Shown here piece after piece: positions 1 through 64,000 of a stretch of DNA of 64,000 nt (positions are counted from its first letter, which is position 1; every line of letters begins with the position of its first letter). The translations under genes were made by a program, and so were the position numbers. Source of the DNA: Methylophaga sp. (lineage in GTDB: Bacteria; Pseudomonadota; Gammaproteobacteria; Nitrosococcales; Methylophagaceae); assembly GCA_024636315.1 (NCBI GenBank), contig JAGXHJ010000032.1, positions 1 through 64,000 of the forward strand, given 5' to 3'. The notes under the pieces are model-generated. The model was not told the DNA's origin. It was given only the letters and a program-made list of their open reading frames with translations, and did not search any database.

Positions 1-158
1 CACAATGACTCTACGGCAACAAAAAGCCTTTTCTAACATTATTCTCCACTGTTCGCTAACGCTCTCTATTACGAAAATGCAAAAACGCGTTGCCTACTGG
101 CGACTAATCGACCTCGCTTCGCTCTCCATGTCGATCAGCGTGGGTATAAACCAATAAA

Positions 159-187
159 AAGGCTGTTCTCAATAAAAAAACAGCCTT
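159..187 (-). terminator. Rho-independent terminator of acnB
   Basis: A perfect 9-bp inverted repeat (AAGGCTGTT at 159-167, AACAGCCTT at 179-187) encloses an A/T-rich loop. Read on the minus strand it is followed by a T-rich run. It sits about 50 bp past the acnB stop and is oriented to end that transcript. Confidence 0.75.
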
Positions 188-239
188 AATAGTATCGCTT
201 ATTTAGTAGCAATTTTAATTAGCCCATATCTTAATTTAA

Positions 240-2777
240 CTAGGCGCGACGATACTCATCCATCTCATTAAAATTAAGATAACGATAAATCTCATCAGAC
301 AACGGTTCGATATCCGCTACTTTTTCCAAATATTCAGCAACCGTTGGCAAACGACCTAGACTTGCCACTACAGCGGCCAACTCGGCAGAGGATAGATACA
401 CATTTGCACCATTACCCAAGCGGTTAGGGAAGTTTCGAGTCGATGTTGATACGACGGTTGAGTTGTCTGCAACACGTGCTTGATTACCCATACATAAAGA
501 ACAACCTGGTGTTTCAGTACGTGCGCCGACACGACCGAAGATACTGTAAAAACCTTCTTCTGTCAGTTGATGTTTATCCATCCGAGTTGGTGGTGCAATC
601 CACAGTTTAGTCGGCAAACTGGTTAGTTTTTCCAACACCTTACCTGCAGCACGGTAATGACCAATATTAGTCATACATGATCCAATAAACACCTCATCAA
701 TTTCCACACCAGAGATTTCTGATAGCGGTTTGATATCATCAGGATCATTCGGACAAGCTAATAACGGCTCTTTAATCTCATTCAGATCTATTTCAATCAC
801 TTCGGCGTATTCAGCATCGGCATCACGTTCCATTAGCTGAGGATCAGCTAACCATGCTTGCATCGCATCAATCCGGCGCTGAATCGTGCGTGCATCTTGG
901 TAACCTTCAGCAATCATCCATTTTAATAGCGAAATATTTGAATTTAAGTACTCAATGATCGGCTCTTTATTCAAATGAACAGTACAACCATTAGCTGAAC
1001 GTTCCGCCGAAGCATCAGACAATTCGAAAGCTTGCTCAACTTTTAAGTTAGGCAATCCTTCAATTTCTAATACACGACCGTTAAAGATGTTTTTCTTGCC
1101 TTTTTTCTCAATCGTTAACAAGCCTTTTTGAATAGCGGCGTAGGGAATAGCATTCACCAAATCTCGTAATGTGACACCCGGCTGCATTTCACCTTTGAAT
1201 CGTACTAATACTGACTCAGGCATATCAACAGGCATAACACCTAATGCAGCGCCAAAAGCCACCAAACCTGAACCCGCAGGGAAGCTAATACCAATCGGGA
1301 AACGGGTGTGAGAATCGCCACCAGTACCAACCGTATCAGGTAAAACCATACGATTTAACCATGAGTGGATAATCCCGTCACCTGGACGCAGTGACACGCC
1401 AGCACGAGTACTGATAAAGTCTGGTAATTCATGTTGTAACTTGATGTCTACTGGTTTTGGATACGCCGCAGTGTGACAGAAAGATTGCATGACTAAATCG
1501 GCTGAGAATCCTAGACACGCTAATTCTTTTAATTCATCTCGAGTCATTGCACCCGTAGTATCTTGTGAACCAACCGTGGTCACTCTTGGTTCACAATAAG
1601 TACCAGGGCGAACACCTACTACACCACATGCTTTACCAACCATTTTTTGGGCTAAAGTAAAGCCTTTTCCGGTATCAGTCGGGGCGATAGGACGGACAAA
1701 TATTTCTGATGCTGGCAAACCTAATGTTTCACGTGCTCGGTCAGTTAAACCACGTCCAATAATCAAAGGAATACGGCCACCGGCACGCACTTCATCGGCT
1801 ATTGTTGTAGGTCGTAGCGTAAATGTTGAAACAACATCACCGGCTTCGTTTAATATTTTACCTTCATACGGCAAAATAGTGATTACATCACCCGTACTCA
1901 AATGTTGTACATCACATTCAATAGGTAAAGCACCCGAATCTTCAGCGGTATTAAAGAAGATAGGCGCAATATTATTACCTAAGATGATGCCGCCTTGGCG
2001 TTTATTAGGAACAAATGGAATATCATGTCCCATATGCCATAACACCGAATTGATTGCAGACTTACGTGAAGATCCAGTTCCGACAACATCGCCAACATAA
2101 GCTAAAGGATGACCTTTCTTTTTCAAGTCAATAATGTCGTCTAATGGTGCATCCATTGTATTTATCAACATTGCTTTCGCATGTAATGGAATGTCAGGGC
2201 GACTCCATGCATCGGTTGCTGGTGATAAATCATCTGTATTGGTTTCACCCGCTACTTTGAATACTGTTAAGGTAATACGCTCTGCTAATGCTGGACGTGA
2301 TGTAAACCATTCGGCATCTGCCCAAGCTTGCACAACACGTTTGGCATAATCATTGGTGGCTGATTTTTCAATAACATCATGATAAGCATCGTAAACCAAT
2401 AAGGTATGAGACAACGCTTTTTCAGCCGTGGCTGCGGTATCAGCCTTATCTAACAAATCGATTAAAGGCTGAATATTATAACCACCCATCATGGTGCCTA
2501 ATAACTCAGTCGCTCTAATAGGATCGATGAATGCGCAAGCCACATCACCTTTAGCCACATCCGCTAAAAATCCTGCCTTCACATAAGCGGCCTGATCAAC
2601 GCCAGGCGGCACGCGATGAATTAATAATTCTAAACATTGTTCACTGTCGTCAATCTTAGGTAGTTTGAGTAACTCTACTAATGCCGATACTTGCTCAGCA
2701 TTTAATGCTAAAGGGGGAAGACCTTCTTGGGCACGCTCTTCAACGTGTTTTTGATATTCGATCAGCACGTGGTTCAC
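240..2777 (-). CDS. acnB: Aconitate hydratase B (AcnB)
   Basis: Bifunctional aconitase / 2-methylisocitrate dehydratase of the TCA cycle, a cytosolic [4Fe-4S] enzyme. The 845-residue length and domain order match AcnB rather than AcnA: an N-terminal HEAT-like helical domain (about 1-160), the swivelling domain with its GTGSSRKSA motif (about 235-243), then the Fe-S catalytic part. Cluster ligands are visible as [14 protein letters not shown] near 400 and GCSLCMGNQ near 770. The start codon is GTG; a second in-frame GTG three codons downstream would also fit the usual N-terminus. The gene stands alone, divergent from purB across about 100 bp, and ends in a clear terminator. I see nothing unusual in the protein. 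Confidence 0.97.
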
Positions 2778-2837
2778 TCCAGTATTGAAACAGTAAAAAT
2801 TTCATTTTAACATGCTCTCCGAAGGAAACAGCAGATC

Positions 2838-2846
2838 TGATATAAT
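2838..2846 (+). promoter_or_regulatory. Extended -10 promoter of the purB operon
   Basis: TGATATAAT gives a perfect TATAAT at 2841-2846 preceded by TGn, about 35 bp upstream of the purB ATG. No good -35 hexamer lies at the expected distance, which suits an extended -10 promoter. No PurR-type palindrome was seen next to it. Confidence 0.5.
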
Positions 2847-2866
2847 TTCATTTATTTATTATGTAA

Positions 2867-4255
<1,389 letters not shown>

Positions 4256-4257
4256 CG

Positions 4258-4764
4258 ATGACTGATTCACTCGATCTTCAAAATGAGACTGCGCTAATCC
4301 GCTTTGAAGGTCGGGATGAAGCTATTCCTTTAGTATTATCTTTAGCTCAGCGTGCAAAACGACAGATTTGTATTATTTGTCCAAATATTGATGCTACATT
4401 ATTTGATACGGCTGAATTTGTAGAATGTCTAAAGAAATTGGCACTGAGTAGTCCAAGAGCCGAAATTAAAATCATCGTGCAAGCAACTAAAATCAATGTG
4501 CAACGAGGACATAGACTGATTCCGCTAGCCCAGCACTTAACTAGCTCGATTCATATACGTAAACCGGATAGTCAGCATTCGGACATCCAGAATATTTCAA
4601 TATTAATTGATGATTTTGCTTATTTAAAATGCCCTAGAGCTACCTATTATGAAGGTACGACCTGTTTTTATGATCGGCTTGAGGTGCAAAAACTACAATC
4701 TCAATTTGATGATATTTGGGACCATAGCACCGCTGATTTGTCGATCAGGCGTTTACATTTATGA
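4258..4764 (+). CDS. Conserved hypothetical protein, phospholipase D-like fold (DUF7931-like)
   Basis: A 168-residue cytosolic protein without signal peptide or membrane helices. The sequence (RFEGRDEAIPLVLSLAQRAK near the N-terminus, then an ICPNIDATLFDT strand-loop) resembles small proteins with a degenerate phospholipase-D-like fold annotated as DUF7931, sometimes fused to acetyltransferases. No HxK(x)4D catalytic motif is present, so it is probably not an active phosphodiesterase. It starts 2 bp after purB and overlaps the next gene by 4 bp (ATGA), so translation is likely coupled. The family assignment is from memory and the function is unknown. Confidence 0.6.
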   Translation: MTDSLDLQNETALIRFEGRDEAIPLVLSLAQRAKRQICIICPNIDATLFDTAEFVECLKKLALSSPRAEIKIIVQATKINVQRGHRLIPLAQHLTSSIHIRKPDSQHSDIQNISILIDDFAYLKCPRATYYEGTTCFYDRLEVQKLQSQFDDIWDHSTADLSIRRLHL

Positions 4765-5564
4765 GAATTTTAGTATTAGCGCTATTTAGCCTTTTTAGCT
4801 TGTTCGCTTTAGCTGACAATAAAGTTGTAACTATTCAATTAAATCATCGGCTGGCTTCACAAGTATTAGCTGAAATCCAGCCTTTTCTTCCCGCGGATGC
4901 GACTGCTCGAGCAGCAAATGATTTTATTATTTTGCAGGCATCTCCCAAGGTTGTTACTGAAATTAAACAGCTTATCAATCAATTAGATACCCCAGCTCAT
5001 AGCCTAATGATAAGTGTATTAAAGTCAGACCAAGCCTTATCGGCCATCCAACGTTCGCAAATTAATACAGATATTATAATTAATGAACAAAGTGCGGATG
5101 CAGAGGTCTCGATACGCAACTGGTCAACAAGTAATAGTAGAAATAAAGATCAACAATATCAAGCTAGAGGCATAGCCGGTCGACCTGTAATGATTAGCAC
5201 TGGTCAAGCACTGCCACAAAAAGAACAATACTTACTCTTAAGTAGCAATGGTGATCGAGCTGTACAAACTAATACCACCTATATTGATATCAATAATGGT
5301 TTTCAAGCGATAGCTAATATTCTTCCTAACCACCAAGTTAGTGTTGAAATTTATCCCGAATTTACCACTTTTTCAAAGCGTAATGGTGTTATCAACCAAA
5401 GTCAGATGTTTACTAATATTTATGGATCAGTAGGGACATGGCTTGAAATCGGACAAATAAGTAATGATAAGAATATCACTCAAGCTGGTACTACTCATTA
5501 TCAAACTAGTCACTCAGAACAACAATTTATCTACATAAAAGTAGATGAAATAATTTCACAATAA
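4761..5564 (+). CDS. Exported secretin N-domain-like protein without an obvious pore region
   Basis: 267 residues with a signal peptide (RILVLALFSLFSLFALA, cleaved after about residue 18). Residues about 22-80 resemble a secretin short domain: IQLNHRLASQVLAEIQPFLP, then VVTEIKQLINQLDTP, the pattern of N1/NolW domains in type II/IV secretins. The C-terminal half (YIDINNGFQAIANILPNHQVSVEIYPEF...) resembles the start of the secretin family domain, but the chain stops before a full beta-barrel could form. It is likely periplasmic or outer-membrane attached. It overlaps the preceding gene by 4 bp. No pilus or secretion genes are nearby and its role is unknown. Confidence 0.55.
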   Translation: MRILVLALFSLFSLFALADNKVVTIQLNHRLASQVLAEIQPFLPADATARAANDFIILQASPKVVTEIKQLINQLDTPAHSLMISVLKSDQALSAIQRSQINTDIIINEQSADAEVSIRNWSTSNSRNKDQQYQARGIAGRPVMISTGQALPQKEQYLLLSSNGDRAVQTNTTYIDINNGFQAIANILPNHQVSVEIYPEFTTFSKRNGVINQSQMFTNIYGSVGTWLEIGQISNDKNITQAGTTHYQTSHSEQQFIYIKVDEIISQ

Positions 5565-5582
5565 ATCTAACTAAGAGACCCT

Positions 5583-6185
5583 ATGGATATTAAACAAGCG
5601 ATCGTAGAACGTCGTTCAGTAAAACATTTTGATACTACACATGAAATGACCGAGGCAGAAATCCAAGAATTGATGCAACATGCAATCTTATCGCCTACAG
5701 CATTTAATATTCAACATTGGCGCTTTATTCGTGTAAAAGATAAAGTTAAACGTCAGCAAATTCAAGAGGCTAGTTATGGACAAGTACAAGTCAGTGAAGC
5801 CTCACTATTATTAGTAATCTGTGCAGATTTGAATGCCTGGGAAAAACAACCAGAACGTTATTTTAAAGACACACCAGCAGAAGTACGTGGCATACTGTTA
5901 CCAGCAATTGAAAATTACTACACTAATCACCATCAAGCACAACGCGATGAATGTTTTCGCTCAACAAGTATTGCAGCAATGAATATTATGCTGATGGCAA
6001 AAGGTATGGGTTATGACAGTTGCCCGATGGATGGTTTTGACTTCGACAAAGTTGCTAAAATAATCAACTTACCTCACGATCATATCGTCACAATGCTGAT
6101 TACCATTGGTAAAAAGAAACTAGATGCCAAACCTCGTTCAGGTCAATTGCCATTAAACGAGGTTTTTTTCACCGACAGTTTTTAG
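5583..6185 (+). CDS. Nitroreductase-family FMN oxidoreductase
   Basis: A 200-residue protein that begins with the family hallmark ERRSVKHFD (FMN-binding Arg/Ser) and has SPTAFNIQHWRFIRVKD near residue 40 and GYDSCPMDGF near 140, as in NfsB/YdgI-like NAD(P)H:FMN oxidoreductases. The substrate cannot be read from sequence; quinones, nitroaromatics or other electrophiles are usual for the family. It lies 18 bp after the secretin-like gene as the last member of the purB transcript and converges on the diguanylate cyclase gene. Confidence 0.88.
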   Translation: MDIKQAIVERRSVKHFDTTHEMTEAEIQELMQHAILSPTAFNIQHWRFIRVKDKVKRQQIQEASYGQVQVSEASLLLVICADLNAWEKQPERYFKDTPAEVRGILLPAIENYYTNHHQAQRDECFRSTSIAAMNIMLMAKGMGYDSCPMDGFDFDKVAKIINLPHDHIVTMLITIGKKKLDAKPRSGQLPLNEVFFTDSF

Positions 6186-6191
6186 GGATTT

Positions 6192-7229
6192 TTAAATTAC
6201 TGGGGGCGGTGCTTCTGAGACAGCATTACGTCCTTTACGCTTAGACATATATAAAGCGCGATCAGCCCGTTGCAAAAAGCTTTCACGACCTTCAGCGGGA
6301 AAGTAACGGGCAACACCGAATGACATGGTGATAACACCTAATGATTCTCGGGTATCTTTACGTTGAATCCGTTTCGATGCAATATCAATACGTATATTAT
6401 CAGCTAGTTTTTTAACATTATCGAGACTCGTATTTAGCAATACAATAGCAAACTCTTCACCACCATAACGGGCAACCAGATCACGCCCTTTCACTGAAGC
6501 TTTTAATGTTGTGGCGACAACTTTTAGTACCTGATCACCCACTAAATGACCATGTTTATCATTGATATTTTTGAAAAAATCTAGGTCACAAAATATCATA
6601 CATAATTCTAAACCACTGGCATCAGCATCATGCGTCGCTTTTTCAAGCAATTCATCAAACGCTTTACGATTGGCAAGATTAGTTAACGTATCTGTTTTTG
6701 CTTCACGCTTTGCATCTTCAAGATCTTTTTTCAAGTCCTGAATTTCGGCAGTTGTTGTATTTAAACGTTCCGTTAATAAACTACTATTTGACATAGATAG
6801 CCGAGTTTCTGCAAGTACACTCTCAATCATGCGGTGTACTTCTTCACGCGAGATATCTGGGTGTAACTTATTAATTATTGATAGTAAATTTTGCGTTGTT
6901 TTTTTCGAGGCCGCACTTCCGGTCGACACGAAATTTAATAACTCACTCAAGACGCGTTGTAAGTCCTGACGCATTTCCAATAAGGCCGCTTGATCTTTTT
7001 CTCGGTCAAAAAAACGTTCATACAAGGCACGACTCTGCTTATCTGTGAGGCGCTCATTGCCATCGACCAGTACGTCAACGGCATCAATAAGCGCCGCGTT
7101 ACCACCAGAAACATATTCATACCAGACGGCATAATTTGCAGGCGTCATCGCCACACCATTTTTATTCATCAATGGTACAGCCAAACGCATATATTCAGCC
7201 GCTTTCTCCTGATATTCGTTGTAGTCCAT
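6192..7229 (-). CDS. Diguanylate cyclase (GGDEF domain)
   Basis: 345 residues. The N-terminal half (1-155) is helical and soluble, of the type found before GGDEF domains in several gammaproteobacterial cyclases; a coiled coil follows at about 155-178. The catalytic domain starts at DTLTNLANRKAF (180-191) and contains an intact GGEEF signature at 256-260, so cyclic-di-GMP synthesis is expected. The inhibitory I-site, normally RxxD five residues before the signature, reads KGRD (247-250), replacing the key Arg with Lys, which may weaken product inhibition. There is no membrane helix or recognisable sensor such as PAS or REC. It lies 23 bp downstream of argG in the same direction. Confidence 0.92.
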   Translation of the reverse strand: MDYNEYQEKAAEYMRLAVPLMNKNGVAMTPANYAVWYEYVSGGNAALIDAVDVLVDGNERLTDKQSRALYERFFDREKDQAALLEMRQDLQRVLSELLNFVSTGSAASKKTTQNLLSIINKLHPDISREEVHRMIESVLAETRLSMSNSSLLTERLNTTTAEIQDLKKDLEDAKREAKTDTLTNLANRKAFDELLEKATHDADASGLELCMIFCDLDFFKNINDKHGHLVGDQVLKVVATTLKASVKGRDLVARYGGEEFAIVLLNTSLDNVKKLADNIRIDIASKRIQRKDTRESLGVITMSFGVARYFPAEGRESFLQRADRALYMSKRKGRNAVSEAPPPVI

Positions 7230-7252
7230 TTATGCTTCCATTCCTAAGTTTC

Positions 7253-8467
7253 TTATTTTAATTTCTTTTTGCCCGCTATTTTCAGTCTTAAAGCATTTAA
7301 CTTGATAAAACCTTCTGCATCTTTTTGATTATATGCGCCAGCATCATCTTCAAAAGTTGCAATGGATTCATCAAATAAGCTGTCTGTTTCTGAGGCACGA
7401 CCAACGACTATCACATTACCTTTATAGAGTTTAATTCTAACCTTTCCATTCACATTATTCTGTGACTTATCTATCATAACTTGTAACATTTCACGCTCTG
7501 GTGACCACCAGTAGCCGTTATAAATCAAACTGGCGTAACGCGGCATCAATTCATCTTTAAGATGGGCGACTTCACGATCAACAGTAATCGATTCAATGGC
7601 ACGATGAGCAGGTATCATAATCGTGCCCGCTGGTGTTTCATAACAACCACGCGCTTTCATGCCAACATAACGATTTTCAACCATATCTAAACGACCGATA
7701 CCATTGGCACCACCCACTTTATTTAAATATTGCATAACTTCAGCAGGTGTCATCGCGTTGCCATCAATGGCCACGATATCACCTTTTGCATAGGTTAATT
7801 CAATATAGGTTGCTTCATCCGGTGCATTTTCAGGAGATACAGTCCAACGCCACATGGTATCTTCAGGCTCAGTCCAAGGATCTTCAAGCACATCACCTTC
7901 ATAAGAAATATGAAGCAAGTTAGCATCCATAGAATAGGGTGATTTTTTACCACGTTTCATTTCGACTGGTATGCCGTGTTTTTCAGCATAGTCTATTAGG
8001 CTCTGACGAGAATTTAGGTCCCACTCACGCCAAGGAGCAATGACTTTAATGTCAGGGCTTAATGCATAAGCACCTAATTCAAAACGGACTTGATCATTAC
8101 CCTTACCCGTAGCACCATGTGATATTGCTTCTGCACCATTTTCCGCCGCAATTTCCACCAAACGTTTGGCAATAAGTGGACGAGCAATAGAGGTACCTAA
8201 TAAATACTCACCTTCATAGATCGTGTTGGCACGAAACATAGGGAACACATAGTCACGAGCAAATTCTTCGCGAAGATCTTCGATATAAATATCTTTAATG
8301 CCCATTGCTTTTGCTTTGGCACGAGCAGGCTCGACCTCCTCACCTTGACCAATATCGGCCGTAAAGGTGATGACTTCACAATCATAAACATCTTGTAGCC
8401 ATTTTAAAATAATGGAGGTATCTAGACCGCCAGAATAAGCAAGTACGACTTTATTGATCTTAGACAT
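7253..8467 (-). CDS. argG: Argininosuccinate synthase (ArgG)
   Basis: Condenses citrulline and aspartate, using ATP, in arginine synthesis. The 404-residue length matches type I ArgG. The N-terminal PP-loop [17 protein letters not shown] (8-24) binds ATP, and [13 protein letters not shown] near 118-130 is the second signature. Translation begins at ATG about 50 bp downstream of the dam stop. No ARG-box-like operator was recognised. It supplies arginine, which the SpeA pathway at 59-61 kb consumes. Confidence 0.97.
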
Positions 8468-8519
8468 ATCTGTGTTGTTCCCGTAAAAAAATCTTTGTTT
8501 AAATAGTGTGTGTATTGTA

Positions 8520-9311
8520 TCAAATGCCGTAGGTTGCTATAACCTCTTTAACGGCATGTCTGCCATTTGCTTTACAGCTAATCCGGCGAGGTGCATCTAG
8601 ATATTTTAATTTAAAACCTAGCTTCTTATACAAATCAACCACACGTTCTGTTGCTTGATTAGATAATACAACAGGGCCTTTATGTTCTACTAACCATTCG
8701 GCTAATCGAACTTGGTCATCCCAATTAAAGCCCTTTTGAGCATATTGATGAAAAGGGACATCATAGGGCGGATCAGCATAAATAAAATCGTTGTCAGCAA
8801 TCGCTAATTCAGAAAAATCTTTATTGGTGAATTCCCAGGCCGATAATGCTGACTGATATTTCATAAAATCAGTCTGATAATTTATCTTTTTATAACGGCC
8901 AAATGGCACATTATAACCACCTGATTTATTAAAACGACATAAGCCATTATACCCTGTCCTATTAAGGTAATAGAACAGCTGAGCCAAGGTCTCATCAGCG
9001 CCAGTCAATTGATTTAATTCGTTAAATTGAGTTCGGCGTAGATAATATGCCTTTTCATCATTCTCAAGTGAAATATCTAACGTTAAGCCTTTTTGAATTT
9101 GCTGATAGAAATTGACTAAGGCTGAATTAACATCGTTGAGTAATGCTATTTGTGGTTGCAAACCTAATGCCACCGATAAACCACCACAAAATGGTTCGAC
9201 TAATCTACAGTTTGAATGTTTAGCCCATAGTTTTTCTAACGTTGGGATAAGCCAACGCTTGCCCCCCGCCCATTTAAGCGGGGGCCGTAATGGCGTTAAC
9301 TCTTGCTCCAT
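8520..9311 (-). CDS. dam: D12-class adenine-specific DNA methyltransferase (Dam type)
   Basis: 263 residues. Motif order is that of the alpha/D12 N6-adenine methyltransferases: [10 protein letters not shown] (AdoMet-binding motif X, about 10-19), EPFCGG (motif I, 39-44) and the catalytic DPPY at 180-183. Sequence features such as [20 protein letters not shown], and the lack of a neighbouring restriction endonuclease, favour an orphan Dam methylating GATC, though specificity cannot be proved from sequence. The gene lies 14 bp downstream of lpd and in the same direction, so it is probably co-transcribed with the pyruvate dehydrogenase genes. Confidence 0.88.
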
Positions 9312-9325
9312 CTAGCGTGACGGTC

Positions 9326-11107
9326 CTATTTAGAATGTAAGGTTTTGCGTGGTGGCAATAAATCTGTAATGCTACCTTCTGCCATTTCAGCGGCAAAACA
9401 TAAAGTTTCAGATAATGTTGGATGTGGATGAATTGTCATACCAATATCTTCGGCATCGGCACCCATCTCAAGCGCTAACACGGCTTCAGCGATCAATTCG
9501 CCAGCATTAGGCCCTACAATACCCGCACCAATAATTCGACCAGTTTCTTTATCGAATAAGGCTTTAGTCAAACCTTCATCACGCCCTACGCTCAGGCTAC
9601 GTCCACTAGCAGCCCACGGGAAGGCACCTTTAACATAATCAATGTTTTGCGCTTTTGCTTCGATTTCAGTTAAGCCCATCCATGCCACTTCAGGATCAGT
9701 ATAAGCAACAGATGGAATAGTCATCGGATCAAAGGCTGATTTGAGACCGGCAATCACTTCAGCGGCCACTTTGGCTTCATGTGTCGCTTTATGAGCTAAC
9801 ATAGGTTGACCAACAATATCACCTATGGCAAAAATATGAGGCACATTGGTTCTCATTTGAGCATCAACATTGATAAAACCATAGTCATTCACGTTTACAC
9901 CAGCAACTTCGGCATTTAGCAACTTACCGTTTGGTGTGCGCCCAACTGCGACTAAAATCTTGTCAAACACCGCTGTTTCTGGTGCATCTTTTCCTTCAAA
10001 TGTAACTTTGAGCCCTTTTTTCTGGGCTTCAATTTTAGCTACTTTAGTGTTCAGATAAATAGCTTGGTACTTATCTTGTACCTTTTTCAGTAGTGGTTTT
10101 ACGATGTCTTTATCTGCACCAGGAATTAAACCATCTTGCATTTCGACTACAGTAATTTTTGATCCTAAGGCATCATAAACGGTTGCCATTTCTAAACCAA
10201 TAATACCGCCTCCAATAACCAACAGGTTTTCTGGTATATCTGCTAAATCTAATGCATCTGTAGAATCCATCATCCGAGCATCATCATTTGGAAACACAGG
10301 TACTTTACTGACACGTGAACCCGCAGCAATAATGCAGTTATCAAATGAAATTGTTTTCTCGCCATCAGCAGTAGTGACTTGCATCGTGTGCGTACCCGCA
10401 AAACGAGCTTCACCTTGAATGATAGTAACTTTGCGTTGTTTAGCGAGTGCTTTTAAACCGCCGGTTAATTTATCAACAATGCTAGTTTTCCAGCTTTCAA
10501 TTTTACGGATATCAATTTCTGGCTGTGCAAACTTAACACCATGATCAGCCATATCTGCAGCTTCATTGATGATCTGTGCAGTATGCAATAAAGCTTTTGA
10601 TGGAATACAACCCACGTTTAAACAAACACCGCCAATTTTGGCATGGCGTTCAATCATCACGACTTGCTTGCCTAAGTCAGCGGCTCGAAATGCGGCAGTA
10701 TAACCGCCAGGGCCAGAACCTAAAACAAGAATTTCCGCATGTAGATCTGCATCACCTTTTGCTGGGGTAACGGCCGATGTGGCAATAGCTTCTGCCGGTT
10801 TTGGCTTGTTTTCAGCAGTCTTATTTGAAACGGGTGCCACGGGTTCTTTGTCAGCTGTAGATGCCGCAGCTACCGTTTCTAACGTTAAGATTATACTGCC
10901 TTCTTTAACTTTTTCACCGACCGCAACATTCACACTCACAACTTTGCCAGCAACACTACTAGGAATTTCCATTGCAGCTTTGTCAGATTCTAAGGTAATA
11001 ACATCTTGGTTAGCGACGATTTCATCACCAACACTAACTAAAACCTCAATGATCTCCACTGCATCAAAATCACCAATATCAGGTACTTTTATTTCAACTA
11101 CGCTCAT
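9326..11107 (-). CDS. lpdA: Dihydrolipoyl dehydrogenase with N-terminal lipoyl domain (PDH E3)
   Basis: Reoxidises dihydrolipoamide of the E2 subunit with NAD+. The 593-residue chain has an N-terminal lipoyl domain (about 1-80, lipoylated Lys in [10 protein letters not shown]), a flexible Ala/Pro/Lys linker, then a complete FAD/NAD flavoprotein: [17 protein letters not shown], the redox disulfide [12 protein letters not shown], the NAD-binding [10 protein letters not shown] and the C-terminal HPHPTLSE active-site His motif. Lipoyl-E3 fusions are established in several beta- and gammaproteobacterial PDH operons. It overlaps aceF by 4 bp (ATGA), indicating translational coupling. Confidence 0.97.
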
Positions 11108-12393
11108 AACAAGACCTTTCTGATATCAGACAACATGTTATTGAGTGCCGTTGTAAATCTTGCCCCCATTGCACCATCAACTACGCGATGGTCGTAAGAT
11201 ACCGATAAAGGCAAAATGAGCCTAGGTTCGAATTCTTTGCCATTCCATACGGGTTGCATTTTATGACGGCCGACACCTAATATTGCAACTTCTGGTGCGT
11301 TAACGATTGGGGTGAAGAAACTACCACCAATGCCACCTAAGCTCGAAATTGAGAATGTGCCACCTTGCAGATCTTTAGCCGTTAAAGCACCGTCTCTTGC
11401 GCGAGCACTAATTTCACCTAACTCACCCGCTATTTCTAAAAAGCCTTTTTTATCAACATCTTTGATAACCGGAACCATCAAACCATTCGGTGTATCTACC
11501 GCCACACCAATGTTGTAATATTTTTTAATAATTAAACTTTCTTTATCTTCACTAAGTGATGAGTTCAATTCGGGGTACATTTTTAAACTGGCGACGACGG
11601 CTTTCATGATAAATACCAGCGGTGTGAGGTTTACGCCTTGTTTGGCAGCCATGACTTTGTTTGCTTTTCTAAACTCTTCCAATTCAGTAATATCAGCATC
11701 ATCAAACTGTGTGACATGAGGAATATTTAACCAACATGCATGTAAATGTTTGCCCGATATTTTTTTGATTCGAGATAATTCTGACGTTTCTACTTCACCA
11801 AATTTCTCGAAATTAATAACGGGAACAGGAGGAATTCCAGAACCAGTATTAGCACTTACAGCAGGTGCATTCACTTTCTGTTTAACAAAATTCTGCACAT
11901 CTTGTTTGGTGATTCGACCTTTCTCACCTGAGCCGCTTACCGAACTCAAAGTAACGCCTAATTCACGTGCGAATTGACGAACTGATGGTGAAGCATGAGC
12001 CTGTTTTACAGCTGATTTATTATCGGGTGCAAAAGGTATAATTTCGACTAATTCAGGTTCTGAGGCAACGTCAACTTCAACTGCTGGTGCTGGTGCTGGA
12101 ACAGATTTCACTTCTTGTTTCGTTTCAACTTTAGGTGCTGGTTGGCTACTATCACTTGCTTCAAGCATCGCAATAACAGAGCCTTTTTTAACTTTTTCAC
12201 CAACGGCTACTTTTACTTCTTTGATCACACCTGCAAACGATGAAGGTATCTCCATCGCAGCTTTATCAGATTCCAAGGTAATAATATCTTGATTTTTAGT
12301 GACTGAATCACCTACAGACACTAAAACCTCAATAATTTCTACTTCATCAAAATCACCGATATCAGGTACTTTTAACTCGATTAAATCTGCCAT
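11104..12393 (-). CDS. aceF: Pyruvate dehydrogenase E2, dihydrolipoyllysine acetyltransferase (AceF)
   Basis: 429 residues with one lipoyl domain (about 1-78, Lys in [12 protein letters not shown]), a Pro/Ala/Val linker, the peripheral-subunit-binding domain ([14 protein letters not shown] to KGRITKQDV, about 134-167), and the catalytic acetyltransferase core ending in [13 protein letters not shown], whose His (about 402) is the general base. E. coli AceF carries three lipoyl domains, so this is the short form; a second lipoyl domain is supplied by the E3 gene downstream. It starts 4 bp after aceE and overlaps lpd. Confidence 0.97.
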
Positions 12394-12397
12394 AAAT

Positions 12398-15052
12398 TTA
12401 AGCCTTCACTGGAGTCAATGCATCAGCATTGATGTTGTATTTTTTAATAGCACTTTCAACTACGTCGTAACCAATTTTTCCATCATCAGCCAATGTATTT
12501 AATGTTGCTATAACAACATGATAACGATCGACTTCAAAGAAATTACGTAATTTCTGACGTGTATCACTGCGACCAAAACCATCCGTACCCAATACGGTGT
12601 ATGGCGCTTTTATCCAAGGTCGGATTTGTTCCGCATACAATCGAATATAATCTGTTGATGCAACAACGACACCCGCTTGGTCGCCCAAACATTCCGCTAT
12701 GTAACTACGTTTTTTATCAGCTAGCGGATGAAGGCGGTTATATCGATCCACTTCCATTCCATCACGAGCCAACTGATTAATGCTAGTCGCACTCCATACA
12801 TTGGCTGATACTTTCCAGTCTTTTTCTAATAACTCAGCAGCCGCTTCAACTTCACGCAAAATAGTACCACTACCTATTAATTGTGCTTTTAGTTTATGTT
12901 TGCCACCGGTCTTAAGTTGATACAGACCTTTAATAATACCCTCTTCAACGCCCACTGGCATATCAGGGTGTGTGTAGTTTTCATTCATTGCCGTCAGGTA
13001 AAAGAACACACTTTCTTGCTCTTCATACATACGACGGAAGCCTTCATGAATAATCACCGCCATTTCATAGGCATAAGTAGGATCGTAACTAATACAGTTC
13101 GGGATCGTATTAGCTAGTACCAAACCATGTCCATCTTGATGTTGTAAACCTTCACCATTCAATGAAGTACGGCCAGCTGTTGCGCCGATCAAGAAACCTT
13201 TAGCTTGTATATCACCAGCTAACCATGCCAAATCACCAATTCGTTGGAAACCAAACATAGAGTAGTAGACGTAGAACGGCACCATATTCACATTATAGTT
13301 GGAATAAGCTGTTGAAGCTGATATCCACTCAGCCATTGCGCCGGCTTCATTGATACCTTCTTGTAAGATCTGGCCCTTAGTATCTTCGCGATACCACATC
13401 ACTTTGCCTGAATCTTCAGGTTCGTATAATTGACCTGACGATGAGTAAATACCAAACGAACGGAATAAACCTTCCATACCGAAGGTACGCGCCTCATCAG
13501 GCACAATAGGTACGATATTTTTGCCGACACTTTTATCACGAATTAACGCGGTTAAAATACGTACAAATGCCATCGTTGTAGATATTTCTCTATCGCCTGT
13601 TGACTTCAACATGGCGTTAAAAATACTTAAATCAGGCGTTTTTAATGCCGGTGCATCGTGATTACGGTTTGGTAAGAAACCACCCAACTCTTCACGTCGC
13701 TCAAGCAGGTATTTTTTCTCTTCACTATCATCGTCTAAGGTAATGTATGGAATATTGCCAATATCAGCATCAGATACAGGAATATTGAAGCGATCACGGA
13801 ACACTTTCATGTGTTCAACACCCAAATTCTTTTGTGAGTGAGTCGTGTTTTGCGCTTCGCCGGCATGGCCCATGCCGTAGCCTTTAACCGTTTTAGCTAA
13901 AATAACTGTCGGTTGACCTTTGTGCTCTGTCGCTTGTTTATAGGCAGCATAGACTTTACGTGGATCATGACCACCACGGCTTAATTGCCAAATATCTTCA
14001 TCAGTCATATCTGAAACCATTTCTAGCAGTTCAGGATATTTACCAAAGAAGTGTTCACGAACAAAAGCGCCATCTTTAGACTTGTAGTTTTGGTATTCAC
14101 CATCAACTACTTCTTCCATACGTTTTAATAATAAACCATTTTTATCTTTGGCTAATAGTTGGTCCCACTCTGAACCCCAGATCACTTTCAGTACATTCCA
14201 ACCTGCACCACGGAAAATAGCTTCAAGTTCTTGAATAATTTTGCCGTTACCACGTACAGGTCCATCAAGGCGCTGTAAGTTACAGTTAATAACAAAGGTT
14301 AAGTTGTCTAGTTTTTCACGACCCGCTAAGGTGATAGCGCCTAAAGATTCTGGCTCATCCATTTCACCATCGCCTAAATAGGCCCATACATTTCTACCCG
14401 CGGTCGCTTTAATCTCACGGTGATCCATGTATTTCATAAAGCGAGCTTGATAAATCGCTAAGATGGGACCTAAACCCATTGAGACCGTCGGAAACTGCCA
14501 ATAATCAGGCATTAACCAAGGATGGGGGTAAGAAGATAATCCCTTGCCATCTACTTCAAAACGGAAGTTATCGAGCTGTTCTTCCGTTAAACGTCCTTCA
14601 AGGAATGAACGCGCGTAAATCCCTGGAGAAATATGGCCTTGGAAAAACACCATGTCAGCACCGTTGCCATGGTTATCACCTTTAAAAAAGTGATTAAAGC
14701 CCACATCATATAATGTCGCTGAAGAAGCAAAACTTGCGATATGGCCGCCTACAGCACCTGGCTTAAGATTAGCCTTTACCACCATCGCCATCGCGTTCCA
14801 ACGAATAAACGATCTTATTTTATGTTCAATATCTTGGTTGCCAGTGATACGTTGTTGTTGATCAACAGGAATAGTATTCACATAAGCAGTATTGGAACTA
14901 TAAGGGAGATTAACCCCTGAGCGGCGAGCCATATCAATGAGTTTTTCTAAAATGTGATGCGCTTTCTCATCACCTTCAACCTCAATTATAGATTCTAATG
15001 CGTCTAACCACTCTTGAGTTTCTTGTGGATCGTTATCAACAAAATCAGTCAT
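12398..15052 (-). CDS. aceE: Pyruvate dehydrogenase E1 component, homodimeric type (AceE)
   Basis: Thiamine-diphosphate enzyme that decarboxylates pyruvate and acetylates the E2 lipoyl group. The family-typical length is about 885 residues. N-terminal DPQETQEWLDALES is characteristic; the ThDP motif begins GDGEMDEPES, and HQDGHGL plus a transketolase-like C-terminal domain follow. An in-frame ATG nine codons upstream exists (end 15079), but the ATG at 15052 is preferred: it has GAAGG in ribosome-binding position and gives the expected N-terminus. First gene of aceE-aceF-lpd-dam. It uses thiamine diphosphate, which links it to the thi operon in this window. Confidence 0.97.
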   Translation of the reverse strand: MTDFVDNDPQETQEWLDALESIIEVEGDEKAHHILEKLIDMARRSGVNLPYSSNTAYVNTIPVDQQQRITGNQDIEHKIRSFIRWNAMAMVVKANLKPGAVGGHIASFASSATLYDVGFNHFFKGDNHGNGADMVFFQGHISPGIYARSFLEGRLTEEQLDNFRFEVDGKGLSSYPHPWLMPDYWQFPTVSMGLGPILAIYQARFMKYMDHREIKATAGRNVWAYLGDGEMDEPESLGAITLAGREKLDNLTFVINCNLQRLDGPVRGNGKIIQELEAIFRGAGWNVLKVIWGSEWDQLLAKDKNGLLLKRMEEVVDGEYQNYKSKDGAFVREHFFGKYPELLEMVSDMTDEDIWQLSRGGHDPRKVYAAYKQATEHKGQPTVILAKTVKGYGMGHAGEAQNTTHSQKNLGVEHMKVFRDRFNIPVSDADIGNIPYITLDDDSEEKKYLLERREELGGFLPNRNHDAPALKTPDLSIFNAMLKSTGDREISTTMAFVRILTALIRDKSVGKNIVPIVPDEARTFGMEGLFRSFGIYSSSGQLYEPEDSGKVMWYREDTKGQILQEGINEAGAMAEWISASTAYSNYNVNMVPFYVYYSMFGFQRIGDLAWLAGDIQAKGFLIGATAGRTSLNGEGLQHQDGHGLVLANTIPNCISYDPTYAYEMAVIIHEGFRRMYEEQESVFFYLTAMNENYTHPDMPVGVEEGIIKGLYQLKTGGKHKLKAQLIGSGTILREVEAAAELLEKDWKVSANVWSATSINQLARDGMEVDRYNRLHPLADKKRSYIAECLGDQAGVVVASTDYIRLYAEQIRPWIKAPYTVLGTDGFGRSDTRQKLRNFFEVDRYHVVIATLNTLADDGKIGYDVVESAIKKYNINADALTPVKA

Positions 15053-15091
15053 AAATACCTTCGCTAGCCTTAACATCATAAATAGCGACGT

Positions 15092-15119
15092 ATTGTAACA
15101 GTTTTTGCTTTATTCCCAA
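15092..15119 (-). promoter_or_regulatory. Probable sigma-70 promoter of the aceE operon
   Basis: On the minus strand TTGGGA (15114-15119) and TACAAT (15092-15097) are separated by 16 bp, about 40 bp upstream of the aceE start codon. It is the best sigma-70 match in the 136-bp gap between msrQ and aceE. Confidence 0.5.
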
Positions 15120-15125
15120 CTGGAA

Positions 15126-15145
15126 TTGGCACTCTATACTGCCAA
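15126..15145. promoter_or_regulatory. Inverted repeat upstream of the aceE promoter, possible operator
   Basis: TTGGCA and TGCCAA (6-bp arms, 8-bp spacer) lie just upstream of the predicted aceE -35. The symmetry and position suit a regulator binding site. It could alternatively be a weak hairpin at the end of the msrPQ transcript, though no T-run follows. It does not match the E. coli PdhR consensus as I know it. Confidence 0.3.
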
Positions 15146-15188
15146 AAGGTTAATTTTCTAGCTTAAGAAAGTGACTTAATATGACAAA

Positions 15189-15797
15189 TTAATGTTTTAT
15201 GGCAGTGCTTTTAGCGTATCGATAGACACGTGGAGCCAATAATATAATTAGCAAACCCATATATATCAGGGGTTCCTGCTTATCGAGTTTCACCAACATA
15301 TAAAAATGTATCGAACTGGCAATAGCAATAAAATACGTTAGTCGATGCAGTTGCTTCCAACGCCGCCCTCCCATTCGTTTAACCATCGCATTATTAGAGG
15401 TAATAACTAATGGAATTAAGGCCGTAAAGCTGAAAAAACCGATAGTAATAAAGGGCCGCTTGATTATATCTTTGATAATTTCATTAATATCAAAAAACTG
15501 ATCTAGTCCTAAGTAAAGCAACATATGTAACACCGCATAAAAAAACACATACAGGCCCAATAGTCGTCGATACCTTACTAAATCATTCCAGCCCGTTAGC
15601 CAACGCAGTGGCGTAATTAATAAGGTTAGCCATAAAAAGCGCAAGGCCCAAAGGCCGGTTTCTCGCGTTACCGCCTCAATCGGATTAGCGCCGAGTTGAT
15701 TGGTCAAAACAGCAATGGTCAACCAGATAGCCGGAATTAAACATACGATAAATAACAGGGTTTTTATTTTTGACACAATATTTAACTCAGGCGGCAT
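15189..15797 (-). CDS. msrQ: MsrQ, heme-binding membrane subunit of periplasmic methionine sulfoxide reductase
   Basis: 202 residues with about six hydrophobic helices of the ferric-reductase-like (YedZ) family. Conserved motifs include LRWLTGWNDLVRYRRLLGL near 60-80, a His-containing helix (FYAVLHMLLYL) and RRWKQLHRLTYF near 143-154, which provide heme ligands. It passes electrons from the quinone pool or flavin to MsrP in the periplasm. The start lies 6 bp after the msrP stop, the standard msrP-msrQ arrangement. Confidence 0.94.
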   Translation of the reverse strand: MPPELNIVSKIKTLLFIVCLIPAIWLTIAVLTNQLGANPIEAVTRETGLWALRFLWLTLLITPLRWLTGWNDLVRYRRLLGLYVFFYAVLHMLLYLGLDQFFDINEIIKDIIKRPFITIGFFSFTALIPLVITSNNAMVKRMGGRRWKQLHRLTYFIAIASSIHFYMLVKLDKQEPLIYMGLLIILLAPRVYRYAKSTAIKH

Positions 15798-15803
15798 GGT
15801 CCA

Positions 15804-16763
15804 TTAAAAATATTTACGTAAATCCATTCCGGTATACATATGAGCGACTTCCTCACCATAACCATTAAAAATTTCAGTTTTACGTTTGAGAAACTCGCCA
15901 ATTCGACGTTCACGACTTTGACTCCAACGCGGATGATCAACGTCAGGATTAACATTAGAATAAAAGCCATATTCATTAGGACCTGCTTTCATCCATGCCG
16001 ATTGGGGTAAGCTTTCAACAAAACGAATGCGTACTATAGATTTAATGCTCTTAAAACCATATTTCCATGGCACAACTAACCTTATCGGCGCGCCATTTTG
16101 ACCCAACAACTCTTGTCCATATAAACCAACCGAAAGCAATGTTAATGGATTCATCGCTTCATCCATTCGCAAACCTTCAGTATAGGGCCAATCTAATACA
16201 TTTCGATTCTGTCCGGGCATTTGTTCAGGATCGAATAGCGTCGTAAATTCGACAAATTTTGCTCGTGAATTAGGTTGGGCACGTTTAATAAGGTCCGCTA
16301 AAGGAAACCCCACCCACGGTATCACCATCGACCAGCCTTCCACACATCGCAAGCGGTAAATACGTTCTTCCAAGGTAAAGGGTCTAATTAAATCGTCATA
16401 ATCATATTCGCCTGGCTTATCGCACTCGCCATCAATTCTGACGCGCCAAGGTTTACTTTTATCAGGAAACTTAGTTGCCATTAATGCAGGCGAACCTTTA
16501 TCAGTGCCAAATTCATAAAAATTATTATAGGTAGTCACTGATTCAAAGGGCGTTGAGCTATCATCCGTTGAGTAGGCACTTTTAATCAAACCTTTATAAG
16601 TCGGTTCAGGTACAGAAGCTGCACTCGCCAATGATATGGGCAATAAACTACCGGTGGCCGCTATTGCAGCACCATTCAAAAACTGCCGACGATTCAAATA
16701 AACACTGTAATCGGTTACCTCACTCGCCGGTAATTCACCTAGTCTTGTTTTCTTAAATAACAT
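15804..16763 (-). CDS. msrP: MsrP, periplasmic molybdopterin methionine sulfoxide reductase catalytic subunit
   Basis: 319 residues with a twin-arginine signal ([10 protein letters not shown] at 25-26, then a hydrophobic stretch to about 48), so it is exported folded with its cofactor. The molybdenum-ligating Cys is in [11 protein letters not shown] (about residue 140). The remainder matches the YedY family. It repairs oxidised methionine in envelope proteins, for example after hypochlorous-acid damage. It lies 29 bp downstream of the DoxX/HvfX-like gene and is probably co-transcribed with it, linking envelope redox repair to the ECF-sigma-associated locus upstream. Confidence 0.96.
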
Positions 16764-16792
16764 GACAATTTCTCCCGATTTTTATACTCTAA

Positions 16793-17377
16793 TTATTTTG
16801 AACAGTTAGCGTATTTTTTAGCAATCCAATAATCAGCACTGAAATAATTACCTGCACCAATGAAAAATAACGTGAGCAACATAATGAAATAAGTAGTCGC
16901 AAATTCAATGCCGTTATTTAATATCACAAAACTACCGTTTTGTGTCAGCCAGTCATAATTACCATGTTCTTGCAAGATAGAACGCGCCATGTCTAACTGA
17001 GCACTAGGTTCTGCGATAGCTAGCCAACCATTTCCCCAGTGAACGGTCACTGCAGCAACTATCATCGTTATCATTAATGGAATACTAATCCAACGTACAG
17101 CTAGACCCAGCACTAAAAAAATCGCGCCAAAATATTCCGCTCCCCAAGCTAAATAAGCCATTAGTTCAGGATATGGCAACCCCAAAGATCCTTCAAACCA
17201 TTGGATCGTGCCACTCAATGAGCTTTCACTATCAAAAGGATTCCACTTATTATTAGCGGCCATCCAAAATACAGGTGCTAGATATAACCTTAGCGCTAAG
17301 GGAGCTAAAAAATCTAATACTTTGGTCTTATCCAATATTGCTTGTAGACCAGATGTTAAATTACAAACTGACATCAC
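16793..17377 (-). CDS. DoxX/HvfX-like membrane protein associated with HvfA-type peptides
   Basis: 194 residues with about four hydrophobic helices. The first carries LRLYLAPVFWMAANNKWNPF, and later helices include PELMAYLAWGAEYFGAIFLVLGLAVRWISIPL. This matches DoxX proteins found beside copper-binding RiPP precursors (HvfX/HvfD-type). A sound ribosome-binding site (AAGGAG) precedes the start; ATG codons at positions 1 and 2 are both possible. It lies immediately after a strong terminator that separates it from the upstream hvfA-like gene, so it is probably expressed by partial readthrough. A decayed copy of its first 46 codons is present at 18163-18303. Confidence 0.8.
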   Translation of the reverse strand: MMSVCNLTSGLQAILDKTKVLDFLAPLALRLYLAPVFWMAANNKWNPFDSESSLSGTIQWFEGSLGLPYPELMAYLAWGAEYFGAIFLVLGLAVRWISIPLMITMIVAAVTVHWGNGWLAIAEPSAQLDMARSILQEHGNYDWLTQNGSFVILNNGIEFATTYFIMLLTLFFIGAGNYFSADYWIAKKYANCSK

Positions 17378-17392
17378 TTACTCCTTTTAAAT

Positions 17393-17418
17393 AAAAAAGG
17401 GCTCCGCGGAGCCCTTTT
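17393..17418 (-). terminator. Strong intra-operon terminator between the first hvfA-like gene and doxX
   Basis: A perfect palindrome (AAAAGGGCTCCG/CGGAGCCCTTTT, 17395-17418) followed on the minus strand by TTATTT forms a GC-rich hairpin with a U-tract. It is 28 bp past the hvfA-like stop and 16 bp before the doxX start, so it probably makes the small peptide gene far more abundant in RNA than the genes behind it. Confidence 0.85.
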
Positions 17419-17445
17419 CGTCAGATATGGCTCGAAATAACTGTG

Positions 17446-17865
17446 TTATTTCTTAGCGCCACATGTGCCTTCTTCCATTTTTTCTTTCATTTCAGCACCA
17501 CATTTAGCTTCTTTTGCAGCTTTCATGGCATCTTCCTTAGCTGCACCACATGTAGCTTCATGAGCCGCTTTCATTGCCGCTTTTTTCTCTGCACCACATT
17601 TGGCTTCGCCACATTTACCTTCTTTTGTAGCCTTGTGAGCATCAGTCGCTTCTTTGTTTGCGCCACATTTTGCTTCAGCGTCTGTTTTAGCTTCTTTATT
17701 AGCACCACAAGTACCTTCTGCAAGCTGCATATAACCGCTAGATAATTCAGCAGATGCAAAAGGGTTAGTATCTGCACTTGCCATCATTGGCGATAGAGCC
17801 AAACCTGCTGACAATGCTGCGCTAGCGGCTAATGCGATCGTTGTTTTTTTAGTAGTAATAGACAT
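17446..17865 (-). CDS. HvfA-like Cys-Gly repeat peptide (putative copper-binding RiPP precursor), copy 1
   Basis: 139 residues: signal peptide (1-31, cleaved at ASA/D), a leader-like segment (NPFASAELSSGYMQLAE), then a low-complexity Lys/Glu/Ala tail with seven Cys-Gly pairs (Cys 53, 67, 85, 90, 106, 122, 135). EGKCGEAKCG at 82-91 is close to the EGKCG repeat of HvfA-family precursors, whose cysteines are converted to thio-oxazole/oxazolone-thioamide copper ligands by an MNIO enzyme (HvfB) with HvfC. Neither enzyme is encoded in the window, so modification is inferred, not shown. ECF-type promoter and hairpin leader lie upstream, a strong terminator downstream. Copy 2 is at 18373-18792. Confidence 0.8.
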   Translation of the reverse strand: MSITTKKTTIALAASAALSAGLALSPMMASADTNPFASAELSSGYMQLAEGTCGANKEAKTDAEAKCGANKEATDAHKATKEGKCGEAKCGAEKKAAMKAAHEATCGAAKEDAMKAAKEAKCGAEMKEKMEEGTCGAKK

Positions 17866-17910
17866 AATAATTTCCTATAGTGTTATAAATATTGTGAAAT
17901 AATGAAACTC

Positions 17911-17934
17911 AAGCGGTCAATCATGACCAAGCTT
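17911..17934 (-). promoter_or_regulatory. Leader hairpin/operator of hvfA-like copy 1
   Basis: AAGC-GGTCA-ATCA-TGACC-AA-GCTT is an imperfect inverted repeat placed at the predicted 5' end of the transcript. The same element occurs unchanged ahead of copy 2 (18837-18860). It could be a 5'-stabilising RNA hairpin or a regulator site. Confidence 0.45.
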
Positions 17935-17939
17935 GTTAA

Positions 17940-17968
17940 CATAGACTGGCATCAAACTATTTTGTTAC
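17940..17968 (-). promoter_or_regulatory. ECF-type promoter of hvfA-like copy 1
   Basis: On the minus strand GTAAC (17964-17968), a 17-bp spacer and GTCTATG (17940-17946) have the form of an extracytoplasmic-function sigma promoter (AAC-containing -35, GTCT-type -10). It is retained in the second copy with the same spacing, although the sigma-gene reading frame that overlaps it has decayed here. Confidence 0.5.
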
Positions 17969-17975
17969 AAGCTTC

Positions 17976-18119
17976 ATGAAAATAAATTCAGATAACATAA
18001 ATGAGAAGGCGCTCATTACTATTTTATCAATGGTAAAGCCTTTGCTGATGAAGTGGTTCAAGAGACCTGAGTTTCAACTATTCGCATTGCCAAAGTTTGA
18101 AGGTCGCTCGTCAATCTAT
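17976..18119 (+). pseudogene. Decayed 5' fragment of the ECF sigma factor gene
   Basis: This stretch matches the first part of the intact sigma gene (18903-19130): the ATGAAAATAAATTCAG block, then TTTGCTGATGAAGT and TTTGAAGG(T/C)CGCTC. An internal deletion of roughly 80 bp joins the start to the region 2 coding part, the preferred ATG has become ATA, and frameshifts and stops follow. Homology ends near 18120, where doxX-related sequence begins on the other strand. It is a product of the tandem duplication described under findings and is not expected to make protein. Confidence 0.8.
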
Positions 18120-18125
18120 ATTGCC

Positions 18126-18303
18126 GAACCAGTCAATTGCCACGTTTCATGAACTGTCCGCATCAAAGGGAGTTCCATTTATTATTTGAAGACATCCAAA
18201 ATACGGCTACCAAATAATGACTTATGCCAATGGCGCTAAAAAGTCTAGCACTCTCGTGTTGTCCAGCATTGCTTAGGGCTATCGGTAATTTACAATCTGA
18301 CAT
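18126..18303 (-). pseudogene. Decayed 5' fragment of the doxX/hvfX gene
   Basis: From the ATG at 18303 the frame reads MSDCKLPIALSN..., then VAVFWMSSNNKWN, and stops with TGA at 18163. The intact gene reads MSVCNLTSGLQ... APVFWMAANNKWNPF in the same places. Nucleotide similarity continues to about 18126, the duplication junction with the sigma-gene fragment. Everything beyond the first membrane helix is missing, so a functional protein is very unlikely. Confidence 0.8.
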
Positions 18304-18321
18304 AGCTCTCTGCTTTTAAAT

Positions 18322-18347
18322 AAAAAGGACTCCGAAGAGCCCTTTTT
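18322..18347 (-). terminator. Terminator after hvfA-like copy 2
   Basis: On the minus strand the arms GGGCTC and GAGTCC (one G-U pair) close a TTCG tetraloop and are followed by TTTTTATTT. It is the duplicated counterpart of the terminator at 17393-17418, mutated yet still well formed. Confidence 0.75.
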
Positions 18348-18372
18348 ATCAGGCATTGCCAGTATTGGCGTC

Positions 18373-18792
18373 TTATTTTTTAATTCCAGTACTGCCTTCT
18401 TCCATGTCTTTTTTCATTTCGGCACCGCATTTAGCTTCTTTTGCAGCTTTTTTCTCAGCACCACATTTTCCTTCACCATCTTTACCTTCTGTTACTGACT
18501 TTTGAAGCTCAGTCGCTCCTTCATCAGCTCCACCTGTAGCTTGATCTTCTGTCATCATTTCAGTATCTTCAACAGTACCATTTTCGTCACCTGTCACGTT
18601 CTTTTGATGCTCAGTCGCTCCTTCATCAGCTCCACCTGTAGCTTCTGCAAGCTGCATATAACCACTTGATAATGCAGTAGATGCAAAAGGGTTAGTATCT
18701 GCATTTATCATCATTGGCGACAAAGCCAAACCTGCTGACAATGCTGCACTAGCTGTTAATGCGATCGTTGTTTTTTTAATAGTAATAGACAT
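18373..18792 (-). CDS. HvfA-like peptide copy 2, cysteine-depleted paralogue
   Basis: 139 residues, the same length as copy 1, with near-identical signal peptide and leader (MSITIKKTTIAL..., SSGYMQLAE). The tail has diverged: only two Cys-Gly pairs remain (Cys 110 in EGKCG, Cys 122 in AKCG). Other motifs now read ATGG (52-54 and 87-88 region), GKDG (103-106) and STGI (134-137). A new acidic repeat, ADEGATE(H/L)QK(N/S)VT, occurs twice (55-67 and 89-101). The frame is open and its promoter, leader hairpin and terminator are retained, so it is probably expressed. It may be an evolving paralogue with a changed or reduced metal-binding role. Confidence 0.75.
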   Translation of the reverse strand: MSITIKKTTIALTASAALSAGLALSPMMINADTNPFASTALSSGYMQLAEATGGADEGATEHQKNVTGDENGTVEDTEMMTEDQATGGADEGATELQKSVTEGKDGEGKCGAEKKAAKEAKCGAEMKKDMEEGSTGIKK

Positions 18793-18836
18793 AATAATTT
18801 CCTTAGTGTTATATATATTGTGAAATAATAAAACTC

Positions 18837-18860
18837 AAGCGGTCAATCATGACCAAGCTT
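18837..18860 (-). promoter_or_regulatory. Leader hairpin/operator of hvfA-like copy 2
   Basis: Identical in sequence to the element at 17911-17934: GGTCA/TGACC arms around ATCA, extended by AAGC/GCTT with a two-base bulge. It begins where transcription from the adjacent ECF-type promoter should start. Confidence 0.45.
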
Positions 18861-18866
18861 GTTATC

Positions 18867-18895
18867 TATAGACAGGCATCAAACTATTTTGTTAC
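18867..18895 (-). promoter_or_regulatory. ECF-type promoter of hvfA-like copy 2
   Basis: Minus-strand GTAAC (18891-18895), 17-bp spacer, GTCTATA (18867-18873). It is conserved with copy 1 and divergent from the sigma gene, so the adjacent sigma factor is the natural candidate to use it. Confidence 0.5.
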
Positions 18896-18923
18896 CAACT
18901 TCATGAAAATAAATTCAGCTAAC

Positions 18924-19508
18924 ATGGATGAAAAGATTCTAATCACCGATCTTATTAATGGTGATGAAAAAGCTTTTGAATTGATTGTTTCAAACTACCA
19001 TAACCTGATGCTATCGGTTGCTCGCGCTATTGTCGGCGAAGCTTTTGCTGATGAAGTCGTTCAGGATGCTTGGATTTCTGCCATTAAGGCCTTGCCAAAA
19101 TTTGAAGGCCGCTCATCACTCAAGACATGGTTACTTCATATAGTGAGCAATGGCGCTAAAAGTCGGGTACGTAGAGAAAATCGAATGATTTCACTTGATG
19201 ATGGCTGGCAGGCTGTTTCGTCTGACAAGTTTGATAACACCGGCCACCGAATAGATGATGTGTTAACTTGGGAAGAAGCCACACCCGAGGCGCTATTGGC
19301 CAATGAACAGCTGCAAGCTGCCATTGAAAAAACCTTCCAAGCGCTTCCTCCTTTACAACGTGCGGCGCTAACGATGTATGACATGGAAGGTTTAAAAATG
19401 GAAGAAGTTTGTAACATTCTTGACATCTCTGCGTCTAATGCACGGGTGTTACTACATCGAGCTCGCACAGGTTTACACCAGTGTATCGATAAATTTCAGG
19501 ATAAATAA
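18924..19508 (+). CDS. ECF-family RNA polymerase sigma factor
   Basis: About 194 residues from MDEKILITDLING. Region 2 (AFELIVSNYHNLMLSVARAI ... DEVVQDAWISAIKALPKFEG) and region 4 (LPPLQRAALTMYDMEGLKMEEVCNILDISASNARVLLHRAR, helix-turn-helix) are intact. In-frame ATGs at 18903 and 18849 would lengthen it, but no start has a good ribosome-binding site; 18924 gives the usual ECF N-terminus, and the upstream segment overlaps the divergent promoter. An anti-sigma gene follows after 5 bp. Sigma factors beside HvfA/bufferin loci are known to control them in response to metals, so this one probably drives the hvfA-like genes. Confidence 0.92.
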   Translation: MDEKILITDLINGDEKAFELIVSNYHNLMLSVARAIVGEAFADEVVQDAWISAIKALPKFEGRSSLKTWLLHIVSNGAKSRVRRENRMISLDDGWQAVSSDKFDNTGHRIDDVLTWEEATPEALLANEQLQAAIEKTFQALPPLQRAALTMYDMEGLKMEEVCNILDISASNARVLLHRARTGLHQCIDKFQDK

Positions 19509-19513
19509 GTAAG

Positions 19514-19753
19514 ATGATTCAGTGTAAAGACCTAACAGAAGAAGCCAGTGACTACCTAGATGGTGATCTACCACTACGTAAACGCATTGCGCTGTTTGTT
19601 CATCTAGTAATTTGTCGCTGTTGCCGTAATTACCTTCAACAAATCCGCAGCACGATTAAGACGGTTAAAGTGCTACAGCCTAAAGAAAAAGAGACCATTG
19701 ATACCCAAGCTTTGGCGCACAAACTACATGCGCTTAGTTGTAAGCACGACTAA
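19514..19753 (+). CDS. Zinc-finger anti-sigma factor
   Basis: 79 residues. The N-terminal half has the anti-sigma zinc-binding pattern: an upstream Cys (IQCKDLTEEASDYLDGDLP) and HLVICRCC (H-x3-C-x2-C), as in ZAS/HC2 proteins that hold ECF factors. There is no membrane helix, so it is a soluble anti-sigma that may sense metal or redox state through its thiols. It is preceded by AAGTAAG and starts 5 bp after the sigma stop. Its stop overlaps by 4 bp the stop of the convergent DUF1244 gene. Confidence 0.85.
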   Translation: MIQCKDLTEEASDYLDGDLPLRKRIALFVHLVICRCCRNYLQQIRSTIKTVKVLQPKEKETIDTQALAHKLHALSCKHD

Positions 19754-20007
19754 AGCTTAGGGCCTGATTGGTGCTTATCTTTCCATTCAGAGTAAGGCAT
19801 ACCATAAACATGTTCGCGGGCTTGATCATAATCCATCGCTAGGCCTTTTTCTTCAGCTGCGGCCAAATACCATTTAGATAAACAATTACGACAAAAACCT
19901 GCAAGATTCATTAAATCAATATTCTGTACGTCTGTTCGTTCTTGTAAATGGGCTGTCAAGCGGCGGAATGCTGCGGCTTCAAGTTCTAATTGGGTTTGTG
20001 CATCCAT
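19750..20007 (-). CDS. DUF1244 family protein
   Basis: 85 residues, soluble. The core MNLAGFCRNCLSKWYLAAAEEKGLAMDYDQAREHVYGMPYSEWK is typical of DUF1244 (SMc04008-like), a small helical family common in proteobacteria with no firm function. The paired cysteines (FCRNCL, about 38-41) are a family feature. The start overlaps the stop of the ABC ATPase gene by one base (TAATG), so it ends the long gyrA-led series. An in-frame GATC-rich N-terminus gave no alternative start. Confidence 0.9.
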   Translation of the reverse strand: MDAQTQLELEAAAFRRLTAHLQERTDVQNIDLMNLAGFCRNCLSKWYLAAAEEKGLAMDYDQAREHVYGMPYSEWKDKHQSGPKL

Positions 20008-22016
20008 TATTTATTTTCCTCATATAAAAAACACCGTACTTCATGCGTGACGGATAAATCAGTTCGTTCAGGGTAAGCAAGTAAACATTGAGGCATGACA
20101 CTCGGGCAACGTTGATGAAAATGACAACCAGTTGGCGGATTTGCTGGCGATGGCAATTCCCCCTCCAAACGTAGCACTTTTTTATCAATGTCTAGTTCCG
20201 GTACCGCCGCTAATAGCGCTCGAGTATAAGGATGCTTCGGAAAATTTAATACTTCATCTCGATTGCCCTGTTCAACTATTCGGCCCAAATACATAACCGC
20301 AACGCGGTGAGCTAAATAGTTAACTACTGAAATGTTATGGGTAATAAATAAATAAGACAATCCAAACTCATGTTGGATTTCACGTAATAAATTAAGTATT
20401 TGAGCTTGTACCGACACATCTAATGCACTGGTTGGTTCATCACAAATAATAATCTCAGGGTCAGCGGCCAATGCTCGGGCGATACAAATACGCTGACGTT
20501 GACCACCAGAAAACTCATGTGGATAGCGATGTTTAATTGCTGAATGTAAACCTACTCGTTCTAGTAATTCATCAACGCGCTTTTGTTTCGTTGATGGATT
20601 TTTAACATATTTCTTCGCTGACAAGCCTTCTTCAATGATTTGGCTGACTGTCATCCGTGGGTTCATTGAGGCAAAAGGATCTTGAAATATTATCTGTAAC
20701 GATGAGCGGTGCTGTTTTAATTCCCTTTCTGACAATTGAGTCAGATCATCACCTTGATAATTCACCTGGCCAGAAGTAACTGAAACGAGCTGCAAAATAC
20801 CTTTACCAACTGTGGTCTTGCCACAGCCAGACTCACCTACCAAGGCGAGTGTTTCAGATTGTTTTAGTGCTAACTGCACATCATCAACCGCTTTCACATG
20901 TCCCACAACACGCTGAAATAATCCTTTACGAATCGGAAAATGGACACGCAAGGCTTTTATATCTAGGATAACTTTATCCGCTGGCAATACTTCAGATAAA
21001 GGCGATGAATGAAGCTCAAGGGGTACATCTTTTTGTTCGATTATTTTATCTGGATCAAATAAATGACATAGAACACCATGCCTATCTTCTTGATACCACT
21101 GTGGAATAACAGTATGACAAAGTGCTAAAGCATGATCGCAACGTTCTACGAAGCGGCAACCGCTAAACGCTTGTGTTAACACAGGCACACTGCCCTTAAT
21201 CACGGTTAGCCGTTGTTCACGTTTTTGTGCCGTCGGCAAAGCTTGAAATAATTTATCGGTATAAGGATGTTTATGATGATTAAAAAATCGCTCACGAGTC
21301 GCTGTTTCAACAATTTGCCCCGCGTACATCACAGCTACGTGATCGGCCATTTGACCAACCACGGCTAAATCATGACTGATCAGCAAAATAGCCATGCCAG
21401 TGTCACGTTGAATTTGTTTTAATAAATCCAGTATCTGCGCCTGGATCGTAACGTCCAATGCTGTCGTCGGTTCATCTGCGATTAATAGCTCAGGTTCACC
21501 CGCTAAGGCCATGGCAATCATCACCCGCTGTTTCATGCCACCGGATAATTGATGTGGATAGTCATTAATACGTTGCTTAGGATCAGGAATACCTACCGAA
21601 TCCAGCAAAGCAATAATCCGCTCATGACATGCCTGATCTTTTAGGCCAAAGTGCCACTGTAAACATTCGCCAATTTGCTCTCCAACTGACAATACAGGGT
21701 TAAGTGAACTTTGCGGTTCCTGAAAAATAATCGCAATTCGACGGCCACGAATATGCTGCATATCCAGTTCAGATAAGGATAATAAATCTTGACCTAAAAG
21801 TTTAATTTCACCAGCAACAACTCGACTAATAGGCTGAGGATGTAAACGCAATAAAGACAAAGCGGTCATTGATTTACCACAGCCAGATTCGCCTAGCAAA
21901 GCAAAGGTTTCACCACGAGCAATAGTGAAATCAACACCATCTACCGCACGTAAAGGTTGCGCCGTTTTACCCAACCACGTTTTTAGACCCTTTACTTCTA
22001 GTAGTGCTGGCTTCAC
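20007..22016 (-). CDS. Dipeptide/oligopeptide-type ABC transporter, fused double ATPase
   Basis: 669 residues containing two complete nucleotide-binding domains of the OppD-OppF type. Domain 1: Walker [13 protein letters not shown] (about 41-52), signature LSGGMKQR, Walker [13 protein letters not shown]. Domain 2: [12 protein letters not shown] (about 391-402), [20 protein letters not shown]. Each is followed by the oligopeptide-transporter C-terminal region with clustered Cys ([30 protein letters not shown]). YejF/GsiA-like fused ATPases have this size. GTG start, overlapping the permease stop by 4 bp. The substrate is unknown: no binding protein is nearby. Confidence 0.92.
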
Positions 22017-23425
22017 TGTGTGGCCTGCATTCGTGGATCAAAGGCATCGCGTACCACATCTGCAAATAAATTAGCGGCTAATACTAGTGTGAACATCGAA
22101 ATAAAAGCTGCCGCAAGCGACCACCAGACAACTGGCTCACGTGCCATTTCTAAGCGCGCGCTATTAATCATATTGCCCCAGCTAATCATTGACGGGTCAA
22201 CACCGACACCAACATATGACAACACTGCTTCAGCCAGTACTAAACCACTAAAATCTAGCACAATGGCAATCATCACTATGTGCATCAAATTAGGTAATAT
22301 ATGTCGATGCAATATTGTTAAACTTCCAGCACCAAGGGCTCTTGCTGCCAGCACATATTCTGCCTCGCGTAACTTCAGAGTTTCACCCCGTAAAATTCGA
22401 CATAAGCCAGTCCAACTCGTTAAACCAAGAATAATGCATAAAAATAACAAACGCATATCTGCCCGCTCGGCAATGGTGACAAAGCTTTCTGGGTGATTAT
22501 TCATATAAACTTGCAACATCAGTACAGCAGCGGCAATAAGCAGTACACCAGGAATTGAGTTCAAGGTGGTGTATATGTATTGAATAACATCATCTATCCA
22601 ACCCTTAAAGTAACCAGCTGCGATGCCCATAAATAAGGCTAAAGGCAACATAACCAAAGTTGTCAAGGTACCGATGACAAGGCCGGTGCGAATACTTTTC
22701 AATGTTTGATAGAGTACATCTTGTCCGACCTTATCCGTACCTAAAATATGATATTGACTACTTAAAACGGCAAGGTTAAAAATTAGTAGTAATAACATCA
22801 ACAACATGACTAGTACGGTTCGATATGGATAATGTGCTTCGCCGAATACTATATCTCGTGTCGTTTTACGCCATGTACCATGCTGACGCTTAGCCAAATA
22901 GACAATCATCAAAATAAACACGACAAGCCAAGCGAGTAATAACCATAGCGAGTTGATCATCACACTATGTGTTATATCAGACCATTTAGCCTGCCCATTA
23001 TCCAAATGAGAACCTGCATATAATAATGGGGGATAATCGTAATTGAGCGTGCCATCTTCGGCTGTTGCCATCTCTCGAACAAATAAATGGGTGGCGAAAG
23101 GTTCAGAATAAGTTTTTTCAACTTGCTGCCGCAACGGCAAAATAGCCAAATCGAGTAAGGTCAAGACTTCTGTCGAGTAATGGGTTACTTCACTTGCTTT
23201 ATCGGTAGGAAGCGCTACTCGAAAGTGTACCGAATCTAATAGACCTACAGCGACATAACACAGTAAAATCATTATCGAGATAACACCACGTTTGCGGGTT
23301 AGTACTGATTTCCATGGTGCTCTTAAATGCGGCCGGCGTCGAATATATAAAACAGCTGACACTACGACTGCAAGCAATACGTAAATTAAAATATCAGTCC
23401 ATAAAAATACGGGCAGGAATGGCAT
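22013..23425 (-). CDS. DppC/YejE-type ABC transporter permease
   Basis: 470 residues, longer than usual DppC (about 300). The C-terminal half is a standard permease domain: YHILGTDKVGQDVLYQTLKSIRTGL (typical DppC entry motif), several helices, and the ATPase-coupling EAA-like loop REAEYVLAARALGAGSLTILHRHILPN. The N-terminal half adds two helices and a roughly 100-residue periplasmic loop, as in YejE-like proteins. It starts 2 bp after ispH and overlaps the ATPase gene. A partner DppB/YejB permease and a solute-binding protein are not in the window. Confidence 0.88.
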   Translation of the reverse strand: MPFLPVFLWTDILIYVLLAVVVSAVLYIRRRPHLRAPWKSVLTRKRGVISIMILLCYVAVGLLDSVHFRVALPTDKASEVTHYSTEVLTLLDLAILPLRQQVEKTYSEPFATHLFVREMATAEDGTLNYDYPPLLYAGSHLDNGQAKWSDITHSVMINSLWLLLAWLVVFILMIVYLAKRQHGTWRKTTRDIVFGEAHYPYRTVLVMLLMLLLLIFNLAVLSSQYHILGTDKVGQDVLYQTLKSIRTGLVIGTLTTLVMLPLALFMGIAAGYFKGWIDDVIQYIYTTLNSIPGVLLIAAAVLMLQVYMNNHPESFVTIAERADMRLLFLCIILGLTSWTGLCRILRGETLKLREAEYVLAARALGAGSLTILHRHILPNLMHIVMIAIVLDFSGLVLAEAVLSYVGVGVDPSMISWGNMINSARLEMAREPVVWWSLAAAFISMFTLVLAANLFADVVRDAFDPRMQATQ

Positions 23426-23427
23426 AG

Positions 23428-24387
23428 TTAGTGGGTTCGTTTAAGCTCAGAAATATCAATTCTCAACTCTTTAGGCATTGAGAATTCAACTGTCTCGCGT
23501 AAGCCATTATCTTCATCAGCTTGATTAACACCTAAGGCTTTTAAGCGCTCAACAACTTCCTGTACTAATATTTCTGGTGCCGATGCACCCGCAGTTAAAC
23601 CAATGATTTTTTTATCGACTAGCCATTCAGGGTTGATGTCTAGTGCGTTATCAATCAAATGAGCTGGCGTATCTAGCTTGTTCGACAATTCACGTAAGCG
23701 ATTTGAATTTGAGCTATTTTTAGATCCCACTACGAGTACGACATCGCACTGTTGAGCTAGATTCTTAACCGCATCTTGACGATTTTGCGTAGCGTAGCAA
23801 ATATCATCTTTGCGTGGTCCATTAATCTTCGGGAAATGTTTTCTTAGTGCATCAATTACCACAGAGGCATCATCAACGGATAAGGTAGTTTGGGTCACAA
23901 AAGCGAGTTCATCAGGATTTTTAACTTGAAGTTTAGCCACATCTTCTGCCGTTTCAACTAGGTACATACCACCTCGATCAGACGTGTATTGCCCCATCGT
24001 ACCTTCAACTTCTGGATGCCCAGCATGACCGATCAAAATACATTCACGACCTTGCCGTTCAAATTGGGCCACTTCCAGATGTACTTTGGTCACTAAAGGA
24101 CAAGTAGCATCGAAGACTTTTAAACCGCGCTGCTTACCTTCCGCTTGTACTTGTTTTGATACACCGTGCGCACTAAAAATTAAGGTAGCGTTATCTGGTA
24201 CATCGCTTAATTCTTCAATAAAAATAGCACCTTTGTCTCGCAAGCTATCAACAACATATTTATTGTGAACGACTTCATGGCGAACATAGATCGGTGCACC
24301 GAATAATTCTAAAGCTCGTTCAACGATATCAATAGCGCGATCAACACCGGCACAAAAACCACGCGGATTAGCGAGTATTAATTTCAT
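23428..24387 (-). CDS. ispH: 4-hydroxy-3-methylbut-2-enyl diphosphate reductase (IspH)
   Basis: Last enzyme of the MEP isoprenoid pathway; a [4Fe-4S] protein making IPP and [24 protein letters not shown] holds the first cluster Cys; [10 protein letters not shown] and the later [10 protein letters not shown] region complete the fold; EEXXXD-type and HGV motifs are present. The frame is open 13 codons further upstream, but the ATG at 24387 gives the exact family N-terminus and overlaps the pheA stop as TAATG. Length 319 residues. Confidence 0.97.
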
Positions 24388-25475
24388 TATAAGACAGCCT
24401 TTGGATAGGAACCTAGCACTCGACACATTGATGATTCTTGTTCGAGCAATTTTAATGCTTCTGCTACAGCTTTATCTTGGCAATGACCGTCAATATCAAT
24501 AAAAAATACATATTCCCAGATCCCTTTTCCTGAAGGACGTGATTCAATACGCGTCATACTAATACCGCTATCAGCCAAAGGCTTTAATAAAATCTGTAAA
24601 GCGCCGGGCTTATTTTGAGTTGATACTAATAAGGCTGTTTTATCGACACCAGATGGTCCAACATTTTGAGTACCAATCACTATAAATCGCGTGGTGTTAT
24701 CAGATTCATCTTCAATATTACTGGCCAAAACGAATAAATCATAAATTTCAGCGGCGCGGTTAGCGGCTATAGCGGCGGCATTAGGTTCATTTGCCACTTT
24801 TTTGGCCGCTTCCGAATTGCTATTAACGGCTACTAATTCACTTTCTGGCAGATGCTCAGCAAGCCATTTTCGGCATTGTGCCAGCGCTTGCGGGTGTGCA
24901 TAAACTACTTTTATATCGGCAAGTTCAGTTGACTTACTTAACAAGTAGTGATGAATTCGTAGTGATACTTCGCCATTAATTTTCAATGGTGAAGTAATGA
25001 AGCGATCTAAGGTATGTGAGACCATGCCTTCGGTTGAATTTTCAACAGGCACTATACCGTAACTTGCATTAGCCGTTTCAACGGCGTGAAATACGTCGGC
25101 TATAGTCGCCATAGATTGTAGTTCAACCGAACCGCCAAACTGTTTTAAAGCTGCAGCTTGGGTGAATGAGCCTTCTGGACCTAAATAAGCAACTTGTAAT
25201 GGCTTTTCAGCGGCTAAACACGCTGACATTATCTCACGGAATAAACGGGCCATTTCTTTAGCATCTAATGGGCCTTCATTACGTTCCATAACTTGACGTA
25301 AGACCATCGCCTCACGTTCAGGACGATAGAAATCGCCCGTCTGTTCTCCGTTAGCCATTTTGATACGTGCAACCTCTTCCGCCATCGCCGCCCGTTTATT
25401 CAATAAAGCTTGAATTTGCAGATCGGTATCATCGATTTGGTCGCGTATAACTTGTAGGGCTTGTTGTTCACTCAT
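24387..25475 (-). CDS. pheA: Bifunctional chorismate mutase / prephenate dehydratase (PheA)
   Basis: Commits chorismate to phenylalanine. 362 residues in three parts: AroQ-type chorismate mutase (about 1-90, [18 protein letters not shown]), prephenate dehydratase ([13 protein letters not shown] near 95-107; [13 protein letters not shown] near 143), and a C-terminal ACT domain ([36 protein letters not shown]) for phenylalanine feedback. It lies 5 bp after serC, the common gyrA-serC-pheA order of gammaproteobacteria, although hisC and aroA, which often follow, are replaced here by ispH. Confidence 0.97.
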
Positions 25476-25480
25476 GGTTG

Positions 25481-26560
25481 TTAACCGTGTTTTCTTTCGA
25501 ATTCAGACATAAATGCGATTAAAGCATCAACGCCAGCTTCCGGCATTGCGTTATAAATGCTGGCACGCATACCACCTAAGGCCTTGTGACCTTTTAACGA
25601 TAATAATCCTGCTAACTTCGCATCGGCTAAAAACTGAGTATTCAAACTATCATTGACCAGCGTAAATGGCACATTCATCCATGAGCGATAGCGAATATCT
25701 ACAGGATTTTGAAACAAGGTACTACCATCGATTGCTTGGTAGAGTTTTGTTTGTTTACGCTGATTTATTTCGGCCATAGCTACCAAGCCACCTTGCTGCT
25801 TTATCCAATCAAATACTAAGCCAGCCAAATACCAACTATAAGTAGCAGGCGTGTTATACATTGAACCGTTATCATCTTGGATTTTATAATTAAACATAGT
25901 AGGCGTTGCAGCCAATGTATCACCGAGTAAATCACGACGCACAATCACGATACATAAACCTGCGGGGCCAATATTTTTTTGAGCTCCCGCATAAATCAAA
26001 CCAAATCGACTGACATCAATAGGTCTTGATAATAGTGTAGACGAAAAATCTGCTACTAATGGGATATCACCGGTATCAGGAATATCATCAAACTCAAGGC
26101 CATGAATAGTTTCATTAACGGTGTAATGTACATACGCCGCATCAGCAGAAAATTGCCAAGTATTTTTATCAGCAATTGTCGTACAGTGATTCGCCGTAGA
26201 ATCAGTAACGATATTTACATCACAATACTTTTGCGCTTCGCTAATCGCTTTTTCTGACCACGCACCGGTATTGAAATAATCTGCTTTCGTTTTTCCGCGC
26301 AACAAATTCATTGGAATCATTGCAAACTGGCTAGATGCGCCACCCTGCAAAAAAAGCACGGCATAATCATCAGAAATAGTCAGTAACTCACGTAATTCCG
26401 CCTCAGCCTTCTGTGCTATCGAGCTATATTCAGGACCGCGGTGACTCATTTCCATCACCGACATGCCTGAATTATGCCAGTCCAACATTTCTGCTTGAGC
26501 CTGTAGCATCACTTCGGCTGGCAACATAGCCGGTCCAGCACTAAAATTATACGGTTTCAA
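25481..26560 (-). CDS. serC: Phosphoserine aminotransferase (SerC)
   Basis: PLP enzyme of serine synthesis and, in many gammaproteobacteria, of pyridoxal phosphate synthesis. The family N-terminus is MKPYNFSAGPAMLP; here the codon before KPYNFSAGP is TTG, 4 bp after the gyrA stop, with AGAAGAA in ribosome-binding position. I take that TTG as the start (359 residues). The frame remains open upstream inside gyrA (ATGs at 26593 and 26608), which would add 11-16 residues not found in the family. The PLP lysine is in YAGAQKNIGPAG. Confidence 0.93.
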   Translation of the reverse strand: MKPYNFSAGPAMLPAEVMLQAQAEMLDWHNSGMSVMEMSHRGPEYSSIAQKAEAELRELLTISDDYAVLFLQGGASSQFAMIPMNLLRGKTKADYFNTGAWSEKAISEAQKYCDVNIVTDSTANHCTTIADKNTWQFSADAAYVHYTVNETIHGLEFDDIPDTGDIPLVADFSSTLLSRPIDVSRFGLIYAGAQKNIGPAGLCIVIVRRDLLGDTLAATPTMFNYKIQDDNGSMYNTPATYSWYLAGLVFDWIKQQGGLVAMAEINQRKQTKLYQAIDGSTLFQNPVDIRYRSWMNVPFTLVNDSLNTQFLADAKLAGLLSLKGHKALGGMRASIYNAMPEAGVDALIAFMSEFERKHG

Positions 26561-26564
26561 TAGT

Positions 26565-29159
26565 CTATTCTTCTGTTGTGTCGTCAGTATCATCAATTTC
26601 AGAATCAATTTCAGATTCAGTACTATCTTCTTCCTCTAATACTCGTTCCAAACCAACTAATTTTTCATTCTTAGTCAAGTTAATCAGTTTCACACCCTGA
26701 GTATTACGACCTACGATAGATACATCTTTCACCGGGGTACGAACCAAAGTACCACCATTAGTGATTAACATAATTTGATGTTCAGGTTGAACTTGTACTG
26801 CACCAACCACATTACCGTTACGTTCTGATGTTTGGATAGAAATAATACCGCTACCGCCACGACCTTGAACGCGATATTGCTCTAAATCAGTTCGTTTACC
26901 AAAGCCAAATTCTGTAGCAGTTAAAATCGCACCATCTTCAGGATTAGCAATAATCATCGAAATGATATCAGCGCCTTCAGGCAAACGCATACCGCGAACG
27001 CCACGAGAAACTCGACCCATAGAACGCACATCTGTTTCAGGGAAACGTATCACTTTGCCGTTTGAACTAAATAACATAATGTCAGATTGACCATCAGTCA
27101 GTGCAACACTAATAAGTTGGTCATCATCTTTCAAGTCAACGGCAATAATACCGTTAGCACGAGGACGTGAATAAGCTTCTAATGGTGTTTTCTTAACCGT
27201 ACCTGATGCCGTTACCATGAAGATATATTGGTCAGCATCAAAATCACGTACAGCTAAAATTGCATTAATATTTTCGCCTTCTTCAAGCGGCAAAATATTA
27301 ACAATTGGTTTACCGCGAGCAGCACGACCGCCCTGTGGTAACTCATAAACTTTTTTCCAGTAAACCTTACCAGTACTTGAGAAACACAATAAGGTATCGT
27401 GAGTATTGGCAATAAATAGATGTTCGATAAAATCTTCATCTTTCATTGCCGTAGCAGATTTACCTTTGCCACCTCGGCGTTGTGCTTGATAGGTATCTAA
27501 TTGTTGCGTTTTAGCATAGCCAGCATGAGATAAGGTCACCACCATTTCTTCTTCGGAGATCAAATCTTCTAGCGTTAAATCAAGATGGGCATCCAAAATT
27601 TCAGTGCGACGTTCATCACCATATTCTTCTTTTATTTTGACTAACTCTTCACGGATAACCGCCATCAAGTTATCGGGGTCACTTAAAATCGCTAACAAGG
27701 CTGCAATTTCAGTTAACACCTCACGATACTCATCCAATATTTTATCTTGTTCGAGTCCTGTCAAACGATGCAAACGCATATCTAGAATAGCTTGTGCTTG
27801 TACAGGAGATAGATTGTATGCACCATTGACTAAGCCAAGTTCATCTTCTAGGCCTTCTGGACGAGAAGCTGCCGCACCTGCCGCACCAAGCATTTCCAGA
27901 ATCATCTCTGAAGCCCAACCGCGCGCTAATAATCCTTCTTTTGCTTCAGCAGGGCTATTGGATGATTTAATTAACTCAATCACTTCATCAATATTTGCTA
28001 GGGCTGTCGCTAAACCTTCCAAGATATGAGCACGATCACGTGCTTTACGTAGCTCATATAACGAACGACGTGTAACCACTTCACGGCGATGACGGATAAA
28101 CGCTTCTAAAATTGGTTTTAATCCCAATAAGCGTGGCTGACCATCAACAATCGCCACCATATTGATCCCAAATACCGTTTGCATTTGAGTTTGTTTATAA
28201 AGATTGTTCAGGACAATTTCTGGTACTTCACCGCGCTTAAGTACCACCACCATACGCATACCATCTTTATCAGATTCATCACGTAATGCGGTGATCCCTT
28301 CAATTTTTTTATCTTTTACTAATTCAGCGATCTTTTCGAGCAAACGCGCTTTGTTGACTTGGTAAGGCAACTCGATCGTTACAATACTTTGTTGACCTGT
28401 ACTTTCATTAGTTTCGATTATAGTTCGAGCACGAATATGAACTCGACCACGACCGGTGTGGTATGCCTCGCTGATGCCTCGTGCACCATTAATCATTGCT
28501 GAGGTTGGAAAGTCTGGGCCAGGAATATATTGCATTAAACCAGCGACATCAATCTCTGGGCGATCGACCATTGCAATACAAGCATTGAGAATTTCGGTTA
28601 AATTATGAGGCGGAATATTCGTCGCCATACCTACTGCAATACCCGACGAGCCGTTAATTAATAAGGCAGGTACCTTGGTCGGTAAGACTGAGGGTTCATG
28701 TTCTGATTCATCATAGTTGGCGATGAAGTCAACGGTTTCTTTATCTAAATCAGCCAGCATTTCATGAGTGATTTTAGCCATCCGTACTTCGGTATAACGC
28801 ATCGCCGCAGGTGAATCACCATCGACCGAACCAAAGTTACCTTGACCATCAACTAACATGTAACGCATAGAGAATGGTTGTGCCATCCGTACCATGGTGT
28901 CATAAACTGCTGTATCACCATGAGGATGGTATTTACCGATAACGTCACCGACAATACGTGCCGATTTTTTATAAGATGAATTCCAATTATTGCCTAACTC
29001 ACGCATGGCAAATAACACACGACGATGTACGGGCTTCAGGCCATCACGGACATCGGGTAGAGCACGTCCTACAATTACGCTCATCGCATAATCAAGGTAC
29101 GATTGTTTCATTTCATCTTCAATATCGATCGAATCAAGCTCAAAAGCAATATCAGTCAT
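26565..29159 (-). CDS. gyrA: DNA gyrase subunit A (GyrA)
   Basis: Cuts and passes DNA in negative supercoiling. 864 residues: the N-terminal breakage-reunion domain contains the quinolone-determining region [13 protein letters not shown] (Thr at the Ser83 position, Asp at 87, the usual susceptible types), RYTEVR with the catalytic Tyr near 120, and the C-terminal beta-pinwheel opened by the GyrA-box QRRGGKG. An acidic tail ([23 protein letters not shown]) ends the protein. It heads gyrA-serC-pheA-ispH. The start ATG has GGATGATG upstream; no confident promoter was identified in the 100-bp gap. Confidence 0.98.
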
Positions 29160-29259
29160 CTATCACATCATCCAAATAAACATCGGGCGGCACTCGCCAC
29201 TAAAGTAGGCAATCTTAACACTCGGAGCGATTTCCTGCACCTTTATGGCCGGAGTACTA

Positions 29260-29901
29260 CTAGGGGTTAAGTTTTGTAAAATAACCGCTGAAATCATCTT
29301 CAAGGGTCGAAAATAATTCTTCGAGTCCTTGTTTCCAACCTTTTACGACATTTTCAGGCGTACTTTGCTCGATATCAACATCGACACGTAAGCCAGTTTG
29401 AAATAACGGTTTAGTATTATTTTCGTCGTTAGACATCAGGAAAAACTGCATTTCTAAGACGGCTTGCGGCGAAAATTGGTCGCGTTGCTCTCCATATAAA
29501 GCGGTCACGGCAGCTTCTAACACCATATCGGCAGGTACATCGTCAGTTATAACCACTTGGCTAAATAAACCAGACTTTTGTAACCAGCGCCGTAACTGTT
29601 CGGTAATCATTTCTGAAGGATCAGTAAAAAATTGGTGTGGTGGCTGCGGCCGGTACTCATTCTCACCCACTCTAAATATCAACGTTTGTCCCCTGTAAAG
29701 CGATGTCACACGTACGGGCTTCAACAGTAAGACACGATCTTTAGCAAACTCGGCAGCAACGCCACCTCGGGTTACATCGAGCATATAATAACGAGGCGAA
29801 TCATCATTAACTGCTTCTTTACTGCCAAAGCCAAAACAGCCAGATAACATGCTGACTAAAAAAAAGAGTGTAAACACTCTATATACGTACGGTTTTGCCA
29901 C
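29260..29901 (-). CDS. ABC-type transport auxiliary lipoprotein
   Basis: 213 residues with lipobox LSGC (Cys about 22) after a hydrophobic signal, so it is membrane-anchored by lipid. The body (YYMLDVTRGG..., LLLKPVRVTSLYRGQTLIFRVGENEYRPQPPHQFFTDPSEMITEQLRRWLQKSGLF) fits the ABC_trans_aux/PqiC (DUF330) family, lipoproteins that work with MCE/Mla-type lipid transporters. No MCE or permease gene is adjacent, so it is separated from its partners. GTG start with AGGAG upstream. Divergent from apt. Confidence 0.78.
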   Translation of the reverse strand: MAKPYVYRVFTLFFLVSMLSGCFGFGSKEAVNDDSPRYYMLDVTRGGVAAEFAKDRVLLLKPVRVTSLYRGQTLIFRVGENEYRPQPPHQFFTDPSEMITEQLRRWLQKSGLFSQVVITDDVPADMVLEAAVTALYGEQRDQFSPQAVLEMQFFLMSNDENNTKPLFQTGLRVDVDIEQSTPENVVKGWKQGLEELFSTLEDDFSGYFTKLNP

Positions 29902-29999
29902 TCAAATATTACTCCTATAATGATTCATAACAACTGCATACTTCAGTTTGATACTTTACAGCCGCTATATTAAATTAACTACCAACAGATTACTTCTTT

Positions 30000-30515
30000 A
30001 TGGATCAATTAAAAGCAAAAATTCGTGACATTCCTGATTTTCCTAAAAAAGGGATCATGTTCAAAGACATCACGCCATTAGTTAAAGACCCGACCAGTTT
30101 ACGGCTTGCTATCTCAGGGCTTGTCGCACCCTTTAAAAACTCACAAATTACCGCCGTTGCGGGAATGGAAGCTCGTGGCTTTATTTTCGGTAGTCTTGTC
30201 GCATGGGAACTCAACGTAGGGTTTATTCCTTTACGCAAGCCAGGTAAATTGCCCTACGATGTGCAATCGGTGGATTATAAATTGGAATATGGCGATGCTA
30301 GTTTAGAAGCCCATAGCGATGCCATTAACCCTGGCGACCGTATTTTACTTATCGATGATTTACTAGCAACAGGCGGCACAGCAAAAGCAAGTTGCCAATT
30401 AGTAGAGAAACTCGGTGGTGAAGTTGTAGCTTGTGCCTTTGTTGTAGAATTAGCAATGCTACAGGGCCGTAATCAACTATCAAATTATCCAATTCATTCA
30501 CTAATAGAATATTGA
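30000..30515 (+). CDS. apt: Adenine phosphoribosyltransferase (Apt)
   Basis: Salvages adenine to AMP with PRPP. 171 residues; IRDIPDFPKKGIMFKDITPL and AVAGMEARGFIFG are Apt hallmarks, and the PRPP-binding loop is LLIDDLLATGGTAKA (about 116-130). It is the first of a short rightward set, 19 bp ahead of the motY-like gene, and complements the de novo purine genes purB and purL in this window. Confidence 0.97.
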   Translation: MDQLKAKIRDIPDFPKKGIMFKDITPLVKDPTSLRLAISGLVAPFKNSQITAVAGMEARGFIFGSLVAWELNVGFIPLRKPGKLPYDVQSVDYKLEYGDASLEAHSDAINPGDRILLIDDLLATGGTAKASCQLVEKLGGEVVACAFVVELAMLQGRNQLSNYPIHSLIEY

Positions 30516-30534
30516 AATTAATCGAACCGACTTT

Positions 30535-31389
30535 ATGCTTATAAAATTACTTAATTGTTTTACATTGTTATCACTTTCATTAGTGGTTCAAGCCGAACAA
30601 TTTCAGGCACCGCTTACCGATACACATTGGCAAGTTATTGAAACGCCATTAATGTGCACTTTAAGTCAATCTATCGCCGATTTTGGTGATGCAAAATTTC
30701 AACGGGAATCTGGTGGTGAATTAAGCCTTATTTTTACCACTAAATCTTATCCCGCAGTTGAAAGCACTATGAACTTTGAAATTGCTGAAGCACCTTGGCA
30801 AAATGTCGAACAACGGTTATTGATGGCCTCACTTCCTAGCCTCAGAGGTCAAACTGAATTCATATTGTCAGGCGACCTTGCTAACCAAGCTCTAACCCAA
30901 ATCCAAGAAGGTCGATTTCCTACACTTCGTTACCACAGCCAAAATATCCATCAAGAAATCAGCGTTTTACTATCTACGGTTCATTTAAGCGATTCTATGC
31001 CTGCTTTTCAACAATGCTTAGAAAACTTACCCTCATATTCCTTTAAAGATATTAGCAAACTGACCGTCTATTTTTCTTCAGAGCTAGCAGAATTGTCCCC
31101 GCAAGCCCAACAAGCACTGACTAAACTGGCTGCTTACGTAAAAATGGACAGCAGTGTTAAACGTATCACGATTTCTGGTCATACTGATAATCATGGTCGA
31201 AGACGCCTAAACGGAAAATTGTCAGAATCACGCGCAATCGCCATTAAAAATTTCTTAATACAGCAATGTCAGATAGCAGAGTCATTGATTACCACCTCAT
31301 TCCATCTAGAATGGAAACCCATATCAAGCAATAAATCTACCTCAGGGCGAGCACTCAATCGTCGGGCAGAAGTGGAAGTCTTTAGATAA
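30535..31389 (+). CDS. MotY-like protein with C-terminal OmpA peptidoglycan-binding domain
   Basis: 284 residues with a signal peptide (cleaved near VVQA, about 20). The N-terminal domain (QAPLTDTHWQVIETPLMCTLSQSIADFGDAKFQRESGGELSLIF) resembles MotY-N of sodium-driven flagellar motors, with two Cys that could form a disulfide. The C-terminal 110 residues are OmpA-like (ITISGHTDNHGRRRLNGKLSESRAIAIKNFL), which anchors such proteins to peptidoglycan. MotY forms the T-ring around the flagellar basal body. No other flagellar gene is in the window, so the assignment rests on domain resemblance alone. Confidence 0.72.
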   Translation: MLIKLLNCFTLLSLSLVVQAEQFQAPLTDTHWQVIETPLMCTLSQSIADFGDAKFQRESGGELSLIFTTKSYPAVESTMNFEIAEAPWQNVEQRLLMASLPSLRGQTEFILSGDLANQALTQIQEGRFPTLRYHSQNIHQEISVLLSTVHLSDSMPAFQQCLENLPSYSFKDISKLTVYFSSELAELSPQAQQALTKLAAYVKMDSSVKRITISGHTDNHGRRRLNGKLSESRAIAIKNFLIQQCQIAESLITTSFHLEWKPISSNKSTSGRALNRRAEVEVFR

Positions 31390-31477
31390 GTCTTTTCCTA
31401 ACGCGTTAATTTAATGTCACTATATGCGAATTATTCTGTCAAAATCAATCTTAACGTTTAGAAGCTAAGGAAAACCT

Positions 31478-33307
31478 ATGCACCAAGAAGCTGTAATTGC
31501 TCTTTCTGTCATCGGCATTGTCGCTATTTTTTGTCAATGGTTCGCCTGGTGGGTAAAGTTACCCGCGATCGTATTTTTATTAATTGCTGGAATAATACTC
31601 GGCCCACTTACAGGTTGGTTAAATCCTGAGCAATTATTCGGTCCTTTACTTTTTCCGATGGTATCACTGGCAGTAGCCATTATCTTATTTGAAGGCAGTC
31701 TAACCCTCAGATTTCACGAAATTCGCGGGCTACAAAAAGTGGTGCGAAATATGCTGACGATAGGTGTCGCTATCACTTGGGTCAGCATCACCTTAGCAAC
31801 ACATTACCTGTTAGATTTTGCTTGGTCATTATCGCTGTTATTTGGTGCTATGATGGTGGTCACCGGTCCAACAGTCATCGTTCCAATGCTAAGAACTGTT
31901 CGCCCTAATGCGACCATTTCAAATATTTTACGCTGGGAAGGCATCGTTATCGATCCGCTTGGTGCCATCCTTGCTGTATTAGTCTTTGAAGTAATTTTAT
32001 CCATGCAATTACAAGGTCATGCATCGGTCAGTCACACGGTTTACATGTTCGGCCAAACGCTTGTTCTCGGCTCAGCTATTGGTGGAATTGCAGCTTATCT
32101 TTTTGGTCTCGTTTTACGTAAACACTTAATGCCAGAATATCTACATAATGTTGCCACCTTATGTTTAGTCTTCGGTGTATTTGCTTTATCTGACCATCTA
32201 TCGGAAGAATCTGGTTTATTAGCCGTAACTGTTATGGGGATCTGGCTAGCTAACATGAAAAATGTACCTGTTGAGGACATTCTCGATTTTAAAGAAAGTC
32301 TAAGTATTCTGCTTATTTCAGGACTGTTCATTTTATTGGCGGCACGACTAGAATTTGAACAATTTGAAGCATTAGGTGTTGGTGCCTTAGTTGTTTTTCT
32401 GCTCATTCAATTTGTTATCAGACCGATCAAAGTATTCGTATCAACAATAGGCTCAGATCTTACTTGGCAGGAAAAAACACTGATCAGTTGGATTGGACCT
32501 CGCGGTATTGTCGCCGCTGCCGTAACGGCATTATTCGCAATACGACTTCAAGATATTGGTGTTGAACATGCTGAGTTATTAGTGCCACTTGCATTCACCA
32601 TTATTATCGGTACCGTTATTTTGCAAGGTGCTACGGCTAAATTTATCGCACAAAAACTTGGGGTTGCTAACCCTGATGACAATGGCTTTTTAATTATTGG
32701 TGCCAACCCAACGGCTATAATTATCGCCAAAGCACTTAATGACAACGGCTATCGTACGCGTTTAACTGATTCTAGCTGGACCTATGCCAAGGCTGCTCGT
32801 ATGGAAGGACTTGATACCTATTATGGCAATGCTGTATCAGATCATGCCGATCGCCATCTTGATTTAATTGGTTTAGGAAAAGTACTGACCTTAACACCTC
32901 AAAAAGAACTCAATGCCCTTGCTGGATTAAGATTTCGTTCAGAATTTGGTAGCAACAATGTCTATACGCTAAGCACCGAAATAGAGAAAGAAACGGACAG
33001 TACCGAACAAAAATCACGCAATAAAGCAACACATGGCTATCATGTATTATTTGGCAATGACATCACATTTTCCAAATTAGCCAGTTTGATTGCCCAAGGA
33101 GCAAAAGCTAAACAAACCAAACTCAGTGAAAGCTTCGATTACGAAGCCTATAAAGAACAATATGGCAAACGTGCGACACCGCTATTTGCCGTTAACGACA
33201 AAAAACAGCTGTATTTTTTCACTGCTAGTGATGATCCCATTGTTCCCGAACAAGGTTGGACTATCGTGTCATTAGTCCAAGAGGATAAAGAAAAGGAACA
33301 AGATTAA
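31478..33307 (+). CDS. CPA1-family cation/proton antiporter with TrkA-N regulatory domain
   Basis: 609 residues. About twelve hydrophobic helices cover 1-395, with NhaP/CPA1 features: GPLTGWLNP, LFEGSLTLRF, MVVTGPTVIVPMLRTV, an acidic pair in WEGIVIDPLGAI and SWIGPRGIVAAAVTALFA. The C-terminal part begins with a Rossmann-like segment (FLIIGANPTAIIIAKALNDNGYRTRLTD, about 405-432) of the TrkA-N type, expected to bind nucleotide and gate the channel. It probably exchanges Na+ or K+ for H+ at the inner membrane. A good ribosome-binding site (CTAAGGAAAA) precedes the ATG, and a terminator overlaps the stop. Confidence 0.9.
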   Translation: MHQEAVIALSVIGIVAIFCQWFAWWVKLPAIVFLLIAGIILGPLTGWLNPEQLFGPLLFPMVSLAVAIILFEGSLTLRFHEIRGLQKVVRNMLTIGVAITWVSITLATHYLLDFAWSLSLLFGAMMVVTGPTVIVPMLRTVRPNATISNILRWEGIVIDPLGAILAVLVFEVILSMQLQGHASVSHTVYMFGQTLVLGSAIGGIAAYLFGLVLRKHLMPEYLHNVATLCLVFGVFALSDHLSEESGLLAVTVMGIWLANMKNVPVEDILDFKESLSILLISGLFILLAARLEFEQFEALGVGALVVFLLIQFVIRPIKVFVSTIGSDLTWQEKTLISWIGPRGIVAAAVTALFAIRLQDIGVEHAELLVPLAFTIIIGTVILQGATAKFIAQKLGVANPDDNGFLIIGANPTAIIIAKALNDNGYRTRLTDSSWTYAKAARMEGLDTYYGNAVSDHADRHLDLIGLGKVLTLTPQKELNALAGLRFRSEFGSNNVYTLSTEIEKETDSTEQKSRNKATHGYHVLFGNDITFSKLASLIAQGAKAKQTKLSESFDYEAYKEQYGKRATPLFAVNDKKQLYFFTASDDPIVPEQGWTIVSLVQEDKEKEQD

Positions 33308-33332
33308 TAAGCTCATTTTGAACTTATTAATC
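33302..33332 (+). terminator. Terminator of the antiporter gene
   Basis: A perfect 10-bp AT-rich stem (GATTAATAAG 33302-33311, CTTATTAATC 33323-33332) containing the stop codon in its left arm, followed after eight bases by TTTTTT. The stem is weak in GC but long. Confidence 0.55.
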
Positions 33333-33554
33333 TCCCGGTCTTTTTTAACTAAAACCCACAGGGATATTACTTGCCATAGTTCAAGAACACATATTATAAT
33401 TGATTAAACCGACTTACAATTAAAAATATTAATACACTTTTTTAGTAGAAAGTTCATTAATCGTCATATAAACTGTTTGAAGATTAAAATCAGTCAAATC
33501 AATTATAAAACTTAATAATTACTTACTTTTTTATTAACATTAGGAAGCATTTAG

Positions 33555-33728
33555 ATGGATAAAACGACGATGATCGTTATTGCTGTAATCGTAATTGTAG
33601 TTCTTGGCTTTATTTTTAAAAAGCTAATGGCCTCAGAAATTAAAAAGAATGACCCAACACTCGATGAACCAAGAGATTCGGATACTCGTCCTGGTAATCA
33701 AGGTATAAAACACACCCGCCAAAAATAA
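33555..33728 (+). CDS. Small single-pass membrane protein, unknown function
   Basis: A 57-codon frame. AGGAAG lies 7 bp before the ATG. The product starts MDKTTMIVIAVIVIVVLGFIF, one N-terminal membrane helix, followed by a basic stop-transfer (KKL) and a hydrophilic tail rich in Asp, Arg and Lys. The helix-plus-charged-tail design and a proper ribosome-binding site make it a plausible real gene. It sits alone between the antiporter terminator and a bidirectional terminator at 33786-33820. No homologue is recognised. Confidence 0.6.
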   Translation: MDKTTMIVIAVIVIVVLGFIFKKLMASEIKKNDPTLDEPRDSDTRPGNQGIKHTRQK

Positions 33729-33785
33729 AGTGATTGACTCTCCTAGTTCTGTTAACAGCCATTCAAAAACATTGGACAGGTCAAA

Positions 33786-33820
33786 AAAGAATAGCCGCTA
33801 TCAAATGCTGGCTATTCTTT
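33786..33820. terminator. Bidirectional terminator between the small membrane gene and the thi operon
   Basis: A perfect 11-bp inverted repeat, AAAGAATAGCC (33786-33796) and GGCTATTCTTT (33810-33820). The minus-strand reading continues TTT and suits the end of the thi operon; the plus-strand reading would serve the small gene at 33555. Confidence 0.7.
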
Positions 33821-33909
33821 ACTGTTCGAGACCATTCTAAATAAATACAGTCACTACAGTTTATTGTCGTTGCGTTGTCCAGAAAGCAAGTCAACGATAC
33901 CTGCTAACT

Positions 33910-35343
33910 CTACGACCACAATGCCAATAAATCCTGCATCACTTTTTTATAATCCTGAGCCTTAGTGATTGCAGAAATCATCGCTACAGATCCGACGCCG
34001 GTTTTATGCAGTTGTTCAGCACGATGTTGATTAATACCGCCAATCGCCACTAAGGGATAGATATCGCCCAATAGCCTTGTCCATTGCTCTACTCGCTCCA
34101 CACCTTGTGGTGCCCACGGCATAACTTTACTCGTAGTTTGAAATACTGGTCCGAGTGCAATATAGCTTGGATTAATGGCTAAGGCTCGCGCTAATTCCCA
34201 GTAGGAATGGGTTGATATCCCCAGTCTTAAACCTGCTTGTTCGATTTCGATTAGGCTGGCATCGTGCAGATCTTCTTGGCCTAGATGAACCCCGTAAGCT
34301 TGGTGTTCAATCGCTACTTGCCAATAATCATTTACAAAAAAGGCTACGGAGTCATCACAATAACTAATCGCTTTTTTAATTTCGCGATGTTTTTGGTCTT
34401 CCGTTGCATTTTTAATACGAAGTTGAATGGTTTTAACACCCTCTTCGTTTAGTTTTTGAATCCAGTCACTGCTATCGACCACCGGATAAATGCCTAAACG
34501 TTGTGGACAAGATGGGAAATTAAATTGCTGACCAACATGACTTTCAGAATAGGTTAGTTTAGGTATATCTTCTAATACAAAGTCAGCACTGGAATGAGCA
34601 ATGACATGATAAGGCCCCACTCGACTAGCATCGCGAATACCGCGCGTCATATAGGCTTTGGCTAATACGATGGCATCACGAATATCATGATTTAAGGCCA
34701 TATTACTGGCAATACTAGAGGCTAATACACATCCTGTTCCTCGTACCTGTTTGGCTTGTTTATCAGCATAACAATAAAAGGCATTTATGTTGTCATTAAA
34801 ATAATCTGTTGCCGATTGACTATCACTATGACCACCTTTGACTAAACAGGCATTTAAGCCAGCATTTAATAAGGTTTCACTCGCCTGAGTCTGATTGTGC
34901 TGTTGGGTCAGTTGAGCTAGTTCAAGCCTGTTGGGCGTGAGCAATGTTATTTCTGGTAGTAGCGATTCGAGTAAGTAGTTTTTTACATCACTGCCCACTG
35001 ATACCCCACCTGATGTACTGGCTAAGACAGGATCCCAGATCACCGGCACATCGTGTTGCTTAAGTATCGTTAACACAGCCCTTGCAATCTCAAGGTTTGG
35101 AATCAAACCAACTTTAATAGCTGCAATATCAAAATCAGCTACTGCGGCCCGATATTGCCCCATAAACTGATTGATTTCTAATGCGCCTAAATGACTTAAT
35201 CCCGCTCGAGTTTGCACTGTTAGGCAGGTCACCAATAGTACAGCATGACAGCCATGTGCAGTGACGGTTTGGCTATCTGCCATTATGCCAGCACAACCTT
35301 GAGGATCAAGCCCACCGATAAGTAATACTGCTGGTTTAGTCAT
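33910..35343 (-). CDS. thiDE: ThiD-ThiE fusion: HMP-P kinase / thiamine-phosphate synthase
   Basis: 477 residues from [16 protein letters not shown]. Residues about 1-255 are ThiD (HMP and HMP-P kinase): [25 protein letters not shown], and the catalytic anion hole [13 protein letters not shown]. Residues about 280-477 are ThiE (TMP synthase): [38 protein letters not shown] and a C-terminal VAIGGIN phosphate-binding loop. Together they make HMP-PP and join it to the thiazole phosphate. The frame is open 18 codons upstream, but the ATG at 35343, overlapping the thiG end by 8 bp, gives the normal ThiD start. Last gene of the thi operon. Confidence 0.94.
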
Positions 35344-36133
35344 ATTGTTGCCAGATAGGTTGGTCGAGTGTTGGTGTGCTGGGTTTTGCGATATCACGTT
35401 TGGGCATCACACCTGCTTCATAGGCTAAACGACCAGCATTAATAGCTTGGGAAAAGGCATCAGCCATTTTTGCAGGATCTAATGCTTCGGCAACGGCAGT
35501 ATTGAGTAAGATACCATCAAAGCCTAATTCCATTGCTTGCACAGCATCTGAAGGTTTGCCGATGCCCGCATCAACTAATAAAGTCAGATCAGGCAAACGC
35601 TTCCGTAAGGTTTCTAAGGCATAAGGATTAATTAAACCACGTCCCGTTCCTATTGGCGCCCCCCATGGCATTAAAACCTCACACCCTAAATCAGCTAATT
35701 TTTGACACAACACCAAATCATCGGTGCAATAAGGAAATACCTTAAAACCCTCATCAATCAATATCTTTGTCGCTTCAACTAGGGCAAAGGGATCTGGTTG
35801 AAGATTATAACTATCGCCTAATACTTCCAGTTTAATCCAATCAGTATCGAACAATTCTCGAGCAATTCGCGCCGTTTTAATAGCTTCTTGGGCGCTATAA
35901 CAGCCTGCAGTGTTCGGTAATAAATGGCAACCTAATGACTGAATTAACTGCCAAAACTTGTTACCACTGTCCGAACTTGAGGATGTTTGCCTGCGAAGTG
36001 ACACGGTAATCACTTGAGATTGTGATGCTTTTATCGCATCCAACATAACCTGTGGTGAAGGATACAATGCGGTTCCGATAAATAAACGACTATTAAGTTC
36101 CATGCCATATACATTCCATGATGATGCCTGCAT
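35336..36133 (-). CDS. thiG: Thiazole synthase (ThiG)
   Basis: Forms the thiamine thiazole from deoxyxylulose phosphate, dehydroglycine and ThiS-thiocarboxylate. 265 residues from [10 protein letters not shown]. Typical features are [37 protein letters not shown], the Schiff-base Lys in IKLEVLGD, and [17 protein letters not shown] four codons upstream is possible, but the ATG at 36133 is one base after the thiS stop with GGAGG at ideal distance. That Shine-Dalgarno is made of the last two thiS codons. Confidence 0.96.
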
Positions 36134-36134
36134 G

Positions 36135-36359
36135 TTAACCTCCACTTATAGGGGATATAATGTCAAAGCGATCACTCTGTTTTAATTCCGTCATGCCATA
36201 CATGGATTTTGGTGAAACCTCGTCATTAATGACTACGACATATCGTCGATTATTTATTTCAAGTAACTGTAATAGATCAAGAACGGATACATCATTGTCT
36301 AATGACATAACTTTACCATTAACCATAACGCTTATTTTGTGCCTGTCGTTGCTAGACAT
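36135..36359 (-). CDS. thiS: Sulfur carrier protein ThiS
   Basis: 74 residues, ubiquitin-like beta-grasp fold, ending in the essential Gly-Gly (SPISGG) that is adenylated and converted to a thiocarboxylate. [25 protein letters not shown] is typical of the family. The ATG at 36359 overlaps the thiO stop by 8 bp and has GGAG upstream; a TTG five codons earlier would be the only extension. No thiF is seen in the window, so its adenylating partner must be encoded elsewhere (ThiF or MoeB). Confidence 0.92.
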
Positions 36360-37434
36360 CGTAATAGTCTCCAAAATATACTTGCGTCATATTGCCCTCT
36401 AGAATCGCCAGCATATCGCTCACAATGGCAGGGGAAAACAAATAGCCATGACGATAAAAGCCATTCATCCGAAACCCCCATTCTGTCCGACTAATTCTTG
36501 GCATATTATTAAGTAATGCTGGCCGACAATGGGCTGACATTTCCAGTATTCTTGCTTCAGAAAAGCCCTTATGAACACTATACAAGGCCGACATTAATTC
36601 CAAACCAGAACGAATACTCACCGGTGACATATCATCACTTTCAATCACCGTTGCCCCTAATACATACTCATTATTAGGACGAGGGGCCAAATACAAGGGA
36701 TAACGTGGATGCATTAGGCGTATTGCATGGTTAAAATTAACCTCTGGCGCATGTACACGTATCACTTCACCTCGAACGCTACGCAAATCATCAATATCTT
36801 GCCGCGCGCCATTACCACGGCAATCAATCACTGCGTCGTAAATCGCACTGCCATAACCAAAATAGTGGCGGCAATTTGAATCAATAGATACTCGATTTAA
36901 ATTCTCAATATCATCACAGCGCTGCCAGCGACAATGTTCAGTCGCCAGCACCTGTGCCAATAGTCGATATAAATGACGATTATCTAAATACGCTTCTTGT
37001 TCAAATAACATCGCCTGATCAAATTGTTCGGCTAATTGTGGCTCACACTCAGCTAAGTTCGCCTTATCTAATACCCTATAATCATCCGTTGATAAAACGT
37101 GCTCGGCACGACGAGTAAAACGAGCCATTTCAGCTTGGTCACCTGCGTGCGCTACCACTAAAGTGCCATTATTTTGATAAAAAACAGGTTCTGGTAATTC
37201 AGCCAGCCACTGCGGCCAAAGCTGCAATGACTTATTACCGATAGTTTGTACCATCGCTTCGCTAGTAATCGCTTCCGTTGCCGGAGCGACCATGGCTGCC
37301 GCTATATAACCAGCACTGCCAGTACCTTGCAGATCATCACTCGATAAAATATCAACATGATGACCTGCACGACAAAGTCGCCAAGCTAGCAAGCGGCCAA
37401 TTAGGCCACTGCCAACAATGAGATAGCGTTTCAT
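36352..37434 (-). CDS. thiO: Glycine oxidase (ThiO)
   Basis: FAD-dependent oxidase that turns glycine into the dehydroglycine needed by ThiG, the oxygen-dependent alternative to ThiH. 360 residues; the N-terminal dinucleotide-binding motif is IVGSGLIGRLLAWRLCRAGH, followed by the D-amino-acid-oxidase fold, with SVRGEVIRVHAPEV in the middle and HCRPALLNNMPRI near the C-terminus. The ATG at 37434 follows the thiC stop by 6 bp; the reading frame could start two codons earlier at TTG. ThiO instead of ThiH implies aerobic thiamine synthesis. Confidence 0.94.
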   Translation of the reverse strand: MKRYLIVGSGLIGRLLAWRLCRAGHHVDILSSDDLQGTGSAGYIAAAMVAPATEAITSEAMVQTIGNKSLQLWPQWLAELPEPVFYQNNGTLVVAHAGDQAEMARFTRRAEHVLSTDDYRVLDKANLAECEPQLAEQFDQAMLFEQEAYLDNRHLYRLLAQVLATEHCRWQRCDDIENLNRVSIDSNCRHYFGYGSAIYDAVIDCRGNGARQDIDDLRSVRGEVIRVHAPEVNFNHAIRLMHPRYPLYLAPRPNNEYVLGATVIESDDMSPVSIRSGLELMSALYSVHKGFSEARILEMSAHCRPALLNNMPRISRTEWGFRMNGFYRHGYLFSPAIVSDMLAILEGNMTQVYFGDYYDV

Positions 37435-37440
37435 TATCAA

Positions 37441-39289
<1,849 letters not shown>

Positions 39290-39357
39290 AGAGAAAAGTT
39301 GCGCGGAAGCGAACAAGGGATGAGCCCAATGATCATAATATGAAGTATCATAGTGGA

Positions 39358-39440
39358 CTCACTTGTTTCCTACGGAGGTTCTAGCCTCTTCAGGTTCAAC
39401 GGGTTTCATCTCAGCCACTTAAGGCACCCCGACAAGTGGT
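39358..39440 (-). promoter_or_regulatory. TPP riboswitch (THI element) controlling thiC
   Basis: Minus-strand sequence carries the THI-box landmarks in order: P1 left arm CACTTGT (39432-39438), GGGGTGCC, CTGAGA, ACCCGTTGAACCTGA, GCTAGAACCTCCGTAGGAA, and P1 right arm ACAAGTG (39360-39366). It lies about 110 bases before the thiC start. Binding of thiamine diphosphate closes P1. No terminator hairpin follows it; the downstream hairpin covers the ribosome-binding site instead. Confidence 0.95.
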
Positions 39441-39543
39441 AGAAATACTAAAGCATAAAAAATATTTTGTATATCAAAATGCTAAAATGACTCACCTTAT
39501 TCAGACTCAACCAGCCTTTAATTCGCAATGAAAAGCAATAATT

Positions 39544-40104
39544 ATGAAATCAAAACCCTCAAAAATTGACCCACATGAAATTGCCCTGTTCCGCGAAGAA
39601 ATTGGTGAAATTGAGCACCTTGAACAAGACAAGATTCATCCTGTCACCAAACACCTAAAACCCATACCCCGCTTCCAACAGCAACGTGTTGCTGACAATT
39701 TTAATGACACCTTTTCAGAAGACTATGAACCGCACACCATAACAGGTGAGGAATCATTGGCTTTTCGACGCAGTGGTATTCAAGAACGGTTATTTTCACG
39801 CCTACGTAATGGCCATTTAGAGATGGAAGCCGAGCTTGATCTGCATGGCATGACAATTTCCATCGCACACCATGCTTTAGCGGAGTTTCTTCATGACTGC
39901 CAACTTTATAACATTCGTTGTGTCCGCATTATTCATGGCAAAGGTTGGAGTTCACAACATCAAAAACCCGTGCTAAAAAGTAAACTTAATGGCTGGTTAC
40001 AGCAAGCAGATGATGTATTAGCATTTTGCTCGGCACCTATTGAAGATGGCGGCACTGGGGCAGTTTATGTATTACTTAGAAGACAGAAGCAACCTAGAGA
40101 TTAA
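39544..40104 (+). CDS. Smr-domain protein (SmrA/YdaL-like)
   Basis: 186 residues, soluble. The C-terminal Smr domain is clear: ELDLHGMTISIAHHALAEFLHDCQ (about 98-121, the LDLHG motif) and RIIHGKGWSSQHQKPVLKSKLNGWL (HGKG motif), with the GTGAVYVLL ending. Smr proteins are endonucleases or nucleic-acid-binding proteins linked to ribosome rescue or mismatch repair. This short stand-alone form with a charged N-terminal extension resembles E. coli SmrA/YdaL/YfcN. It is divergent from the thi operon. Confidence 0.88.
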   Translation: MKSKPSKIDPHEIALFREEIGEIEHLEQDKIHPVTKHLKPIPRFQQQRVADNFNDTFSEDYEPHTITGEESLAFRRSGIQERLFSRLRNGHLEMEAELDLHGMTISIAHHALAEFLHDCQLYNIRCVRIIHGKGWSSQHQKPVLKSKLNGWLQQADDVLAFCSAPIEDGGTGAVYVLLRRQKQPRD

Positions 40105-40175
40105 TGGTCTAACCTCTTCACTGGTTATGTAAGACCTACCCAGAAAACAGCAAATTAACGTTGCTTGGAAAGCGA

Positions 40176-41171
40176 TTAATTAGCAGTAACAAATGTCCAT
40201 GCCAAAATCCGCGTTACCTTATTACCCTGCTTCATTTCTATTTCTTTAATATCAATGGCTTCAAGCTTACGTAGTAATTTTATTGCAGGTTTAACATTGT
40301 CATTTTTCGATATCAAACTGGTAAACCAGTGACATTGGTTGCCAAACGTTTTGCTTTCTTTAATCATCATTCGTAAAAACTTACTTTCACCACCTTTACA
40401 CCAAAGTTCGGCTTTCTGACCGCCAAAATTTGAGCTTAATGAGCTTTTACTGTCCATATTTATAGTGTTTTCATTACGATTTAAGGCTAAATTATCGCGC
40501 TTTTTCTGACCGATTTTTAGGGCTTCTTCTAAAGAGGCATGAAAAGGTGGGTTGCATACGCTGACATCATAATATTCACCTTCTTGAATAATATCTTCAA
40601 AAATATGACTTTTCTGGTGTTGAAGCCGAAGTTGCAGACGATTATTCAAAGCAGGATTTTTACCAATGATATTGGCAACATTATCGAGTGATAGTGGATC
40701 GATATCACTGGCCGTACACTGCCAACCATAGACCTGACAAGCTAATATTGAATAGATACCATTAGCACCGGTGCCGATATCAAGTAGCTTAACAGTCGCG
40801 TGGTTAAGTGCTGAATGACTGACGTTAAGGAGTTCAGCAACATAATGAATATAGTCTACTCGTCCAGGTATAGGTGGGCATAAATAACCTTGCGGAATGT
40901 CCCAATCGACAATCCCATAATGATGCTTTAATAATGCACAATTTAGTGTTTTTACCGCTATAGGATCGGAAAAATCTATCGACTCACGGTTATATTTATT
41001 AGTTGTTACATACGCACGAAGTGCTTGATGAGATTTAATTAATGCAGGGAAATCATAACCATGGTTATGTAGATTATTGGGGTGTAACGTTTTGTCGATA
41101 TGGTTGACTCGGCGAGTGTTGTTTGGAGTTACTTTTTTCACGTGATTTTTCGCAGATTTAGAATTAGGCAT
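40176..41171 (-). CDS. rlmF: 23S rRNA adenine(1618)-N6-methyltransferase (RlmF)
   Basis: 331 residues. The Lys/Asn-rich N-terminus is typical of RNA-binding RlmF. AdoMet-binding motif I is VKLLDIGTGANGIYSIL (about 124-140); the catalytic NPPF motif is in VCNPPFHASLEEA (about 208). The C-terminal half (GGESKFLRMMIKES, WFTSLISK) also follows the family. It modifies A1618 of 23S rRNA. It is a single gene convergent with the Smr gene. Confidence 0.93.
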   Translation of the reverse strand: MPNSKSAKNHVKKVTPNNTRRVNHIDKTLHPNNLHNHGYDFPALIKSHQALRAYVTTNKYNRESIDFSDPIAVKTLNCALLKHHYGIVDWDIPQGYLCPPIPGRVDYIHYVAELLNVSHSALNHATVKLLDIGTGANGIYSILACQVYGWQCTASDIDPLSLDNVANIIGKNPALNNRLQLRLQHQKSHIFEDIIQEGEYYDVSVCNPPFHASLEEALKIGQKKRDNLALNRNENTINMDSKSSLSSNFGGQKAELWCKGGESKFLRMMIKESKTFGNQCHWFTSLISKNDNVKPAIKLLRKLEAIDIKEIEMKQGNKVTRILAWTFVTAN

Positions 41172-41310
41172 AAGCCAAAATGCTTTTTTTCAGCTCACTT
41201 CTTTGCCATGATTATACCTTGATGATGAACCTAATGTAGTTAATCTAAAATACTACCCAAAATAATTCGCCGTTTAAAATTAATGTGATGATTTATTCAG
41301 AACACTATAA

Positions 41311-41364
41311 AAATCTCGACTTCGGTAGACAGTTTATACTGTTTCCAAATTGCATAGGAGTCGA
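41311..41364 (-). terminator. Possible terminator of purL
   Basis: On the minus strand TCGACT (41359-41364) can pair with AGTCGA (41316-41321), enclosing a second hairpin ACAGT-ATAA-ACTGT, and GATTTTTATAG follows. The long imperfect stem makes this tentative. The rest of the 224-bp gap to rlmF holds no gene that I can see. Confidence 0.3.
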
Positions 41365-41395
41365 AGCTCCCTTTAAATTTTCTGATATTAAACTC

Positions 41396-44300
41396 TTAGC
41401 CTACCCAATTTCTCGCATTATGGAATAGTCTTAACCACGGGCCATCTTTACCCCAATCATCGGGATGCCATGAATGCTGAACGGTTCTGGTTACACGTTC
41501 CGGATGGGGCATCATAATGGTGACACGACCATCTGTTGTCGTTAATGCTGTAATACCTTCCGCAGAACCATTCGGGTTTTGAGGATAACGTTCAGTCATA
41601 TTGCCATTGTTATCTACAAAACGCATTGCTACTAAGGCATCTGCTTGTGAACCGGTGTTACTAAAATCAGCACGACCTTCGCCATGAGCGACGGCTATCG
41701 GCATTACTGATCCTGCCATGCCTTGTAATAAAACAGAGGCTGACTCAACAATTTCAACTAATGAAAAACGTGCTTCAAATTGCTCTGAAACATTGCGTTC
41801 AAAGCGTGGCCAATGTTCACTGCCAGGGATCAATTCTTTTAGTTGTGACAACATTTGACAGCCGTTACAAACACCTAAGGCAAAGGTATCTTCACGCTTA
41901 AAGAAATCACTGAATTGCTGTCTTGCTTTGTCATTATGTAAAACGGTGCTTGCCCAACCACGACCGGCGCCTAATACATCACCATAAGAGAAACCACCAC
42001 ACGCGACTAAACCTTTAAAGTCAGCCAAATCAACACGACCTTCCAAGATATCACTCATATGAACATCAACAGCGGTAAAGCCCGCATGGTCAAATGAGGC
42101 CGCCATTTCAATCTGACCATTGACGCCTTGCTCACGCAAAATAGCCATTTTGGGGCGTACGCCACTGACGATAAAAGGTGCGGCAACATGATCAGCGGGA
42201 TCAAATGTTAACTCAGCGTGTAAACCAGAGTCACTTACATCTAATAAACCATCAAATTCTTGTTTGGCACAATCAGGATTATCACGTAATGCTTGCATTT
42301 GGTAACTGGTTTCAGCCCAGAAACGATGTAAGGTAACGCGTGATTCATTAATGACTTGCTCGCCATTTACTGTCACGATAATTTGCTGATCATCACGTAA
42401 TGTTCCAATAACATGACAATGATTTAATAAATCATCCTCTCTCAGTACTGACAGGGTTTCTTCAACATCACAGTGACGAACTTGGATTACGGCACCGAGT
42501 TCTTCATTAAACAGCACGGGTAAGGCATCACCCAAGGCGGTTAAGTTAACATCAATACCACAATGTCCAGCAAACGCCATTTCACATAAAGTGCCAATCA
42601 AACCACCATCACTACGATCGTGGTAAGCCAATAATAAATCATCTTGTTTCAATTGCTGAATAGCATAGAAAAAATGTTTTAACGCGGCAGGATCATCTAA
42701 ATCAGGACCATGATGCCCTACTTGACTATAAACTTGAGCTAAGGCTGAAGCGGCAAGACGGTTTCGGCCTTTACCTAAATCAATATAAATAAGATCGGTA
42801 TCACCATGATCGCTACGCAATTGTGGTGTACAGGTTTTAACCGCATCGGTCACAGGTGCAAAGGCGGTTACAATCAATGACAATGGTGAGGTCACTGATT
42901 TAGTTATGCCCTCATCTTGCCATACCGTTTTCATTGATAAGGAATCTTTACCCACAGGGATGGCAATACCCAATTCTGGGCACAATTCCATACCAACAGC
43001 TTCAACGGTGTCATACAAAAGTGCATCTTCACCGGCATGACCGCAGGCGGCCATCCAGTTTGCTGACAACTTAATATCACCTATTTTAGCGATACTGGCA
43101 GCGGCAATATTGGTAATCGCTTCACCTACCGCCATTCGACCCGATGCCGGCGCATCAATTAACGCTAATGGCGCCCGCTCGCCCATCGACATAGCTTCAC
43201 CTTGAAAGCCGTGATGATCAGCTAAGGTGACAGCACAGTCCGCTACAGGCACTTGCCAAGGCCCAACCATTTGGTCACGCGCCACTAAGCCGGTTACGCT
43301 TCGGTCACCAATGGTGATCAAGAAGTTCTTACTTGCAACTGCAGGTAGTTTTAAAACGCGTTCTAGCGCATCATTTGCATTGATACCCGCCAAATCTAAG
43401 CCAGGCTTTTCAAATGTATGATGTTTGACGTTACGAAGCATTTTAGGTGGTTTACCTAATAACAATGATAAGGGCATATCAACCGGATTGTGATCAAACT
43501 CAGCATCGCCCACTAACAAATGTTGTTCTGAAGTCGCTTCACCTACAATTGCCCACGGACAACGTTCACGTTCACAAATCGCTTGAAATAGTTCAACGTC
43601 TTCAGGATTAATACCTAATACATAACGTTCTTGTGATTCATTGCACCAAATTTCCATCGGGGACATGCTTGATTCGTCATTTGGGACTACGCGTAATTCA
43701 AAGCGTCCACCACGACCACTATCATTAACTAACTCAGGAAAAGCGTTTGATAAACCACCTGCACCGACGTCATGTATCGCCACAATCGGATTGTTATCAT
43801 CTAAAGCAACACAACGATCAATGACTTCCTGACAACGACGTTCCATTTCAGGATTGCCACGTTGTACGGAAGCAAAGTCTAAACCTTCCTCACTGGTGCC
43901 AGATGTTACGGATGAAGCGGCACTGCCACCTAAACCAATCAACATTGCGGGGCCACCTAAAACGATAAGTTGTACACCTGGTTCAAAAATATTCTTTTTA
44001 ACATGTTGAGGGCGAATAGTGCCCATGCCGCCTGCCACCATAATTGGCTTGTGATAACCGCGTACTTCAAAACCATCGGCTGAAGGGACTAAGGCTTCAT
44101 AGGTACGGAAATAACCGCAGAGGTTTGGTCGACCAAATTCATTATTGAATGCCGCGCCGCCTAATGGGCCGTCAAGCATGATTTCTTGGGCTGAGGCCAT
44201 ACGACTTGGCTTGCCATACGGTGTTTCCCAAGGTTGTTCAAAACCTGGAATGTTTAAATTAGATACCGAGAAACCTGTTAAGCCCGCCTTAGGTTTAGAG

Positions 44301-45280
44301 CCTCGACCTGTTGCACCTTCATCACGGATTTCACCACCGGCACCTGTTGCCGCGCCAGGGAATGGTGAAATAGCAGTAGGATGATTGTGTGTTTCGACTT
44401 TCATCAAGATATGTTGAACTTCACCTTGATAGCTATATTCATTAGTTGCCATATCGACATGGAAGCGATGACTTGCTGGCCCTTCAATCACTGATGAATT
44501 ATCACTATATGCCGTCACCACACCTTCTGGATGTAACTTATGGGTATTGCGGATCATATTAAATAGGGTGTGTGATTGCGTTTTACCATCCACAATCCAA
44601 TCAGCACTAAATATTTTATGACGACAATGTTCTGAATTCGCTTGAGCAAACATCATTAACTCGATGTCATTCGGATTACGTCCCAGACCAGTAAAGTTAT
44701 CAACTAGGTAGTCAATTTCGTCTTCAGCTAAGGCCAAGCCCATTGTTCTATTAGCTTCGACCAATGCCGAACGACCACCATTCAAAATATCAACCGCCAC
44801 TAATGGACGTGATTGACCATGAATAAATAAACGTTCGGCTTCATCCTCTGAAGAAAATACCGATTCGATCATCCGATCATGGAGTAACTTAATAAGTAGA
44901 GTACGTTGTACTGCGCTCAATTCACCTGTGACTTGTATAAAATATGCCGTACCACGTTCAATGCGTAACACTGAGCTTAAGCCGCTGTTATGCGCAATAT
45001 CGGTGGCTTTACTTGACCAGGGTGAAATAGTGCCTGGACGAGGCGTAACAAGGAAAAAGAGTTCATCCGTCGCGGCATCACTACTGCGCAAATTTGTTTC
45101 TAATAGAGTATCTACAACTGCTTGATCCGCCGTAGATAATTCACCATCGCCATCCACTTCAATGAAGTAACGATATTCAGTTCTGAGTGTTAAAACGTTA
45201 TCAAGCTGAGCTTGAATTGTTGTTAACAGTTTCTCAAGACGGAAAGCAGATAGTGCCGAACGGCCAATCAATTGCAACAT
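41396..45280 (-). CDS. purL: Phosphoribosylformylglycinamidine synthase, large single-chain form (PurL)
   Basis: Converts FGAR to FGAM using glutamine and ATP. 1294 residues, the length of the gammaproteobacterial fused enzyme. It comprises an N-terminal domain, two AIRS-type synthetase halves ([11 protein letters not shown] near 210; [33 protein letters not shown]), and a C-terminal class-I glutaminase with the nucleophile Cys in [10 protein letters not shown] and the His/Glu pair in PHPERVTR. Transcribed alone and divergent from the RDD gene. Confidence 0.98.
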
Positions 45281-45309
45281 GCTGATCTCAATTCACAATA
45301 AATAAAGGA

Positions 45310-45337
45310 ATAATGATACTTTAATGTACACTCTCAA
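45310..45337 (-). promoter_or_regulatory. Probable sigma-70 promoter of purL
   Basis: Minus-strand TTGAGA (45332-45337), 16-bp spacer, CATTAT (45310-45315), about 30 bp before the purL start. It is a moderate match to consensus. Confidence 0.4.
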
Positions 45338-45361
45338 CCCAAATAATTTACGTTTTTTTAA

Positions 45362-45835
45362 ATGACACAAACCATAGAATCCACTTGCCGCCCTAGTATA
45401 TTACGACATTTAGCTATCGTAGTGTATGACTTACTCTTACTGACCTCTGTATTATTATTTGCCGCAGCGATTGCTGTAGGTGTAAATGCTGTTGTGACCG
45501 GTGGACAAGCAATCGCAGCAGGCAACCCTTTTTTCTTTCTTTATCTGCTTGCTGTTAGTTTCTTATTTTATGGCTGGTTTTGGACTCATGGAGGCCAAAC
45601 ATTAGGTATGCGCACTTGGAAAGTATTTTTACTCAGTGATAATCAGCACAAGATTAGCTGGCGCCAAGCATTTCTGCGGTTTATCGTCGCGATACCATCA
45701 TGGTTTGTTATCGGCATAGGCTTTTGGTGGCAATGGTTTGGTAATGGCCCAAAAAGCTGGCCGGATTTAATCTCAGATACCTATTTACAGTACGATAAGG
45801 ACAGTGTGCCAAAATCACTTTCACGCTTGTCATAA
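45362..45835 (+). CDS. RDD-family membrane protein
   Basis: 157 residues. The N-terminal PSILRHLAIVVYDLLLL corresponds to the RDD signature helix (Arg then Asp in the first membrane segment), followed by further hydrophobic segments and GGQTLGMRTWKVFLLSDNQHKISWRQAFLRF, which is highly characteristic of the family. RDD proteins are small membrane proteins of unclear function, some proposed as Na+/H+ antiporters. Transcribed alone. The 104-bp gap to the next gene contains no clear terminator. Confidence 0.88.
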   Translation: MTQTIESTCRPSILRHLAIVVYDLLLLTSVLLFAAAIAVGVNAVVTGGQAIAAGNPFFFLYLLAVSFLFYGWFWTHGGQTLGMRTWKVFLLSDNQHKISWRQAFLRFIVAIPSWFVIGIGFWWQWFGNGPKSWPDLISDTYLQYDKDSVPKSLSRLS

Positions 45836-45939
45836 GGTTCATTGTGAAGGCTTTAATCAAGGCAATTAAGAGCTACAGTAGCTACTATAGAGCTCGCTTA
45901 CCTATCTTTACCTAATGTAGACATAATTAAAGTAAGCGC

Positions 45940-46161
45940 TTAAATTCGCTTTAAACCAATCAATTTATTATTACTATCAAACTCAATACTAAATTGACCT
46001 GAAATACCTTTTTGATCAATAAACGGCCTTATATGTTCTGCCGGAAACTGTAATTTCTGGCCATCAATGGTCGTGACAATAACCGCACGAGCCGTTCCTT
46101 GATAATAGCGTAAAGCTTCTTCACGACTGATATTAAGGTAGAAATGTAACGCTTTAGCCAT
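45940..46161 (-). CDS. DUF2835 family protein
   Basis: 73 residues. FYLNISREEALRYYQGTARAVIVTTIDGQKLQFPAEHIRPFI followed by GISGQFSIEFDSNNKLIGLKRI matches the short PilZ-like-sized DUF2835 family of gammaproteobacteria, function unknown. It overlaps the HIT gene by 8 bp and ends the pepN transcript. Confidence 0.85.
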   Translation of the reverse strand: MAKALHFYLNISREEALRYYQGTARAVIVTTIDGQKLQFPAEHIRPFIDQKGISGQFSIEFDSNNKLIGLKRI

Positions 46162-46579
46162 CTTGCATTAAACTAGAAAATTCTGATTTCAGCAGTGCAA
46201 TAACTGTATCAGATTCAGCTTGAGTATAGGCGATCGCATCCCCTTTTCCCCACACCGGTGCTGGCCAGGTGTCATCTTGTATAAATCGAGCCACATGATG
46301 AATATGTAGTTGTGACACCACATTACCCAAGGCAGCAACATTCATTTTGTCTGCCTGAATCACTTGTTTTAATTTTTGGGCTACAAAGTTTGATTCAACC
46401 ATAAGTTGCTGTTGTCCAGCTTCATCTAGTTGAAAGATCTCCGTTAAACCGGTTATTTTGGGCACTAAGATCACCCATGGATAACGGGCATCATTCATCA
46501 AAAGTACTTTACAGAGTGAAAATTCAGCAATATACAACGTATCTTGCTGTAACCTAGGATCAAGTGTAAATATAGCCAT
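46154..46579 (-). CDS. HIT-domain protein
   Basis: 141 residues. The histidine-triad region reads QLHIHHVARF (about 104-113), the pattern of a gammaproteobacterial HIT subfamily with a variant third His. WVILVPKITGLTEIFQLDEAGQQQLMVES is the preceding conserved part. HIT proteins are nucleotide hydrolases or transferases; the substrate is not known here. It starts 5 bp after pepN and overlaps DUF2835. Confidence 0.9.
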   Translation of the reverse strand: MAIFTLDPRLQQDTLYIAEFSLCKVLLMNDARYPWVILVPKITGLTEIFQLDEAGQQQLMVESNFVAQKLKQVIQADKMNVAALGNVVSQLHIHHVARFIQDDTWPAPVWGKGDAIAYTQAESDTVIALLKSEFSSLMQDG

Positions 46580-46584
46580 AGTGC

Positions 46585-49245
46585 TTACGGCTCTGCTAAA
46601 TATTTGGTCACAACTTCATAGACATCAGACGATAAGTCAGGTTGACTAGCAATATCCGTTAAGACTTGTTTCATCATCGCCTGTCGCTCTGTATCATATT
46701 GGCGCCATGAGTTAAAAGCGCCCAACATTCTTGATGCCACTTGTGGATTAAGTTTATTTAACACCAAAATCTGCTCAGCTAAAAACTGATAACCTGAACC
46801 GTCTTTAGCATGAAAATTAATCGGGTTATTCCGGCAAAACTGACCAATTAACGCGCGTACGTTATTAGGATTTTTAATACTAAAAGCAGGATGTTTCATC
46901 AAACCTTTTATGCGTATTAAAGTACCTGGTAGCGTAGATTGTGCTTGCACCGTCAACCATTTATCGACTACTAAACGGTCATGTTGCCATTGTTCATAAA
47001 AGGCCCGTAATGCATGTTCACTTTCTGGGCCCGTTTGATCTGATAATAAGGCTAAGCCCGTTAATGTATCCGTCATATTGTCAGACTGTTTCATCTGTTT
47101 AAGACAGCGTTGGGTTTGCATAGGATCTTCTGCGGTCATCAGGTAGCTTAAACACACGTTTTTAAGACTACGTTTAGCCATATCTAAAGCGTTAAACTGA
47201 TATTTTCCCTTCGCACTATAACGTTGATAAATATCACTAAACTGTTGTTTTAAACCAGCGGCAAGACTCTTTTTCAAAAACTGGCGGGATGCATGAATCG
47301 CATCAACATCTGCAATAGCCATCTGTGCGGCAAGATAATTTTCACTAGGAATCGTTAACATTTTGGCAATCAATGCCGGATCGGTATTCTCATCTGTTAA
47401 CACATAACTAAATTGCTCAATGAGTCCTTCTGGTAACGCCAAATGCCGTTGCTGCTGAAAGTCATTAATTAAACTTAGTAACACATTAATTAGCCATTTT
47501 TGCCCAGCATCCCAACGATTAAAGCTATCACTATCATTAGCCATTAAAAACGCCAGATCAGCGTCGCTACGATCCATAGTTATTTTTACTGGTGCAGAAA
47601 AACCACGTAGCAATGAAGGAATAGGTTCTTCATCAACATTCACAAAAATGAAAGTATGCTGTTGCTCAGTAATATCTAATACTCTTGTATTTTTCTCTAT
47701 TGCGCTATTTTCACCCTCAAGTTGCAAAGGTATTGCTTGGCCATTTCTATTTAATAAACCGACTGCTAATGGAATATATAAAGGCAGTTTCTTGTTCTGG
47801 CCCGGAGTTGCTGGGCAGTGTTGATTGACAATTAAGGTATAGGTTTTCAGTAATGCATTATATTGAGTTTCAATTGTCAGCACGGGCGTGCCAGCTTGTG
47901 AATACCAATGTTTAAATTGGCTTAAATCAACAGTATTAGCGTCTTCCATGGCTTGAACAAAGTCATCAGTGGTAACCGCTTGGCCGTCATGACGTTCGAA
48001 ATATAAGTCAGTGCCTTTTCTAAAACCTTCTGCACCAACAATTGTTTTGATCATGCCAACAACTTGAGCACCTTTTTCATAAATGGTGACCGTGTAAAAG
48101 TTACTGATTTCAATAAATGAAGCAGGTCGAACTGGATGTGCCATTGGACCCGCATCTTCAGCAAACTGCATGGTACGTAATTGATTGACATCATCAATTC
48201 GTTGCACTGCTGCTGAGTTCATATCACCACTAAATTGCTGATCGCGTAGAACGGTAAAACCTTCTTTCAAACTCAGTTGGAACCAATCACGACAAGTAAC
48301 ACGATTACCGGACCAGTTATGAAAATATTCATGGCCAACGATACCTTGAATTCGGTGATAATCAGCATCAGTCGCCGTTTCTGGGCTAGCTAAAACACAC
48401 GATGAATTAAAGATATTCAATCCCTTATTTTCCATCGCCCCCATATTAAAATCATTGACGGCAACGATCATAAAGACATCTAAATCATATTCACGGCCAT
48501 AGGTTTGTTCATCCCACAACATCGCTTGTTTTAACGACATTAAGGCGTGACCACATTTGTGGCTATTTTCATGATCGACATAAATCTGCAAACTCACTTC
48601 ACGACCAGACATGGTCGTAAAACTATCTTGTTGACGATATAAATCACCGGCCACTAAAGCAAACAAATAACTTGGTTTAGGATGAGGATCGTGCCAACGA
48701 GTCCAATGCCGACCATCATCAAACTGCCCTTGTGCTTGCATATTGCCGTTAGACAGCATGATTGGCCACAGCTGCTTATCGCCGACAATTGAAACGGTAA
48801 ATATGGCCATCACATCAGGACGATCCATATAATAAGTAATACGTCTAAAGCCTTCTGCTTCACATTGGGTACATAACAACGAGCCCGAATGATAAAGACC
48901 TTCTAATGCCGTATTTTGATCAGGTTGAATGAGTGTTTCAATCTCTAACTCAAACTCATCAGGCAAGGAGGATAACAATAATGACTTGTCAGTACGTTGA
49001 TATTCGTTGCCTTGTAATGGACGACTATCGACCTTAATGGACACTAGCTCAAGATGCTCACCATCTAATACACAATCAGTGTTTTCTTCTTCAGATAGCG
49101 GATTTTTACGCATCGCCAGTACACTACGTACTCTTGTCGAAGAAGCATCGATATCAAAGGTTAGATGCACCGTATCAATCAAGTAATTCGGTACTTTATA
49201 ATCAGCTAAAAAGGTTTCTTTAGGCGTAGCTTGTAGTGATGACAT
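46585..49245 (-). CDS. pepN: Aminopeptidase N (PepN, M1 family)
   Basis: 886-residue cytosolic zinc aminopeptidase, near the E. coli length of 870. It has the exopeptidase motif GAMENKGLN (about 273-281), zinc site HEYFHNWSGN with the third ligand Glu in SLKEG 18 residues on, and RITYYMDRPDVMAIF in the N-terminal domain. The C-terminal helical region (DUF3458-type) is complete. It removes N-terminal residues during peptide turnover. It probably heads pepN-HIT-DUF2835 and is itself 18 bp downstream of the NIF3-like gene. Confidence 0.97.
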   Translation of the reverse strand: MSSLQATPKETFLADYKVPNYLIDTVHLTFDIDASSTRVRSVLAMRKNPLSEEENTDCVLDGEHLELVSIKVDSRPLQGNEYQRTDKSLLLSSLPDEFELEIETLIQPDQNTALEGLYHSGSLLCTQCEAEGFRRITYYMDRPDVMAIFTVSIVGDKQLWPIMLSNGNMQAQGQFDDGRHWTRWHDPHPKPSYLFALVAGDLYRQQDSFTTMSGREVSLQIYVDHENSHKCGHALMSLKQAMLWDEQTYGREYDLDVFMIVAVNDFNMGAMENKGLNIFNSSCVLASPETATDADYHRIQGIVGHEYFHNWSGNRVTCRDWFQLSLKEGFTVLRDQQFSGDMNSAAVQRIDDVNQLRTMQFAEDAGPMAHPVRPASFIEISNFYTVTIYEKGAQVVGMIKTIVGAEGFRKGTDLYFERHDGQAVTTDDFVQAMEDANTVDLSQFKHWYSQAGTPVLTIETQYNALLKTYTLIVNQHCPATPGQNKKLPLYIPLAVGLLNRNGQAIPLQLEGENSAIEKNTRVLDITEQQHTFIFVNVDEEPIPSLLRGFSAPVKITMDRSDADLAFLMANDSDSFNRWDAGQKWLINVLLSLINDFQQQRHLALPEGLIEQFSYVLTDENTDPALIAKMLTIPSENYLAAQMAIADVDAIHASRQFLKKSLAAGLKQQFSDIYQRYSAKGKYQFNALDMAKRSLKNVCLSYLMTAEDPMQTQRCLKQMKQSDNMTDTLTGLALLSDQTGPESEHALRAFYEQWQHDRLVVDKWLTVQAQSTLPGTLIRIKGLMKHPAFSIKNPNNVRALIGQFCRNNPINFHAKDGSGYQFLAEQILVLNKLNPQVASRMLGAFNSWRQYDTERQAMMKQVLTDIASQPDLSSDVYEVVTKYLAEP

Positions 49246-49263
49246 AACAACAACTCTATGGGG

Positions 49264-49584
49264 TTAAAAATCGTCCAGTGTTTTAATTGACCAGACTTCA
49301 TATGCAGGCGTTTCATAAGGATGGCTGTCGATCAATGCCTGTAAAACAGCTTTAATATTATCTGCGGCACAAATCATTTCTACTCGGTATTCAGCGACAG
49401 TTTCAATCTTGTCCTGCTCACCAATGAAAGGCTGGCTACCAGACAAGGGTTTAAATTGACCTGTTCCCAGTGTTTCCCATGAACAACAGTCATAACTTTC
49501 GTAACGACCCGCACCTTGTGCAAACACGGCCTGCTTTACCATTTCTTTATGGCTTTCGGGTACAAAGAACACCAGTTTATACAT
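49264..49584 (-). CDS. NIF3/CutA-like small protein (YqfO N-terminal domain family)
   Basis: 106 residues. KLVFFVPESHKEMVKQAVFAQGAGRYESYDCCSWETLGTGQFKP and the SHPYETPAYEV ending are diagnostic of the stand-alone CutA-like insertion domain of NIF3/YqfO proteins. It is likely a trimeric, soluble protein with a proposed metal or ligand-binding role. It is packed between the WD40 lipoprotein gene and pepN with no gap on one side. Confidence 0.88.
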   Translation of the reverse strand: MYKLVFFVPESHKEMVKQAVFAQGAGRYESYDCCSWETLGTGQFKPLSGSQPFIGEQDKIETVAEYRVEMICAADNIKAVLQALIDSHPYETPAYEVWSIKTLDDF

Positions 49585-50628
49585 TTATTTAATTAGCCAT
49601 TTTTGACCAATACCATTTCCAGACTCACTGTAAATAGCTTTACCATCAGCTGAAAAAGCGAGCGCTTGTATTACTACTCCTGGCCGTAATGCCTGTTTTC
49701 TAGCGACTTGCCAGCAATCTATATTGTCGCCAGTTGCCACCGCCCACAAACAAATTTTTTGTGATGGATGGCCAGTAACTAAATAGGCATTGTCAGGGGA
49801 AAAAGCAATCGCTGAAGTCGTGGTTTTAAATGATGGGAAATTGGGCAAGGGTTTATCTTTTGGCCAAGCTGAAGTACGTAAGGTGTATTGTTCTTCACCG
49901 GTAACCATATTCCAAAAATGGGTTTGGCCATTGCCAGCACCGGTTAATACAAAACCACCTTTGGGATAAAATGCCACAATATTGACCAAGTTTTCATGTT
50001 TCCAGCTACGTATTTGTTCGCCCGTTTCTAAGTTCCATAATCGCGCTGTTTGGTCATCCCCCCCCGTTAAGCCATATTTACCACTAGGAGAAATCGCAAC
50101 GGCATTTATAAGTTGATTAATCGGTGAATTAACCGCTTTGCCATCGTGCTCTAAAATTTGTATCACACGGTTTTTAATGACATCGAAATAAACAGCAGTG
50201 CGATCATATAGCGCTAGCAATAAATAATCGCCCTGTTGTGACAAAGCGAGCGCCTTGATCTTAACGGGAAAGCTCAAACGCAACATAGGTTTGCCCGTTG
50301 CTACTTCCCATAACACAATGACATCTTGCTCAGACGTCGCAGCCACCTTACCATCACCAGAAAAACCTACAGCAGTGGTTGTTCCCACTTCATCATTATT
50401 CTGCCAACTATAAAGCACTTTATTGGCTTCAATATCCCAGAGTCTTGCTGGTGCATCGGTATCGCCGACTAAGACATATTTACCATCTGGTGAAAATACT
50501 GCGGCATAACTACTTAAATCACTATGAGCCCATTGTTGATCCGAAACGCGCTCATTACTGCAACCGACTAACAATAGCGCCATTAATAGCAGTTTTATGA
50601 ATCGTGAAAATGGCAAATCTAAGATCAT
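49585..50628 (-). CDS. WD40-repeat lipoprotein
   Basis: About 347 residues. A lipoprotein signal ends in LLLVGCSN (lipobox Cys about 23-26), then at least five WD40 blades can be counted by their (F/I)SPDGK...(A/V)RLWD/LW pattern: FSPDGKYVLVGDTDAPARLWDIE, FSGDGKVAATSEQDVIVLWEVA, ISPSGKYGLTGGDDQTARLWNLE, FYPKGGFVLTGAGNGQTHFWNM, FSPDNAYLVTGHPSQKICLWAVA. It is probably a periplasm-facing scaffold; its partner is unknown. The ATG at 50628 has AGGGA at good distance; an ATG three codons earlier (50637) is the alternative. It starts 16 bp after dcd. Confidence 0.85.
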   Translation of the reverse strand: MILDLPFSRFIKLLLMALLLVGCSNERVSDQQWAHSDLSSYAAVFSPDGKYVLVGDTDAPARLWDIEANKVLYSWQNNDEVGTTTAVGFSGDGKVAATSEQDVIVLWEVATGKPMLRLSFPVKIKALALSQQGDYLLLALYDRTAVYFDVIKNRVIQILEHDGKAVNSPINQLINAVAISPSGKYGLTGGDDQTARLWNLETGEQIRSWKHENLVNIVAFYPKGGFVLTGAGNGQTHFWNMVTGEEQYTLRTSAWPKDKPLPNFPSFKTTTSAIAFSPDNAYLVTGHPSQKICLWAVATGDNIDCWQVARKQALRPGVVIQALAFSADGKAIYSESGNGIGQKWLIK

Positions 50629-50644
50629 CGGTATCATTCCCTAT

Positions 50645-51211
50645 TTAAGACTTAGGTAATGTTACACCTTGTTGTCCCTGATATTTTCCTGCGCGGTCAG
50701 CATAAGATGTTTCACACTCTTCATCAGATTCAAAAAATAACATCTGCGCGACACCTTCATTGGCATATATTTTTGCAGGCAAGGTTGTGGTGTTAGAAAA
50801 TTCTAAGGTCACGTGCCCTTCCCACTCAGGTTCGAGTGGGGTGACATTAACAATAATCCCACAGCGAGCATAAGTCGATTTCCCTAAGCAAATAGTCAAT
50901 ACATTACGTGGGATTTTAAATGTTTCAATCGTCCGTGCTAAAGCAAATGAATTGGGTGGAATGATACAAACATCTGAATTAACATCAACAAAACTCGCTT
51001 CATCAAAGTTTTTTGGATCAACGATAGCTGAATTGATATTGGTAAAGATTTTAAACTCCGTCGAACAGCGTACATCGTAACCGTAACTTGATGTGCCATA
51101 AGAAATCATTTTTCCATTCTCACCTTCTCGCACTTGCCCTGCTTCAAAAGGGCTGATCATGCCATGCTCTTGCGCCATCCGGCGGATCCATTTGTCTGAC
51201 TTTATGCTCAT
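50645..51211 (-). CDS. dcd: dCTP deaminase (Dcd)
   Basis: Converts dCTP to dUTP on the way to dTTP. 188 residues, the length of the E. coli-type trimeric enzyme. [33 protein letters not shown], the catalytic region [18 protein letters not shown] (Glu general base) and the C-terminal [17 protein letters not shown] are all typical. It lies 43 bp downstream of mrp/apbC, a gene order seen in many gammaproteobacteria. Confidence 0.97.
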
Positions 51212-51254
51212 AGTTGAATCGCTTTAAATATTAATAACCTTAATGATAACGTGA

Positions 51255-52340
51255 TTAATCGTTCTTAATCACGATATTTGGAAATGCCGAAGTATAATCC
51301 TTACCTTGTTTAGCTAATCGAGCCGCTAAACGACGGGCAATAGTTCGGTAAGCCATACCAATTGAACCATCAGGGTCATTCACCACCGTAGGATGACCAC
51401 CATCAGCATCTTCACGAATTTTAATATCTAAAGGTAATTCACCCAATAAATCAACACCATATTGCTTAGCCATTTTTTCACCGCCGCCGGCACCAAAGAT
51501 ATGTTCTTCGTGACCACAGCTAGTGCAGATATGGGTGCTCATATTTTCAATCACGCCCATGACCGACACGTTGACTTTCTCAAACATTTTTAATGCTTTA
51601 CGCGCATCTAATAAGGCAATATCTTGTGGTGTTGTAACGATGACCGCGCCACTTACGGGTACTTTTTGCGACAATGTTAGTTGAATGTCACCGGTACCAG
51701 GTGGTAAATCGATCACTAAATAGTCGAGTCCATTCCAGTTAGTGTCATTCAGCATTTGTTCCAATGCTTGAGTTACCATAGGGCCACGCCAAATCATCGG
51801 TTCTTCTTCATCGATCAAGAAACCAATTGACATACATTGCAGACCATAACTTTCGATAGGTTCGATGCGTTTGCCATCAATTGACTCAGGACGTTGCGAT
51901 GTTCCCAACATTCTAGGCTGACTTGGACCATAAATATCAGCATCTAAAATACCGACTTTAGCGCCATCGGCGGCAAGAGCCAGAGCCAGATTTACTGATG
52001 TCGTTGATTTACCAACGCCGCCTTTTCCAGAGGCAACGGCAATAATGTTTTTAACACTAGCAATGCCTTTTATACCTTGTTGTACTTTATGTTTAGTGAC
52101 TTTCCAATCAATTACAACAGTCACATCAGCAGATTGTGCTTGTTGCTTTAATTCGGCTAGTAAACCCGTTTGTAAGACCGCAATATAGCCCTTCACAGGA
52201 TAACCCAAGGTCACCGCGACATCGATGCTATTACCTTCTATTTTAACGACTACTCTTGCTTTGGATTCTCCAAAGGTCATCAATGCGGATGGATCTTGAT
52301 AATCGTTAACGATTTGTTCGACTTGCGGCTGACTTAACAT
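51255..52340 (-). CDS. apbC: Iron-sulfur cluster carrier protein Mrp/ApbC
   Basis: 361-residue P-loop ATPase that carries Fe-S clusters to apo-proteins. An N-terminal MIP18-like domain (about 1-85) is followed by the deviant Walker A ASGKGGVGKSTTSVNLALAL (about 103-122), DADIYGPSQP and the cluster-binding CTSCG (CxxC) near 270. Clients made in this window could include AcnB, IspH and ThiC. No metG is seen upstream, unlike in E. coli. Confidence 0.95.
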   Translation of the reverse strand: MLSQPQVEQIVNDYQDPSALMTFGESKARVVVKIEGNSIDVAVTLGYPVKGYIAVLQTGLLAELKQQAQSADVTVVIDWKVTKHKVQQGIKGIASVKNIIAVASGKGGVGKSTTSVNLALALAADGAKVGILDADIYGPSQPRMLGTSQRPESIDGKRIEPIESYGLQCMSIGFLIDEEEPMIWRGPMVTQALEQMLNDTNWNGLDYLVIDLPPGTGDIQLTLSQKVPVSGAVIVTTPQDIALLDARKALKMFEKVNVSVMGVIENMSTHICTSCGHEEHIFGAGGGEKMAKQYGVDLLGELPLDIKIREDADGGHPTVVNDPDGSIGMAYRTIARRLAARLAKQGKDYTSAFPNIVIKND

Positions 52341-52538
52341 TTTGCTTCCTTTAAGTTACGGGTGCTCTCGCAGTGGGAGTGAATAATTATCTCCCTATTT
52401 TATACTGTGTTGGCTAAACCTTCATCCTTACATGTTTTATGGACATGTTGTAATTAGATTGAATCACCAAGCATTGACATCAAATATTTTTACATCCATT
52501 GCCTATTGATATCTGATCAGTCTTGAAAGTTATCTTGA

Positions 52539-53417
52539 TTACAAAAGGCTACCGTCTAACTCATTTTGTTTCACCCAATCACGGTAATTAAATACCTGAC
52601 CTTCTTTACGAACACGAGCAATTTCAGCCAAATCTAAATCAGCGTAAACCCATTCTGCTTGGTCGTGTGAGCCTTCGACTAAGATACCATTATCAGGAAA
52701 GCCATAATCCACTGGCGTATATATACTGGCTCTGCCAGTATTTACATCCACCGCTTCTGACCATTCAGCGTTGCCAAAAGTAGGTGATTGAATAACATAA
52801 CATTGGTTTTCTAAGGCGCGGGCCTGACAACCAATACGAACGCGATGAAATCCCGCTTCGGTATCAGTGCAACTTGGTACTAATATAAGATCTGCGCCTG
52901 CAACAACTTGTTGGCGGGCAATCAGCGGAAATTCTGAGTCATAACAAATATTGATACCGATCTTACCTATATCGGTATCTATCACTTTGATGTCATTGCC
53001 TGCTTTGACTAGCCATTGTTCATTTTCAAAGCGTGTCATGATTAATTTGTCTTGATAGCCCATTAAACCATCGGGGCCATACAAATTTGCTCGATTACGA
53101 AATGAGCCATCGTCTTGTAACACCGGGTAAGTTGTAGCCAAAATCATCACATCAAATTGACGCGCCAACTCTTTATACAAGGCTTGCCATTCTGGATAAA
53201 CAGCTTGCATAGCATGTAATTGACCATCTAGATCTTTATAAACTTTTTCACCAAATAATGACGGCAACTCCATGCTGCCATATTCTGGTAACACCAATAA
53301 CTTAGCTTGATTACCCGCAGCTAAGCTGACCCATTGCGTCAACTTGTCAACAAAATCTGACCATTGTGTAAAAAAGCTAATGTCATATTGGCTGGTAGCT
53401 ACTTTTAGTTTTGTCAT
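52539..53417 (-). CDS. Carbon-nitrogen hydrolase (nitrilase superfamily)
   Basis: 292 residues. The Glu-Lys-Cys triad is visible: Glu in VLPEYGSMEL, Lys in GYQDKLIMTRFE, Cys in GINICYDSEFPL. It belongs to the amidase/nitrilase fold; the substrate is not predictable. It starts at the ATG overlapping the GNAT stop (TAATG), although the frame is open six codons further. Nitrilase-GNAT pairs, sometimes fused, are common in bacteria and suggest paired amide chemistry. Confidence 0.9.
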   Translation of the reverse strand: MTKLKVATSQYDISFFTQWSDFVDKLTQWVSLAAGNQAKLLVLPEYGSMELPSLFGEKVYKDLDGQLHAMQAVYPEWQALYKELARQFDVMILATTYPVLQDDGSFRNRANLYGPDGLMGYQDKLIMTRFENEQWLVKAGNDIKVIDTDIGKIGINICYDSEFPLIARQQVVAGADLILVPSCTDTEAGFHRVRIGCQARALENQCYVIQSPTFGNAEWSEAVDVNTGRASIYTPVDYGFPDNGILVEGSHDQAEWVYADLDLAEIARVRKEGQVFNYRDWVKQNELDGSLL

Positions 53418-54004
53418 TACAGATTTTTCATCCAAAACGTCATTGGTTTAGGCGATTCATTTATTTCATCTAGCTCTTTCCAACTAAACGTTGTAATGAG
53501 TTCAGGATATTTTTCATAGCCTCGTTTACGCCAGAAATTATCTAAGGGCAGAAAGTCTGTTGGGCGAGCAGGATGATTATCAGGGCGTTGCACACCACAA
53601 AAACATGAATACTCAAAACCACCTATTTCTCGAGCATGGGCTTCGCGATGTTCAAAAAAAGCCACACCAGCGCCTTGTCCACGATAGCTAGATATCAATA
53701 CTGATTCACCACAATAAAATACTTTATCAATGTCATAACCGGCATTAATAAAGGGTTGTTTGACTTCATCAGTTTCGTATTTAAGTGGAATACCCGTTGA
53801 AGCCCCGACAACTTTATCGCCATCAAATGCCAATACAATCACGCTAGCAGGTGCTTGAATATAAGTTTGCAGATAGCGTTCTTCGTAAGCTAGGTCGCCA
53901 TCATACAAATAAGGAAAATCACGAAAAACCTGAATCCGCAATTGTGCGAGTTCAGGTATATATCGAACTAACTCTTCACCAGATAGGCGTTTTAAAGTCA
54001 GCAT
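53417..54004 (-). CDS. GNAT-family N-acetyltransferase
   Basis: 195 residues. IPELAQLRIQVFRDFPYLYDGDLAYEERYLQTY opens the domain; VVGASTGIPL and LISSYRGQGAGVAFFEHREAHA (acetyl-CoA-binding R/QxxGxG/A near 113) complete it. The N-terminal pattern is the one found in acetyltransferases partnered with nitrilase-family proteins. The gene is 7 bp after the NTF2-like gene and overlaps the nitrilase by one base, so the three probably form one transcript. Confidence 0.88.
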   Translation of the reverse strand: MLTLKRLSGEELVRYIPELAQLRIQVFRDFPYLYDGDLAYEERYLQTYIQAPASVIVLAFDGDKVVGASTGIPLKYETDEVKQPFINAGYDIDKVFYCGESVLISSYRGQGAGVAFFEHREAHAREIGGFEYSCFCGVQRPDNHPARPTDFLPLDNFWRKRGYEKYPELITTFSWKELDEINESPKPMTFWMKNL

Positions 54005-54011
54005 ATTGCTA

Positions 54012-54419
54012 CTAGCCTACTACTTGAGCAATCCAATCTTCGAGGTTGTAATAGTTCGTTACACGGGCTACTTTGCCATCACGAATATCAAAAAATGCGC
54101 CTGCAGGTAAGTTGTATTTTTGACCATTTGCTTCTGGAAGACCTTCATCAGTAGACAAATATTCACCTAATACAGTGAATTCAACGGCAGCACGATCGCC
54201 TGCTTCATTGGTTGTAATTGAAATATCGACGATTTCTTCTTTGTAATGTGCATTCATACGATCCATAAATGCTGAGAACGCTTCTTTGCCAACTTCACGT
54301 GAGGCTTGGTTAACGTCATGAATAATATCATCCGTCAGCATATCAAGAAATGCAGTCATATCTTGACGGTTAAATGCGGCGTAATATGCGGTTAATAATT
54401 TTGCTGATGCTTGGTTCAT
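54012..54419 (-). CDS. NTF2/SnoaL-like protein (ketosteroid-isomerase-related)
   Basis: 135 residues with the cone-shaped NTF2-like fold: AYYAAFNRQDMTAFLDMLTDDIIHDVNQ, VGKEAFSAFMDRMNAHYKE and FFDIRDGKVARVTNYYNLEDWIAQV. Such proteins bind small hydrophobic ligands or act as isomerases or hydrolases. First gene of the NTF2-GNAT-nitrilase group; TAAGAGGACAAA supplies the ribosome-binding site. Confidence 0.85.
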   Translation of the reverse strand: MNQASAKLLTAYYAAFNRQDMTAFLDMLTDDIIHDVNQASREVGKEAFSAFMDRMNAHYKEEIVDISITTNEAGDRAAVEFTVLGEYLSTDEGLPEANGQKYNLPAGAFFDIRDGKVARVTNYYNLEDWIAQVVG

Positions 54420-54714
54420 TGTTTTGTCCTCTTAAAAGCGCGCGATTCTAGCGCGTTTACGCTATTTATAAAAGTTCTATTTGGTAAGCTGCAATAATAT
54501 TATGATGTTCAAGCTATTGATTAAATTCTTATATCTTAAATAGCTAACTATTTTATTGGACAGCGATATATCACTATTAACAAGTCTTAAGAAGTTGTTT
54601 CTTCAACGAAATAGCTGGTTAACTTATAGGATTATTTTATCTTAGAACATCATTTTTATAGAAGATAATAGTTATGTTTAGTCATAAAACCAGCGTGTCG
54701 CCGTACTCGTGAAA

Positions 54715-54740
54715 GAATTAAACCATCCATGGTTTAATTC
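54715..54740. repeat. Perfect 12-bp-arm palindrome
   Basis: GAATTAAACCAT (54715-54726) and ATGGTTTAATTC (54729-54740) are exact reverse complements separated by only CC. The short loop favours a DNA-level site or cruciform over an efficient RNA hairpin; no T-run follows on either side. Confidence 0.7.
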
Positions 54741-54837
54741 AACTCCGTTCGACGACGACCAATTTTCCCCAGACGTCCTCGTCTCCTAGCTAACGCTTCG
54801 GCTCTCAAACGACTGACGGGGCGAGTATGTAATAACT

Positions 54838-54875
54838 GCACTACTTACTCGCTATCGCATCGTTCCATGTAGTGC
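54838..54875. repeat. Inverted repeat GCACTAC/GTAGTGC
   Basis: Seven-base arms at 54838-54844 and 54869-54875 around a 24-base centre (TTACTCGCTATCGC...). The role is unknown. It lies about 90 bp past the end of murI. Confidence 0.45.
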
Positions 54876-54964
54876 GTCGAAAGATTAATAAATAAAGGTC
54901 TTATAGGATAAATACACTTAAAACACCACCCATGCATAAAAAATCCAAAGAAAACTGTCCCCAA

Positions 54965-55753
54965 CTACATTTTAAACACAGTGACCGATTCGCCCCACAA
55001 TAAACTGAATTGCCTATGTGCAACCGATGAAGGCGCACTGCTCCAAAACTCAACCTTGCCCTGACCATTATGAGTTGACAGTAAACTCGCTATATCTAAT
55101 CGTCGAGCCGCTTCTTTAGCAACTGCAACATCTGTATTTACAATCTCTACGTTCGGCCCAACTATTCTTTTGATAATCGGTGCTAAAAAGGCGTAGTGAG
55201 TACAACCAAGTACAATATGATCTGCTCCTTTTTCTAAAAGGGGAAACACATATTTTTTAATAAGCGCCTCAGTTTCGTCACTGTCAAGGCTCAATGCTTC
55301 AACCTGTTCCATCAAACCCGGACAGGGCTGAACTTCAATTTTCACATGGCTAGAGAAGCTTTTAGCTAAATCATTGAATGAAACACTTTTAAGTGTTTGT
55401 GCTGTGGCTAGTACGCCCACAATACCGCTTTTAGTATTAAAAACCGCAGGTTTAACGCCAGGCTCAACTCCGATGATGGGAATTGTATATTTAGCACGAA
55501 GTGCTTTTATTGATGATACCGTTGCCGTATTACAAGCAACTACAATTGCTTTGACGTTGAGTTGTATTAAAAACTCACTTATTGAGAATGCTCTTTCTGT
55601 TATATAAGATTCTGACTTTTCACCATATGGCGCATGAATAGAATCGGCGACATACAGTAGATGTTCATTGGGGAGTCTTTGATGAATTTGACGCGCTATA
55701 GATAAGCCACCAATACCTGAGTCAAATATGCCAATAGCTTGTCCATTAATCAT
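54965..55753 (-). CDS. murI: Glutamate racemase (MurI)
   Basis: Makes D-glutamate for peptidoglycan. 262 residues; the two catalytic Cys lie in VVACNTATVSS (about 73) and LGCTHYAFL (about 184). The N-terminal IGIFDSGIGGLSIARQI is diagnostic. It is downstream of speB, separated by 95 bp, and may be transcribed independently. Confidence 0.96.
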   Translation of the reverse strand: MINGQAIGIFDSGIGGLSIARQIHQRLPNEHLLYVADSIHAPYGEKSESYITERAFSISEFLIQLNVKAIVVACNTATVSSIKALRAKYTIPIIGVEPGVKPAVFNTKSGIVGVLATAQTLKSVSFNDLAKSFSSHVKIEVQPCPGLMEQVEALSLDSDETEALIKKYVFPLLEKGADHIVLGCTHYAFLAPIIKRIVGPNVEIVNTDVAVAKEAARRLDIASLLSTHNGQGKVEFWSSAPSSVAHRQFSLLWGESVTVFKM

Positions 55754-55848
55754 AAATTGTCAGATATCTTAGCTAGCGCAGAGCAGCAGTTGTAGAGAGT
55801 AGACTGTTCTATATAAGAAAGACAAACTAGGAAAATCAAAAGCTGTCA

Positions 55849-56727
55849 CTAACGATTACGCTGAACAATGCCCATCATCTTATAAGTCAGCATGGCAGCT
55901 GCAAAATCATAGGCATGGAATCCTTTAATAGGTGCAAATTCCATAATATCAAAGCCAATAATTTCACGTTGTTGGGCAACAGATTCAAACAAACTTAACG
56001 TTTGATACCAACCTAAACCACCAGGAACTGGTGTGCCTGTAGATGGAAATACTGACGGATCTAAGCCATCAACATCAACAGTGAAAAATACTTTCTTCGG
56101 GAAGTCTTTTGGTAACTCAATGCTAGTGATATTATTCGGTACTAATTCATCGGCGTCTTGATAATGAACCCCAAACTTCTCACGGTATCCCATTTCTTCT
56201 TCACATAAGGCACGGATACCGAGTTGATATAGTGGAATTCCCATATCAACGGCACGTTTCATTACTGAAGCATGACTTAAGGGATCACCATCATAGGCTT
56301 CACGCAAATCAGCATGAGCATCAATTTGCACAATACCAAAGTCTTCAATACCTGCTGCTTTGAGGCCTTTTAATACGCCGTAAGTTACGGTATGTTCGCC
56401 ACCAAATACCACGGGCATGCCACCCTGCTCAATGATTTTTTGGGTTGCGGTAGCAATATTGTTGATCACCTGTTCGGCATCAGCACTGCAATCTATCGTT
56501 GGGCAGGTGTAAATACCTTCATCGCAAGGTTTACTTTTACCATCCCATTGTTCAAGCTGCCATGATGCTTTTAATATTGCTTTCGGGCCTAATGCTGTGC
56601 CGCCGCCATAAGACACACTCTTTTCGTACGGTACAGGCAATACATGAAAGAATGCTTGTTCAGGTACAGGCTGATCAATTTCAGAACCTAAAAAGATCGG
56701 ATAAGGTTTTACAGTTATTTCGTTCAT
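55849..56727 (-). CDS. speB: Agmatinase (SpeB)
   Basis: Hydrolyses agmatine to putrescine and urea. 292-residue ureohydrolase with the binuclear manganese motifs VFGGEHTVTYG, QIDAHADLREAY and FFTVDVDGLDPSVFPSTGTPVPGGL. The ATG overlaps the last base of the nspC stop. Combined with SpeA, carboxyspermidine dehydrogenase and NspC in the same transcript, it supplies putrescine for spermidine. Confidence 0.95.
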   Translation of the reverse strand: MNEITVKPYPIFLGSEIDQPVPEQAFFHVLPVPYEKSVSYGGGTALGPKAILKASWQLEQWDGKSKPCDEGIYTCPTIDCSADAEQVINNIATATQKIIEQGGMPVVFGGEHTVTYGVLKGLKAAGIEDFGIVQIDAHADLREAYDGDPLSHASVMKRAVDMGIPLYQLGIRALCEEEMGYREKFGVHYQDADELVPNNITSIELPKDFPKKVFFTVDVDGLDPSVFPSTGTPVPGGLGWYQTLSLFESVAQQREIIGFDIMEFAPIKGFHAYDFAAAMLTYKMMGIVQRNR

Positions 56728-57893
56728 TATGACAGTCTATTTTTAAAGTCTGCATAGCCAAAGGTTTTGACTACGTTTAGGGCATCGGTCTTAGAATTCC
56801 AAATAGCAATCGCCGGCAAATGCGTGCCATTGAAGGTACTGGTTTTGACCATCGTGTAATGGCTCATGTCTTCAAATATCAACCGTTGACCAATTTGCAA
56901 AGGCTCAGCAAAACTATAATCATCGATCACATCGCCAGCCAAACAGGTCAAGCCACCTAATCGATAAGTATGTGGCAATACCCCTGCCTCTTCCGCATCT
57001 AAAACATCGGGTCGATAGGGCATTTCTAAAGTGTCTGGCATGTGACAAGTCGCCGAGGTATCAATAATAGCTTGGTTTAACTGGTTCCAAGTGATATCCA
57101 ATACTTCACAACTTAAGACACCTGTACCAATTGCCACCGCTTCACCCGGTTCCAAATATACTTGCACCTGATGACTACTAGAAAAATCCTTCACTAAGTC
57201 AATCAGACCATCAATATTATAGCCATCAGCAGTGATATGGTGACCGCCACCAAAATTAACCCACTTCATTTGTGGAAGTAGATGACCAAATTTTTGCTCA
57301 ACAGCCTTCACCGTACGTGCTAGAGGTTCAAACTTTTGTTCACATAAAGTATGGAAATGTAGACCACTAATACCATCCAAGACACTTTCATCAAGCTGTG
57401 AAAGTGGAATACCTAGACGCGAACCCGGTGCACATGGATCGTAAATCGGCACGGCCCCTTCAGAATGCTCAGGATTTATTCGTAATCCAAAATGTAACTC
57501 AGGTCGTTTTTTCTGCGCCGCAAGACAGCGTTCACGAAAACGTGTCCACTGACCGCATGAGTTAAAAACGATGTGATGAGCAAATTCTACTAGCTCAATA
57601 ATATCTGCTTCACTATAGGCGGCTGCAAATACATGCACTTCGCCGCCGTATTCTTCATGACCTAACTTAGCTTCGTGCAAACCGCTGGCACAGGTACCAC
57701 TGAGATATTTCGCAGTTAACGGTGCTAATGACCACATTGAAAATGCTTTTAACGCCGCCAAAACCTTAGCGCCACTTTCATCGGCAATATGTTTCAAAAT
57801 TGTTAAGTTACGCTCAACAGCGACCTCATCGACCACAAAACAGGGTGATGGTAAGCGCTGTAAATCCAGCTTAGAAAAATCAGTAAATTGCAT
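56727..57893 (-). CDS. nspC: Carboxynorspermidine/carboxyspermidine decarboxylase (NspC)
   Basis: PLP-dependent alanine-racemase-fold decarboxylase making spermidine (or norspermidine) from its carboxy form. About 388 residues; PSPCFVVDEVAVERNL starts the domain, the PLP lysine is in VLAALKAFS, GLRINPEHSEG and a glycine-rich VNFGGGHHIT bind the cofactor phosphate, and GGLTCLAGDVIDDYSF provides the catalytic Cys region. The ATG at 57893 matches the family N-terminus; an upstream ATG at 57917 would add eight residues. It follows the dehydrogenase gene across a REP-like spacer. Confidence 0.94.
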   Translation of the reverse strand: MQFTDFSKLDLQRLPSPCFVVDEVAVERNLTILKHIADESGAKVLAALKAFSMWSLAPLTAKYLSGTCASGLHEAKLGHEEYGGEVHVFAAAYSEADIIELVEFAHHIVFNSCGQWTRFRERCLAAQKKRPELHFGLRINPEHSEGAVPIYDPCAPGSRLGIPLSQLDESVLDGISGLHFHTLCEQKFEPLARTVKAVEQKFGHLLPQMKWVNFGGGHHITADGYNIDGLIDLVKDFSSSHQVQVYLEPGEAVAIGTGVLSCEVLDITWNQLNQAIIDTSATCHMPDTLEMPYRPDVLDAEEAGVLPHTYRLGGLTCLAGDVIDDYSFAEPLQIGQRLIFEDMSHYTMVKTSTFNGTHLPAIAIWNSKTDALNVVKTFGYADFKNRLS

Positions 57894-57927
57894 CGTTACA
57901 TCATCCCTTTGACACATTCATTTGTTC

Positions 57928-58036
57928 TAGGTCGGGCTTCTACTCGATGCCTTGAATTAAAATTCAAGCTACCCAAAATCATTCTCGTCGTAGGTCGGGT
58001 TTCAACCCGACAAGTTAACTTAAAATTCAAGCTACT
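57928..58036. repeat. Tandem pair of REP-like elements
   Basis: Two related units of about 60 bp, each with TAGGTCGGG(C/T)TTC followed by (T)TAAAATTCAAGCTAC. The second holds a perfect hairpin GTCGGGTT-TC-AACCCGAC (57994-58011); in the first that palindrome is degenerate, but a CTTGAATT-AA-AATTCAAG palindrome (57951-57968) has formed. They fill the spacer between the dehydrogenase and nspC genes. Confidence 0.75.
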
Positions 58037-58048
58037 CATGCAACATGC

Positions 58049-59245
58049 TTAATCAAGATTAAATGTATCAAGTTCAACAACATGCCATGGCAAACCGTAT
58101 TTATTCATATCATCCATAAAGGGATCGGGATCAAATTGTTCGATGTTCCATACGCCCGCTTGTTGCCATTTTTTCTCAAGCATCATCTTGGCACCGATCA
58201 TTGCCGGCACACCTGTAGTGTATGAAATTGCTTGAGATTGCACTTCTTTGTAACAGTCTTGATGATCTTTAATATTGTAGATATAAACAATTTTTTCTAC
58301 GCCATCTTTCACGCCTTTAACCACACAACCAATGCATGTTTTACCTACGGTGCGCGGACCAAGTGATGAAGGATCAGGTAATAATTTAGCCAAAAACTGA
58401 ATCGGCACAATTTCTTGCCCGTTATACATAATGGGTTCAATGCCTGTCATACCCACATTTCCTAATACTTCTAGATGTTTCAGGTAGCTATCACCAAAAC
58501 TCATCCAGAATTGTGCACGTTTTAAACTCGGGAAGTTCTTCGTCAACGACTCTAATTCTTCATGGTACATACGATAGATGTTATATTTCCCGACCTCTTC
58601 TGGGCAGGTAAATTCAGCTTTTTTCGACATAGCTGGCGTGGTTACAAACGCACCATTTTCCCAGTGACGACATTCTGCGGTTACTTCACGAATGTTGATT
58701 TCAGGATTAAAGTTAGTCGCAAACGGGTAACCATGGTCACCACCATTAACATCGATAATATCTAACTCATAGATTTCATCAAAATAATGTTTGGCAACAT
58801 AAGCAGTAAATACATTGGTTGCACCGGGATCAAAACCACTGCCTAATAATGCCGTTAGTCCTGCTTGTTTAAATTTATCTGCATACGCCCACTGCCAACT
58901 GTATTCAAATTTAGCGGTATCTAAAGGTTCATAATTTGCCGTATCCATATAATCGATACCTGCCGCTAGACACGCATCCATTATGGTTAAGTCTTGATAG
59001 GGTAAAGCAACGTTAATCACTAATGCTGGTCTTTCAGCGTTAAGCAATGCCGTTAATTCAGGCACATTATCAGCATCAACTTGCGCTGTTTTAATGGGTC
59101 TATCCAACTGGGCAGCAATTGCTTTACATTTAGCTTCGGTTCGGCTTGCCAACACGATTTCTGTAAAGACTTCAGGTAGTTGTGCACATTTATGGGTCAC
59201 TACACCACCGACACCACCTGCACCAATAATCATCACTTTAGACAT
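58049..59245 (-). CDS. Carboxy(nor)spermidine dehydrogenase, saccharopine-dehydrogenase family
   Basis: 398 residues. Reductively condenses putrescine (or diaminopropane) with aspartate semialdehyde to carboxyspermidine (or carboxynorspermidine). The N-terminal Rossmann motif is VMIIGAGGVGGVVTHKC; ALPYQDLTIMDACLAAGIDYMDTANYEP, LLGSGFDPGATNVF and DVNGGDHGYPFATNFNPEINIREV are characteristic of CASDH/CANSDH rather than lysine-pathway enzymes. Lies between speA (24 bp upstream) and nspC. Since speA and speB make putrescine, spermidine is the expected product. Confidence 0.94.
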   Translation of the reverse strand: MSKVMIIGAGGVGGVVTHKCAQLPEVFTEIVLASRTEAKCKAIAAQLDRPIKTAQVDADNVPELTALLNAERPALVINVALPYQDLTIMDACLAAGIDYMDTANYEPLDTAKFEYSWQWAYADKFKQAGLTALLGSGFDPGATNVFTAYVAKHYFDEIYELDIIDVNGGDHGYPFATNFNPEINIREVTAECRHWENGAFVTTPAMSKKAEFTCPEEVGKYNIYRMYHEELESLTKNFPSLKRAQFWMSFGDSYLKHLEVLGNVGMTGIEPIMYNGQEIVPIQFLAKLLPDPSSLGPRTVGKTCIGCVVKGVKDGVEKIVYIYNIKDHQDCYKEVQSQAISYTTGVPAMIGAKMMLEKKWQQAGVWNIEQFDPDPFMDDMNKYGLPWHVVELDTFNLD

Positions 59246-59268
59246 TCTGAGTTCCTTTAAAACGGTTT

Positions 59269-61218
59269 CTAACGTTCGAAAAATGTGTAACCATGCAAAC
59301 TTTCATGGAATGCGTGCAACACTTGTTGACGCATTGCTACTGTAATTTTGCCATCGCGTACCGCTTGTTCTGCAATACGGCGGAATTGTTCTTGCATAGT
59401 TTTAGGATCGTATTCGACATAACTTAGTACATCGGCAATGCTATCACCGTGAAACTCACGAATGAAATCAAAACTACCATCTTCATTGATGCGCACGCTA
59501 ACTACATTGGTATCACCAAATAAGTTATGCAAATCCCCTAATGTTTCCTGATAGGCTCCCACCAGAAATACACCAAGATAATATTCTTCATCTTTACGCA
59601 ACGGATGCAATGGTAGTGTTTTACTTGGGCCATCAACCAGTGAAAACGAATCAATTTTACCATCACAGTCGCAGGTCATATCAGCTAGAACAGCATCGCG
59701 AGTAGGCTCCTCATTTAGACGATGAATAGGCATGATCGGGAAGATCTGATCTATAGCCCAAATATCTGGCAATGACTGAAACAAACTGAAATTGCCATAA
59801 TATATATCTGACAATAATACAGGTAAGGTTTCTAGCTCTGGTGAAATTCGTTTAGCCTCTGGCAATAACAAGGCGATTTTTTCTAAAATAGCTAAGGAAA
59901 GGTTTTCTGCTAACGCACGTTCACGCAGACTTGCTTGTCCTCGATGGAATAATTCACGGACTTCATCACGGTAATAAAGTGCATCGTTGTAACACTCTTG
60001 CAATTTTTTCTGAGTAACGTTTTTCAATACATCATACAAATTGACAATCTGGTCGACACTGTCGGTTGGAACTACATCTGGAATAACCCCAGGCTTGTGA
60101 TCTCGCACGTCTAAGACGTTAAATAACAACATGGATGAATAAGCAACTAATGCCCGGCCTGATTCGGAAATAATAACGGGGTGAGCGATATCAAGAGGAT
60201 CAAGACTTTCCAAAATCGTCTCTATAATATTTGAACAATATTCATCCAAACCATAGTTCATACTATGTGTGCTATTGGTCCGAGTTCCCTCATAATCGAC
60301 CGCTAGACCGCCACCAATATCAATATAGCCCATCGGGGCGCCTTCTTCGATAAGACCCGTATAAAAACGACAGGCTTCCAATACACCAGTACGAATATTG
60401 CGGATGTTAGGGATTTGCGAACCTAGGTGACTATGCAACAATTGTAGACAATGCAACATGTCTGCTTGTTTTAATTGCTCAAGTACTTCCAACAAGGCAT
60501 TAGTCGATAAACCAAAAATTGACCGGTCACCACTATCTTCATTCCAATGTCCTTCAACCATCGATGCTAAGCGAATTCGCACACCAATTAAAGGCTCAAT
60601 ACCTAAAATACGACTACGTTCAATAATGATCGGCAATTCAGACAAGGTTTCTAGTACAAAGAAACACTTAATGCCCATTTTGCGAGCATATAAACCGAGA
60701 TCAACGAATTCGGCATCTTTGTAACCATTGCAAATGATAAGACTTTCATGATCTTGTAATTGCGATAAGGCAATAATTAACTCGGCTTTACTACCTGCTT
60801 CTAAACCGTGGTGATAATGCTTGCCAAAGTCAGCAATCTCCTCAATAACATGACATTGCTGATTAACCTTAATTGGGAACACACCACGATAATGATTTTG
60901 ATAATCACCTTGTTCTATGGCGCGTGCAAAGGCTTCATTAAGTTGTTTAATCCGCAGATCTAATAGATTTTCTACGCGTAAAACAGCGGGCATCTCTAAA
61001 CCGCGTTCTTTCATGCCTTCAACTATATCTATCAGTGATACTTGAACCGTTTTGTCACCAAACTGAATACTAACAACAGCATTACCTTCTGGTGAAATAT
61101 CGAAACAATCAGCACCCCACTCGCGTACACCATAAAGCTTGGCACTCTGTTCAGAATCCCACTCAACTTTCGGATGTTGATAATTGGAGTCAACAATGGA
61201 ATTCATAGTGGTAAGCAT
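59269..61218 (-). CDS. speA: Biosynthetic arginine decarboxylase (SpeA)
   Basis: Decarboxylates arginine to agmatine. About 649 residues, the size of E. coli-type SpeA. The PLP lysine is in VFPIKVNQQ (about 115), the glycine-rich phosphate loop is IDIGGGLAVDYEG, and the catalytic Cys region is MTCDCDGKID. The ATG at 61218 is preferred, with GAAGAG 11 bp upstream; TTG at 61224 and ATG at 61206 are alternatives. First gene of the spermidine operon. Confidence 0.96.
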   Translation of the reverse strand: MLTTMNSIVDSNYQHPKVEWDSEQSAKLYGVREWGADCFDISPEGNAVVSIQFGDKTVQVSLIDIVEGMKERGLEMPAVLRVENLLDLRIKQLNEAFARAIEQGDYQNHYRGVFPIKVNQQCHVIEEIADFGKHYHHGLEAGSKAELIIALSQLQDHESLIICNGYKDAEFVDLGLYARKMGIKCFFVLETLSELPIIIERSRILGIEPLIGVRIRLASMVEGHWNEDSGDRSIFGLSTNALLEVLEQLKQADMLHCLQLLHSHLGSQIPNIRNIRTGVLEACRFYTGLIEEGAPMGYIDIGGGLAVDYEGTRTNSTHSMNYGLDEYCSNIIETILESLDPLDIAHPVIISESGRALVAYSSMLLFNVLDVRDHKPGVIPDVVPTDSVDQIVNLYDVLKNVTQKKLQECYNDALYYRDEVRELFHRGQASLRERALAENLSLAILEKIALLLPEAKRISPELETLPVLLSDIYYGNFSLFQSLPDIWAIDQIFPIMPIHRLNEEPTRDAVLADMTCDCDGKIDSFSLVDGPSKTLPLHPLRKDEEYYLGVFLVGAYQETLGDLHNLFGDTNVVSVRINEDGSFDFIREFHGDSIADVLSYVEYDPKTMQEQFRRIAEQAVRDGKITVAMRQQVLHAFHESLHGYTFFER

Positions 61219-61325
61219 ATGCAATTATTCTCTTCAGGAGCGGTTAAACCTGAAGATCTTCTACATTTTCGCTCTAAAATGCAAAGGTTTTATTTCATCA
61301 TCATCACGGTGATAAATCTCAGGTA

Positions 61326-62384
61326 TTAAATAATCGGCAGATCATCTGGAACACCAGTATCTGTAGCCGGATCCAGATCAGAATGAAAGGCATCCACACT
61401 ATCTGCAACCTCGCCCGGCTGGTTAAACCTTGCGATATGAAATAAAGCCTCGCCTTCATTAACGAGAGGTAAGTTTGTTCGACCAATCACCACACCAGAA
61501 TAAGTGGCAAGCACTGGTTTTTCAGTATCTACGGTACCATATGGCGCCGCGACCATTCCTAGTAAATCATTTTTAGTGACATGTGCCCCCATGGGGACAA
61601 TCATCCGGAAAATACCACTTTGTGGAGCACGCACCCATGCGCTTGATCGTGCTACAAAGGGTTGCCTGATTGCTTTTTTAGTTTTTGCCCTTGCTGCTAA
61701 CATACCAAGACTACGCATAACCCCGATGACACCCTTAACACCTGCTCTGATGGCTAATTCATTAAACCGTAGAGCCTCACCCGCCTCGTAGACAATAACA
61801 GGCACATTAAGCCCCATACTGGCATGGCGAAGTGAACCTTCAATCAAGTTAGAATTAACAATAACAGGCGCCTTAAATGCTTGCGCCATTTCCTCTACCG
61901 TCGCATTCGACAAGTCTGCGCGAATTTGGGGTAAATTATCGCGGTGAATCGCGGCGGTATGTAAATCAATGCCATGCGTACATTTACTAGCAACTTCAGT
62001 CATAAAAACATTGGCTAATCGAGCCGCTAGCGATCCTTGATCTGAGCCAGGAAAACAGCGATTTAAATCTCGTCTATCGGGCAAATAACGAGATTGATTG
62101 ATAAAGCCATACACATTCACTACAGGAATCGCTATTAGCGTTCCTTTCATGCCTTTCAACACCGAATCACTTTTAACCAAACGGCGAATAATTTCTACAC
62201 CATTGATTTCATCACCATGAACAGCTGCAGACACGAATAATATTGGCCCTTTTTTTCGACCTCGAATCACCTCCACAGGCATGCTTAATGACGTATGCAT
62301 ATACAAATCTGGTAGTGGAACATCTATTAATGTGCTTTGCCCTAAGTTGACTTCGATGCCGGCAATAGTTAAAACATCAGCCAC
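61326..62384 (-). CDS. Succinylglutamate desuccinylase/aspartoacylase-family metallohydrolase
   Basis: 352 residues of the COG3608/M14-like family. Zinc ligands appear in AAVHGDEINGVEII (His-x2-Glu, about 55-58) and GIDLHTAAIHRDNLPQIRADL; the catalytic Glu is in VIVYEAGEALRFNE (about 200). A C-terminal beta-barrel extension (about 245-330) resembles a biotinyl/lipoyl-like fold, usual in this group. The substrate is not arginine-catabolic AstE, as no ast genes are present. GTG start. It follows rimK by 5 bp, so removal or editing of an amide or peptide made by RimK is plausible but unproven. Confidence 0.85.
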   Translation of the reverse strand: MADVLTIAGIEVNLGQSTLIDVPLPDLYMHTSLSMPVEVIRGRKKGPILFVSAAVHGDEINGVEIIRRLVKSDSVLKGMKGTLIAIPVVNVYGFINQSRYLPDRRDLNRCFPGSDQGSLAARLANVFMTEVASKCTHGIDLHTAAIHRDNLPQIRADLSNATVEEMAQAFKAPVIVNSNLIEGSLRHASMGLNVPVIVYEAGEALRFNELAIRAGVKGVIGVMRSLGMLAARAKTKKAIRQPFVARSSAWVRAPQSGIFRMIVPMGAHVTKNDLLGMVAAPYGTVDTEKPVLATYSGVVIGRTNLPLVNEGEALFHIARFNQPGEVADSVDAFHSDLDPATDTGVPDDLPII

Positions 62385-62389
62385 CTAAG

Positions 62390-63295
62390 TTAGCCTTGTC
62401 CACGTGTTTTTGTATTGCCAGATTTGGAATTTTTCTCAATAAAATCAATAATAAGACCGGCGACATCTTTACCGGTAGCCGCTTCAATACCACCCAAACC
62501 TGGAGAAGAATTAACTTCCATCACTACCGGACCGTGATTAGAACGTAAAAGATCGACACCACAAACATTTAAGCCCATAGTTTGGGCTGCTCGCACTGCT
62601 GTTGAACGTTCTTCGGGCGTGATACGAATAAGGTTAGCCGAACCACCTCGGTGTAAATTGGAGCGGAATTCGCCTTCTTTACCCTGGCGTTTCATCGATG
62701 CAACCACTTTGCCGCCCACAACAAAACAACGAATATCTGCGCCGCCAGCTTCTTTGATAAATTCTTGAACCAAAATATTGGCCTGCAAGCCCATAAACGC
62801 TTCTATAACACTCTCTGCCGCACCTTTAGTTTCAGCTAACACCACACCAATACCCTGTGTACCTTCTAGCAATTTAATCACTAAAGGTGCGCCGCCGACC
62901 ATTTTGATTAAGTCATCAACATCATCAGGGCGGTGGGCAAAACCTGTTACAGGTAGACCAATGCCTTTACGCGATAATAATTGCAAAGCACGTAATTTAT
63001 CGCGTGAACGGCTAATGGCTACTGATTCATTTAAAGGGTAAACACCCATCATTTCGAACTGGCGCAATACCGCCGTTCCGTAAAAAGTCACTGAGGCACC
63101 AATTCGTGGGATAACGGCATCAAAACCTGTCAAGTTTTCCCCCTTATAATGGACTTCAGGCTTCATTGACGTGATATTCATATAGCAACGCAAAGTATCT
63201 ATAACGTGAACTTCGTGACCACGTGCTTCAGCAGCCTCAACCAAACGGCGGGTTGAATATAACTTTGGGTTTCTCGATAAAATACCAATTTTCAT
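62390..63295 (-). CDS. rimK: RimK-type ATP-grasp alpha-L-glutamate ligase
   Basis: 301 residues, E. coli RimK length. [29 protein letters not shown] begins the pre-ATP-grasp domain; ATP-grasp features are [47 protein letters not shown] and the metal-binding [14 protein letters not shown]. In E. coli RimK adds glutamates to the C-terminus of ribosomal protein S6 and makes poly-glutamate. It overlaps the protease gene upstream by 4 bp. Confidence 0.95.
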
Positions 63296-63801
63296 TCTTT
63301 TTCTCCTTCAATCTCATCTTGTAATGAATCTTGAATATGTTCGATTAGGGTTTGGCCAGCCAGATATGAAAGTGCGGGGTTGACGACTATATTACCAGCA
63401 CTCATAGCAGTTCGCCCTAATAACATTCTAAACATCATACTGTCGCGATTTGTAAGCGTCGCCTCAATCGTCCATGTTTTTTTGCCTAATGACACATTGG
63501 TCTCTATCACATAGCGTTGTTCAGTGTGACCACCTGAATCAGTCACTGCCCGCTGGTCTGTAACTTTGGCTTCACACCAAATTTCTTTCTTGCTGTTGTT
63601 TTGATATGGATGCATGCCAAATTTGACCCACAACTCACCATTTTTATCAAAAGATTCAACAGCAAAAGCATGGAGCGCGGAGGTGCGGGCGCCAGTATCT
63701 ACTTTGGCTTTGATTGATGCTACACCTAAATCAGGCAAAGCTAACCATTCACGCCAACCAACTACAATATGTTCGTTATTTTCAGACAAGTTAATTTCCA
63801 C
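63292..63801 (-). CDS. RimK-associated ATP-dependent zinc protease-like protein (RimB type)
   Basis: 169 residues. [32 protein letters not shown] has the retropepsin-like DTGA motif of this family (DUF785/COG4067), and MLLGRTAM is the second conserved part. Family members are found beside rimK; in Pseudomonas RimB they modulate RimK activity. GTG start with a weak ribosome-binding site. The ATGA overlap with rimK implies coupled translation. Confidence 0.88.
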
Positions 63802-63810
63802 TATGTAATA

Positions 63811-64000
63811 TTATTCTAGAATTTTTTTATTCCAATCTGTAACCGTCTCTTCAACATTATTCATTTTATGATCAACCGTATTAACCATAGCGGATAATGA
63901 CTTAGTGATGCTAGTTCCATATTGATCAGCAATAATATTACCTGCTGTAACCACCAATATCGCAACGATGATAACGTATAGATGTGTAAAAATGACTCTG
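63811..64000 (-). CDS. C-terminal part of a membrane protein, truncated by the window edge
   Basis: A 62-codon open end of a gene that begins beyond the window. The visible part has one membrane helix (LYVIIVAILVVTAGNIIA) followed by about 40 hydrophilic residues with coiled-coil character (ITKSLSAMVNTVDHKMNNVEE) and ends in TAA 9 bp before the protease start. Its position suggests membership of the rimK cluster. The family is not recognisable from this fragment. Confidence 0.6.
   Translation of the reverse strand, partial: RVIFTHLYVIIVAILVVTAGNIIADQYGTSITKSLSAMVNTVDHKMNNVEETVTDWNKKILE

Follow-up and report, generated by a model that had tools for sequence, protein, structure and literature searches.

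A tandem duplication of an hvfA locus in Methylophaga and the probable fate of its cysteine-poor second precursor gene

The window analyzed here, a stretch of 64,000 nucleotides of DNA from Methylophaga, a marine methylotroph, carries two genes for HvfA-like peptides on one strand, with remnants of both neighbouring genes lying between them. This arrangement raises the question of how the pair arose, and whether the second gene still contributes copper-binding peptide, has acquired another role, or is being lost. The first-pass annotation of the region had claimed a tandem duplication and subsequent selection for both peptide genes, complete with their own promoters and terminators, with dosage or diversification of the peptide as what mattered. 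The window's genome (G000) is compared below with its closest relative (G006) and with Methylophaga sp. HyVt-379 (G005); the genomes in the closest comparisons are metagenome bins.

Layout of the duplicated unit and its control elements

The genes and gene fragments of the region are the following, in window coordinates.
15189-15797, minus strand: msrQ, downstream of msrP (NF003831, 181.7 bits)
15804-16763, minus strand: msrP, downstream of hvfX in conserved synteny (PRK05363 MsrP, 463 bits)
16793-17374, minus strand: hvfX, DoxX family, intact (NCBIfam NF050144 HvfX, 214 bits against a cut-off of 80; Pfam DoxX)
17446-17865, minus strand: hvfA1, 139 aa with 7 xCG cysteines (NF050137 KCGExKCG, 39.9 bits against a curated cut-off of 19.5)
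17976-18119, plus strand: sigma', decayed 5' fragment of the ECF sigma factor gene (78% identity to sigma)
18117-18137, no strand: duplication junction, the gap between the end of sigma homology and the start of doxX homology
18138-18303, minus strand: doxX', decayed 5' fragment of hvfX (about 74-77% identity)
18373-18792, minus strand: hvfA2, 139 aa with 2 cysteines and an acidic core of net charge -10 (NF050137, 20.5 bits, barely over the cut-off)
18903-19508, plus strand: ECF sigma factor gene, intact, 201 aa (Sigma70_r2 / r4_2)
19514-19753, plus strand: zinc-finger anti-sigma factor gene (NF052368 antisigmaE, 55.5 bits against 50)

The two halves of the region, 17200-18130 and 18126-19140, gave one 865-bp blastn alignment (74% identity, E = 2e-159), with a further piece aligning across the deletion of about 75 bp in the partial sigma gene. 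Similarity of the kind that a dot plot would reveal is thus extended, and the claimed duplication is borne out rather than refuted. A repeat search gave direct-repeat families with spacings of 926-932, a period of about 927, and the unit made up of 5'-hvfX, hvfA and 5'-sigma is found as two copies of about 927 bp (17209-18119 and 18138-19124). The gene order, as had been claimed, is hvfX(-), hvfA1(-), sigma'(+), followed by doxX'(-), hvfA2(-), sigma(+) and anti-sigma(+). Judged from its sequence, this layout is the product of one tandem duplication with its ends inside hvfX and inside sigma. Sigma homology ends at about 18119 and doxX homology begins at about 18130-18138, and the junction is therefore close to the 18120-18126 first proposed. 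None of the family genomes compared has two full sets of sigma and doxX.

Both partial genes are decayed while both hvfA frames are open, as the first-pass annotation had noted, and some details of the decay need revision. The partial sigma gene had been said to have lost its ATG; the true start codon at 17976 is kept, and the ATG-to-ATA change lies at an internal Met. This fragment carries the deletion of about 75 nt together with 1-, 2- and 2-nt indels, and the start of the intact gene (window 18903, 'MKINS...') is shared with the closest relative: ATGAAAATAAATTC. In doxX', 5 frame-disrupting indels fall within 166 bp; parts of the 46-codon minus-strand open reading frame reported there (18163-18303) do read as DoxX, but not as one doxX frame.

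Nearly all family loci examined conserve the arrangement msrQ-msrP-hvfX-hvfA beside sigma-anti-sigma, and most Methylophagaceae genomes have one hvfA copy at the syntenic locus; the HvfA leader was found in 48 of 57 family genomes. The locus in G005 reads doxX, hvfA1, sigma remnant, terminator, hvfA2 and sigma, the greater part of the spacer having been lost. G006 has one hvfA copy at the locus and no second one there, and in another family genome (G007) two hvfA genes lie directly next to each other, an arrangement different from that of G000 and G005.

The candidate control elements of the two hvfA genes are as follows.
17394-17418, minus strand: terminator 1, between hvfA1 and hvfX (hairpin and T-run, -17.1 kcal/mol)
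17942-17969, minus strand: candidate ECF-type promoter of hvfA1, TGTAAC-N17-GTCTA, a motif that precedes nearly every hvfA gene of the family
18323-18347, minus strand: terminator 2 (-12.6 kcal/mol)
18869-18896, minus strand: candidate promoter of hvfA2, with the -35 altered to GGTAAC (comparison of upstream regions)

Each hvfA gene thus has a promoter and a terminator of its own, and the second terminator proposed by the first-pass annotation is real. Hairpin terminators lie 3' of most family hvfA genes, and the stem of terminator 2 is kept in its G005 counterpart through a paired change, with a TTCG loop common to both. The TGTAAC-N17-GTCTA motif is present in 24 of 29 regions upstream of hvfA, including those of hvfA1 in G000 and G005 and of the single G006 gene. 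It is not recognisable upstream of hvfA2 in G005, and G007 lacks it before the second of its paired hvfA genes; in the two outgroup loci (L104, L105) the -10 takes the variant form GTCTC. The -35 is altered in both hvfA2 promoters (G000 and G005) and invariant in every other recognised one. Four genomes each have a single instance of a stricter form of the pattern, in every case before hvfA. Upstream of hvfB we found TGTAAC-N17-GTCAT in G000, G005, G006 and G007, although this looser pattern also occurs elsewhere in the genomes and its controls are not zero. The common pattern suggests that the sigma factor may control both hvfA and hvfBC.

Composition, constraint and role of hvfA2

Several features place hvfA1 in the HvfA family: it scores well above the NF050137 cut-off, its N-terminus resembles a Sec signal peptide, its leader is under purifying selection, its core has 7 repeated xCG motifs, and it adjoins hvfX. 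Against the HvfA equivalog model NF050188 (cut-off 95 bits) hvfA1 reaches 16.6 bits, below the cut-off, and hvfA2 has no match. HvfBC converts HvfA cysteines to copper-binding 5-thiooxazoles (PMC13419390), and because these enzymes modify cysteine, hvfA1 would be the working precursor and hvfA2 would bind little copper. In the window's genome the PF05114 match is hvfB (MNIO) on a contig (C93) other than that of the hvfA locus, and the 252-aa gene downstream of it is taken as HvfC from its order and sequence rather than from a profile match. No hvfA was found beside hvfBC in the stretches examined in G000, G005 and G006; in G000 the contig runs on past the pair, on the hvfB side, for about 1.3 kb / 0.3 kb before it ends.

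The product of hvfA2 departs from the family in composition. It has 2 cysteines in G000 and 0 in G005, compared with 5-14 in all other family HvfA examined, so that 5 of the 7 metal-binding cysteines of hvfA1 are gone in the window and all in G005. The net charge of the core is -10 in G000 and -19 in G005, as against -7 to +10 in other HvfA. The hvfA2 cores of these two genomes share the acidity, an internal repeat and a '...GIKK' end, and among the 57 family genomes this core was found in G000 and G005 only. An EF-hand reading of the acidic repeat was rejected (no Pfam match at E up to 1), and a PHROGs search gave no match.

Part of the unit is far more similar between the two copies than the rest.
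17712-17992, no strand: gene-conversion tract, covering hvfA leader codons and promoter (partner about 18639-18919)
Identity between the G000 copies is about 87-97% over this tract and about 67-78% in doxX' and in parts of the 3' half of hvfA, with one conserved hvfA stretch near 17472-17611 reaching up to 90%. Runs this poor in mismatches were equalled in few or none of 5000 permutations (P = 2e-4), and an AU test on the leader and promoter segment rejected the orthology topology (p = 0.025). By these comparisons, the leader and promoter are homogenised between the copies by gene conversion.

The hvfA2 core, compared between species, has a dN/dS (omega) of 1.0, with differences spread evenly over the codon positions (14/17/17), and leader and core taken jointly give 0.335, which is significantly below 1 (p = 0.0014). 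We judged constraint on the hvfA2 leader by codon-position counts: the leaders of the two G000 copies differ by 4/4/5, compared with 0/1/7 between G000 hvfA1 and G006. Five-sequence codon fits of the leader, which are saturated and weak, gave omega 0.18 on the hvfA2 branches (against 1, p ~0.03), and in the same fits G000 hvfA2 alone was not different from 1. At present, the amino-acid sequence of hvfA2 looks unconstrained.

A second set of observations concerns the reading frame. The only indels between the two G000 hvfA copies are 60 bp long and in frame, and the hvfA2 core carries 0 frameshifts where about 7 would be expected at the indel rate of the fragments (P ~8e-4); the gene also has no stop (P ~0.04-0.05). 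Simulated neutral drift accounted for the loss of cysteines and rarely reached the acidity (P 0.001-0.009). Since frameshifts and stops are absent and such acidity is rare under drift, hvfA2 has been under selection at some stage. In G005 the gene has in-frame stops and is nonsense-truncated.

Taken together, we consider it fairly probable that hvfA2 is a relaxed, cysteine-depleted paralog that is being lost and that may have served for a time as an acidic peptide. One ancient tandem duplication with breakpoints in hvfX (doxX) and in the divergent ECF sigma gene would have produced a pair of hvfA genes along with two half-genes of no use. The first gene would have remained the working precursor, transcribed from TGTAAC-N17-GTCTA by the ECF sigma and zinc-finger anti-sigma pair; as in the rest of the family, the unlinked HvfBC enzymes would oxidise the cysteines of HvfA1, and the peptide would be exported and bind copper. 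Before the G005 split, hvfA2 would have lost its core cysteines and turned acidic. In the window's lineage, conversion between the copies would then have homogenised its leader and promoter, after which its amino-acid sequence would have been largely unconstrained. The outcomes today would be an open but cysteine-poor gene in G000, a truncated one behind a damaged promoter in G005, and a deletion in G006.

Simple decay on its own sits uneasily with the intact frame of G000 hvfA2, the acidic shift, the joint omega of 0.335 and the kept stem of terminator 2.

These same features, with indels limited to 60-nt and 3n lengths and an acidic core common to two species, are what neofunctionalisation would draw on, in which hvfA2 was selected as an acidic, cysteine-poor exported peptide with an HvfA leader and is still used in the window's species; it may, for instance, bind another metal through carboxylates or compete for HvfBC. 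HvfBC prefers a substrate with the Sec signal, which acts as a leader (PMC13419390), and unmodified precursors may 'serve a different purpose' (PMC12452194). We nonetheless regard this reading as rather unlikely, given the core omega of 1.0, a G000 leader that is unconstrained since conversion, a -35 damaged in both species, and a gene that is truncated in G005 and absent at the G006 locus. It is doubtful whether hvfA2 has been selected as an acidic peptide largely free of cysteine, one whose HvfA leader keeps it in contact with HvfBC or the export route as a non-substrate and which, derived from a duplicated copper-peptide gene, would act as a decoy or bind metal through carboxylates. As for the claim that selection kept two peptide genes, both frames are indeed open, but the core dN/dS, the changed -35, the stops in G005 and the missing copy in G006 speak against it; diversification may still apply, because the acidity exceeds neutral expectation and frameshifts are absent.

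Age of the duplication and the remaining readings

A species tree of eight flanking proteins (FastTree) has the form ((G000,G006),G005). Divergence at four-fold sites (JC) is 0.31 between G000 and G006 and 0.88 between G000 and G005, or 0.155 and 0.44 per lineage, and the branch of the doxX' and sigma' fragments measures 0.36-0.42 substitutions/site. From this branch length, the drift of the fragments would have begun long before G000 and G006 separated, at roughly the time of the G000/G005 split. Tree tests on the fragments alone (301 sites) do not separate the alternative dates. Because of the fragment divergence and the shared hvfA2 core, the evidence favours a single duplication before the G005 split, in which case G006 has probably lost its second copy.

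A separate duplication in each of G000 and G005, or a duplicated allele passed between lineages, would need no loss in G006. The single copy in that genome, the grouping of the two G000 copies with each other by leader and promoter, and a fragment tree compatible with a later date would all agree with this. We consider it very unlikely, as the acidic cores of the two hvfA2 copies are homologous and both carry the internal repeat and the GIKK end, the fragment divergence is well above the neutral divergence of G000 and G006, and the flanking genes agree with the species tree.

Dosage, in which two HvfA genes are maintained for more copper-binding peptide, could point to two open frames with a promoter and a terminator each. 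It is largely refuted by the cysteine loss in hvfA2 (2 against 7 modified, metal-binding cysteines, 0 in G005), and family members vary capacity through repeat number within one gene (5-14 cysteines). Having lost 5 of 7 cysteines, hvfA2 adds little or no copper-binding capacity; on its sequence it supplies no extra dose of the peptide, and the dosage reading is extremely improbable. An assembly artefact, in which a metagenome bin joins two strain variants, is scarcely credible: the genomes concerned are bins, but the copies are about 25% different with decayed partial genes between them, and the independently binned G005 has the same order.

Relation to known copper-peptide systems

In the periplasm, bufferins sequester copper, and some genomes are known to combine several precursors with a single enzyme pair (PMC12452194). 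That study leaves open whether the extra precursors are all modified, and the extra precursor described here is without most modifiable residues. The locus is a readable case of the duplication of a ribosomal copper-binding peptide locus: its breakpoints are visible, the metal-binding residues survive in one copy and are lost from the other, and leader and promoter are homogenised by conversion. For the Methylophagaceae, the comparison also yields a near-invariant candidate ECF promoter of hvfA and a similar site before the unlinked hvfBC, so that the proposed regulon can be tested.

The closest known system is HvfA / oxazolin (Buf_EGKCG) of nontypeable Haemophilus influenzae and relatives (PMC13419390, PMC12452194). 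As there, hvfA1 encodes a Sec-type N-terminus followed by xCG repeats, hvfX is its neighbour, and hvfB and an hvfC-like gene are in the genome; MsrP/MsrQ-type genes occur in a few clusters of that type (PMC12452194). In contrast to that system, hvfBC is not linked to hvfA here, regulation falls to an ECF sigma factor with a zinc-finger anti-sigma factor, and hvfA2 is without most cysteines. The bufferin clusters with tandem precursor genes (PMC12452194) likewise have more than one precursor per MNIO and partner pair; here, the second precursor is without most target residues, and the decayed fragments reveal how the pair arose. Fontiphorin (FonA) belongs to another taxon and has EGKCG-type repeats with seven modification sites, as HvfA1 has seven cysteines; in the available part of its report EGKCG precursors bind copper, perhaps stochastically, and no duplication is described (PMC13097082).

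Regulator link and modifying enzymes

In Pseudomonas sp. BMS12 (locus L107) an hvfA-like gene adjoins a related sigma/anti-sigma pair, with a doxX gene further on, and the presence of these genes together suggests that the regulator link with hvfA predates the Methylophagaceae. The modifying-enzyme gene hvfB is followed by an hvfC-like gene, and this pair, unlinked to hvfA, lies near KDPG-aldolase and 6-phosphogluconate dehydratase-like genes both in the genome of the window (L074, 5796-7386) and at loci L075, L076 and L078. A TGTAAC-N17-GTCAT site was observed upstream of the pair at these loci. Possibly, the two genes belong to the same sigma regulon as hvfA.

Irregular loci and a dispersed hvfA copy

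The G018 locus (L023) has a stop in hvfA and yielded no matches to hvfX, sigma or anti-sigma, while the hvfX and sigma matches of G012 (L027) are spread over several frames. These irregularities reflect either erosion or assembly error. The closest relative of the window's genome, G006, carries a dispersed hvfA copy (contig C1, L031, 9918-10230) with ATT instead of ATG at the expected start and a frameshift; its end, read in another frame, resembles the HvfA tail (AFM...SY) of L090 and of the second G007 copy.

Paired hvfA and second MNIO gene in G007

Two hvfA genes lie back to back on one strand in G007 (L034, 8956-9732), and no ECF promoter of its own was recognisable for the second. This arrangement differs from the tandem duplication in the window. 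Elsewhere in G007 (contig C54, L077, 5460-7820), two small Cys-rich, signal-peptide-like genes precede a second MNIO gene, so that this stretch looks like a further cluster of the bufferin type in that genome.
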